DNA of 41,845 nucleotides from Candidatus Enterococcus ferrettii (GTDB lineage: Bacteria; Bacillota; Bacilli; Lactobacillales; Enterococcaceae): contig NZ_JAFREL010000040.1 of the NCBI RefSeq assembly GCF_017377655.1, forward strand, positions 1 to 41,845, in the 5' to 3' direction. Positions 1 through 41,845 of the stretch are shown here, piece by piece. The notes beneath the pieces are model-generated. The model was not told the DNA's origin. It did not search any database and saw only the letters and a list, made by a program, of their open reading frames with translations. Position numbers and translations under genes: made by a program. Each line of letters begins with the position of its first letter. Positions within the stretch are counted from its first letter, which is position 1.

Positions 1-4
1 CAGA

Positions 5-47
5 CTGTAGACAAAGTCCTTAAAAAGGATGAAGTCTACAGTTTTTT
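5..47 (+). terminator. Intrinsic terminator in the left end of the IS
   Basis: CTGTAGAC (5-12) pairs with GTCTACAG (34-41), with an inner TCCTT/AAGGA stem, followed by six T (42-47). It lies between the left inverted repeat and the transposase and would block transcription entering from outside. Use of the stem for this insulation is an inference from position. Confidence 0.7.
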
Positions 48-89
48 CTTTTATAATAGAATAGAAAGCGAATACAAGGAGTGCTTACT

Positions 90-1664
90 ATGATGTCTAA
101 ACAATCTATGAATGGACGTAATCAGTTTACCATGTTGACCATGGATGAGTTAGTTCCTCAAGATCATTTAGTTCGAAAGATCGATGCAGCGATTGATTTT
201 AGTTTTATTTATCCTATTGTTGAATCAACCTATTCCACTTTAGGTCGTCCAAGTATCGACCCAATTATTCTGATTAAATTAGTCTTCATTCAATATCTTT
301 TTGGTATTCGATCAATGAGGCAAACAATCAAAGAAGTCGAGACGAATATGGCCTATCGTTGGTTTTTAGGCTTAGGATTCACGGATTCTGTTCCACATTT
401 CTCTACCTTCGGTAAGAATTATGTGCGACGTTTTGCTCAGACGACACTTTTTGAAGAAATCTTTTCCTATATTTTAGAACAAGCCGTTAAGGCTGGTTTC
501 GTAACGGATGAGACTATCTATATGGACTCTACGCATATTAAAGCCAATGCAAACAAACATCGATTTACAAAGGAAATGACTTATATAGAAGCGAAGGCTT
601 TTCAAGATGAGTTAGAAGATGAGATTAATGTACAACGCCAAAAAGAAGGCAAACGCCCTTTTATATGGGGCATGGGAAGTGAGTTGACCGATCAGGGACT
701 GACAGAAAGAAAAATTAGTAAAGCCGATCCGGAAAGTGGCTACTACGTGAAAGGCGAACGAGAAAAACAATTTGCCTACTCAGCACATACGGCTTGTGAT
801 GAGCATGGATTTGTATTAGATGTGGTGGTTACACCTGGAAATATTCATGATAGCCAAGCTGCGGTTCAACTCGTCAAAAAAGTTAAACGAGAATTTCCTG
901 AAATGAAACTGGTGGTAGCTGATGCTGCCTATAAAACGCCAATGCTTACCCGCTTTTTTTCACAGATACATGTACGACCAGTTTTACCCTATACTAGACC
1001 AAAAGGAAAAAAGGAATTCCTCCCCCTAAAACTGTATGTCTATGATGAGTATTATGATTGTTATCTATGTCCTGGCAACCAAGAATTGACCTTTTCTACC
1101 GTTAATCGCAAAGGGTATCGTGAGTACAAATCAAATCCGAAAAAGTGTATTCTATGCCCGTTACTAAATGAGTGCACCCAAAGCGAAAATCATCAGAAAG
1201 TAATCAATCGGCATGTTTGGGCAGCGTATGTTGAAGAAGCTGAACATCTCCGACATACAGAATTAAACAGAAAATTATATCCTCGTCGGAAAGAAACCGT
1301 TGAACGGGTCTTTGCCGATGCAAAAGAGAAGCATGGGATGCGATGGACGAAGTACCATGGATTGGAAAAAGTCGCCCGGCATACGATGCTTACGTTTGCT
1401 GCGATGAATTTGAAGAAATTGGCCACTTGGCTGTGGAGAAAGGCGGGAGCCTTCTATTTTTTTGTTCATATTTTTTCGGAGGTAACACAAATAGGAATCA
1501 GGAAGCTCCTGATTCCTATTTGTCTACAGTCTGTGAGACGAATTCTGAGATTCGTCTCTTTTTTATGCTTTACACACCTCAGCAAACAAATACCCAATCC
1601 ATTCGGAAGCTTTACGTCGGGTTTCAAAGGCCTTATACCCCTTGTGCCCATAAATATAATCTAG
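90..1664 (+). CDS. IS1182-family DDE transposase
   Basis: Catalyses cut-and-paste movement of the surrounding element. The start is set at ATG 90 because AAGGAG (76-81) lies 8 nt upstream; a GTG at 81 overlaps that site. The protein has the N-terminal DUF772-type domain, then a DDE core: the first Asp in MDSTHIKAN, the second in VVADAAYKTP, and the Glu in TVERVFADAKEKHGMR, with a CxxC-rich insert (CYLCPG, CILCPL) between them. A TATAAT (52-57) just after the left terminator may be its -10. Oddity: no stop codon occurs inside the element. The frame crosses the right repeat and ends 131 bp outside it, so the last 44 residues or so come from host DNA. The core looks intact, so activity is plausible. 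Confidence 0.9.
   Translation: MMSKQSMNGRNQFTMLTMDELVPQDHLVRKIDAAIDFSFIYPIVESTYSTLGRPSIDPIILIKLVFIQYLFGIRSMRQTIKEVETNMAYRWFLGLGFTDSVPHFSTFGKNYVRRFAQTTLFEEIFSYILEQAVKAGFVTDETIYMDSTHIKANANKHRFTKEMTYIEAKAFQDELEDEINVQRQKEGKRPFIWGMGSELTDQGLTERKISKADPESGYYVKGEREKQFAYSAHTACDEHGFVLDVVVTPGNIHDSQAAVQLVKKVKREFPEMKLVVADAAYKTPMLTRFFSQIHVRPVLPYTRPKGKKEFLPLKLYVYDEYYDCYLCPGNQELTFSTVNRKGYREYKSNPKKCILCPLLNECTQSENHQKVINRHVWAAYVEEAEHLRHTELNRKLYPRRKETVERVFADAKEKHGMRWTKYHGLEKVARHTMLTFAAMNLKKLATWLWRKAGAFYFFVHIFSEVTQIGIRKLLIPICLQSVRRILRFVSFLCFTHLSKQIPNPFGSFTSGFKGLIPLVPINII
1487..1523. repeat. 17-bp perfect inverted repeat at the right end of the IS
   Basis: Arms at 1487-1503 and 1507-1523 are exact reverse complements around a 3-nt loop (AGC). 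The outer arm overlaps the first bases of the right terminal repeat and lies within the transposase frame. It would form a very stable RNA hairpin. No T-run follows, so it is not a classical terminator. Confidence 0.85.
1535..1564 (-). terminator. Terminator hairpin directly abutting the IS
   Basis: GAGACGAAT (1535-1543) pairs with ATTCGTCTC (1550-1558); six T follow on the plus strand. It lies just after the stop of the minus-strand gene at 1563 and would end that gene. On the minus strand the sequence that should hold the T-tract is now the end of the IS, so the element seems to have landed at the foot of this hairpin, one base away from it. Confidence 0.7.
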
Positions 1665-2432
1665 TTTCCATTGCTGTGGAGCTATTTCTTTTTCTCGTAA
1701 TAAATCCTTTAGCGATTGACTTTGCTTGTCTTCCCACAAATGAGCTTTATTAGCAATGAAAACTAAATCAGTTAACGAAAGCATGTAGGCCTGCGGAAAC
1801 ATGATATCGGTAATATGCGCGCTAATCGGCTGCTGATTAGAAAGTCGTTGAAAAAGCTGATGCTTCAGCATATAGTCTGTTCCTTGTTTTATTAGTACTT
1901 CCACTTCTTCATCTTGGTGGCTAGTGTACTCTGCGTAAGTAATTAATCCTCGCACCGTTTTTCCAATTCCAATATAGCAGGGAGTTTTGAGCATACAGCC
2001 ACCATGCTTACAAATTCCTTTGTGAGGCCAACTGGTGGTATGATTGCGTTCAAATACTTGGTACCTTTTAATCCAATTTAAGGCTGCTTGAACCTCTGGT
2101 GACTTTGCTTGTCCTAAACGAGTAAAAGCTTCCAACAGCATCACGTTGTAGCAAGGGACAATTCCCTCAACTTTTCCGGTATAAGAAAAGCCCTCCTCTG
2201 TGGCAGTAGTTGCTATTACATACGCCATCAGATTTTGAGTATAAGGAAGTCGTTGGCTATAAGGAATTTCGGCTAAACAAAGCAAACGAAAGATAGCGAA
2301 GAATGGCTGCTCAACCCAGTCTTTAGTTAGCTTTTTTACGATTGGAGATGCAGCAAGATACTGTTCAATTTCCTGATCGGTGAGTGACTGTTTTTTATCA
2401 TAAGCTTTTCGAAGCTGTAAGGCTGTATCCAT
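1563..2432 (-). CDS. Conserved hypothetical protein, probable alpha/alpha-toroid (prenyltransferase-like) fold
   Basis: A 289-residue soluble protein with no signal peptide or membrane segment. The start is set at ATG 2432, preceded by GGAGGGG 6 nt upstream; a longer frame from 2516 has no such site and encodes an unlikely hydrophobic tail. Helical segments resembling the repeats of alpha/alpha-toroid (squalene cyclase or prenyltransferase-like) proteins can be seen, with a central Cys/His cluster (GICKHGGCM, then PCY) that could bind a metal. I do not recognise a named family with certainty, and the function is unknown. It is a single-gene unit: the IS lies downstream and pflB is divergent upstream. 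Confidence 0.75.
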   Translation of the reverse strand: MDTALQLRKAYDKKQSLTDQEIEQYLAASPIVKKLTKDWVEQPFFAIFRLLCLAEIPYSQRLPYTQNLMAYVIATTATEEGFSYTGKVEGIVPCYNVMLLEAFTRLGQAKSPEVQAALNWIKRYQVFERNHTTSWPHKGICKHGGCMLKTPCYIGIGKTVRGLITYAEYTSHQDEEVEVLIKQGTDYMLKHQLFQRLSNQQPISAHITDIMFPQAYMLSLTDLVFIANKAHLWEDKQSQSLKDLLREKEIAPQQWKLDYIYGHKGYKAFETRRKASEWIGYLFAEVCKA

Positions 2433-2672
2433 CTTAATCCCCTCCAACTTTACTATAAACCAGCAGCATAAAAAAACAAACCTCCTTTTTGGCAATTCCT
2501 TCACATACTTACTCATCTTATTTTTATTTAATCATAGTTAAATTACAAAAGGTATCATTAAAAATCTATCATAAACTGTTATACAGCATATCCTTCTGTT
2601 ATATAAAATTAGCAGAAAATCTAGTTTTTTTGACTATTTTCGAAAAAACAGTAGCAAAACAGCACCATTATC

Positions 2673-2681
2673 TGTTATACT
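2673..2681 (+). promoter_or_regulatory. Candidate extended -10 promoter for pflB, with a partial cre-like site downstream
   Basis: TGTTATACT (2673-2681) is an extended -10 element; no good -35 is visible. It would start RNA near 2688 and leave a leader of about 175 nt. The stretch AAGAAGCGCTTTCTT (2691-2705), just after the expected start, half-matches a CcpA cre site (the GCGCTTTC side fits, the other side does not). The gene-free stretch 2433-2862 otherwise holds only the metal-box candidate at 2750-2770 and AT-rich sequence. Confidence 0.4.
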
Positions 2682-2749
2682 CTCGGTATCAAGAAGCGCT
2701 TTCTTTCAATCTCAATAAGGATACTTATTCTGCATATTTCCACTCTAAT

Positions 2750-2770
2750 TGATAATTAGAATAATTATCA
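2750..2770. promoter_or_regulatory. Fur-type operator candidate upstream of pflB
   Basis: TGATAATT (2750-2757) and AATTATCA (2763-2770) form a perfect 8-bp inverted repeat around AGAAT. The inner 19 bases (2751-2769) match the classical Fur box GATAATGATAATCATTATC at 16 of 19 positions. The site lies 92 bp before the pflB start, inside the probable leader. Binding by Fur or a relative is an inference. Confidence 0.45.
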
Positions 2771-2862
2771 TATATTTTTAGCAGATTAGTATATTGCATG
2801 AACCCCCGACTAATATTTGGAAAAAATAATTAGTCACACAACGAATAATAAGGAGAATTTCA

Positions 2863-5139
2863 ATGAAAAACAAATTACAGTTTGAACAATGGGAAGGTTT
2901 CACTCCCGGAAAATGGCAACATGAAGTAAACACATTAGACTTTATCAAACGCAATTACACTGAGTACACAGGCGACGACAGCTTTTTAGAAGAAGCAGCA
3001 CCAAGTACCAATACTTTATGGGACAAATTACAAGAATTATTTGACGTACAGCATAAGAAAAATGGTGTTTATGATATGGACACCAACATTCCAGCAACGA
3101 TTACTTCTCATGAGCCAGGCTATCTGATTAAGGAAGAAGAAAAAATTGTTGGTTTACAAACAGATGTACCATTGAAGCAAGCTTTCATGCCTTTTGGTGG
3201 CATCAACATGGCGAATAAAGCTTTAGAATCAAATGGCTACGATGTCGATGACCAAATGTCTTTCATCTTCAGCAAATGGCGTAAAACACATAACCAAGGT
3301 GTTTTTGATGCTTATACAGATGAAATGCGCTTAGCACGTAAAAACAAAATCATCACCGGTTTGCCAGATGCTTACGGCCGTGGCCGCATCATCGGCGACT
3401 ACCGTCGCGTTGCTTTATACGGAATTGACTATCTAATGGAGCAAAAAAAGAAAGACCATAAATTGGTCGGCAACAAAACAATGACGAATGATGTCATTCA
3501 ATTGCGTGAAGAAGTTTCTGAACAATACCGTGCGTTGCAAGATATGAAAGAAATGGCTGCTTCTTACGGTTTTGATATTTCTGCACCAGCAGCAAACGCA
3601 AAAGAAGCGATCCAATGGTTGTACTTCGGTTACCTAGCAGCGATTAAATCTCAAAACGGTGCGGCAATGTCTATCGGACGTATCTCCGCTTTCTTGGATA
3701 TCTACATCCAACGCGACTTAGACCGTGGCTTAATTACTGAATTTGAAGCACAAGAATTAATTGACCACTTAATCATGAAACTACGTATGGTAAAATTTGC
3801 TCGTACACCAGAATACAATCAATTATTCTCTGGTTACCCAATTTGGGCAACTCTATCCATTGCAGGTATGAATATGGACGGCTCTTCATTAGTTACAAAG
3901 AACGACTTCCGTATCTTGCATACTTTAACAAACATGGGGCCTTCACCAGAACCAAACTTGACTGTTTTGTATTCTTCAAAATTACCAGAAGGCTTCCGTA
4001 CTTATGCAGCAAAAGTGGCTAAGCAAAGCTCTTCTATCCAATTGGAAAATGATGATTTATTACGTCAATATTGGGGTTCTGACGATGCAGCAATCGCTTG
4101 TTGTGTATCAGCTACTGTTATTGGTAAAGACATGCAGTTCTTTGGTGCTCGTGCCAACTTGGCAAAAGCAGTATTATATGCAATCAACGGCGGAGTAGAC
4201 GAAATGTCTCATATGCAAGTTGGACCAAGAATGCGACCAATGGATGGCGACACGTTGGACTACGATACTTTTATCGAGAACTACAAAGACATCATGGACT
4301 GGTTGGCTGAATTATATGTAAATACATTGAACGTGATTCATTATATGCATGATAAATATGCTTATGAAGCACCTCAATTGGCACTAATGGATACTGATTT
4401 GAAACGTACCTTTGCGACTGGTATCGCTGGTATTTCTCACGCAGCAGACTCTTTAATGGCTATCAAACATGGTAACGTTAAAGTCATCCGTGACGAAACC
4501 GGACTTGCAGTGGACTACGTTCCACAAAACGAGTTCCCAACTTACGGAAATGACATTGATGAAGCTGATGAAGAAGCAAACTGGATCTTGGAATACTTCA
4601 TGGCCCAAATCAAGCGTCAGCATACTTACCGCAACTCAACACCAACCTTGTCATTATTGACAATTACTTCAAATGTTGTGTACGGTAAAAACACTGGGAA
4701 TACACCAGACGGACGTCGTGCTGGTAAACCATTGGCTCCAGGTGCAAACCCAAGTTATCAAGATGGCAAATTCTTAGGTGAGAAAAATGGCCTGTTGGCA
4801 TCTCTGAACTCAACAGCAAAATTAAACTACTCATGTGCACAGGATGGTATCTCTGATACTCAAACAATCAACCCAGGTGCACTTGGTCGCTCAGATGATG
4901 AAGAAATGCAAATTGATAACCTGCGTAACGTCCTTGATGGTTACTTTGACCGTGGCGGTTACCACTTAAATGTCAACGTATTTGGTCGTGAACTGTTGGA
5001 AGAAATGGATAAGGACATCGATAATCCTAAATACGCGAACTTTACTATCCGTGTATCTGGTTACGCTGTTAAATTCCGTGACTTAACACCTGAACAACGT
5101 CGCGACGTAATCTCAAGAACTGACCACCATTCATTATAA
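2863..5139 (+). CDS. pflB: Pyruvate formate-lyase (formate C-acetyltransferase)
   Basis: A cytoplasmic glycyl-radical enzyme that converts pyruvate and CoA to acetyl-CoA and formate in anaerobic mixed-acid fermentation. At 758 residues it has normal length. The active-site cysteine pair is visible (C413-C414 in AIACCVSA), and the glycyl-radical loop lies near the C-terminus ([11 protein letters not shown], Gly about 733). ATG 2863 follows an AAGGAG site. A strong terminator follows at 5151, so it is a single-gene transcript. The radical SAM activase PflA, which usually lies next to pflB in enterococci, is not in this window, so activation must come from an unlinked pflA. A Fur-like box and a partial cre-like site lie upstream. 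Confidence 0.97.
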
Positions 5140-5150
5140 GAAATGCCTTT

Positions 5151-5183
5151 AACATCGGAAGATTTTTCTTCCGGTGTTTTTTT
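5151..5183 (+). terminator. Intrinsic terminator of pflB
   Basis: A 12-bp stem (5151-5162 with 5167-5178, one G-T pair) with a TTTT loop and a run of T to 5183. The following 5184-5460 holds no gene that I can support; an inverted repeat CTTTCATG/CATGAAAG lies just before the next start. Confidence 0.9.
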
Positions 5184-5460
5184 GCCAGTCCAACTTTTCG
5201 CAGTTTCATTCAGAGCGAAAGAAATCTATAAAACCTATCAGCTACTCTTCGTTCGTGTTGTTTAGTTGGAGGGTATAGGCGGACGAAGACAATACTCATT
5301 TTTCCTGCTCTTAGAAAAATGATTCCCTTAGATTTAGTTAACCACCCATAAAACTTTCACAGTCTCTACGACTGTAGATACTTTTCGGCTTAATTTAAAA
5401 AGTTCTCTCCTATCACTAGCCCTTTCATGATACAGTAAGCATGAAAGGAGTCGTGAATTT

Positions 5461-6348
5461 GTGAACAAAAAGAGCTATCACTTCTATGCCATGGCAAGTA
5501 TTTTGTGCTGGTCTATTTCCTATGTGCTGTCTCGCTTTATCATGGGAGAGTTTTCAGCCTATTCCATTTCATTTTTACGCTACATTGTAGCCTCAATTGC
5601 CCTAATTTTATTAGCACCCATAATTAAACTTAAAAAGGTTGAAAAACAGGATTTGGGTTGGATTTTCTTAACCGGTGCCGTCGGTTTTTTCATTTACATG
5701 ATCGCTTTTAATAAGGGATTAGAAACAGTCAATGCCGCTACTGGCAGTGTAATCATTGCAGCAGTTCCGATGATTTCTTCCATTTTATCCAGCTTTATTT
5801 ACAAAGAGAAATTAACCAAACTTCAATGGTTTGCCAGCTCCCTCTCTTTTATGGGCGTACTGTTGATCACCTTACTGCCTGGCGGTTTTACGATTAATTA
5901 TGGCTTAATCTGGTTTTTTGGAGCAGCTTTTTGTATGAGTTTTTACAATCTGCTTTCCAAGCGCTTAGTAAAAAAATATGCTGCAATTCAGGTGACTACC
6001 TATAGTATTTTTGCTGGAACAATTTTACTTTCCATTTTTTCAGTTAGTTCTTTCCAACAGGTACAGCAGGCTTCTTGGCTCGCAATTCTTTGTATTGTCT
6101 TAATGGGCGTTTTCTCCAGTGCTGTAGCCTATATTTGCTGGGCTAAGGCTTTTGAACGAGCAGACAATGTAGCATCGGTTAGTAATTATATGTATTTAAC
6201 ACCTTTTTTTACTTCTATCTTAGGTTTTCTGCTAATTGATGAGGTACCCGGCTGGTCAACGGTGATTGGTGGTTTATTTATTTTGGGCGGGCTGGTTCTA
6301 TTTAATAGCAAACTAGCGAAGAAAAGTGAAAGGGTCCAATTCAAATAG
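5461..6348 (+). CDS. EamA/DMT-superfamily permease
   Basis: A membrane protein of 295 residues with about ten transmembrane helices arranged as two EamA repeats (roughly residues 5-140 and 150-285), the usual drug/metabolite transporter architecture. Substrate cannot be told from sequence; relatives export amino acids or metabolites. The start is a GTG at 5461, 10 nt after GGAG, and no nearer ATG is in frame. The TAG stop at 6346 is followed without any gap, in the same frame, by the remains of an acetyltransferase, which raises the possibility that this C-terminus and the broken gene are linked in origin. Confidence 0.9.
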   Translation: MNKKSYHFYAMASILCWSISYVLSRFIMGEFSAYSISFLRYIVASIALILLAPIIKLKKVEKQDLGWIFLTGAVGFFIYMIAFNKGLETVNAATGSVIIAAVPMISSILSSFIYKEKLTKLQWFASSLSFMGVLLITLLPGGFTINYGLIWFFGAAFCMSFYNLLSKRLVKKYAAIQVTTYSIFAGTILLSIFSVSSFQQVQQASWLAILCIVLMGVFSSAVAYICWAKAFERADNVASVSNYMYLTPFFTSILGFLLIDEVPGWSTVIGGLFILGGLVLFNSKLAKKSERVQFK

Positions 6349-6816
6349 CTGACAAAGCAAGACACCGCGGAAGCAGCTAAAGTCATTCGAAGGAGCTTCG
6401 CAACGGTTGCCGAAGAATTTCAACTAACCAGAGATAATTGCCCTACCAATGGTGCCTTTACTCAAACAAACCATCTATTGGATGATCTGAAGCTAGGCAA
6501 AAATTTATATGGTGTTTTTTACCAAAATACAATGATTGGTTTCTTCCAGTTAGAAAACACACAAAACCAGGAATATTCCTTAGAAAAGGTAGCAATTCTA
6601 CCCAAATATCGCCATCAAGGATATGGCAGCATGATCATACAGCAAGTGAAGACTTTAATCAAAGAGAGAGGTGGAAAGTCCATTAAAATTGGTATTATTG
6701 AAGAAAACACTCGCTTAAAAAAATGGTACGAAGAACATGGATTTGTTCATTTGGAAACTAAGACATTTACCAACCTCCCCTTTGAGGTAGGATTCATGAA
6801 ATTAGACATAGACTAA
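6349..6816 (+). pseudogene. GNAT-family N-acetyltransferase with a missing or mutated start (probable pseudogene)
   Basis: The frame is open from the codon after the permease stop (6346-6348) to 6816 and reads as a GNAT acetyltransferase almost from its first residue: LTKQDTAEAAKVIRRSF, then NCPTNGAF, then the acetyl-CoA loop YRHQGYGSM, and the C-terminal strand WYEEHGFVHLE. The only accepted start codon in the N-terminal part is TTG 6478, which has no ribosome binding site and would remove about 43 conserved residues. CTG 6349 is a rare start with poor spacing. The residues just before the TAG (VQFK) look like a usual GNAT first strand, so a stop codon may have arisen inside the original N-terminus. 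Translation is therefore doubtful. Confidence 0.6.
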
Positions 6817-6834
6817 AAAAAGTCAGCATATTGC

Positions 6835-6865
6835 TTGCCTTAAAGTTAGGGTTAAGGTTTATGAT
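6835..6865 (+). promoter_or_regulatory. MerR-type promoter and operator for the aldo/keto reductase
   Basis: TTGCCT (6835-6840) and TATGAT (6860-6865) are separated by 19 bp instead of 17, and the gap is filled by a dyad: CCTTAA (6838-6843) and TTAAGG (6852-6857) around 8 bp. A long spacer with the operator between -35 and -10 is the hallmark of promoters twisted into activity by MerR-family regulators. No MerR gene is in the window. Confidence 0.65.
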
Positions 6866-6895
6866 GATATTATCCTAAGGAAAGAAGGAATAATG

Positions 6896-7762
6896 ATGTT
6901 GAATGAACGTTTTACTTTATCTAATGGTGTAACAATTCCCAAAATTGGTTTCGGTACCTGGATGATTGATAATGCAAAAGCAGCCAAGGATGTTCGAGAT
7001 GCCATTCGTGTGGGGTATCGCCATATTGATACGGCACAAGCTTATACAAATGAAGCTGGAGTTGGTGAAGGAATTCGCACATCGGGTGTAGATCGCAAGG
7101 ATCTTTTTGTAACGACTAAGCTAGCTGCTGAAATCAAAAATTACAAAGAAGCTTTGACTGCAATTGATGAATCGTTAGAGAAATTAGGATTAGATTATAT
7201 TGACCTGATGATTATCCATAGTCCTAAACCTTGGGCTGAATTCCAGAACGACGAGAAACATTTCTTTGAGGGAAATTTAGAAGCTTGGCGAGCATTAGAA
7301 GAGGCCTATGAAGCTGGAAAACTGCGGGCAATTGGTGTTTCAAACTTTGAACAGGCTGATTTAGAAAACCTCTTAGCCAATGCCAAAGTAAAACCAATGG
7401 TGAATCAAATCTTAGCACATATCGGACATACACCACTCGATGTGATTAACTTTTCTCAACAAAATGATATTTTAGTAGAAGCTTACTCGCCAATTGCTCA
7501 CGGTGCCATGATGCGTAACGAAGCAATTACTGCCATGGCAGACAAGTATCAGGTCTCAATTCCCCAACTAGCCATTCGCTATTGCCTACAGCTGGATCTG
7601 CTGCCTTTGCCTAAAACAGAAAATATCGAGCATATGAAAAATAATGCCGATGTTGACTTCACCATCTCTGAAGAAGATATGGATGCTTTGAAAACTATCG
7701 GTCGTGTTGATTACGGTGATCATAGTGATATTCCAGTTTTCCGCAGAGCAACCGACAACTAG
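6896..7762 (+). CDS. Aldo/keto reductase
   Basis: An NAD(P)H-dependent cytoplasmic reductase of aldehydes or ketones with a TIM-barrel fold. The full catalytic tetrad is visible: Asp45 and Tyr50 in HIDTAQAY, Lys75 in TTKLAAE and His108 in MIIHSPKP. Length (288 residues) is normal for the YvgN/2,5-diketogluconate-reductase-like group. Two ATGs in tandem (6893, 6896) are possible; the second has better spacing (7 nt) to AAGG. Substrate is unknown. The MerR-type promoter suggests induction by an electrophile such as an aldehyde or quinone, as seen for other MerR-controlled reductases; this is an inference. It forms a single-gene unit closed by a terminator at 7770. Confidence 0.93.
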   Translation: MLNERFTLSNGVTIPKIGFGTWMIDNAKAAKDVRDAIRVGYRHIDTAQAYTNEAGVGEGIRTSGVDRKDLFVTTKLAAEIKNYKEALTAIDESLEKLGLDYIDLMIIHSPKPWAEFQNDEKHFFEGNLEAWRALEEAYEAGKLRAIGVSNFEQADLENLLANAKVKPMVNQILAHIGHTPLDVINFSQQNDILVEAYSPIAHGAMMRNEAITAMADKYQVSIPQLAIRYCLQLDLLPLPKTENIEHMKNNADVDFTISEEDMDALKTIGRVDYGDHSDIPVFRRATDN

Positions 7763-7769
7763 TCAAGTG

Positions 7770-7815
7770 AAAGGAGCAACCGCCAATCTAATGATTTGCT
7801 GCTGCTCCTTTTTTT
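7770..7815 (+). terminator. Terminator of the aldo/keto reductase gene
   Basis: AAAGGAGCA (7770-7778) pairs with TGCTCCTTT (7803-7811) across a long loop and is followed by T to 7815. It lies between two convergent genes and may serve both. Confidence 0.75.
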
Positions 7816-8644
7816 AATTGTTCTTGGTAAACGCCTTTCGCAGATTCCCTTTCAGATGCTGATAGGTTAAAAACTGTTGGCGGGATCGTTTGATTGCTTT
7901 GTATCTTTTCGGCTGTTTTTTATAAAACTCCTGATGGTAATTTTCTGCCGGCCAAAAAGCACTGGCCCAGCGAATTTCAGTCACAATCGGCTTTTTATAG
8001 TATCCTGAGTCAATGATTTTTTGTTTTGCTGCCTCAGCAATTTGCCTTTGCTCTTCATCCTGAACAAAAATAATTGGACGGTATTGAGTGCCTCGATCTT
8101 GAAATTGTCCAAAGTCATCTGTAGGATCCGTGATCTGCCAGTACAAGTCGATTAACTCCTGATACTGGACTATTCGCGTATCAAAAATGATCTCCACTGC
8201 TTCCACATGCCCGGTATTTCCAACAAGAACCTGATCGTAGCTGGGATTTTCAAGTTCTCCGCCAGTATAACCAGATAACACCGAAATAATTCCTGGCCGC
8301 TCTTCAAAGGGCTCTACCATACACCAGAAACATCCTCCAGCGAAAACAGCACGACTTTGATAGCGAGGATCGGTAACTTGATGCTTGCTGCTGTCGTATT
8401 CCAGCTCTGACTGGTATTCCCCGATAAGCTTCTGATAAAAATCAGTCACATCTGGTGTTAAATTGTTTCTGCTTGCCAAGGGTCGCAGGGCTGCCTCCAG
8501 CTTAGCAATAGTTTCATTGTAATTAGCTCCCGTTTCTATGGCATCTTTTGCTTCCAACAGCAAAGAACGTTCCCAGTCCCGGGTTTTGGAATTTAATATC
8601 AGATTGTAAATTTCAGTCATTGTATTCTCTTGTGATAGTTTCAT
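7814..8644 (-). CDS. msrA: Peptide-methionine (S)-S-oxide reductase with N-terminal extension
   Basis: Repairs oxidised methionine by reducing the S-sulfoxide, using thioredoxin. The MsrA domain begins near residue 97 with the catalytic motif GCFWC (Cys105, second Cys108), followed by SGYTGG, GHVEAVE and the terminal NYHQEFYKK segment. About 95 residues precede the domain and look helical; this makes the protein about 100 residues longer than a minimal MsrA, and their role is unknown to me. ATG 8644 is chosen because AAAGGAG lies close upstream; an internal ATG at residue 9 is weaker. No msrB lies beside it. It is separated by 110 bp from the dga operon, so it probably has its own promoter. 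Confidence 0.95.
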
Positions 8645-8754
8645 AATAAGATCTCCTTTAGCAAAAACAAAGTAGTTTTATTGCTGGAAATACACTAGAA
8701 ATTTACCACAAGTAAAGAAAATACACGAATAAACTGTTCTTTGCAAAAAGCGCC

Positions 8755-9492
8755 TTAAGAGATTCTTTTCATCATTCCTAACAGTGTTTGAACATCTTCA
8801 ACACGCGTATCTTTGGTAATTGGATCAATAATCGAACTATACACATGCGGAATAATTTTTTTTACACCGGCATCCACTGCTAGTTGAACAATTTCTTCAA
8901 AATTGGTCAAATCGATTCCACCTGTCGGCTCTAAGTAAAAGTCAGCCTCGGCACAAGCTTTAGCTACAGCAACATATTCTTCACGGCAAGCCAAGCCCTT
9001 CATAGGAAAATACTTGATTGAACTGCCGCCCATATCTTGCAATAAGCAAATGGCCGTTTCAATCGAAACGATTCCAGCAGGTGCTTTAGAACTCAATGGA
9101 CCAGTAGCAATATTTACATAACCTACTTGACCAGTCGGTGAAACTAATCCGTTAACTATCGTATCTTTTTGCCCTAACAAAGCTCTGGAGGTTCCGACTC
9201 CAGTAAATACTTGGTTCACATGCTGTGGCTGCAAGACAGCAGAAATTCTTGAAACCATCTGACTTTGATTAGGATCACCCGCACCTAATCCAACCGATAG
9301 AGCATTGTTGGTGGCAGCCTGATACTTTTTCATGTCTTCAATTGCTGCTTCATCAGTCGCATATTTCTTAGATAGTACACCTAAAACAACATGTCCTTCT
9401 GCTGCTTCATAACAGTCCCTGGCATTTTCCACTGAGTTGGCTAATACATTCAAGCAAATTCGATCTTCTAAATACTGAGGTATCAACGACAT
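8755..9492 (-). CDS. dgaF: 2-dehydro-3-deoxy-6-phosphogluconate aldolase, DgaF type
   Basis: Last step of D-glucosaminate catabolism: splits 2-keto-3-deoxy-6-phosphogluconate into pyruvate and glyceraldehyde-3-phosphate. The 245-residue TIM-barrel protein resembles the DgaF group rather than the shorter Eda aldolases. Recognisable segments are GVGTSRALLG, KYFPMKGL (candidate Schiff-base lysine region) and EPTGGIDLTNF. It is the terminal gene of the dga operon, 13 bp after dgaE, in the same order as in Salmonella. No strong terminator is visible in the 110 bp before msrA, so some read-through is possible. Confidence 0.9.
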   Translation of the reverse strand: MSLIPQYLEDRICLNVLANSVENARDCYEAAEGHVVLGVLSKKYATDEAAIEDMKKYQAATNNALSVGLGAGDPNQSQMVSRISAVLQPQHVNQVFTGVGTSRALLGQKDTIVNGLVSPTGQVGYVNIATGPLSSKAPAGIVSIETAICLLQDMGGSSIKYFPMKGLACREEYVAVAKACAEADFYLEPTGGIDLTNFEEIVQLAVDAGVKKIIPHVYSSIIDPITKDTRVEDVQTLLGMMKRIS

Positions 9493-9505
9493 CTTGGTCT
9501 CTCCT

Positions 9506-10597
9506 TTACGCCATGATCGCTTGCAGGCGTTGAATAATTTTTTCCATTTCCTTTTGATTCACTGAACGAATATCAAATTCAATAATTCCAACGTTTGCTT
9601 GGTACTCTCGAGTATAAACCGCTGGATTCTCGGCTTTTAATTCTTCGATCACTTGTCGAGCCGTTTTTTCTCCTTGAACCATTACGCTGCCTCGATATAT
9701 ATCCCGACCAGCCCCGTCCTGAACTACCGTAGCAGATAGCCCTTCAATTCGATTGATCGCTGCCACGAAGGGGATTAAACGCTCTTTCATTGCTTCGCCA
9801 TTCTCACTGCCTTGCTTTAAATAATCCTCGACAGCCTGTGTAAAGCCTAAAATATTATCTTTACCAATCTTCATCGCCCGGCCGATTCCCTTGCTTTGCA
9901 TTCTTACCCAATCAATCATTTGCTGTTTACCAACAACTAAGCCAGCACTTGGACCTTCAATGGCTTTGGCACCAGAATAAATTACCAGATCAGCCCCAGC
10001 TTTTACATAAGTGAACAGGTCTTCTTCCGCTGCTGCGTCGACAATTAATGGCAATTGATGTTTTTGCGCTACCGCTACAGCCTCCTCCACACTGAGCATA
10101 CTCTTTTGAACCGTATGATGGCTTTTGATGTACAATATAGCGGCCGTTTTTTCAGTAATTACTTGTTCGATATGCTCTGCTGAACACATATTTGCATAGC
10201 CGGCTTCGACAACTTCACCACCACCGAGAGTGATCATCACTTCCACAGGTGTTCCATAATCGACATTATGGCCCTTAGGTATAACAATTTCCCTTTTATT
10301 AAAGCGATCAGAATAAGGATGATAGGTGTGGTAAACATCGCCTTTTCCAATCAAAGCAGCCACACTTTGGGCAATTCCTGCTGAGGCAGAGGATACAATT
10401 TGTGCATCCTCTACTGCTAACAGCTTAGCCAAATAGCGGCCCGTTTGACTACTTAATTCACTCATCTCAAAAAAATGTTCACCACCAAAGCGTTGTGCTT
10501 CCATCACTCGTTCGGAAACCTTGGATACCCCTAAAATAGTCATTCGACCAGAGGCATTAATAACTTCCTTCAATCCAAATTTTTCATAGCTGATCAT
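9506..10597 (-). CDS. dgaE: D-glucosaminate-6-phosphate ammonia-lyase
   Basis: A pyridoxal-phosphate enzyme that removes ammonia from D-glucosaminate-6-phosphate to give 2-keto-3-deoxy-6-phosphogluconate, the substrate of the next gene product. The fold is of the SelA/aminotransferase type: the predicted PLP lysine is Lys211 in YSGAKAIEGPSAG, preceded by the cofactor-binding IVDAAAEED. At 363 residues it fits the family. The gene lies 15 bp after the PTS IID gene and 13 bp before the aldolase, as expected for one polycistronic unit. Confidence 0.92.
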   Translation of the reverse strand: MISYEKFGLKEVINASGRMTILGVSKVSERVMEAQRFGGEHFFEMSELSSQTGRYLAKLLAVEDAQIVSSASAGIAQSVAALIGKGDVYHTYHPYSDRFNKREIVIPKGHNVDYGTPVEVMITLGGGEVVEAGYANMCSAEHIEQVITEKTAAILYIKSHHTVQKSMLSVEEAVAVAQKHQLPLIVDAAAEEDLFTYVKAGADLVIYSGAKAIEGPSAGLVVGKQQMIDWVRMQSKGIGRAMKIGKDNILGFTQAVEDYLKQGSENGEAMKERLIPFVAAINRIEGLSATVVQDGAGRDIYRGSVMVQGEKTARQVIEELKAENPAVYTREYQANVGIIEFDIRSVNQKEMEKIIQRLQAIMA

Positions 10598-10612
10598 GTA
10601 TTCACCTTTTTT

Positions 10613-11464
10613 CTATAGTAATCCGAAGAAAGCAGCCACAATACTAACGACTACAATCGTTCCTATAATGATGCCATATCTCGGTCCTTTTTTCACCATA
10701 AAGAAATAAATTGCAAACACAGCAGTTAGCGGCAGCAACCCCCGCATAATTTGATCTAAAATTTCCTGCAGTACGATAGTTGCTCCACCAGGAACTACGA
10801 ATTTCATTGGACTAGTGATATTGACATAGCTAGCGCTTAAGGCACCCATCATCATCATTCCTAAAACATTCGCTGCATAAATGACCTGCTTAATCTTACC
10901 GTCCTTCAATAAACTTAAAATTGAATTGCGTCCCAGCGTGTAAGATTTATTGATCAAGGCCCAGCTAATATACATTGTGATCGCTGTATAAATTACCAAC
11001 GGACCAATTCCGCCTATTGCATTACCATTTGAAGCCATCGGAATAAATATTGAGATAATTAATGGCATAACCGCTGCCCAAATAATGGAATCTCCAATTC
11101 CTGCCAACGGGCCCATCAAGCCGGTTTTGATTGATGTAATCGAGGTATCCGTAATCGCTGCACCGTTGGATTTTTCTTCCTCCATGGCAATAACAATCCC
11201 TTGAATAGATGAACCAATCGTTCCTTCGGTGTTAAAAAAGTTCAAATGGCGTTTCAAGGCTTCTCGTTGTTCCTCTTCATTATCAGCATACAGCTTTTTG
11301 ATGGCCGGAATCATTGAGGCACAGAAAACCAAGCTTTGCAGTCGTTCATAAGAATTTGACAGCTCACAGCCTAGTTGATAAATCCAAAATGCCTGGGACA
11401 GTTCTTTTTTGGTGATTTTCTTTTGCTCCAACTGCTCTTCGTTTTGTTTTGTCATTTGTTCCAT
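10613..11464 (-). CDS. dgaD: PTS mannose-family EIID component (glucosaminate)
   Basis: Membrane component IID of the D-glucosaminate phosphotransferase permease. The 283-residue protein has a soluble N-terminal part, the family segment FFNTEGTIGSSIQGIVIAMEEE, a re-entrant GPLAGIGDSIIW motif characteristic of EIID, and hydrophobic C-terminal helices. Its ATG overlaps the stop of the IIC gene (TAATG), which indicates translational coupling and equal amounts of the two membrane subunits. Sugar specificity is inferred from the downstream lyase and aldolase genes. Confidence 0.93.
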   Translation of the reverse strand: MEQMTKQNEEQLEQKKITKKELSQAFWIYQLGCELSNSYERLQSLVFCASMIPAIKKLYADNEEEQREALKRHLNFFNTEGTIGSSIQGIVIAMEEEKSNGAAITDTSITSIKTGLMGPLAGIGDSIIWAAVMPLIISIFIPMASNGNAIGGIGPLVIYTAITMYISWALINKSYTLGRNSILSLLKDGKIKQVIYAANVLGMMMMGALSASYVNITSPMKFVVPGGATIVLQEILDQIMRGLLPLTAVFAIYFFMVKKGPRYGIIIGTIVVVSIVAAFFGLL

Positions 11465-12216
11465 TACATTCCCGCCTCCTCTTCCAGCGCTTTATTTCGA
11501 ACTAAAAATGCCACGCAAACACCAATCACTGCTACAGCCATAACTTCGGCGCCAAAATAAACCACTGCCACAAAACCAATTAGAAAATACGGAATCAATG
11601 TCTTTTTACCAATAACCATAATCGTTAAGGCAAAACCCAGTGCTGGCAAAATCCCACCCATTACTTCAAAGCCATGCATCAACCACTCAGGAATCACTGC
11701 CAGAATTTGATTGACAATGGATTGCCCAAAGAAGTTAGCCGCAAATACTAGAGGAAAACGAATAAGAAAACCAGCCATAGCAGGATATAAAAAGGCGGCA
11801 CGATAAATTCCAGAATAGTTTAGATCCTCCGCATATTTGTCAGCCATATGCACCCAAGTAGCATTAATTGTTCGACGAATCTGATCCATGAATACTCCCA
11901 ACACACCAAAAGGGACTGCCAACGCGATTGCAGCTTCCGCATTCATTCCAACACCTAGAGCAATTGGAATCGCAATCGCTGAAGCTAAAGCAGGATCACT
12001 AGGCACATTTCCCCCAGGCGTCGAAGTCACACCTAAGTAAACCAGCTGTATTCCTGCTCCGATAATCATTGCCTCGCCTAACTTTCCTGTAACTGCACCA
12101 GCAATTAAGGCAGCAGAAAGTGGCTGGGACAGCATTCCAGAAAATGTGTAGCCAAAACGCAAACGTGCAAACCAATAGTACAACCCCATCACAATTGAAA
12201 TACCTAGAACCCCCAT
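11464..12216 (-). CDS. dgaC: PTS mannose/sorbose-family EIIC component (glucosaminate)
   Basis: Integral membrane channel subunit IIC, 250 residues, with several hydrophobic helices and the family motif GGNVPSDPALASAIAIPIAL, followed by GVLGVFMDQIRR. It forms the translocation complex with IID, while IIA and IIB pass on phosphate from HPr. It starts 15 bp after the IIB gene ends and overlaps the IID gene by one base. Confidence 0.93.
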   Translation of the reverse strand: MGVLGISIVMGLYYWFARLRFGYTFSGMLSQPLSAALIAGAVTGKLGEAMIIGAGIQLVYLGVTSTPGGNVPSDPALASAIAIPIALGVGMNAEAAIALAVPFGVLGVFMDQIRRTINATWVHMADKYAEDLNYSGIYRAAFLYPAMAGFLIRFPLVFAANFFGQSIVNQILAVIPEWLMHGFEVMGGILPALGFALTIMVIGKKTLIPYFLIGFVAVVYFGAEVMAVAVIGVCVAFLVRNKALEEEAGM

Positions 12217-12231
12217 ATTTCTTACACTCCT

Positions 12232-12729
12232 TTATAATGATTTATATTTTTCGATCAATTTTTGCATTGGTACCGGTGTCTCTTCCGGAATTGCCTGGAA
12301 GTATACCTCCATCTCTTTACCTAATAAATCCTCTAATATCATCACATCTTCTTCTGAAAGGTTAATGTTTTTAATTACGTTTTTTCGATTAGGTCCCCCA
12401 CCTAACCCACCGACTTGAATACCTTCTGTTACGATGCCTTCATCTACCGCCGATTTCAAGGTGGTTAAATCTGGAACTAAAAACAATACTTTGCTGCTTT
12501 TTGAAGGAGCCTCTTCCTTCCAGTAGATTTTAATTGATTCCATTCCCTTGATGATCACTTCGACTCCTGGAGGGGCCGCCATTAAATAAATGCTTTGTAA
12601 AAATTCATCCTGCTCCAACTCATCGCTGACAACCAAAATTTCATTGGCGCCTGATTGCTGAAGCCATTTGGTGACTACCTGCCCATGAATTAAACGGCTG
12701 TCCACCCTAGTTAATACAATTTTTGACAT
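12232..12729 (-). CDS. dgaB: PTS mannose-family EIIB component (glucosaminate)
   Basis: Cytoplasmic IIB subunit, 165 residues. The phosphorylated residue is His15 in SRLIHGQV, the signature of the mannose-class IIB. The start is ATG 12729, preceded by an AGAGGA site; the frame is open to 12786, but that extension runs into the IIA gene and is not family-like. It begins 13 bp after the IIA stop. Confidence 0.94.
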   Translation of the reverse strand: MSKIVLTRVDSRLIHGQVVTKWLQQSGANEILVVSDELEQDEFLQSIYLMAAPPGVEVIIKGMESIKIYWKEEAPSKSSKVLFLVPDLTTLKSAVDEGIVTEGIQVGGLGGGPNRKNVIKNINLSEEDVMILEDLLGKEMEVYFQAIPEETPVPMQKLIEKYKSL

Positions 12730-12742
12730 CTCTACACGTCCT

Positions 12743-13153
12743 CTATTTTTGAATTTGTGGTAATTCCAGCACCTGACAGCTTTCAACCACGGCTGTTTGA
12801 ATTTCCTGTGCCATCTCTCGAGTAAATCCGCCAGCCTCCTGCTTCATCACCGCTTCCAGTAACATTGAAGCGCATAAGCCAGAAAGAGCTATTACTTCAT
12901 AATCTTTAGAAATCCGCAAAGCTACATTACTAGGCGTCCCTCCTTTAATATCCGTTAAAATTAATAATTTCTTTGACCACTGAAGCTGATCAATTTGTTC
13001 CTTCACTTTGGCAATATAGTCCGCTAAAGAATCCGCAGCTTGAAGCGGTACTTCATAGACATCAGTAATTTCACCGATAATCATGCGGACACTTTTTACT
13101 AATGCTTGTCCCCAGCCATCATGAGTCAAAATCAAAATTGGTTCCTTTTCCAT
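12743..13153 (-). CDS. dgaA: PTS mannose-family EIIA component (glucosaminate)
   Basis: First gene of the operon: the IIA subunit (136 residues) that takes phosphate from HPr on His11 (ILTHDGWG) and gives it to IIB. The later DIKGGTPSN segment is the conserved EIIA-Man active-site loop. A strong AAGGAGG site precedes the ATG. The start lies about 40 bp downstream of a sigma-54 promoter. Unlike classical ManX it is not fused to IIB. Confidence 0.94.
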   Translation of the reverse strand: MEKEPILILTHDGWGQALVKSVRMIIGEITDVYEVPLQAADSLADYIAKVKEQIDQLQWSKKLLILTDIKGGTPSNVALRISKDYEVIALSGLCASMLLEAVMKQEAGGFTREMAQEIQTAVVESCQVLELPQIQK

Positions 13154-13191
13154 AAGCTCCCTCCTTATTTTTTCTATTCACTTAGTTATAA

Positions 13192-13208
13192 AGCAAGTTG
13201 CGTGCCAA
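13192..13208 (-). promoter_or_regulatory. Sigma-54 (-24/-12) promoter of the dga operon
   Basis: Read on the minus strand, TTGGCACG (13208-13201), four bases CAAC, then TTGC (13196-13193) and TT. This matches the sigma-54 consensus TGGCACG-N4-TTGC at every core position. It lies between dgaR and dgaA, 40 bp from the dgaA start, so the operon should need RpoN (not in this window) and the adjacent activator. Confidence 0.93.
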
Positions 13209-13233
13209 AAAAATAACCCTTATAAAAAGGGCT
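13205..13233 (-). terminator. Terminator of dgaR, abutting the sigma-54 promoter
   Basis: On the minus strand AGCCCTT and AAGGGTT form a 7-bp stem (13215-13233, one G-T pair) followed by a T-rich run that ends in the first base of the -24 element. It should end the dgaR transcript before the operon, keeping expression of the two units separate. Confidence 0.75.
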
Positions 13234-13245
13234 ATCTTATGCAGG

Positions 13246-16065
13246 TTAGACATTCACCTCAAACAACAACTCATAGATATATTTCACTTCCAGCGGCGGA
13301 ATAATCACATTGTATGACACTTCGATTGGTCGAAAGGCCATCTTTATGACAGATGCCATCTCTGGAAGCTCATTATATGACAGTTCATAAGACGTATGGT
13401 CATATTCCGGATGCTGAATCTGGCGTTCGATCATGCAAGCACAGTGAATAATAAAGCGCAGAAGGCGTTTCTCATCACTTTTCTTCTTGGTTTGCATGCA
13501 AATATCAGAATAAATTTTAGACAGTTCGATGGAAATACTTTTCGGGTTTAGAATATTTAACAATCCAGTAATTGCTTCAATGGATAGTCCTTGAACATAT
13601 TTAGAGGATACCTTCTTAAATACTTCATTATTTTTCTCCACCGATAAATCGAAGCCCAACATTTGAAATACCAGTTTTATTCCTTGATCTGATAACAACT
13701 TATCCAGTGAAACAAAAGGAATATCCGGGATTTCTGTTTGAACAGTCCCAATAATTCCCACCAGCTTCTCATCATCATGAATAAAAGAATGCAGACGATT
13801 AATATCCTCTAACTCTCTTTTTTCCAAGGTAAGCATCCGCACATTGGTTAATAACTCTTGCGGGAAGGTATTTAGCAACAACCGCTCGATCTTTAAAGCG
13901 GTTCCTAACCCCGTCAAACAAGAAATGATCAGCACCTTCGAATCCTCAAAATTCCCTTTTCGGCAGATTAAAGCTTTATGATCTTTCTCTTTTAACACTG
14001 GTAGCAGGTATTCAAAGTTCGTCGATTCATAAATCACCTCTCGGGCAACCTCTAATAAAGTCAATAAATTAATATTGCTGATCAACAGTACTTCAATTTG
14101 ATACTCCTGGCTGATTACATTGCCAAAATAGACCAGTGATCCAATATCTACCATTAAAATCAACTTGCTGTAGTGATTATCGTGAACGATTTTACGAACC
14201 TTGTCTAACGTTTCTTCAACCGATTGATTAATGGGCATATTAACAGAGTTCATTAAGCTGGTTGAAAATAAGACATTGGTATACTCTACCATACTTGATG
14301 CTGTCGCACTGCCATGAGCGACCACAATAATTCCGCATTTTTCATCCAACTCATACCTGCGATCATGAGCTTTGAGCTTGCGAATAAACAGATCGTAAAA
14401 AATAATTTCGGTATCCGGCAGCTTCAGCGAAAAGCTTTCTTCGATATAGTGAACAATTTGCTCGGCTAATTGATAATTCTCAATTTTCCCAGAAAAAATA
14501 TTTTTAGTCAGATCAAAAAAGTCTTCGTTAATTTGTGCGGAATAAAAAACACTGGAATAGATATGAGCCATCAAGACATCCTTCAATTGCTCGGGTAAAA
14601 ATCCTTCGATCTTTTCTTCAATCAGTTCTAGAATATGCTGGACTTGCGCATAAAACTGTTCATCAATTTTTCCATCCTGAGAAAGGGTTTGACTAAATAA
14701 ATCCATGTCATACAGCTGATCCACCTTATTTTGCATCATAGCTACCGCATCCCGTGGGGAAATATTGACCTTCTTTAAATCTGCATATTCCTTCAATAAA
14801 AAATTATAGAAGCGATCGTTCTGCTGCTCTGCGTTTTGGAGCAGCTGATCAATGTGAGAATAGAATTTATCAAAGCTGATTTTAATTCCTTTACTAGGAA
14901 CATATTCATTCAATATCACTATATCTTTGGTATCCAAGGTATTTTCGTCGAACAAATGCAACGGTACATCAATAAACAGTTCGTCGGTCTCATAATCAAT
15001 TGCCTCTAAATAAGCCTGAGCACAAATAAATTGAATCTCTGATTTCAACTCGCCAACATTGGCCTTATACACCGAGAAGGCTAAATACTTTAATGTATTA
15101 AAGGAAATAAATAAATCCTTTTGAATTCCCTGGCTCTCCTCCAAGAAAAAGCATAAAATCAATTGTATTTTCTCTTTAATGGAGCGCTCATTCAGGCTGG
15201 GAACATGTAGAGTTACCGGTATTCGACGTAAGAAGGTCTTCAAAAAGGTTTTCTCCAGCTCTTCTGTTGTGGCAAAAATGAACTTTATTGCTACATGACG
15301 CTGCTTTTCGGCCTCTCCCATCCGGGTAAAATAGCCTTTATCTAACAGTGTAAACAGTTTTTCTTGCCCCTCATTAGTTAAGCGGTGGACCTCATCGAGA
15401 AAGAAAAAGCCTTGGTCAGCCAATTCCACCAGTCCCTGATGATCACTATCTGCACCAGTGAAACTCCCCTTTTTGTAACCAAATAAATGAGAGGTCAGCA
15501 GCTCAGGGTTATTAAAGTATTCCGCACAGTTGAAATAAATGAAAGGCACTGATTGCTGGGTTTTCGCTTCGAAAAACTGGTGCAAATGCTCAGCCAATAA
15601 AGTTTTCCCTACTCCAGATTCACCTGTCAGCATAATGTTTAATCCTTTAGGTGGATATAACACTGCTGCCTTCAATTTCTTTATGATATCGCTTAAACTA
15701 CCATCGTAACCAATCACTTTGGAAAAAGGATTGTTGGCTCTTTCCAGTTTCATTAGATTTTGTCTGTCGATGCCTTCCCGTATTTCTTCTCTTAGCTCGT
15801 TCATAGTCAAATAGACTGCTTTTTTTAGCGGCAATGCTAGTTGTTTTTCTAAAACTTCGCAAGCAAAAAAAAGTACAGGCCGTGATTTCACTTTAATAAC
15901 CATGTGCTGATTGGCTAGTTTATTTAAGTCTTCATTAACCGCTGTTCGAGCGTAGCCGGTTGCTGTACAAATATCCTTGACCGTACAGCCCCTCAGTTGT
16001 TCAGCCGTTATAGGGTACTCAGCATGGAAAGCTACTAGCTTATTGTAAACATTATCAATTCTCAT
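13246..16065 (-). CDS. dgaR: Sigma-54-dependent LevR/DgaR-type activator with PTS regulation domains
   Basis: Transcription activator of the downstream dga PTS operon, 939 residues. Order of domains: N-terminal helix-turn-helix (about 1-60); AAA+ sigma-54 activation domain with Walker A GESGVGKT (148-155), GSFTGAD (200-206, contacts sigma-54) and Walker B FFLDE; first PTS regulation domain (about 450-560); an EIIA-Man-like domain with His584 in VVAHGSATA; an EIIB-Gat-like segment with Cys716 in ISCLTGLGTA; and a C-terminal second PRD. Phosphorylation of PRD and EII-like sites by HPr or by the cognate IIB is the known control in this family and would link expression to PTS flux. ATG 16065 has a GGGGAGAAAG site. 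Gene order and the -24/-12 promoter next to it support the assignment; substrate identity comes from dgaE and dgaF. Confidence 0.93.
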   Translation of the reverse strand: MRIDNVYNKLVAFHAEYPITAEQLRGCTVKDICTATGYARTAVNEDLNKLANQHMVIKVKSRPVLFFACEVLEKQLALPLKKAVYLTMNELREEIREGIDRQNLMKLERANNPFSKVIGYDGSLSDIIKKLKAAVLYPPKGLNIMLTGESGVGKTLLAEHLHQFFEAKTQQSVPFIYFNCAEYFNNPELLTSHLFGYKKGSFTGADSDHQGLVELADQGFFFLDEVHRLTNEGQEKLFTLLDKGYFTRMGEAEKQRHVAIKFIFATTEELEKTFLKTFLRRIPVTLHVPSLNERSIKEKIQLILCFFLEESQGIQKDLFISFNTLKYLAFSVYKANVGELKSEIQFICAQAYLEAIDYETDELFIDVPLHLFDENTLDTKDIVILNEYVPSKGIKISFDKFYSHIDQLLQNAEQQNDRFYNFLLKEYADLKKVNISPRDAVAMMQNKVDQLYDMDLFSQTLSQDGKIDEQFYAQVQHILELIEEKIEGFLPEQLKDVLMAHIYSSVFYSAQINEDFFDLTKNIFSGKIENYQLAEQIVHYIEESFSLKLPDTEIIFYDLFIRKLKAHDRRYELDEKCGIIVVAHGSATASSMVEYTNVLFSTSLMNSVNMPINQSVEETLDKVRKIVHDNHYSKLILMVDIGSLVYFGNVISQEYQIEVLLISNINLLTLLEVAREVIYESTNFEYLLPVLKEKDHKALICRKGNFEDSKVLIISCLTGLGTALKIERLLLNTFPQELLTNVRMLTLEKRELEDINRLHSFIHDDEKLVGIIGTVQTEIPDIPFVSLDKLLSDQGIKLVFQMLGFDLSVEKNNEVFKKVSSKYVQGLSIEAITGLLNILNPKSISIELSKIYSDICMQTKKKSDEKRLLRFIIHCACMIERQIQHPEYDHTSYELSYNELPEMASVIKMAFRPIEVSYNVIIPPLEVKYIYELLFEVNV

Positions 16066-16141
16066 ATTCTTTCTCCCCAGATGTCGTTAGCTTGTTTTTA
16101 TCATCCCTGAAGAAAGAATGCAAGACAATTTGAAGTTAAAC

Positions 16142-16173
16142 AAAAAAATCCCAGCAGATACATTCTGCTGGGA
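16142..16173 (-). terminator. Terminator of the YlbF/YheA-family gene
   Basis: TCCCAGCAGA (16149-16158) and TCTGCTGGGA (16164-16173) form a 10-bp stem; on the minus strand seven T follow (16148-16142). Confidence 0.92.
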
Positions 16174-16180
16174 ATAAATT

Positions 16181-16522
16181 TTATCCTTCGTACAAGTCAC
16201 GAATCGGTGTCATAATGATCCGATTTAAATCATTAATGATTACGCTGAAAGCTTGTTCCTTGCTCATCAATTCATTGATTGTTTCTTCTTGTTGTACTTT
16301 TGTTGCTAGATCTTGCGCTTTTTCTGCATCTTCGTCAGAAAAATCTTCGCCTGTCATTTGTTTTTCTTGTAGTTCTTGTTGGAAAGCTTGGAATTCTTTA
16401 AACGCACTATACGCTTCAGGGTTTTCTTTTAATTTCGCAAAAGCTTCCTCTAGCGCTTTAAATTCTGGTAATTGGCGGATTTCGCTTTCTAATCCATTGG
16501 CAGTGTCATAAATGTTTGTCAT
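16181..16522 (-). CDS. YlbF/YmcA-family (UPF0342, YheA-like) protein
   Basis: A small (113 residues), acidic, all-helical protein beginning [16 protein letters not shown], with a heptad-like pattern and the [14 protein letters not shown] core typical of the YlbF/YheA family. In Bacillus the related YlbF and YmcA form a complex with YaaT that acts with RNase Y and on phosphorelays; the YheA/UPF0342 branch has no well-defined function. No membrane segment is present. It is flanked by its own terminator and lies just after the PBP gene on the same strand; 67 bp separate them, so it may share that transcript or have its own promoter. Confidence 0.9.
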
Positions 16523-16589
16523 GATTTTCCCTCATTTTCTATTAAAAGTTACTTTCATAGTATAACATGAATGGAAACGGGTTCAAAGT

Positions 16590-18776
16590 CTAATTTCCCT
16601 GATCCTGAAACCATTGGATTCCTTTGTCCTTTAATTGATTAAAACCCTCTTTTGCTTTCTCCCCAAATTGCTGCATTCCTTCTTTTGCTTTCTCGCCAAA
16701 ACCATTAAGACCTTCCGTAGCTTTATCCCCGATATTTTTCAGATCTTCCTGCCACTGTTTGTCTTCATTGGATTGGCCGAACTCATCTGCTGGAACGACT
16801 TGACCACCTGTTGCATAAGCATCAGCTACATTGAAGGATGATTGCTTCGCATATGGCAAGAGTGATTCTGCTTCGGCCTTAAAGACCATCCCCACTTCAT
16901 CACCACTAGTTCCGCTTAAGTAATGAGTCTCGCTAGTTTTTTCAAAGCCTAACCAAGTAGAAATGACGATATTTGGTGTATAACCGATAATCCATTGATC
17001 ATTTACTTTGGTAGCATCAAAGTTGGTTTCAGTCGTACCAGTTTTTCCAGCCATAGTATAACCAGCTGGTGCAGCCTGCACTGCTGTACCATTAGAGAAC
17101 GTACCCAGCAGCATGCTGGTCATACTGTCCGCCACTTCTTTTGAAATAACTTGTTCATATTTCGGATCACTATTGTCTTCAATAACTGCTCCGGTAGAAT
17201 CAATGATTTTTGTAATTAAGTGCGGCTTATAGACTCTTCCTTGATTGGCAAAAGCGCCGTAAGCTGCGGCCATTTGCATCGGGGAAGTCCCATTCTCCAA
17301 GCCACCTAAAGCCAATCCATAATATTTATCTGATTTTTCCAACGGAATACCGAACTCTTTTGCCTTGTTATATCCTTTGTCTAAACCAATTTCATGAAGT
17401 GTCCAAACAGCTGGCAAATTTAGACTCTGAGCGATTGCCTGGTACATTGGAACTTCACCTTGATAGGTACCGCTATAGTTTTTCGCATCGTAATATTCTT
17501 GTGGGACATCCTGTAAAATACTATCCGGTTTGTAACCAGCTTCTAAAGCTGGTGCATAAACACTTAATGGTTTCATGGTGGAACCAGGTGACCGTTTCAT
17601 CTGGGTTGCAAAGTTGTACCCTCGGAAGACGTGTTCACCACGGCGTCCAACTAACGCTTCTACTCCTCCGGTTTTCGGATCTAATGCTACAGAAGCGGAT
17701 TGCGGCATTGCTCCATCAGCAGCATTCGCTGGAAAATTATAATTATTGGCATAAACAGCTTCCATTTGCTGCTGATAATTTTGATCCAATGCTGTGTAGA
17801 TCTTATACCCCTTATTCAGTAAATCTTTTTCGTTTAAGCCATAGCGATCCACTGCTTCATCAATTATCGCATCAAAATAGAATGGATACTTGTAACCAGC
17901 ATCACCAGCAGTATACGTATCATTCAGTAACGAACCTAGATCAACCTGGGCTTCTTGCTGTTCTTGTGCGGCATCCAATTTGCCATTGTCTACCATCACA
18001 TTCAGTACGGTATTACGACGATTTGTAGCATTTTCCAAGTTATCAATTGGGTTGTAAATACTTGGTCCTTTCAACATACCGGCAATGGTTGCGGCTTCAC
18101 CAATCGTCACCTGATTGGCATCGACACCAAAGTATTTGCGCGCGGCATCCTGCACGCCCCATACGCCGTTACCAAAATATGCATTGTTTAGGTACATAGT
18201 TAAAATTTCATCTTTACTGTATTTCTTTTCAATTTCGATCGCCATGAACAGCTCTTTCGCCTTCCGTTCAAGGGTTTGGTCTAAGCTGAGATAAGCATTT
18301 TTAGCTAACTGCTGGGTAATGGTACTCCCACCGCCAGTAATTCTTCCACGAGTCAGGGTACCAACTGCGGCCCGGGCAATCCCTTTAATATCAAAGCCGT
18401 GATGCTCGTAAAAGCTGCGGTCCTCAGTCGAAACCACGGCATCCTTGATATAAGGAGAGATTTGATCTCCCTCTGCATAGGTGCCCTTTTGACCATATAA
18501 GGTACCGGCTTGTTCATTTTTTTGATCGTATATTTCGGTTGACTGCTTCAAGCTGGATTGCAGCGTTTCAACATTGACAGATTTAGCCAAATAAAATAAA
18601 TAAATGCTGGTAACTAAAACCACAACCAACGTCAATAGAAGCAGGATTTTATTCACGTGATATTTTTTCCAAATGCGTTTGCGCGCATGGTGGAACCGAA
18701 TCAAATAAGGCTTGATCCATATCCAAAACGTCTTTAATGCGCTTTTGACTTTTTGCCAAATTTTCTGAAAATCCAT
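16590..18776 (-). CDS. Class A penicillin-binding protein (PBP2A type)
   Basis: A bifunctional peptidoglycan synthase. Domains in order: a basic cytoplasmic tail (1-42), one membrane anchor (about 43-63), the GT51 glycosyltransferase with Glu118 in EDRSFYEHHG and the GGSTITQQLAKN motif, then the transpeptidase with Ser399 in SPGSTMKP (SxxK), SLN and KTGT. The cell-wall domains lie outside the membrane. Odd feature: the last 48 residues are four tandem 11-residue units (such as GFGEKAKEGMQ and QFGEKAKEGFN) that would form an amphipathic helix. I believe it is the enterococcal PBP2A/PbpZ type rather than PonA, because no recU lies beside it; this is not proved. Confidence 0.95.
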   Translation of the reverse strand: MDFQKIWQKVKSALKTFWIWIKPYLIRFHHARKRIWKKYHVNKILLLLTLVVVLVTSIYLFYLAKSVNVETLQSSLKQSTEIYDQKNEQAGTLYGQKGTYAEGDQISPYIKDAVVSTEDRSFYEHHGFDIKGIARAAVGTLTRGRITGGGSTITQQLAKNAYLSLDQTLERKAKELFMAIEIEKKYSKDEILTMYLNNAYFGNGVWGVQDAARKYFGVDANQVTIGEAATIAGMLKGPSIYNPIDNLENATNRRNTVLNVMVDNGKLDAAQEQQEAQVDLGSLLNDTYTAGDAGYKYPFYFDAIIDEAVDRYGLNEKDLLNKGYKIYTALDQNYQQQMEAVYANNYNFPANAADGAMPQSASVALDPKTGGVEALVGRRGEHVFRGYNFATQMKRSPGSTMKPLSVYAPALEAGYKPDSILQDVPQEYYDAKNYSGTYQGEVPMYQAIAQSLNLPAVWTLHEIGLDKGYNKAKEFGIPLEKSDKYYGLALGGLENGTSPMQMAAAYGAFANQGRVYKPHLITKIIDSTGAVIEDNSDPKYEQVISKEVADSMTSMLLGTFSNGTAVQAAPAGYTMAGKTGTTETNFDATKVNDQWIIGYTPNIVISTWLGFEKTSETHYLSGTSGDEVGMVFKAEAESLLPYAKQSSFNVADAYATGGQVVPADEFGQSNEDKQWQEDLKNIGDKATEGLNGFGEKAKEGMQQFGEKAKEGFNQLKDKGIQWFQDQGN

Positions 18777-18981
18777 TTATCGATCCCCACTCCTTCAAAA
18801 TCAGACCTAGTGTAACACAATTTTAGGCTTTACGCGTACGTCTACAGACGGATACACATTGGCATTATTCTAGCATGAGAACTCAAGGAAAAGCTGATTT
18901 TTTTCTTAAATATCTGTTAATTTGCAGAAAACACAGGGGAAAGAACCGTTTAAACAAAATACCTTTTTACCTAATTTATTT

Positions 18982-19009
18982 TTGCTTTCATCCCAAAGAT
19001 TGTTACAAT
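18982..19009 (+). promoter_or_regulatory. Promoter for the pseudouridine synthase gene
   Basis: TTGCTT (18982-18987), 16-bp spacer, TACAAT (19004-19009), 22 bp before the ATG. The divergent PBP gene probably uses an extended -10 (TGTTACACT on the minus strand) about 35 bp before its start. Confidence 0.6.
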
Positions 19010-19030
19010 TAAGGGCGAGGAGTGAAACCA

Positions 19031-19882
19031 ATGAAATTTACTATCACTTTACCAGCGAATTCACCTACTAAGACAGTCAAAGAACTCTTAGAAGAAGACT
19101 GGCTGGTTCCAAGAAAAGTAAGGCATTTCATCCGTACGCGTAAGGGAATTCTAGTGAATGGAAAAATCTGCCATTTTCAAGAACAGGTTCGGGGAAATGA
19201 TGAGATTACTTTAGTAATAGAAGATAATGACTATCCCACACGCGCCATTCAATTAGGCAATAAAAAATTAATAACCGTTCTTTATGAAGATGAACATCTG
19301 ATTATTGTCAATAAACCCGCCGGAATGAAAACCCATCCCAATCAGCCTGACGAAACGGATACTTTGCTCAATCATCTGGCTGCTTACTTATCGCCGGATA
19401 ATCAGCCTCACGTTGTTCATCGCTTGGACAAGGAGACCAGCGGAGCTATTCTTTTTGCTAAAAATCAGTTTATTTTGCCTATTCTAGGTCGGATGCTGGA
19501 AAAAAAAGAGATTTATCGTCGTTATCAAGCCATTGTACATGGACAACTGACGAAAGACCTGACGATTAATAAAAAAATTGGTCGTGATCGCCATGATCGT
19601 CGGAAACGTCGAATTGATCTGAAAACTGGCAAATCGGCTATTACCCATGTATCTATTGCACAGCCGCTTGGCAAGAATACAGCTATCTATTGTCGATTAG
19701 ATACTGGTCGTACGCATCAAATTAGAGTCCATTTAGCCAGTCTGGGGCATCCCCTTGTTGGTGACCCATTATATAGTAAAGATTCAAATAGCCGTTTGAT
19801 GCTGCATGCGTATGAATTGCATCTCATTCAGCCTTTTACGAAAAAGAAAATTGCAGTGAGCGCCTTGCCTGGATTGTGGTAG
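19031..19882 (+). CDS. RluA-family 23S rRNA-type pseudouridine synthase
   Basis: Isomerises uridine to pseudouridine in RNA. A short S4-like N-terminal domain (about 12-60, RHFIRTRKGILVNG) precedes the catalytic domain with the motif HRLDKETSG, in which Asp is the nucleophile. Further family segments are NKPAGMKTHPN and RTHQIRVHLASLGHP. Length is 283 residues, using ATG 19031 after GAGGAG; the upstream GTG at 19022 overlaps that site and is rejected. It belongs to the RluD/YjbO/YlyB group, but which position is modified cannot be told from sequence. Confidence 0.94.
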   Translation: MKFTITLPANSPTKTVKELLEEDWLVPRKVRHFIRTRKGILVNGKICHFQEQVRGNDEITLVIEDNDYPTRAIQLGNKKLITVLYEDEHLIIVNKPAGMKTHPNQPDETDTLLNHLAAYLSPDNQPHVVHRLDKETSGAILFAKNQFILPILGRMLEKKEIYRRYQAIVHGQLTKDLTINKKIGRDRHDRRKRRIDLKTGKSAITHVSIAQPLGKNTAIYCRLDTGRTHQIRVHLASLGHPLVGDPLYSKDSNSRLMLHAYELHLIQPFTKKKIAVSALPGLW

Positions 19883-19889
19883 TATCTTC

Positions 19890-19918
19890 ATGCAACGCCG
19901 CGTTGCATCAACTTTTTG
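19890..19918 (+). terminator. Probable terminator of the pseudouridine synthase gene
   Basis: ATGCAACG (19890-19897) and CGTTGCAT (19901-19908) form a perfect 8-bp stem with a CCG loop. The T-run (19914-19918) starts five bases after the stem, so efficiency is uncertain. Confidence 0.55.
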
Positions 19919-19975
19919 CTGCAGCAACGGATTGGTTCATTCAAAACACTAGTTATTTGGAGAGGAAGCTGTAAA

Positions 19976-20593
19976 GTGAAGATAGAGTTAGGAAAAAGCA
20001 TCAAGGAAGAACGTCAAAAGAAACATTTGACACAACAGGAGTTAGCCGACTATCTGAATATTTCTCGTCAAACCATTTCTAAATGGGAGTTGGATAAAAG
20101 CTACCCCGATTTGGAGCTGCTAGTTCAAATGAGTCGCTTGTTTGAGGTAAGTGTCGATCACCTATTGGGAATCGAAAATGCTACTGAAAAACAAAAACGT
20201 TCAGTCCTTGATTTCATTTTCCAAACCAATCCGGAAGGGATTTACGAGCCTTCTGCTAAGGAGCGGAATCGCATGAAAACGATTTGTTTTGTTGTTTATG
20301 TTAGTCAAGGTATCAATTACCACTTCATCACTGCTTATGGTCATTTTAGTCAAATTCGGTTAATTAATGCTTTGAAAAAGAAGCTGTCGCCGCATTACGA
20401 TGTACATTTTGATCCTAGTACAATTGAAGAGGAACCCGATTTGTATATTGTTCCCGAACCGTTCAAGCTGCTTGTCTCCTATTCACAAGAAAAGACATTG
20501 CTGCTTCCAGGAAATCTCTTTGTCACAAAGGACACGGCTGCTATCAAAGAACATATTGACCACTACTTTGCGGAAAAACAAGCAGGGGCATAA
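19976..20593 (+). CDS. XRE-family transcriptional regulator with unknown C-terminal domain
   Basis: The first 65 residues are a classical HTH_3 DNA-binding domain (LGKSIKEERQKKHLTQQELADYLNISRQTISKWE split around the turn at LTQQELADYL). The remaining part, about 135 residues, is a soluble alpha/beta domain (ICFVVYVSQGINYHFITAYG, then EEEPDLYIVPEPFKLLV) that I do not recognise; a sensor role is plausible but unproved. The start is GTG 19976, eight bases after AGAGGAAG; an upstream in-frame ATG at 19916 has no ribosome binding site. It is monocistronic, and no obvious target gene lies beside it other than the convergent phosphatase. Confidence 0.88.
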   Translation: MKIELGKSIKEERQKKHLTQQELADYLNISRQTISKWELDKSYPDLELLVQMSRLFEVSVDHLLGIENATEKQKRSVLDFIFQTNPEGIYEPSAKERNRMKTICFVVYVSQGINYHFITAYGHFSQIRLINALKKKLSPHYDVHFDPSTIEEEPDLYIVPEPFKLLVSYSQEKTLLLPGNLFVTKDTAAIKEHIDHYFAEKQAGA

Positions 20594-20610
20594 TCAGCCC
20601 CTGTTTATGT
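20583..20610 (+). terminator. Hairpin over the end of the XRE gene
   Basis: CAGGGGC (20583-20589) and GCCCCTG (20597-20603) pair around the XRE stop codon (20591-20593), followed by TTTATGTT. It also reaches the stop of the convergent phosphatase gene at 20605, so it may act in both directions. Confidence 0.55.
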
Positions 20611-21189
20611 TCGTCTATGAACCAACTTTTTCTCCATATTACTAAGCCAGTCAACAAACTCTCGTAACCACCTTACTCTTCTAAGGGAATAATAGCACAC
20701 ACTGCCTACCGCAATTGCTGTTAAAGCCGCCACCAATACATCTGATGGGTAATGTACCCCAACAAAAATTCTTGCTATGCTTGCTAAGAATGCCCAACAA
20801 AGATATAGCCATTTGCTTTTTGAACTCCCAGCAAGAAACAGTACGAACAAGAAACTAACCATAAGAACTGTATGGTCACTTGGGAAGCTATTGTTTACAT
20901 CCTTTGCAATCAATTGATTGGCTTCTAAAGTAACAAAAGGTTGAACGTGATAATAAAACTTCCCCATCAATTTAGCCAAAACCTCTGACACTGCAAAACT
21001 CAGCGCAGCAATTAGCAATATCCCCCGCTTCTCTGGATAATTTCTGTTCCTTATCCATGAAAAGATCAAAAAAGCAGCCAAGAGATACGGAGACATTTCA
21101 GCGAAAAAAATGCCTACCGCATCCAAGTAACTTGATCGACTGCCCCAATTATTAATCAGATGGAAAAGTGTTCTATCCAATGTATTCAT
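20605..21189 (-). CDS. PAP2-family undecaprenyl-diphosphatase, BcrC-like
   Basis: A membrane phosphatase of 194 residues with about five hydrophobic helices and the three PAP2 signature parts: KFYYHVQPF, NSFPSDHT and the catalytic RIFVGVHYPSD. BcrC-type members recycle the undecaprenyl carrier lipid at the outer membrane face and lower sensitivity to bacitracin. The start is ATG 21189 with AGGAGGCAACAA before it; the frame is open 135 bp further upstream but without a usable site. A second, PgpB-like PAP2 protein is encoded at 35636. Confidence 0.88.
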   Translation of the reverse strand: MNTLDRTLFHLINNWGSRSSYLDAVGIFFAEMSPYLLAAFLIFSWIRNRNYPEKRGILLIAALSFAVSEVLAKLMGKFYYHVQPFVTLEANQLIAKDVNNSFPSDHTVLMVSFLFVLFLAGSSKSKWLYLCWAFLASIARIFVGVHYPSDVLVAALTAIAVGSVCYYSLRRVRWLREFVDWLSNMEKKLVHRRT

Positions 21190-21321
21190 TTGTTGCCTCC
21201 TGGTTATATTTCTGATTACTAAAAATAATCCTACCAAGGAACACCACCAAGAAATACTTACAAGGTGATTTTTTAGCTTACAAATCAGTAAGACAACCAA
21301 GCTGACAGTTAAAAATGCAAA

Positions 21322-21350
21322 CAAAAAAAGACTCCCTCAAAAAGGAGTCT
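21322..21350 (-). terminator. Terminator of the LysM/Apf gene
   Basis: AGACTCC (21329-21335) and GGAGTCT (21344-21350) form the stem; on the minus strand it is followed by a run of T (21328-21322). Confidence 0.85.
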
Positions 21351-21363
21351 CGAATGTTTTATC

Positions 21364-22023
21364 TTAGTACCAGCCGTTTGCTAACCAGAAAGACTGGGCG
21401 CCTTCCCATGAACCATAGCGTGAAGTTACATATTGATCAGCTACGCGTTCTTGGTTTTCTGCTGAGTAATCACCATTTAAGTAAGATGAGCTTAATTGGT
21501 AACGTCCAATGTATTGGCCATTTGATGCTGAGTAAGAACCGCCAGATTCTTTTTGGGCAATCCATTCTTTTGCTGAAGAAGTTGTTGCAGGTACTGTTTC
21601 AGTTACAGGAGCTGCTGCTTGTTCGACTGGTGCTGTTTCTTGAACTGGAGCTGCTGCTTGTTCCACAGGTGCTGCTTCCGCTTGAACTGGAGCCGCTGCT
21701 TGTTCAGCAGGTGCTGTTTCTTGTGCTGGAGCTTCTTTAACTGCTTCAGCAGCTGCAGGTGCAGGAGTTGCTTCTGCTTTGCCTTCTTTGTCGATTGTCA
21801 ATTCTTGACCAGCAAAAATCATGTTCACGTTTGAAATTTTGTTCGCTTTAGCAATTGCATCAACTAAGCTGTTGTCGCCAGCAAACTTGTGTGAAATTTT
21901 TGATAAAGTATCGCCAGATTCAACAGTATATTTTTCTGCTGCGTGCGCATCTTGCCCACCAAAAGCCATACCAGTTCCTGCTGCTAATAAAGATCCAAAT
22001 AAGAATGTTTTTCCTAATTTCAT
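21364..22023 (-). CDS. Secreted LysM protein with Apf-like (lysozyme-fold) C-terminal domain
   Basis: A cell-wall-associated protein of 219 residues. It has a signal peptide (1 to about 28, cleaved after DAHA), one LysM domain (about 30-75, YTVESGDTLSKISHKF) that binds peptidoglycan, a low-complexity Ala/Pro/Glu/Gln linker of near-repeats (APVEQAAAPVQ, ETAPVEQAAAPV), and a C-terminal domain like that of lactobacillar aggregation-promoting factors (WIAQKESGGSYSASNG ... WLANGWY), related to lytic transglycosylases. ATG 22023 is chosen since GGAGG lies upstream and the next ATG (22041) falls in that site. The 22024-22356 stretch before it holds only a candidate minus-strand -10 (TATACA near 22230), implying a leader of about 200 nt. 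Confidence 0.9.
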   Translation of the reverse strand: MKLGKTFLFGSLLAAGTGMAFGGQDAHAAEKYTVESGDTLSKISHKFAGDNSLVDAIAKANKISNVNMIFAGQELTIDKEGKAEATPAPAAAEAVKEAPAQETAPAEQAAAPVQAEAAPVEQAAAPVQETAPVEQAAAPVTETVPATTSSAKEWIAQKESGGSYSASNGQYIGRYQLSSSYLNGDYSAENQERVADQYVTSRYGSWEGAQSFWLANGWY

Positions 22024-22356
22024 TATGTTAAGTTCCTCCATATAGGTTTCTACGTCTTCTTGACTACGAGAGTAACTTTACCACCCTTTCGTATTTCATG
22101 GGTGAAAATCCTATGACATTTGGTTACAATCCTGTGTAAAAATGTAACAAAACGCAGTACCTGCACTTTTTTGAAATAGTTGTCTTCCTCTCTTATCGAC
22201 CAAAAACGGCTTATCTTCAAGGTTTCTTCACGCAAATGTATAATTATTTACTTATCCTCTTGAAACATTGCAATCTTTCTGTAAAAGTTTGAAACATTTC
22301 TTTTGCTTTTCAATACCTCGCATTTATTCAAAATAAGTTAAATTATTTTCAGTTTT

Positions 22357-22385
22357 TTGACTAATTCAACTTTATTTGATAAATT
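22357..22385 (+). promoter_or_regulatory. Promoter of the leader ORF and P-type ATPase
   Basis: TTGACT (22357-22362), a 17-bp spacer, then TAAATT (22380-22385). RNA would begin near 22392, only a few bases before the leader ORF ribosome binding site GGAGGTGA, so no room remains for an upstream riboswitch. Confidence 0.65.
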
Positions 22386-22409
22386 AACTATATCGGAGGT
22401 GATAAAAAA

Positions 22410-22472
22410 ATGGACCCAGACGCCCAGCAGACGTCTTACTATTACGAAGTTCCTTATTTTCAAAAAGAATAA
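22410..22472 (+). CDS. 20-residue putative leader peptide upstream of a P-type ATPase
   Basis: A small ORF (MDPDAQQTSYYY, then EVPYFQKE, stop TAA 22470-22472) with one of the strongest ribosome binding sites in the window, GGAGGTGAT, 7-10 nt before the ATG. It is followed 10 nt later by an intrinsic terminator and 78 nt later by the ATPase start. The N-terminal Asp-Pro-Asp recalls the MEPDP start of MgtL, the leader of enterobacterial mgtA, in which acidic and proline residues make ribosomes fall off at low magnesium. Three consecutive Tyr codons and another aromatic cluster follow and could serve as a stall region. Translation is very likely from the site; a regulatory role is inferred. Confidence 0.65.
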   Translation: MDPDAQQTSYYYEVPYFQKE

Positions 22473-22482
22473 GCTTATTTAC

Positions 22483-22512
22483 GTACGTTGTCATAAGACA
22501 AGGTGCTTTTTT
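22483..22512 (+). terminator. Intrinsic terminator (attenuator) between leader ORF and ATPase
   Basis: GTACGTTGTC (22483-22492) pairs with GACAAGGTGC (22497-22506) with one mismatch and one wobble, loop ATAA, then six T (22507-22512). It lies between the leader stop codon and the ATPase start. In addition CTTATTT (22474-22480) can pair with AAATAAG (22529-22535), covering part of the ATPase ribosome binding site. Confidence 0.65.
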
Positions 22513-22550
22513 CGCGTATTCTAATTTAAAATAAGGAGTGTTTTTTACAC

Positions 22551-25223
22551 ATGAAGGAAGATTATCACCAGAAACTGCAACAATTGCAGGAAAGCTATCC
22601 ACAAAAAGATTTTGAGCAAGGTCTGAGCCAACAGGAAGCACAAGCACGTTTAGCTCAATTTGGCCCTAACAAACTGGAAACCAAGAAAACCCCGAAATGG
22701 AAACTGTTTTTACGTCAATTTCATAACATGATCATTTATATTTTAATCGTCGCGATGCTCTTAACTTTACTGATGGGTCATTCTTCTGATGCCATCATTA
22801 TCGGTCTGGTAGTTATCATTAATGCTTTTATCGGTTACTACCAGGAAGCAAATGCTTCAGACGCCCTGGAAAAAATCAAACAAATGCTGGCCACCGAAGC
22901 TACAGTCTATCGCGATGGTACTCGGATGGATATCCCTACCGAAGATTTAGTTGCTGGCGACGTAGTCTTTTTGGAAGCCGGAGACAGTGTACCTGCCGAC
23001 CTGCGAATTGTCGATGCTGACAACCTGCGGATTCAAGAAGCCAGCTTAACTGGAGAAGCCGATTCTATCGAAAAGACTGCTGCTGATTTGCCACAGGAAG
23101 AAGTTCCTTTGGCTGAACAAATCAACAAGGCCTTTGCTTCTACTTCCATTACAAACGGAAGCGGCTTGGGAGTGGTTATCGCTACGGCAACCGATACTGA
23201 AATTGGGAAAATTTCTACTGAAGTCAGTCAAGTGAAACAGCGCAAGTCTCCATTAATGCAGCAAATCGATGGCTTGGGTAAAGGCGTGTCTTATGTAGTT
23301 ATTGGAGCAGCGGTTATGCTGTTTTTATTCGGACTATTCTTTGACACCTATTCCCTTTCTGTTCTTTCACTGGCAGTTGTTACCATGATTGTTGGCTCCA
23401 TTCCTGAAGGGCTGCCGGCAACCACCTCAGTCATATTAGCAATGGGTGTCAGCGACATGGCTAAAAACAAACACACGATTGTCAAAACGTTGCCTGCCGT
23501 TGAAACATTGGGTTCAGTGGATGTGATTGCTACTGATAAAACGGGGACTTTGACCAAAAATGAAATGACTGTCACCGATGTATTGATTGATGAACATCAC
23601 TATACAGTCAGTGGTTTCGGGTATAAACCAGAGGGAAAACTACTGGAAAATGGTCAAATCGTGGCTCCTGATGAAAAAGTGCAACGCTTTTTAGAAGCAG
23701 GTTATGAAGCGAACGATACTTTGCTCTTTGAGGAAGACAATCGCTGGCAAATCAATGGCGAACCAACAGATGGCTCTTTTTTAACCTTATATCAAAAGTT
23801 GAAAAAAAACCCACCAGCTGTTACCGAAATTGATATGCTGCCCTTTGACTCAGAATATCGCTACATGGCGAAGCTGGTGCAACAGCCAAACGGTCAGCGC
23901 TTAGTTTATATTAAAGGCTCTCCGGATAAGCTGTTTCCGATGGCTCAAACTCAAGAAGCAGCCTTTGATCATGATTTTTGGAGCGAACAGGTGCTGGCAC
24001 TTTCTGAAGAAGGCAAGCGGGTTGTTGCAGTAGGGTATAAATCGGTCTCGTCAACAACTGAAGAGGTTACTCACGAGCTTTTAGCTAAAGGGATTCACTT
24101 CTTAGGTTTAGCCGGCATCATTGATCCACCGCGAGAAGAAGTTATTGGTTCCTTGAAGGACATGCGTCAAGCCGGTGTCGAAGTCAAAATGATCACCGGC
24201 GATCACCCAGTAACTGCCAAAACCATTGGTGAACAGCTAGGCTTAGCTCCTGAAATTAAAGCAATTACTGGTCCAGAATGGGATCGTTTGTCGCAAGTTG
24301 AAAAAGAAGCGGCTGCAATTAGCCACCAAGTATTTGCTCGAACGACGCCGAAAAATAAATTAGAGATCATCGAAGCTCTCCAGGCCAATCACAAAGTTAC
24401 TGCTATGACTGGTGATGGAGTGAATGATGCACCAGCCTTGAAACGAGCCGATATTGGTGTTGCAATGGGGATTAAAGGAACCGACGTTGCTAAAGATTCC
24501 GCTGATATGATTTTGGCTAATGATAACTTTGCTACCATGTCAGTTGCCATTCGTGAAGGTCGCCGAATATACGATAATATCAAGAAGAGTATTCTCTTCC
24601 TGCTGCCGACTTCCTTTGCTGAAGGTCTAATCATTGCATTTACCATCTTGATGCAGATTGACATGCCTTTACAGGCGACTCAGCTGCTATGGATCAATAT
24701 GGTTTCGGCAATTACAATTCAGTTTGCGTTCATCTTTGAACCAGCTGAAGAAGGCATCATGGATCGACCACCTCAGAAAACCGGCAGCCGCCTTATGAGC
24801 CGTCATGATATTTTTCAGATGGCCTACGTTTCGATTCTGATGGCGTTAACCGCCCTGATGGCTTACGATTGGATTTTAGATCGCGGAATTGATCATACTA
24901 CTGCAAGTACTATGATGGTAAATATTATTGTTATCAGCAAAATTTTCTATCTATTTAATATTCGTACTTCTCAGTATGCCCTGTCAAAGGAATTCTTTAC
25001 CAATAAGAAGGCTTTCGTTATCATTGCAATTATGATCGGACTGCAGCTAATCTTGACCTATGTGCCTTTCATGCAGCAAGCCTTCCACACAGCTCCTATG
25101 AGTTTAGTTGAATGGGGTGTTTCAATTCTTGCTGGTATGTTGATTCTAATCATTACTGAATTTGACAAATGGCGCAATCGCCGAAACAGCAAGCCAATTC
25201 TGGTTACCCACAAATCTTCATAA
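22551..25223 (+). CDS. P-type (P2) cation-translocating ATPase, ion uncertain
   Basis: A membrane cation pump of 890 residues. Visible parts: N-terminal cation ATPase domain, actuator loop LTGEAD (TGE), the TM4 motif PEGLPA, the phosphorylated Asp329 in DKTGTLTKNEMT, nucleotide domain KGSPDK, TGDHPVTA, hinge TGDGVNDAPALKRADIG, and six C-terminal helices. Glu of TM4 is kept, but in TM6 the SERCA pattern NLVTD reads NMVSA here, so the calcium-ligand Asp is missing, and TM5 has S where SERCA has N. Calcium specificity should not be assumed; Mg, Na, Mn or another ion is possible. A site AAGGAG lies 12 nt before ATG 22551. A leader ORF and terminator precede it; a shared terminator follows. Confidence 0.92.
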   Translation: MKEDYHQKLQQLQESYPQKDFEQGLSQQEAQARLAQFGPNKLETKKTPKWKLFLRQFHNMIIYILIVAMLLTLLMGHSSDAIIIGLVVIINAFIGYYQEANASDALEKIKQMLATEATVYRDGTRMDIPTEDLVAGDVVFLEAGDSVPADLRIVDADNLRIQEASLTGEADSIEKTAADLPQEEVPLAEQINKAFASTSITNGSGLGVVIATATDTEIGKISTEVSQVKQRKSPLMQQIDGLGKGVSYVVIGAAVMLFLFGLFFDTYSLSVLSLAVVTMIVGSIPEGLPATTSVILAMGVSDMAKNKHTIVKTLPAVETLGSVDVIATDKTGTLTKNEMTVTDVLIDEHHYTVSGFGYKPEGKLLENGQIVAPDEKVQRFLEAGYEANDTLLFEEDNRWQINGEPTDGSFLTLYQKLKKNPPAVTEIDMLPFDSEYRYMAKLVQQPNGQRLVYIKGSPDKLFPMAQTQEAAFDHDFWSEQVLALSEEGKRVVAVGYKSVSSTTEEVTHELLAKGIHFLGLAGIIDPPREEVIGSLKDMRQAGVEVKMITGDHPVTAKTIGEQLGLAPEIKAITGPEWDRLSQVEKEAAAISHQVFARTTPKNKLEIIEALQANHKVTAMTGDGVNDAPALKRADIGVAMGIKGTDVAKDSADMILANDNFATMSVAIREGRRIYDNIKKSILFLLPTSFAEGLIIAFTILMQIDMPLQATQLLWINMVSAITIQFAFIFEPAEEGIMDRPPQKTGSRLMSRHDIFQMAYVSILMALTALMAYDWILDRGIDHTTASTMMVNIIVISKIFYLFNIRTSQYALSKEFFTNKKAFVIIAIMIGLQLILTYVPFMQQAFHTAPMSLVEWGVSILAGMLILIITEFDKWRNRRNSKPILVTHKSS

Positions 25224-25230
25224 CATAAAT

Positions 25231-25258
25231 AAAACCCGAGTGTGATTGCTCGGGTTTT
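25231..25258 (+). terminator. Bidirectional terminator between ATPase and flippase genes
   Basis: AAAACCCGAG (25231-25240) and CTCGGGTTTT (25249-25258) form a perfect 10-bp stem with A and T tails on both sides, so it can serve the two convergent genes. Confidence 0.9.
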
Positions 25259-25261
25259 CTT

Positions 25262-26908
25262 CTATTTAATTCTCATTTTTTTACGCCAACGTTTCGCTCT
25301 TGCGCCCAACAATCTATCACCTAGACGAATTTTAAGGGTAAGATATAGATATAAACCGGTATTGAGCAGGCCTGTAATTAAACAAATCAACAATGCCTGT
25401 AAACGGCTGTCTGGGGATAACCAATGGTAGCTAAGCTGTTTGACACCGATTGTAATCACCCCACAAACCAATACCAATAACACAATTAGCAGGATCCGAC
25501 GAAAGGCCAGCTGATAATTGCTTTTTGTTGATTTTTTGATTTTTCTGAAAGACAACCCACAGGTAAGAGTCAGCCCTAAGATTGTTGCAATATGAGGACC
25601 ATAAGCCTCCAGTAATTCAATTAGCGGTGCTTGTAGGATTCCTTTCAAAACTAAGCCCGCAATCCAATAATACAAAGCAGGTTTCGCTAGTTCCAGACTT
25701 TGCAGCAACAAAGCAGTAAACAGTCCAAATGCTGCAACGAAACTGCTCAGCAAAACTAAGCTCATTACTCGGCTGCCTAAGAGATTGGCACCATAAAATA
25801 GAGTATAAACGGGCCGTACATTGATCATCAGCCAAAGCACTGCTGGTAAAATAAGATAAACAAAACGCTGCAAATGAATACTGATGAACCGAACAATTTC
25901 ACGTTTCTGCCGCTTAGCAATTCGCTCCAATAATGAAGGTAAGTAACGAAAGAGCAAGGTTCCGGCTGCTGCAATAGGCAAAATTGCAATCCGATCTGGA
26001 TTTGCTCGAAACAGTCCATAAAGGTTTAGCAGCTGTTCATTGCTGTAATTAGTATGAGCAGCCATCATTGGAATAAACGTCAGTTGATCCACTAGTTTAT
26101 AACCAAGGAGACCTCCACCTAAAAGTACATAAGGCAAAACCTCTAAAAAGGCTTCCCAAAGAATCATTTGAATGGAGTTTTCTATTTTATCCAAACTGCG
26201 CATTCCCTGAATTTCCCAGCGTTCCTGATCCTTCTGCCAGCAAAGCAGTAAGACTACCAAAGCTCCTACAGCGCCCACTGAAGCAGCAAATACACTTTGG
26301 ATGACGGCAGTACGAAAATTACTTTGGACTACCTGTAACAAGAAAAAACTGCTCAGAAGAATAAACAATGCTTGCAGTCCGCGATAAACTAGCTGGGATA
26401 AACCAATGGAAAACATGTCCTGCATGCCTTGAAAATAGCCCTGTAATACGCGCATCACTGGGAAAAACACCAAGGCAAGACTCATAGAACGATAAATTGC
26501 TGTTAAGTCTTCCCCGCCTCTTGAGACACTGGCTAAAAATGGAGCCAAGAAAAACATTACTCCTGCTGCCAGCACACCTGAAGCTAAACTAATCTGCAGG
26601 CAGCGAATGAATAACCGCTGACTGGTTCGATATTCACTCATGGCATTGTATTTTTCCACCTGTTGGGCCAAAAGACTGGGAAGTCCACCTGTAGCCACCA
26701 AGCCAAAAACACCAAACCAAGTATAACTCATATCAAAGTAGCTATTCGCAATATTTCCTTGCCCCTTCATCCATGCGTACCAAGGAATAATCAATACCGC
26801 TCCTAATAAGCAGGAATAAAAAGTGCCGCTTGTTAACCAAGAAGCCTGTTGAATCACCTTTTCTTTCGGGTGATAAACGGGTCGATAGGCCGCTTTGCGA
26901 TTGTCCAT
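25262..26908 (-). CDS. Polysaccharide/lipid flippase of the MurJ-SpoVB-YtgP type
   Basis: An integral membrane protein of 548 residues with about fourteen hydrophobic helices and the MOP-superfamily pattern (GLVATGGLPSLLAQQVEKY; RVLQGYFQGMQDMFSIGLSQ). YtgP-like members act as lipid II flippases in Gram-positive bacteria. It lies back to back with murE, the same pairing seen in streptococci, which supports a role in peptidoglycan precursor transport. Short basic N-terminus and a very basic C-terminal tail (RAKRWRKKMRIK) lie in the cytoplasm. Activity as lipid II flippase is inferred from family and neighbourhood. Confidence 0.87.
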   Translation of the reverse strand: MDNRKAAYRPVYHPKEKVIQQASWLTSGTFYSCLLGAVLIIPWYAWMKGQGNIANSYFDMSYTWFGVFGLVATGGLPSLLAQQVEKYNAMSEYRTSQRLFIRCLQISLASGVLAAGVMFFLAPFLASVSRGGEDLTAIYRSMSLALVFFPVMRVLQGYFQGMQDMFSIGLSQLVYRGLQALFILLSSFFLLQVVQSNFRTAVIQSVFAASVGAVGALVVLLLCWQKDQERWEIQGMRSLDKIENSIQMILWEAFLEVLPYVLLGGGLLGYKLVDQLTFIPMMAAHTNYSNEQLLNLYGLFRANPDRIAILPIAAAGTLLFRYLPSLLERIAKRQKREIVRFISIHLQRFVYLILPAVLWLMINVRPVYTLFYGANLLGSRVMSLVLLSSFVAAFGLFTALLLQSLELAKPALYYWIAGLVLKGILQAPLIELLEAYGPHIATILGLTLTCGLSFRKIKKSTKSNYQLAFRRILLIVLLVLVCGVITIGVKQLSYHWLSPDSRLQALLICLITGLLNTGLYLYLTLKIRLGDRLLGARAKRWRKKMRIK

Positions 26909-27213
26909 AATAACCTGCTTTCTTTTTTCAGCTGGCCCATGCCAACCATTCTTTGTTCTAAAATGAAGCCTTCCTGACTAATAATGACAAGATTCCCAAA
27001 AATTAAATTTGATATTCAGAAATTGAATTTAGCTGTATTTCTTTATTTTAAAATTGATACTAACAATCCAAAAACACCAAGTATCCATTTTTACCATAAA
27101 TTGATTATAATAATAAGAAAATATGCGGTCAACTAGCAAAAGCTGAAGTTTGCTGATTTTCTCATAAAGCCTTCATGAACTTTGTCCTTTTTTACACTGC
27201 ATAATAATCGCTG

Positions 27214-27222
27214 TGCTATAAT
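27214..27222 (+). promoter_or_regulatory. Extended -10 promoter of murE
   Basis: TGCTATAAT (27214-27222) is an extended -10; a good -35 at 17 bp is not visible. It lies 31 bp before the ATG. The remaining part of the gene-free 26909-27253 is AT-rich, with no other feature that I can support. Confidence 0.6.
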
Positions 27223-27253
27223 AACTTAGACAAAATGTAACGGAGGTTGCTGC

Positions 27254-28753
27254 ATGACTTTAACATTGACGCAGATCCAAACAATTTTAGAAAAAGAAAA
27301 CCTATTACGAGAGTTTATTACACCAGCTAAATGGTGCTTGACGGCTCCCTTTGAAAAAAACTTTCAGCAATTGTCCTATGATTCCCGCCAAGTGGATGAG
27401 AACACTTTATTCTTCTGTAAAGGAAATAATTTCAAGCAGGATTACTTGGAGCAAGCATTAGAACAAGGATTGTCCGTTTATATTGCTGAACAAGCTTACG
27501 AGGTAGATGCGGAGTTAGCTATCATCGTTCATGACATTCGAAAAGCCTTGGCTGTTTTAAGTATGGCCTTTTATGATCATCCCCAGGAAAAACTGAAAAT
27601 CGTTGGTATTACTGGAACCAAAGGCAAAACAACCACAGCCTATTTCGCCAAAAAAATTCTGGACCGTTCGAATGGGCAAAAAACAGCTTTATTCTCTACA
27701 TTGAGTACTACCTTAGATGGCATTACCTTCTTCAAGTCACAATTGACAACGCCAGAATCTTTAGAGCTGTACAAGATGATGCATCAAGCAGTGGGAAATG
27801 GTATGACTCATCTTGTAATGGAGGTTTCTTCACAAGCTTACAAAGTGGCTCGAGTCTATGGGTTGACGTTTGATGTAGGTATTTTCTTAAATATTTCACC
27901 GGATCATATCGGACCGATAGAGCATCCTACCTTTGAGGATTATTTCTACTGCAAACGTCAGCTGATTGCTAATTCAAAAAAAGTTGTTTTGCAAAACGAG
28001 ACAGACCATAGTGATTTGCTGCTGGAAATGGCTCAACAACGAAATATTCCTGTTATTACCTATGGCGATATGGGAGCTGATTACCATGTTGAACCATTGG
28101 AACATCCCTTATCTTTCGTTTTACAAGCTGAAGCAGATGATTTAGGTCTTAATGGTGAATACACTATACGTTTAGCGGGAGATTTTAACAAAGAAAATGC
28201 TTCGGCCGCTTTAATTGCCAGCCGATTGGTAGGTGCAGATCTTGCCAATGCTAAAAAAGGACTAGCAGAAGCACTAGTTCCTGGTCGGATGAATCTTTTA
28301 ATTAAAGAAAATGGCGCCCACATTTATGTAGATTATGCTCACAATTATTTGAGCATGAAGACGATCCTATCCTTTGCCAAGGATAACCATCCTGAAGGTA
28401 AACTTACCGTCGTCACTGGTTCTACCGGCAACAAAGCCGAATCCCGCCGTGAAGGACTGGGACAAGCGATTGGTGAATTTGCCGATGCAGCCATTCTTAC
28501 TATGGACGATTCTAACTTTGAAGATCCGAAAAAAATTGCCGATGAAATCCAAGAGGCGATTCAAAACGAGCAAGTTTCTGTTTCTTATATTGAAGATCGT
28601 AAACGAGCAATTTTACAAGCTATAGAAGCTGCTGGCCCTAATGATGCCGTTATCTTAGCTGGTAAAGGAACTGACAACTATATGACCTTAAACGGAAAAG
28701 ACGAGTTTTATGAAGGTGATTATGTCATTGTAGAGAATTACTTAAACAAATAA
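27254..28753 (+). CDS. murE: UDP-N-acetylmuramoyl-tripeptide synthetase (MurE), probably L-lysine adding
   Basis: Adds the third amino acid to UDP-MurNAc-L-Ala-D-Glu in the cytoplasm. 499 residues with the three Mur ligase domains: N-terminal substrate-binding, central ATPase with the P-loop GTKGKTTT (121-128) and MEVSSQAY, and C-terminal GRMN ... DYAHN ... STGNKAESRR. Where DAP-adding enzymes have DNPR, the sequence here is MDDSNFEDP (417-425), lacking the DAP-binding arginine, which fits an L-Lys enzyme as in enterococci and streptococci. ATG 27254 follows GGAGG. It is transcribed away from the flippase and ends in a long hairpin. Confidence 0.92.
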   Translation: MTLTLTQIQTILEKENLLREFITPAKWCLTAPFEKNFQQLSYDSRQVDENTLFFCKGNNFKQDYLEQALEQGLSVYIAEQAYEVDAELAIIVHDIRKALAVLSMAFYDHPQEKLKIVGITGTKGKTTTAYFAKKILDRSNGQKTALFSTLSTTLDGITFFKSQLTTPESLELYKMMHQAVGNGMTHLVMEVSSQAYKVARVYGLTFDVGIFLNISPDHIGPIEHPTFEDYFYCKRQLIANSKKVVLQNETDHSDLLLEMAQQRNIPVITYGDMGADYHVEPLEHPLSFVLQAEADDLGLNGEYTIRLAGDFNKENASAALIASRLVGADLANAKKGLAEALVPGRMNLLIKENGAHIYVDYAHNYLSMKTILSFAKDNHPEGKLTVVTGSTGNKAESRREGLGQAIGEFADAAILTMDDSNFEDPKKIADEIQEAIQNEQVSVSYIEDRKRAILQAIEAAGPNDAVILAGKGTDNYMTLNGKDEFYEGDYVIVENYLNK

Positions 28754-28763
28754 ACTGACATCA

Positions 28764-28801
28764 GAAGAGGACCTAAAATGTGCCCATTTTAGGTCCTCTT
28801 C
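28764..28801 (+). terminator. Terminator hairpin of murE
   Basis: A 17-bp perfect stem (28764-28780 with 28785-28801) with loop TGCC; the tail is only CTTT-like, so the long stem must provide most of the effect. Confidence 0.75.
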
Positions 28802-28837
28802 TTTAACTGGTATTACGCTGTCAGTGCCTTCAAACAA

Positions 28838-28869
28838 GAAAAAAATACTCCATCTTACAAGACAGAGTA
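28838..28869 (-). terminator. Terminator of the efaCBA operon
   Basis: On the minus strand TACTC/GAGTA with an inner TCTT/AAGA stem (28846-28869) is followed by T at 28845-28838. Confidence 0.7.
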
Positions 28870-28879
28870 CTTTCCTTTT

Positions 28880-29818
28880 TTATTGGGATAAGCCTTCCGA
28901 GATCTTATCCAGATTCCATTTCATCATGGCGTAATAGCTGTCGCCATCTTCACCCTTTTCAGCAACGGAGTCAGTGAAAATCTTGGCATAAATTGGGATA
29001 TTCGTATCCTTGGAAACAGTCTTCATTGGTTTCTCATTTACACTGCTTTCAACAAATAAAGATGGAACATTGCTAGCACGTAAATTTTGAACGAGCTCCT
29101 TAATTTGATCAGGGGTTCCCTCTTCTTCTGTATTGATCTCCCAAATATATGCACTTGGAATATTGTAAGCCTTGGAGAAGTATTTGAAACATCCTTCACT
29201 AGTAACGATCATTTTCTTGTCTTCAGGAATTGCGGCGAATTTTTCCTTAGCCTCCTGATCCAATGTGCTTAATTTATCTACATATTTGTTAAGATTCGCT
29301 TGATAGAATTCTTGATTGTCAGGATCCTTAGCTGAAAGCTGCTTCTCAATATTCTTGGCGTAGATAATGCCATTTTCCAGATTTAGCCAGGCATGTGGGT
29401 CTTCTTTTCCTTTTTCGCTTTGTCCTTCTAAATAAATGACTTCAACATCATCACTAACTGCGAAGTAGTCCTGATCCTTTTTCTTATTGGCATTGTCCAC
29501 CAATTTGGTAAACCAGGCATTCCCACCGGTTTCCAGATTAATGCCATTGTAGAAAATGACATCGGCTTTACTGGTCTTTTGCACATCCTCTGGCAAAGGC
29601 TCATATTCATGAGGATCCTTCCCCACCGGCACAATACTATGCAAAACAATTCGATCCTGTCCAATTGTTTTAGCCATATCAGCTAAGATCGAATTAGTTA
29701 CGACCACTTTCAATTTTCCATTATCCTCTTCTTTAGTGGAAGCAGACTCGGAGGAGCATGCGGCAAATATCACTAGGCCTAGAATGGCGAATAGACTACT
29801 CTTTAAAATTTTTTTCAT
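28880..29818 (-). CDS. efaA: Manganese-binding lipoprotein of ABC transporter, EfaA/PsaA type
   Basis: Cluster A-I extracellular solute-binding protein (312 residues) anchored as lipoprotein: signal peptide with lipobox IFAAC (lipidated Cys21). The four metal ligands of the PsaA/EfaA family are present: His70 (DPHEYEPLP), His142 (DPHAWLN), Glu208 (TSEGCF) and Asp283 (FTDSVAE); His, His, Glu, Asp is the manganese-type set. It delivers Mn2+ to EfaB/EfaC. Its ATG overlaps the efaB stop by four bases. Related proteins are virulence-associated antigens in enterococci and streptococci. Confidence 0.94.
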
Positions 29819-30657
29819 TCACTTGCTACCTTCTTTCGTAAAAAATTTTGTTTTGGTGACACAAAGAAACTGATGATAAAGAAGCTGGTTGCTGTTAAGA
29901 CGATGCAGGATCCGACAGCAATATTGAATGTATAGCCGATAAACAGCCCTAGCAAAGAAGACAAAGCCCCCAGACAAGCAGAAATCAGCATCATGGTCTT
30001 CAAGCTATTTGAATATAGATAAGCAGTTGCTGCTGGTGTAATCAGCATCGCTACGATCAAAATAGTTCCGACACTCTGCATTGCTGTTACTGCTACCAAA
30101 GTCAGCAGGATCATCAGTAAATAATGGTAAAAATTTACCTTCATTCCTAATGCTTTGGCCATTAGTGGGTCAAAGGAAGTAATTAGCAGCTCCTTAAAGA
30201 ATAAAATAATTACGGCCAACACAATGACTGCTACACCAATCGTGATCCATTTATCAATGTCTTGTACCGCTAAAATATTCCCAAATAGGATATGGAATAA
30301 GTCTGTCGAACTGTTGGCAACTCCGATTAAGATTACTCCTAATGCTAAAAATGAACTGAAGGTAATCCCAATTGCTGTATCTCCCTTCACTACACTATTA
30401 CTTTTGATAAAGGTGATGATAACTGAAGCTAAAATTCCAAAAGTAATGGCCCCAATAAAGAAATTAATTCCTAATATGTAGGAAATCGCCACTCCCGGCA
30501 GAACCGCATGAGAAATAGCATCCCCCATTAAAGACATCCCTCGTAGGATAATAAAGCAGCCTACCACCCCGGAAACAACGCCAATAACTAAAGCGGTGAT
30601 TAAGGCATTTTGCAGAAAATGAAACTCCTGCAATCCTTCAATAAAATTAGCTAGCAT
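29815..30657 (-). CDS. efaB: Manganese ABC transporter permease
   Basis: Integral membrane permease of the ABC-3 family, 280 residues and about eight to nine helices ([30 protein letters not shown] is the family start region, cited by its key residues G, D, H). The start is ATG 30657 (AGGAAG before it), overlapping the ATPase gene by 11 bp; an open extension to 30693 lies within the ATPase gene and is rejected. It is translationally coupled to both neighbours. Confidence 0.93.
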
Positions 30658-31381
30658 GGCGAACTTCCTCTCCGATAAAAATCGTATCGCCATATGCTCG
30701 AATCAAATTGGCTTTACGGAACGTTTCCTTTGTTTTTCCCACTGCAATCAATTCCTTATTCAGCAAAATGACCTGATCAAAGTAAGTTTCAACTTTACCC
30801 AAATCATGGTGGACAATCAGAATTGTTTTGCCTTGTTTCTTTAGCTGCTGCAATGTTTGCATGATAATGCCTTCGCTGACGGAGTCAATCCCTACAAAGG
30901 GCTCATCAAGAAAAATATAATCCGCCTGTTGAACTAAGCAACGTGCAACTAGTACCCGTTGAAATTGTCCCCCTGACAACTCGCTGATTTGGCGATCCGC
31001 ATATTTTTCCATACCTACCTCTGTTAAAGCTGCTTGAACATCTTGCCACTGTTTAGCACCAAGTCGCTTAAATAAACCTACTGCTGGAAAAGTTCCTAAA
31101 GAGACGCATTCCTTAACTGTAATAGGAAAAGTAAAATCAAGCGCGCTTTTTTGTTCCACATAAGCGATAGAACTTAGTCGTTTCGTTGCAGCTTCTCCAT
31201 CTATCACGGCATTCCCACTATGAGGAACTATATTTAAAATGGCCTTCAGTAACGTTGACTTCCCAGCACCATTGGGTCCGATAACCCCAGTAATGGTTGG
31301 TCCCTCCAGCGAAAGATTAATATCCTCCAGAGCTGTTCCTTGATTGTTGTAGCTGACGTTAATATTTTCACAGATAATCAT
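30647..31381 (-). CDS. efaC: Manganese ABC transporter ATPase
   Basis: Cytoplasmic ATP-hydrolysing subunit, 244 residues, first gene of the operon. Walker [13 protein letters not shown] signature LSGGQFQRV, Walker B YIFLDEP and the switch histidine in LIVHHD are all intact. ATG 31381 follows GAGGTGGG. Upstream lie a DtxR-type and a Fur-type operator, matching the known control of efaCBA by the manganese regulator EfaR in E. faecalis. Confidence 0.94.
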
Positions 31382-31402
31382 TTTTACCCACCTCGAATGA
31401 AT

Positions 31403-31417
31403 TGATAATAATTCTCA
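31403..31417 (-). promoter_or_regulatory. Fur-type box in the efaCBA leader
   Basis: On the minus strand TGAGAATTATTATCA fits the 7-1-7 Fur consensus TGATAATNATTATCA with one mismatch. It lies between the EfaR-type box and the ribosome binding site of efaC. Recognition by Fur, PerR or Zur cannot be told apart by eye. Confidence 0.55.
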
Positions 31418-31429
31418 TTTTCTATAGTT

Positions 31430-31443
31430 TTAGGTTAGCCTAA
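31430..31443 (-). promoter_or_regulatory. DtxR/MntR/EfaR-type operator of efaCBA
   Basis: TTAGGTTAGCCTAA (31430-31443) matches the first 14 bases of the DtxR-family operator TTAGGTTAGCCTAACCTAA and continues with TTTTA. On the minus strand a TTGACT lies upstream (about 31455-31460), so the box overlaps the region between -35 and -10 and should repress when manganese is bound to the regulator. Confidence 0.75.
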
Positions 31444-31602
31444 TTTTATAGATAAGTCAACTCTAATTTTTAATTCAAGTACAACTTATGTTTTCTAGAA
31501 AATTTCAATGGCGGATTTCAAATTGAAGTGAAAGCATTTTTTTTGATGTCTGTTAAATTCTATGACAAACTAAATGTATTCATTTAAATGGAGGGAAGAA
31601 CG

Positions 31603-32703
31603 ATGGAAAAAATTTTTGCAAGTCCGTCCCGCTATGTCCAAGGCAAAGGGATGCTGAAAAATGGTATGAAGTACATCAAAGCCTTGGGATCGAATGTATT
31701 AATTATTACTGATAAAGATGTCTGGGAAATTGTTGGTGAAGAGTTATTTGAAACAATGAAAAACGAAGACATGAAACCAATCAAAGAAATTTTTGGTGGT
31801 GAAGCTTCAGAAGACGAAATTGAACGAATTGGGAAAAAAGCTGAAGAAGAAGATGTTGCTGTCATCGTCGCATTAGGCGGTGGGAAGGCTATTGATACTG
31901 GCAAGGCAGTGGCTGATGATTTCAATTTGCCAATCGCAGTACTGCCAACCGTTGCTTCAACCGATGCGCCTACCTCATCACTTTCAGTCATTTATTCTGA
32001 TGAAGGGAAATTTGAAGGCTATCGTTTTTATGAAAAAAATCCGGATTTAGTTTTGATTGATACCGAAGTTGTCGCTAATGCTCCAGCCGAATTATTGGCA
32101 GCAGGTATTGCGGATGCTTTAGCTACCTTAGTCGAGGCTCGTGCAGTTGCCCAAAGTCATAGTGAAACGATGGCTGGCGGTGCTCAAACTGCAGCAGCGA
32201 TGGCAATTGCTGAAAAATGTGAGGAAATCATTTTTGAAAATGCGTTCAAAGCGATGGAAGCAAACCGGGCCAACGTTGTTACTGATGCCTTTGAACAAAT
32301 TGTAGAAGCCAATACATTATTAAGCGGATTAGGTTTTGAAAGTGCTGGTTTAGCCGCGGCCCATGCCATCCATAACGGCTTTACTGTTTTAGATGGCAAA
32401 ATTCATGAGTTGTCTCATGGTGAAAAAGTGGCTTATGGAACCTTGACTCAATTGATGCTAGAAAATGCCCCACAGGAAGAATTAGATAAATATATTGATT
32501 TATATCAGACACTCGATTTGCCAACAACCTTGGAGGACATGTATTTGGTTGATGCTCCTTACGAGGATTTGATTAAGATTGGCGAACAGGCCACAATTGA
32601 AGAGGAAACAATTCACACTATGCCGATGAAAGTCTCGGCTGATGATGTGGCCGCAGCTCTAAAGGCTGTGGATGCCTATGTAACGATGTATCATCCTAAA
32701 TAA
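31603..32703 (+). CDS. gldA: Glycerol dehydrogenase
   Basis: NAD-dependent, zinc-containing family III dehydrogenase (366 residues) that oxidises glycerol to dihydroxyacetone. The NAD-binding GGGKAIDTGK (92-101) and the zinc ligands Asp171, His254 and His272 (AGIADAL, AAAHAIHNG, HELSHGEKV) are visible. The start is ATG 31603 after GGAGGG; the ATG at 31588 lies in that site. The dihydroxyacetone kinase genes (dhaKLM), which often accompany gldA in enterococci, are not adjacent. It is a single-gene unit ended by a strong shared terminator. Confidence 0.93.
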   Translation: MEKIFASPSRYVQGKGMLKNGMKYIKALGSNVLIITDKDVWEIVGEELFETMKNEDMKPIKEIFGGEASEDEIERIGKKAEEEDVAVIVALGGGKAIDTGKAVADDFNLPIAVLPTVASTDAPTSSLSVIYSDEGKFEGYRFYEKNPDLVLIDTEVVANAPAELLAAGIADALATLVEARAVAQSHSETMAGGAQTAAAMAIAEKCEEIIFENAFKAMEANRANVVTDAFEQIVEANTLLSGLGFESAGLAAAHAIHNGFTVLDGKIHELSHGEKVAYGTLTQLMLENAPQEELDKYIDLYQTLDLPTTLEDMYLVDAPYEDLIKIGEQATIEEETIHTMPMKVSADDVAAALKAVDAYVTMYHPK

Positions 32704-32743
32704 AAAATGAAGCTGTCTCAATGCGAGACAGCTTCATTTTTTT
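32703..32743 (+). terminator. Bidirectional terminator between gldA and leuS
   Basis: A stem of about 17 bp (32703-32719 with 32725-32741, core GAAGCTGTCTC/GAGACAGCTTC) flanked by A on the left and T on the right, so it works on both strands. Confidence 0.93.
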
Positions 32744-32745
32744 GT

Positions 32746-35259
32746 TTAATTAGCCACAATGTTGACTAATTTATTTGGTACCACGATCACTTTACGAACA
32801 GATTTGCCTTCAATATTACGCAAAATGTTTTCATCAGCCATAGCTAATTTTTCTAGTTCTTCTTTCTCCAGATCAACCGCTACGGTCAGCTTACTGCGGA
32901 CTTTACCGTTCACCTGAAGGATTACTTCAATTTCATTTTCCACCAAAGCTTCTTCATCATGAATTGGCCAAGGAACATAAGAAATTCCTTCCTCATGTCC
33001 TAGAATTTGCCATAGTTCTTCACTAATGTGCGGTGCAATTGGTGCCAACAACTGAACAAAACCTTCTACGTATTCGTAGGTTAAGGCATCTACTTTATAA
33101 GCTTCGTTAACAAAGACCATCAATTGAGAAATAGCTGTATTGAAATGCAGATTCTCGATATCTTCCGTCACCTTTTTAACGGTTTGATTGTAGACTTTCG
33201 TCAATTTTCCATCATTAATCTTAGTAATGTGATCTCGCATCTTCCCTTGATCGTCAACAATCAAGCGCCATACTCGATCCAAGAATTTGCGGCTGCCTTC
33301 TAATCCATTTTCGCTCCATGGAATGGCCGCATCTAATGGTCCCATGAACATTTCATAGGTACGCAATGTATCGGCACCATATTTTTGAATGACATCATCT
33401 GGGTTGACGACGTTTTTCAATGATTTACTCATTTTCGCTGGCGCTTCTTCCAGCTCTTCGCCAGTTTCCACGTTGAACCAGCCACCGTCACGTTTTTCAA
33501 CCAGATTGGTCGGAACTAATGCCCCACGTTCATCACGGAAACTTTGTCCCAAAATCATTCCTTGATTGTACAGTTTTTGGAATGGTTCTTCTGTTGGAAC
33601 CACACCGATATCGTACAAGAATTTGTGCCAGAAACGAGCATATAACAAATGCAATACTGCGTGCTCAGCTCCGCCAATATAAAGATCAACTGGCATCCAA
33701 CGTTCCAGCTTTTCAAAATCCGCTAGGGTTTCTTTGTTATGAGGGTCAATAAAACGCAAGAAATACCAAGAGCTGCCCGCCCATTGCGGCATCGTATTGG
33801 TTTCTCGGCGCCCCTTCATTCCTGTCTCAGGATCAACAACATTGACCCATTCCTCGATATTAGCCAGCGGCGATTCACCAGTTCCGCTTGGTTGAATATT
33901 CTCCGTTTTAGGCAGGATCAATGGCAGCTCATAATCAGGAACTAACCCGGTAGTGCCATCTTCCCAATGAATTACAGGAATTGGTTCACCCCAGTAGCGC
34001 TGACGGGAGAACAGCCAATCCCGCAAACGATAGCTGACCTCTTTTTTACCGCAGCTATTTTCTTCCAGCCAAGCAACCATTTTGTCAATTGCTTCCTGTT
34101 TATCCAACCCATTAAGGAAATCAGAATTGATATGTTCCCCATCGCCAGTATAGGCTTCTTGTTCAATGTCACCACCTGCTAAAACAGGAACAATCTCCAA
34201 GCCAAATGTTCTAGCAAATTCATAGTCACGTTCATCATGAGCAGGAACCGCCATGATCGCACCAGTACCATAAGAAGCTAAAACATAGTCTGCAATCCAA
34301 ATCGGAATTTCCTTGCCATTAACTGGATTGATAGCATAAGCTCCAGTAAAGACACCTGTTTTTTCTTTAGCCAAATCTGTTCGATTCAGCTCCGATTTTT
34401 TCGCTGCTTCGACTTTGTAAGCTTCTACTGCTTCTTGATGCTCAGGTGTTGTAATTTTTCCAACTAAATCCAATTCTGGTGCTAACACTGCATAAGTAGC
34501 TCCAAATAAAGTATCAGGACGAGTTGTGAAAACGGTGAATTCTTCTTCTGAATTCGCAACTTTAAAGGTCACATTGGCGCCAATTGAGCGTCCAATCCAA
34601 TTGCGCTGCATTTCTTTAATGTTTTCTGGCCAGTCAACCAATTCTAAATCGTCTAATAGACGATCAGCATAAGCCGTGATCTTAAGCATCCATTGACGCA
34701 TTGGTTTACGAACAACATCGTATCCGCCACGTTCACTTTTACCATCAATTACTTCTTCATTGGAAATAACTGTTCCCAATTCAGGTACCCAGTTCACGGG
34801 AACTTCCGCCTCATAAGCCAAGCCCTTTTCATACATTTGCTCAAAAATCCATTGTGTCCATTTATAATATTCTGGATCAGTCGTATTAAGTTCGCGGTTC
34901 CAGTCATAACTAAAGCCTAATGAGTTAATCTGACGCTTGAAGGTTTCAATATTTTTCTTAGTAAATTCAGCCGGATCATTGCCGGTATCCAATGCATATT
35001 GTTCTGCTGGCAAACCAAAGGCATCCCACCCCATTGGATGAAGCACATTAAAGCCTTGTGCTCGTTTCATGCGTGAAATAATATCCGTTGCCGTATAACC
35101 TTCAGGATGGCCTACATGCAAGCCTTGTCCTGATGGATAGGGAAACATGTCTAATGCATAGAAATTGGGACTCTCTGGATCATCATGGGTATTAAAGACA
35201 TTGTGCTTAGCCCAGTATTTCTGCCATTTCTTTTCAATCTCTTTATGATTGTAACTCAC
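32746..35259 (-). CDS. leuS: Leucyl-tRNA synthetase
   Basis: Charges tRNA-Leu in the cytoplasm. 837 residues, class I synthetase: HVGH (in [11 protein letters not shown], about 47-50), a long CP1 editing domain ([12 protein letters not shown] and the DERD region), the KMSKS loop from Lys609, an anticodon-binding helical domain and the C-terminal LeuRS domain ending [12 protein letters not shown]. Length and motifs are normal. A T-box leader with a terminator lies upstream, so expression should rise when uncharged tRNA-Leu accumulates. Confidence 0.98.
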
Positions 35260-35282
35260 TGCTCTTCCTCCTAATTTGTATT

Positions 35283-35510
35283 AAAAAAGTCCTATAGAAG
35301 CCAATCTTCTATAGGACGTTGAAAACGTGGTACCACCTATGTTTATCTGGCTTACGCCAAACCTCAAAGAGATAACGGTCACTTCACCGGATCCTATTGA
35401 TCATGCTCAAAGGTAAGTTCAAAGGCCTTGCATGTACACTCACAGCAACCGCGTACTCTCTGAAATGCCAAAACTTCTACTACTCCTTGTCAACGCATCA
35501 GTATTCAAGT
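35283..35510 (-). ncRNA. T-box leader (leucine) of leuS
   Basis: Read on the minus strand, the T-box motif AGGTGGTACCACG (35338-35326) precedes a terminator: a 12-bp stem (35289-35300 with 35306-35317) followed by six T (35288-35283). Stem I features (GAGAGTA in the upper part) lie further 5'. The specifier is probably CTT in GAACTTACC (35417-35415), a leucine codon, agreeing with the downstream gene. Uncharged tRNA-Leu would stabilise the antiterminator. Confidence 0.93.
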
Positions 35511-35516
35511 AGTTTC

Positions 35517-35545
35517 ATCTTAGCAGATTCCCTTGATAAATTCAA
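35517..35545 (-). promoter_or_regulatory. Promoter of the leuS T-box transcript
   Basis: On the minus strand TTGAAT (35545-35540), 17-bp spacer, and TAAGAT (35522-35517) preceded by TGC, an extended -10. Confidence 0.75.
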
Positions 35546-35635
35546 TTTAATTCCTTTTTAAGAATCAGAAAAATCGCTAAAGCCTCTTTAGGCTCATGGT
35601 ATAATAAATGGCGTTTAGTATAGAAAGGAATTATC

Positions 35636-36292
35636 ATGAAAAATAAACCTTATTATCATTTAGCTGGCAGCTTCACGTTGCTGCTGTTTGCTGCACTTTG
35701 CTACATTGTACGCTTTTATCCAACAACCTTGAAGGGCTTTGATGAGACTATTATCCAAGGTGTTCACAGTCTGGCACCTACCATGGATACATTTTTTCTA
35801 TGGGTAACAAAATTTGCCAACCCTTTGACTATTGTTATCTTGGCCGCCGTATTTTTAGGATTGTTCTGGTTTAGCAAAGAAAGGATCACAGCAATTTGGT
35901 TAGGGGCTAACTTAGTAATTATCAGTGGTGTCGTTAATCAGCTGTTAAAGTTATTCTTTCAACGAGCACGCCCGACCATTCTACCTCATATGGTCACTGA
36001 ACATAGCTACAGCTTTCCAAGTGGGCATTCAGTAACTAGCATGATTTTGTACGGAACACTAATTTTTACAACAGGAGTATTTATCAAAAATAAATTTTGG
36101 CAGTATGCTCTGCAAATTTTATTGGGTTTACTGATCCTTGGTATCGGAGTAAGTCGGATTTATTTGGGTGTTCATTTCCCAACCGACGTATTAGGTGGTT
36201 TTTTACTAGGAATTAGCTGGCTGCTGTTCACCTATCCTTATTACCGCCAACAAAAATTGGTTTACGATTTAAAAACCATTGGGAGGAAATAA
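35636..36292 (+). CDS. PAP2-family phosphatase, PgpB-like
   Basis: Membrane phosphatase, 218 residues and about six helices, with all three PAP2 motifs: KLFFQRARP, YSFPSGHS and SRIYLGVHFPTD. Members dephosphorylate lipid phosphates such as phosphatidylglycerophosphate or undecaprenyl diphosphate; which one applies here is not clear. An extended -10 (TGGTATAAT, 35597-35605) and AAGGA precede the start. The next gene begins two bases after its stop, so it heads a three-gene operon with ytqA and ytqB. Confidence 0.9.
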   Translation: MKNKPYYHLAGSFTLLLFAALCYIVRFYPTTLKGFDETIIQGVHSLAPTMDTFFLWVTKFANPLTIVILAAVFLGLFWFSKERITAIWLGANLVIISGVVNQLLKLFFQRARPTILPHMVTEHSYSFPSGHSVTSMILYGTLIFTTGVFIKNKFWQYALQILLGLLILGIGVSRIYLGVHFPTDVLGGFLLGISWLLFTYPYYRQQKLVYDLKTIGRK

Positions 36293-36294
36293 TT

Positions 36295-37272
36295 GTGTTT
36301 ACCTATACGGATGATCCCACCAAACGTTATCACTCTTGGAATTATGCCCTGCGTCAAGAATTCGGTGGAAAAATTTTTAAGGTTCCAGTAGATGGCGGAT
36401 TTGATTGCCCAAACCGTGATGGTACTGCTGCTCATGGTGGTTGCACCTTTTGCAGTGTTTCTGGATCTGGTGACATGATTGTTGCTCCCAGTGATCCTTT
36501 GCCACTACAGTTTCAAAAAGAAATTGATATGATGCATTTGAAATGGCCAAGCGTCAATCAATACATTGTCTATTTTCAAAATTTTACTAACACTCATGCT
36601 CCTGTCGAAGTCATTCGCGAACGTTTTGAGCAGGTCGTTAATTTACCTGGTGTCGTAGGTCTTTCAGTAGGGACCCGTCCGGATTGTTTGCCAAACGAGG
36701 TAGTGGAGTATTTAGCTGAGTTGAACCAACGAATGTATTTATGGGTCGAACTGGGGCTGCAAACAACTTTTGAGGAAACTAGCAATGCAATCAATCGTGC
36801 CCATGATTATTCTACTTATACCAATGCAGTTGCTCGATTACGCAAGCATAACATCAATGTATGCACTCACTTAATTAATGGATTGCCGGGAGAGTCGCTG
36901 GAAATGATGCGGGAAAATGTAAAGCGGACAATTTTAGATTCCGATATTCAAGGAATTAAACTTCACCTGCTGCATCTGATGCGTAACACTCGTATGTTGC
37001 GCGATTATGCTGAAGGCAAGCTGCAACTGATGACTCGAGAAGATTACGTTTCTGTTATCTGTGATCAGTTGGAAATGATACCTGAGGAGATTATCATCCA
37101 TCGCTTAACAGGGGATGCGCCATGGGATTCCTTAGTGGGACCTATGTGGAGTCTCAAAAAATGGGAAGTTCTAAATGCTATCGATCAAGAAATGCTGCGG
37201 CGAAATTCTTATCAAGGAAAGTTCAATGCCAGACAGGAGAATAGCCATGCTGCAAACAGCCTTACGCTATAG
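36295..37272 (+). CDS. ytqA: TIGR01212-family radical SAM protein (YtqA)
   Basis: A radical SAM enzyme of 325 residues. The cluster-binding cysteines are in CPNRDGTAAHGGCTFCS, a CX14CX2C-type spacing, not the usual CX3CX2C. Further segments are GTRPDCLPNEVVEYLAE and HLINGLPGES. Related to the Elp3/YhcC group; the Bacillus YtqA reaction is not firmly known, a tRNA or rRNA substrate being suspected from its partner. The start is GTG 36295 with GGGAGG before it. It overlaps ytqB by 26 bp. Confidence 0.92.
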   Translation: MFTYTDDPTKRYHSWNYALRQEFGGKIFKVPVDGGFDCPNRDGTAAHGGCTFCSVSGSGDMIVAPSDPLPLQFQKEIDMMHLKWPSVNQYIVYFQNFTNTHAPVEVIRERFEQVVNLPGVVGLSVGTRPDCLPNEVVEYLAELNQRMYLWVELGLQTTFEETSNAINRAHDYSTYTNAVARLRKHNINVCTHLINGLPGESLEMMRENVKRTILDSDIQGIKLHLLHLMRNTRMLRDYAEGKLQLMTREDYVSVICDQLEMIPEEIIIHRLTGDAPWDSLVGPMWSLKKWEVLNAIDQEMLRRNSYQGKFNARQENSHAANSLTL

Positions 37273-37810
37273 TCATACCCTACTCAAAGAAATTATTAAA
37301 CCTGGTGATCACGTCATTGATGCCACCATGGGAAACGGCAATGATACACTTTTTTTGGCTGAATTAGTAGGAAATGATGGACAGGTTTATGCTTTTGATA
37401 TTCAAGAGCAAGCCTTAACTAAAACCGAAGAAAAGTTAGGTGCATTGATTACCCGTTCTTCGCTTTTCTTAGCTGGACACGAAACCATTGAAACCACAAT
37501 CGCTGAAAGTCAGCCAATTCAAGCAGCCATTTTCAATCTCGGTTATCTACCTAGCAGTGACAAGAAAATTATCACTTTACCTGATACAACTAAGCAAGCG
37601 ATGAAAGCCATTTTGAAACGTCTATCTTCTGGTGGTCGAATGATTTTAGTCATTTACTACGGCCATGATGGAGGGAAGCAGGAAAAGAATGCCGTACTCG
37701 ATTATTGCACAAACTTGCCGCAAGAAAACTATAGCGTTCTTACCTATCAATTCATCAATCAAAAAAATAATCCCCCTATTTTGGTTTGTGTAGAAAAAAA
37801 AGGCAGCTAG
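37247..37810 (+). CDS. ytqB: Class I SAM-dependent methyltransferase, YtqB family (putative rRNA/tRNA methylase)
   Basis: 187 residues with a Rossmann-fold methyltransferase core: motif I DATMGNGNDTLFLAE, then VYAFDIQEQAL and NLGYLPSSDK. This group is annotated as rRNA methylase-like, and members modify tRNA wobble uridine derivatives (MnmM). The start is ATG 37247, eight bases after AGGAGA; a frame to 37175 is inside ytqA and lacks a site. The gene pairs with ytqA, as in other Firmicutes, suggesting joint work on one RNA modification. Its stop lies within the terminator shared with the convergent esterase gene. Confidence 0.9.
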   Translation: MLQTALRYSHTLLKEIIKPGDHVIDATMGNGNDTLFLAELVGNDGQVYAFDIQEQALTKTEEKLGALITRSSLFLAGHETIETTIAESQPIQAAIFNLGYLPSSDKKIITLPDTTKQAMKAILKRLSSGGRMILVIYYGHDGGKQEKNAVLDYCTNLPQENYSVLTYQFINQKNNPPILVCVEKKGS

Positions 37811-37830
37811 GAAATTCCTAGTTGCCTTTT
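37797..37830. terminator. Bidirectional terminator made from the 3' ends of two genes
   Basis: AAAAGGCAGCTAGGA and TCCTAGTTGCCTTTT (37797-37830) pair with one wobble around AAT. The stem contains the ytqB stop (37808-37810) and the esterase stop (37818-37820). Confidence 0.85.
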
Positions 37831-38603
37831 AGCATCCATTCTAATACTCGTTGAATCCAATGATCCCAAAATATCCAATTATGTTCTCCTGGACCATCTT
37901 CAAAGGTAACAGCCCAATCCTTTTCCGCTAACTTTGCCGCCATAAACTGACTAGCAGGATATAAGAAATCCTCTGTACCACAAGCTAAAAAGAAGCGAGG
38001 TGCTTCATCTTTGCTTGCTGCCAACTCTTCAACCATAGTCATTGGATCATTAGCTGAACCCTTGATTTGATCTAACGGACCAAAAATTCCTTCCCAGTAA
38101 GCAGCTTTGCGGGTTGTTAATAGAGCATCAACGTTATTCAAGATTAATGCTCCAGATAAAGAAGCCACTGCTGCGAACATTTCTGGTTTACGCAGACCTA
38201 ACTTTAATGCACCATAGCCACCCATAGATAAACCAGCAGCATAAGTCTTTTCCCGTTTATAAGTGATCTGAGGAAACAGCTCATGTACGATCTTTGGCAA
38301 TTCCTCAGATAAAAAAGTCCAATAATTCATATCATAAGTTGTATCCGTATAAAAACCTAAATCAGTCGATGGCATAACCACCGCCAATTGATAAATAGAT
38401 GCATAACGTTCAATGGAGGTTCGGCGTTCCCAAACACTATGATTGCCGCCCATCCCATGAAGCAAGTACAAAACCGGTACATCTTCAGTTACTCCCTGCG
38501 TTACGGTTCCGATTTTTTTATGGGTAGTTTGCGGCAACAGTACATTCATTGATACTTCCATTTCCAATACGTTGGAATAAACATTTACTTGCAAGAAAGC
38601 CAT
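37818..38603 (-). CDS. Alpha/beta-hydrolase, EstA/esterase D-like (tributyrin esterase family)
   Basis: 261-residue serine esterase with no signal peptide, so probably cytoplasmic. Nucleophile in GLSMGGYG, oxyanion HGMGG, acidic residue in CGTEDFLYPA and histidine in GEHNWIFWD: the complete triad. Similar to lactococcal EstA, which makes or splits short-chain esters, and to S-formylglutathione hydrolases. ATG 38603 follows AGGAGG. Ends in the terminator shared with ytqB. Confidence 0.9.
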   Translation of the reverse strand: MAFLQVNVYSNVLEMEVSMNVLLPQTTHKKIGTVTQGVTEDVPVLYLLHGMGGNHSVWERRTSIERYASIYQLAVVMPSTDLGFYTDTTYDMNYWTFLSEELPKIVHELFPQITYKREKTYAAGLSMGGYGALKLGLRKPEMFAAVASLSGALILNNVDALLTTRKAAYWEGIFGPLDQIKGSANDPMTMVEELAASKDEAPRFFLACGTEDFLYPASQFMAAKLAEKDWAVTFEDGPGEHNWIFWDHWIQRVLEWMLKGN

Positions 38604-38658
38604 TCATTTTCCTCCTTGTTCAGCTCGCTCTTCCATCGAACAGGGCTAAAATCCTTTT

Positions 38659-40131
38659 TTATAGTGTATCACTTTCTCGCTTTTTGCCAACCGATAATGT
38701 AAAAACAAACGCTAAAATGATCAAAATCAACCCTACCAAATAAACTAGATGCAAACCATCAAACAAAACTCCTCTTAATTTCTCACGCAGCATGGGTTCA
38801 ATTTGCATTGCCGTATGAGGATTAATCAACTTATTCATAATATCAGGATCACCGATCACACCAACGGTCGGCAGTTTGTGAGCGATTTGAATATTCATAA
38901 TAATTCCAAAAATTGAAACCATGACTGTTTGTCCAATCGTTCGCGACAAGGTATTGAATGAAGTAGCCACGCCAACCTCATTTTGCGGAACGCTATTTTG
39001 TGCCTCAACGGTTGTTGTAGTTAATGACAAACCATAACCCAAGCCCAACACACCCGAAATAATGAAGAATAACCAAAACGGACTATGAATCGGTAAAATC
39101 AGCAAGGTTGCTGCCCCTAGCATGATGACCATCAAACCGATAGCCAATACTTGTTTTGCAGCCATACGAACCAACAAGCGACCAGATAAAAAGGAACCCA
39201 CCATCCAAATGATTGATAACGGAGCCATGACCAATCCACCAATTGCAGCAGATTTACCCAAAACGCCTTGCATCCACATCGGAATATAGACATCCAATCC
39301 CATCAAAAAACCACTAATTAAGAAAGCTACACCATTCACTAGCATAAAAGCCGTATTCCTAAACAAACTCAAATCAATCACTGGGTCCTCTGCACGTTTC
39401 TCTGCAAAAACGAACGTCCCTCCAAAAACTAGTGTTAGTAAAAACAGAATTATTACCTGTGAACTTATGCCCTTATCACCTAAAAACTGAAACCCAAGCA
39501 ATAAGCTTACCAACGTCAACATCAACGAAATACTGCCGAAAAAGTCCATTTTTTTGGTGCTCTTTTCCCTTTTCTCTTCCACTAAAAAGTATTGCATCAA
39601 GAAAATCAGACCAATCCCTATTGGCACATTAATAAAGAAAATCCAATGCCAGCCGATTGTATCAACAATAAATCCTCCCGCTAGAGGTCCCAGTACACTA
39701 GAAATTCCCCATGCAGCATTATTTAAACCCAAAATTTTTGTTCGCTGCTCAAACTCATACATATCCGCAATGATGGTTAAGGCTACTGGCATAATCGCTC
39801 CAGCTCCAATCCCCTGAATTGCTCGGGAAATAATTAAGGTCATCATGCTATTCGAAAATCCGCATAAAGCCGATCCTAAAACAAAAATAATAATCCCTGC
39901 AATAAAAATAGGCTTACGACCTATTTTATCCGCAAGCTTACCATAAATCGGCGTCATCATCGCATTAGTTAATAAATAAATTGAAAATACCCAGTTCATA
40001 ATCTCCATGCCATGAAGCAAACCAACAATCGTTGGCATTGCAGTAGTAACAATCGTTCCTTCAATTGCAGTCATAAAAGTAGCTATAAAAATTCCAGTAG
40101 TTACTAATTTCTTATTCGTTTTTCTTTCCAT
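38659..40131 (-). CDS. MFS exporter of the DHA2 (EmrB/QacA) family
   Basis: A 490-residue inner membrane antiporter with about fourteen helices. Family motifs: motif A GKLADKIGRKP (after TM2), motif C region GPLAGGFIVDTIGWHWIFFINVP, and the acidic residue in TM1 (AIEGTIVTTAMPTI). Members export drugs, dyes or metabolites in exchange for protons; the substrate here is unknown. CAGGAGGGG precedes the ATG. No TetR or MarR gene is adjacent. It lies downstream of the metK terminator and probably has its own weak promoter or depends on read-through. Confidence 0.9.
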   Translation of the reverse strand: MERKTNKKLVTTGIFIATFMTAIEGTIVTTAMPTIVGLLHGMEIMNWVFSIYLLTNAMMTPIYGKLADKIGRKPIFIAGIIIFVLGSALCGFSNSMMTLIISRAIQGIGAGAIMPVALTIIADMYEFEQRTKILGLNNAAWGISSVLGPLAGGFIVDTIGWHWIFFINVPIGIGLIFLMQYFLVEEKREKSTKKMDFFGSISLMLTLVSLLLGFQFLGDKGISSQVIILFLLTLVFGGTFVFAEKRAEDPVIDLSLFRNTAFMLVNGVAFLISGFLMGLDVYIPMWMQGVLGKSAAIGGLVMAPLSIIWMVGSFLSGRLLVRMAAKQVLAIGLMVIMLGAATLLILPIHSPFWLFFIISGVLGLGYGLSLTTTTVEAQNSVPQNEVGVATSFNTLSRTIGQTVMVSIFGIIMNIQIAHKLPTVGVIGDPDIMNKLINPHTAMQIEPMLREKLRGVLFDGLHLVYLVGLILIILAFVFTLSVGKKRESDTL

Positions 40132-40150
40132 TTTCCCCTCCTGTTAACAG

Positions 40151-40194
40151 AAAAAAGACGGTCCTACTGATCAAGATGATCAACAGAAACCGCC
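40151..40194 (-). terminator. Terminator of metK
   Basis: On the minus strand a 17-bp stem with one bulge (40177-40194 with 40157-40173, loop TCT) is followed by six T (40156-40151). Confidence 0.85.
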
Positions 40195-40233
40195 TCTTTA
40201 CTCCATAGATTTATTTTCTACGTCTGTACGATT

Positions 40234-41424
40234 TTATTTTATGTTTAAGCTTTTCTTTAACGCATCAACTTTATCTGTTTGCTCCCAAGGAAGCTCTATA
40301 TCTGTCCGGCCAAAATGCCCGTAAGCAGCTGTTTGACTATAGATCGGACGCTGCAAATCTAACATTTCAATAATGCCCGCAGGACGCAAATCAAAGTTCT
40401 CACGAATCGCTTCAATCAGTTTCTCTTCAGAAACTGAGGCTGTGTCAAAAGTATTAACTGAAATAGAAACAGGTTGCGCGACACCAATCGCATAAGCCAA
40501 TTGAACTTCTACTTTTTCAGCTAAACCAGCTGCAACTATATTTTTCGCGATGTAACGTGCTGCGTAAGAAGCTGAACGGTCAACCTTTGTTGCATCTTTA
40601 CCAGAAAATGCACCACCACCATGACGAGAATAACCGCCATACGTATCAACAATGATTTTCCGGCCAGTTAATCCAGCATCTCCTTGAGGCCCGCCGATTA
40701 CAAAGCGACCTGTTGGATTAATGAAGTAACGTGTTTTTTTATCCAGTAAACCGGCAGGAATGACATGATTGATTACTTTTTCCGTGACATCCTTTTGAAT
40801 GGTAGCATTATCAACCTCTTCAGTATGTTGAGTGCTAATAACGACTGTATCCACACGTAATGGTTTTCCTTCTTCATCGTACTCAACCGTTACTTGCGAT
40901 TTAGCATCTGGACCTAAATAAGCCACTTCTTCGGACTTACGCAAATCAGCCAATCGTTTCACCAAATGATGACTCAATGAAATAGGTAAAGGCATCAATT
41001 CAGGTGTTTCATCAACTGCAAAACCAAACATTAACCCTTGATCTCCAGCACCGATTTCATCTAAATTCTGATCTTTTCCACGTATCTCCAACGCTTCATC
41101 AACACCTTGAGCAATGTCTGGAGACTGCTCATCAATTGCTACCAAGACTGCTACCGTATCTCCGTCAAAACCATATTTAGATTGGGTATATCCAATTCGC
41201 TTGATTGTTTCACGAACAACCTTTTGAATATCAACATAGGCAGTAGTTGATATTTCACCAAATACTAAAACCAATCCAGTAGTAACAGATGTCTCGCAAG
41301 CTACACGAGCTTTTGGATCCTTTGCTAAAATTGCATCTAGAATTGCGTCACTGATTTGATCAGCAACCTTATCCGGATGTCCCTCTGAAACAGATTCAGA
41401 AGTAAATAAACGACGTTCTTTCAT
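40234..41424 (-). CDS. metK: S-adenosylmethionine synthetase
   Basis: Makes S-adenosylmethionine from methionine and ATP. 396 residues with the family landmarks: [13 protein letters not shown] at the start, [30 protein letters not shown] and GGGAFSGKD. The start is ATG 41424, chosen because GGGGG at 41432-41436 is the ribosome binding site and forms part of the SMK riboswitch; the frame is open to 41463, but that would run through the riboswitch. Expression is turned off when SAM binds the leader. Confidence 0.98.
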
Positions 41425-41430
41425 TTTTCT

Positions 41431-41493
41431 ATTCCCCCTAATTATTATTCGGTTACAAGGCACCTCTATCAGTTACTAGAGCCTATCGGGAAC
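41431..41493 (-). promoter_or_regulatory. SMK box (SAM-III) riboswitch of metK
   Basis: On the minus strand GTTCCCGATAGG starts at 41493, followed by an internal hairpin, the conserved TGCCTTGTAACCGA, and then AGGGGGAAT (41439-41431), which is the ribosome binding site. GTTCCC can pair with GGGGGAA, hiding the site when SAM is bound. Sequence and position match the known SMK box of enterococcal and streptococcal metK. An extended -10 promoter, TGTTATAAT, lies at 41515-41507. Confidence 0.93.
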
Positions 41494-41506
41494 TTGCAAC
41501 GACCTG

Positions 41507-41515
41507 ATTATAACA
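41507..41515 (-). promoter_or_regulatory. Extended -10 promoter of metK
   Basis: TGTTATAAT on the minus strand, about 14 bp before the riboswitch; the -35 is weak. Confidence 0.65.
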
Positions 41516-41603
41516 GAAAAACGACAAGTTACACCACTTTTTTGACAATTCTCCGAAAAGATTCAAAGATTGGGAAGAAAAACGCAATTCAAATTCCAAA
41601 AGC

Positions 41604-41631
41604 ACAAAAAAAAGATGCTTTTCAGCATCTT
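41604..41631 (-). terminator. Terminator of the tRNA transcript
   Basis: AAGATGC/GCATCTT stem (41612-41618 with 41625-41631) followed on the minus strand by a run of T; it begins directly after the tRNA-Glu gene. Confidence 0.85.
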
Positions 41632-41632
41632 A

Positions 41633-41704
41633 TGACCCGTACGGGAATCGAACCCGTGTTACCGCCGTGAAAGGGCGGTGTCTTAACCGCTTGACCAACG
41701 GGCC
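41633..41704 (-). tRNA. tRNA-Glu (anticodon TTC)
   Basis: 72 nt cloverleaf on the minus strand: acceptor GGCCCGT/ACGGGTC, anticodon stem CCGCC/GGCGG with loop CTTTCAC (anticodon TTC), T-arm ACGGGTTCGATTCCCGT, discriminator A. CCA is not encoded. Confidence 0.95.
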
Positions 41705-41715
41705 ACTATAAAGAA

Positions 41716-41803
41716 CGGAGAAGGAGGGATTTGAACCCTCGCGCCGGTTTCCCGACCTACACCCTTAGCAGGGGCGCCTCTTCAGCCACTTGAGTACTTC
41801 CCC
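41716..41803 (-). tRNA. tRNA-Ser (anticodon GCT)
   Basis: 88 nt with a long variable arm, as expected for serine. Acceptor GGGGAAG/CTTCTCC, anticodon loop CTGCTAA (GCT), T-loop GGTTCAAATCC, discriminator G. CCA is not encoded. It lies 11 bp upstream of tRNA-Glu in one transcript. Confidence 0.95.
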
Positions 41804-41827
41804 AAAAACCAAAATGATGATTTTTAA

Positions 41828-41845
41828 TGGGCCTAAATGGACTCG
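41828..41845 (-). tRNA. 3' end of a third tRNA, probably tRNA-Ile, cut by the window edge
   Basis: On the minus strand the last 18 bases read CGAGTCCATTTAGGCCCA, which is the end of a T-arm followed by the 3' acceptor strand and discriminator A. The acceptor TAGGCCC fits tRNA-Ile(GAT), whose 5' end is GGGCCTA. The anticodon lies outside the window, so identity is a guess. Confidence 0.65.

Follow-up and report, generated by a model that had tools for sequence, protein, structure and literature searches.

A conserved acidic upstream reading frame as a candidate translation-sensed attenuator of a P-type ATPase gene in Enterococcus and related bacteria

Why should the gene for a P-type ATPase be preceded by a short acidic reading frame and a terminator-like hairpin, and could translation of the former set expression of the pump? 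The question arises in a contig of Candidatus Enterococcus ferrettii (NZ_JAFREL010000040.1, analyzed over 41,845 nucleotides and hereafter called the window), where an MgtL-like, translation-sensed attenuator had been proposed from the DNA letters (the original prediction). Comparison of related loci confirms and strengthens the observation from which that proposal started: judged by its conservation, the 20-codon frame is a real upstream open reading frame (uORF), and a translation-sensed attenuator is the best reading of the leader. The features involved are collected in Table 1.

Table 1. Features of the leader and the pump gene in the window
Feature	Position	Strand	Basis
Sigma-70-like promoter TTGACT-17-TAAATT, TG before the -10	22357..22385	+	consensus match only
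Shine-Dalgarno (SD) sequence GGAGGTG of the uORF	22395..22401	+	read directly; G-rich SD upstream of the uORF in 31/31 leaders
uORF, 20 codons, MDPDAQQTSYYYEVPYFQKE-stop	22410..22472	+	ATG 22410, TAA 22470-22472; frame kept in 31 leaders
Acidic N-terminal codons, putative ribosome-destabilizing stretch	22410..22436	+	Asp/Glu counts in the leader comparison
5' arm of helix P1, made up of uORF codons able to pair with the ATPase SD region	22451..22460	+	fold, swap tests, synonymous recoding
Terminator-like hairpin, stem 22483-22506 with a G.G mismatch, plus T6 at 22507-22512	22483..22512	+	read directly, covariation
3' arm of helix P1, overlapping most of the ATPase SD AAGGAG (22533-22538)	22528..22537	+	fold, swap tests
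Gene of a P2A-like cation ATPase (890 aa), presumably the one under control	22551..25223	+	ATG at 22551; profile scores

The two strands of the window hold 16 SD-preceded ORFs of 15-30 codons, two of them with a net-acidic start, and the predicted fold of the leader (22385-22551) is more stable than those of 199 of its 200 shuffles (z -3.1). The promoter of the original prediction is present, with 9 of 12 consensus matches; such sites number 4 on both strands of a 661-base stretch versus 1.4 in shuffles, and the match alone is weak evidence. The decisive evidence that the ORF is more than a chance occurrence is the conservation of its frame, acidic start and C-terminus, all of which persist across 31 leaders, 23 of them belonging to the window's family, with uORFs of 17 to 23 codons; the ribosome binding site claimed for it is likewise real. 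Within the family, the uORF is intact in 23 of the 24 genomes carrying this ATPase, and at the remaining locus (L038, genome G051), which was excluded from the leader set, uORF and pump are both broken. The uORF is also present in Paenibacillus, in members of the window's order and in the two E. faecalis plasmids examined. Upstream regions were fetched for 40 of 43 rows without a locus (G109 and G416 were left out, and G051 is L038); L016, L018 and L022 are duplicates of L012, L027 and L009, and the pump start of L015, which has no in-frame start beside its run of nine A, was placed by a fallback rule. Tests on 25 leaders omit six close relatives (L009, L012, L027, L031, L036 and L041).

Codons 2-9 of the uORF encode two to six Asp or Glu residues in all 31 leaders and are free of Lys and Arg in 26, so that the predicted MgtL-like acidic start holds across the set; the exact MDPD, and likewise Pro at position 3, occurs in nine. 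The start codons ATG, GTG and TTG interchange (20/6/5). At the other end, 23 of the 31 peptides close with YFxxE-stop and eight lack the full motif; Glu is found at -1 in 28, and Tyr at -5 and Phe at -4 in 25 each. These residues are kept through synonymous changes, with TAT and TAC, TTT and TTC, and GAA and GAG all in use, which hints at a second peptide-level function that ribosome drop-off would not need. The acidic codons are GC-rich (GAC 42/59 versus 372/1245 in the ATPases; GAG 17/26 versus 337/1424). A hairpin within them, sought for this reason, was rejected (mean z -0.17 against synonymous recodings and +0.15 against shuffles; 25 leaders).

The hairpin begins 10 nt past the uORF stop and is followed by a T tract, as originally described, and has a predicted free energy of -10.6 kcal/mol; a generic terminator scan did not list it, and its stem carries a mismatch. 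By a loose script test, 21 of 25 leaders contain a terminator-like hairpin, which starts 0-13 nt after the uORF stop, and in the other four it is missing while the uORF remains. The hairpin covaries, with 17 cells changed on both sides versus 6.3 in shuffles, though not by every measure: further pair types equal the shuffles (10 versus 10.0), and one slid control exceeds the hairpin in double-changed pairs (5 versus 4).

Folding and partner-swap tests support sequestration of the pump's SD in a predicted helix, P1, with the last codons of the uORF itself. When the last 24 nt of the uORF are paired with the 35 nt upstream of the ATPase start, own partners reach -12.2 kcal/mol and swapped partners -8.8 kcal/mol (z -6.9; 25 of the 31 leaders). 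With the last 33 nt, none of 20000 permutations was as good, in a run where the pump start of one of the 25 leaders (L028) was misplaced; windows whose end lies 18-36 nt short of the uORF end gave z of -0.1 to +0.5. When the uORF is recoded with synonymous codons, the SD is predicted to be more exposed (0.43 instead of 0.27; Wilcoxon p 2.5e-4). A modelled 30-nt block at the uORF stop takes the exposure up to 0.59, and a block at codon 5 leaves it at 0.27; the Wilcoxon tests for recoding and for the block share the same statistic (35) and p, on separate data. The gain with a ribosome at the stop exceeds 0.05 in 19 of 25 leaders and does not in six (L010, L013, L017, L024, L032 and L042), with exposure dropping in L017; in L017, L030, L033, L037 and L040, recoded versions conceal the SD at least as well as the native sequence does (fraction at or below native 0.42-0.88). 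Both short pairings of the original prediction are present in the window as strings. SD sequestration had been part of that prediction and is supported, but the main partner (22451-22460) lies inside the ORF; the copy then named (22474-22480) has a counterpart directly behind the stop codon in 4 of 31 leaders.

By profile score, the ATPase is not an MgtA-type importer: the model for these P3B Mg2+ importers (TIGR01524) gives it 316 bits, below the cut-off of 610.75. The best model is TIGR01522 (565 bits versus a cut-off of 798.3), and the family as a whole falls below every NCBIfam equivalog cut-off. Nor does it have the Asp in transmembrane segment 6, which we take to be the SERCA D800 position, of P2A Ca2+-ATPases of the LMCA1/SPCA type: the window reads WINMVSAITIQ where the Listeria Ca2+ pump LMCA1 reads FINLVNDSLPA (NMVSA versus NLVND in the alignment). 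The five other P-type ATPase loci of the same genome (L002-L006) contain no SD-preceded short ORF by scan, and neither they nor L008 are matched by the leader search model up to E 1.

That model (A3/R1), built on 18 of the 31 leaders, yielded 23 matches at E <1e-6 in 103 genomes of the family, 14 of them loci used in building it; 22 precede the ATPase and one precedes a CNNM gene. At locus L118, in one genome, the same leader architecture stands before a gene of the CNNM family (Mg2+-export type). In four other genomes (L129-L132), acidic uORFs of 44-46 codons cross a similar hairpin and stop 8-13 nt into the CNNM gene, which means that ribosomes translating them must melt the hairpin; acidic start and hairpin persist there without the C-terminal motif, and the short P1 form is kept in only one of the five CNNM cases. 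Matches with E above about 1e-4 did not count by themselves. Those on L129-L132 have E of 3e-4 to 0.02, with chance-level matches of similar E elsewhere in the same search, and are counted because they sit at a place found independently. Among five further family matches (E 4e-4 to 7e-3), L119 and L121-L123 were dropped because their contexts look unrelated, and L120 is the G017 leader (L015); a class-level match, L145 (E 3.8e-4), was dropped because it adjoins the 3' side of an unrelated gene. Eleven other CNNM genes of the family have no such leader, and a wider CNNM search of 198 genomes of the order yielded a single match, L146, at E 1e-110, and no further leader. Growth of S. aureus in high Mg2+ is described as requiring the CNNM protein MpfA (PMC6711546), and the CNNM link favors Mg2+ as the presumptive signal.

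The comparison thus supports the uORF, its acidic start, P1, the hairpin and the CNNM association. In the mechanism that we propose, the mRNA would start just upstream of a strongly initiating uORF, and ribosomes finishing it would cover its last codons and open P1. Given that the hairpin, where present, starts within 13 nt of the stop, a ribosome there should hinder the hairpin too, so that the pump would be transcribed further and translated. Conversely, early drop-off at codons 2-9, in low Mg2+ or on otherwise weakened ribosomes, would let both terminator and P1 form; early acidic residues of MgtL are reported to cause such drop-off at low Mg2+ (PMC11282234). The pairing of P1 with the SD and the layout of L129-L132 suggest that completed translation should be the ON state and early drop-off the OFF state, so the MgtL-like polarity of the original prediction is probably reversed. 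This sign would fit an exporter, induced by high Mg2+, with Mg2+ as a possible cation of the pump. Our best explanation of the leader, with a probability of about 0.5, is an ON switch that couples expression of a cation exporter to translation of the uORF. More tentatively, and at somewhat less than even odds, acidic leader peptides of low-GC Gram-positive bacteria may serve as gauges of intracellular Mg2+ with a sign opposite to MgtL, ribosomes that cross the acidic codons turning on Mg2+ exporters (P-type ATPase and CNNM) through a melted terminator and an SD helix built from the leader's last codons.

Several rival explanations deserve consideration. An arrest peptide would follow the logic of TnaC, SpeFL or Erm: YFxxE would stall the ribosome at the stop on a ligand or cation and so open both P1 and the terminator, and the acidic start would do no more than contact the exit tunnel. 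The C-terminal Glu, Tyr and Phe, retained with both synonymous codons, and the modelled opening of the SD by a ribosome at the stop in most leaders suit this reading, but it has to accommodate the eight leaders without the full motif and the four long CNNM uORFs that dispense with it, and P1 accounts for part of the 3'-end constraint; we recognize no known arrest motif in the peptide and consider this unlikely. The uORF could instead report general ribosome fitness (L31/zinc state, ABCF or EF-P capacity, stringent state), the pump being on whenever early acidic elongation is efficient. EttA is described as working on early acidic stretches (PMC11282234), and in B. subtilis YfmR is reported to relieve Asp-Pro stalls and YkpA to help with charged motifs (PMC11381351), in keeping with the Asp-Pro-Asp of the window's peptide; the placement of the strong R1 matches before divalent-cation-transport genes speaks against this explanation, which seems unlikely.

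A switch of MgtL polarity, in which full translation leads to termination and early drop-off frees uORF bases as an antiterminator, would suit the acidic, proline-containing start and the GTCTTA:TAAGAC pairing of the original prediction. This pairing is not general: apart from the window, the E. pallens-type L009 alone has it among the 31 leaders. In the swap test of uORF against terminator, own partners did no better than swapped ones (z +0.2 to +1.7 for 7 windows paired with the region +3..+33 past the stop, and -0.8 to +1.8 with +22..+55), although that test is blind to pairing made of invariant bases. Moreover, P1 would hide the SD after early drop-off, and no terminator would survive translation across the hairpin in L129-L132, making this polarity very improbable. 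Least credible is a metal-binding riboswitch or a plain structured 5' UTR with an incidental ORF: the conserved hairpin with its G.G mismatch and near-invariant bases speaks for it, but the conserved frame and peptide, the interchanging start codons and the four of 25 leaders that keep the uORF without the hairpin speak against it. An Rfam search of the leader gave no match at the gathering score, the sole sub-threshold match (E 2.8) being unrelated; neither yybP-ykoY (Mn2+) nor another Rfam cation riboswitch was found in it, and the same genome has one sub-threshold yybP-ykoY match elsewhere.

Literature searches returned no Gram-positive example of an acidic ribosome-destabilizing leader, in line with the original remark that no such system is described in lactic acid bacteria. 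In erm/cat-type translational attenuators, the leader ORF overlaps a hairpin hiding the SD of the next gene, and a ribosome on the leader frees it; there, antibiotics are sensed by stalling, whereas here an acidic peptide precedes cation-transport genes. MgtL of mgtA in Salmonella and E. coli shares with the window a short acidic/proline uORF before a cation P-type ATPase and drop-off as the sensing step (PMC11282234), which is presumed here, but it controls an importer, acts through a Rho-dependent terminator and turns expression off on full translation; the window combines a predicted intrinsic-type terminator, SD sequestration, a P2A-like pump and the predicted opposite sign. MgtQ before Salmonella mgtB is likewise an acidic uORF; it acts on a stem that hides the SD of a Mg2+ transporter gene, and its translation promotes the downstream gene, as predicted for the window's uORF; it has 8 codons, lies inside an operon and works by alternative stems (1:2, 2:3, 3:4), acidic destabilization raising an importer (PMC8092293), whereas the candidate anti-SD of the window is the uORF's own 3' end, predicted to pair directly with the SD. 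Also in enterobacteria, mgpA(yoaE) and corC rise at high Mg2+, loss of the start of the YoaL leader ORF, which overlaps mgpA, lowers MgpA translation, and the CorC start is reported as ribosome-destabilizing, a link to high Mg2+ being suggested but unproven; these cases are Gram-negative, and neither a uORF:SD helix nor a terminator is among the features described there (PMC12421838). The leader of the window is thus a new variant of acidic leaders already known from enterobacteria. If the proposed switch is real, the range of ribosome-destabilizing leaders would widen from Mg2+ transport genes of enterobacteria to export in Gram-positive bacteria. The switch would also suggest that the same principle of sensing can be used with opposite signs, and it would give a lead to a substrate for this family of P-type ATPases, which E. 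faecalis plasmids carry as well.

The intergenic region upstream of the P-type ATPase gene contains, in this order, a promoter-like site, a strong Shine-Dalgarno (SD) sequence, a short open reading frame (uORF), a terminator-like hairpin and the SD of the ATPase; direct re-reading of the sequence bears out the coordinates of the original prediction. The ATPase is P2A-like, scores below every NCBIfam equivalog cut-off, and has Listeria LMCA1 and the human-type SPCA1 (type 2C member 1) as its closest solved relatives. In the alignment, segment 6 reads WINMVSAITIQ in the window vs FINLVNDSLPA in LMCA1 and, therefore, a Ca2+ role cannot be assumed for this pump. The genome comprises 5.4 Mb, and the close relative Enterococcus pallens encodes a 94% identical ATPase. 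At another place in the genome (L095), one yybP-ykoY-like match stays below the threshold (24.3 bits vs a cut-off of 45).

Features of the leader region and other RNA elements in the window
Feature	Position	Strand	Remark
Aggregation-promoting-factor/LysM gene	21364-22041	-	divergent from ATPase; left border of leader region
uORF, 20 codons	22410-22472	+	direct reading; strong SD in front
P1 helix	22451-22460 with 22528-22537	+	fold of window leader
Terminator-like hairpin	22483-22512	+	between uORF and ATPase SD
P-type ATPase gene, 890 codons	22551-25223	+	right border of leader region
T-box leader	35309-35502	-	
SAM-III (SMK box) riboswitch	41422-41504	-	
Two tRNA genes	41633-41803	-	

The ATPase was searched for in 105 genomes of the family, taken to be Enterococcaceae, and in evenly drawn sets of 395 genomes of the order and 398 of the class; these sets overlap and the thresholds differ between the searches. 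In the family, the ATPase is present in 24 of the 105 genomes (E 1e-250), and the upstream regions of 23 of the 24 loci contain an intact uORF. In the single exception, L038, the uORF and the ATPase are both broken, as expected if the leader serves only the pump; the uORF has a stop at the Tyr position and an altered SD, and the ATPase has an in-frame stop and a shortened match. The 47 listed loci with at least 55% ATPase identity include 31 distinct ones with an intact uORF, 3 duplicates of these, L038, and 12 that lack the uORF (L019-L021 from Companilactobacillus and the order members L043, L045-L047, L049-L052 and L054). Eight carriers lie outside the family, namely Paenibacillus antibioticophila (L017; ATPase 72% identical, peptide MSSDRSDRCSFYDVSYFQME) and seven order members (L039-L042, L044, L048, L053). 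Inspection by eye of 40 more upstream regions from the order list (ATPases 46-63% identical) revealed no uORF of this kind, with L057 as a possible exception. Some distant uORF-less ATPases (L060, L067, L069-L071) themselves appear, by eye, to start with acidic residues (MDDPAEQ, MDDPGEH, MEEVPD).

Across the 31 leaders, the uORF preserves its frame at lengths of 17 to 23 codons and starts with ATG, GTG or TTG (20, 6 and 5 cases). Codons 2-9 encode 2-6 Asp/Glu residues (mean 3.5) and are free of Lys/Arg in 26 leaders. The final residue is Glu in 28 leaders, Tyr and Phe occupy positions -5 and -4 in 25 leaders each, and the complete YFxxE end is found in 23. Synonymous codons alternate between leaders at conserved residues, from which we infer that selection acts on the peptide itself. 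The string MDPD occurs in 9 of the 31 leaders and is replaced elsewhere by SSDSSDGE, TSDSEDGE, EELDDDE or DDDEGD; the maintained feature is thus acidity rather than one particular motif. The acidic codons (22413-22436 and orthologues) are unusually GC-rich compared to the pumps (GAC 42/59, GAG 17/26), and no local hairpin explains this bias.

The leader RNA looks to be under selection as well. The ATPase SD region is complementary to the final uORF codons, with which they would form the P1 helix, and when partners were swapped between species, own pairs gave -12.2 vs -8.8 kcal/mol for swapped ones (z -6.9 in 25 of the 31 leaders, a statistic that ignores kinship). The signal is absent from uORF windows ending at least 18 nt before the uORF end, so that shared base composition is an unlikely cause. 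In Paenibacillus, P1 is built from other bases, CGTATTTTC being paired with GAAAATACG. Folding predicts that synonymous recoding of the uORF increases SD exposure from 0.27 to 0.43, and that a ribosome at the stop yields 0.59 vs 0.27 at codon 5, with 6 of 25 leaders deviating from these predictions. By a loose test, the internal hairpin is terminator-like in 21 of 25 leaders. The hairpin covaries in 18 aligned leaders, in which 95% of its cells are paired and double changes number 17 vs 6.3 in shuffled and 0-8 in slid controls; further pair types show no excess over shuffles, and 4 pairs are double-changed, with 5 in one slid control. The stem (22483-22506 and orthologues) maintains a G.G mismatch and the near-invariant bases GYRCGUY/RAGGKGC, a conservation exceeding the need of a plain terminator. 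Because four hairpin-less leaders (L015, L039, L048, L053) retain both the uORF and the P1 pairing, these two elements seem to be the core.

A covariance model of the SD-uORF-hairpin (R1), built from 18 leaders, produced 23 matches at E<1e-6 in 103 family genomes, 14 of them at model-building loci. The ATPase follows 22 matches (interrupted in L115), and the remaining one, L118, precedes a CNNM/CorC_HlyC/CBS protein, of the Mg2+-export type, in a genome where the ATPase search gave no match. Two uORF-bearing genomes are absent from the 28 R1-matched genomes: G091, possibly outside the 103 drawn, and G061, with a divergent leader (R1 E 6.5e-4). In L118, the uORF reads MSDLGDEDSLQIHVRRTFYQKE. 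The SD region of the CNNM gene, GGATGTTC, is matched by the uORF end, GAACATTC, and the two are paired in a partial fold, whereas in the full-leader fold the uORF end pairs instead with the SD region of the uORF itself. Within the genus, four CNNM orthologues (L129-L132; 71% identical) lie downstream of uORFs of 44-46 codons (MDDEDSL...) that begin with TTG, traverse a like hairpin (VRCxxTGCFF) and stop 8-13 nt inside the CNNM gene, which presumably starts with TTG as well; one of these genomes, G015, also carries the ATPase leader. The upstream regions of eleven other CNNM genes (L133-L143) contain no leader of this kind, and a twelfth match (L144) is confined to the latter half of its gene. 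Read by eye, some leaderless CNNM genes (among L133-L136 and L146) have acidic codons at their own start (MDPQ, MDSDS), which recalls the destabilising start reported for CorC. The sequence comparisons support the anatomy, conservation, pairing and gene association of the leader.

In the plasmid collection, the ATPase is encoded, at 68% identity, on 6 E. faecalis plasmids. Both plasmids inspected carry the leader (MTSDSIEGEQRTLVCLSYFLIE and ...RILVCLSYFLIE), detected with E 1e-14 by R1, which was built without plasmid leaders; one is conjugative and the other mobilizable (L147, L148). Five order loci of genus g76 (L077, L078, L080, L081, L083) have a different short conserved leader before a 52-53% identical ATPase, with a TTG start, a good SD and the sequence LHDRxIALPIPDR-stop (LHYRNIALPIPDR in L083, LYHGYETFRIPDR in L081). 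At the place of the uORF, L019-L021, L043, L045-L047 and L049 share a conserved SD, GGAGTG, followed by a non-acidic frame that lacks a common standard start and, by eye, possibly uses CTG; a hairpin and U tract are also present.

Because a ribosome finishing the uORF of L129-L132 would have to melt the hairpin and would reach the CNNM start, and one at the uORF stop of the ATPase form would occupy the P1 strand, both forms point to complete translation of the uORF as the ON state. The variable step would then be the passage of ribosomes beyond the acidic codons. Drop-off, termination, sensing of Mg2+ and export by the ATPase are what we infer, and an exporter switched on with ample Mg2+ would be consistent logic. 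Published work reports that the CNNM relative MpfA protects from high Mg2+ (PMC6711546) and that corC and mgpA levels rise at high Mg2+, for which the authors propose a destabilising N-terminus in CorC and the leader YoaL for MgpA (PMC12421838). Among the listed open-access literature matches, no such leader is described in Gram-positives. In enterobacteria, acidic stretches of this kind near the start are reported to make ribosomes unstable when Mg2+ is low, both in MgtL (PMC11282234) and in MgtQ (PMC8092293). The underlying principle is thus already known from enterobacteria, and the present leader would be a variant of it.
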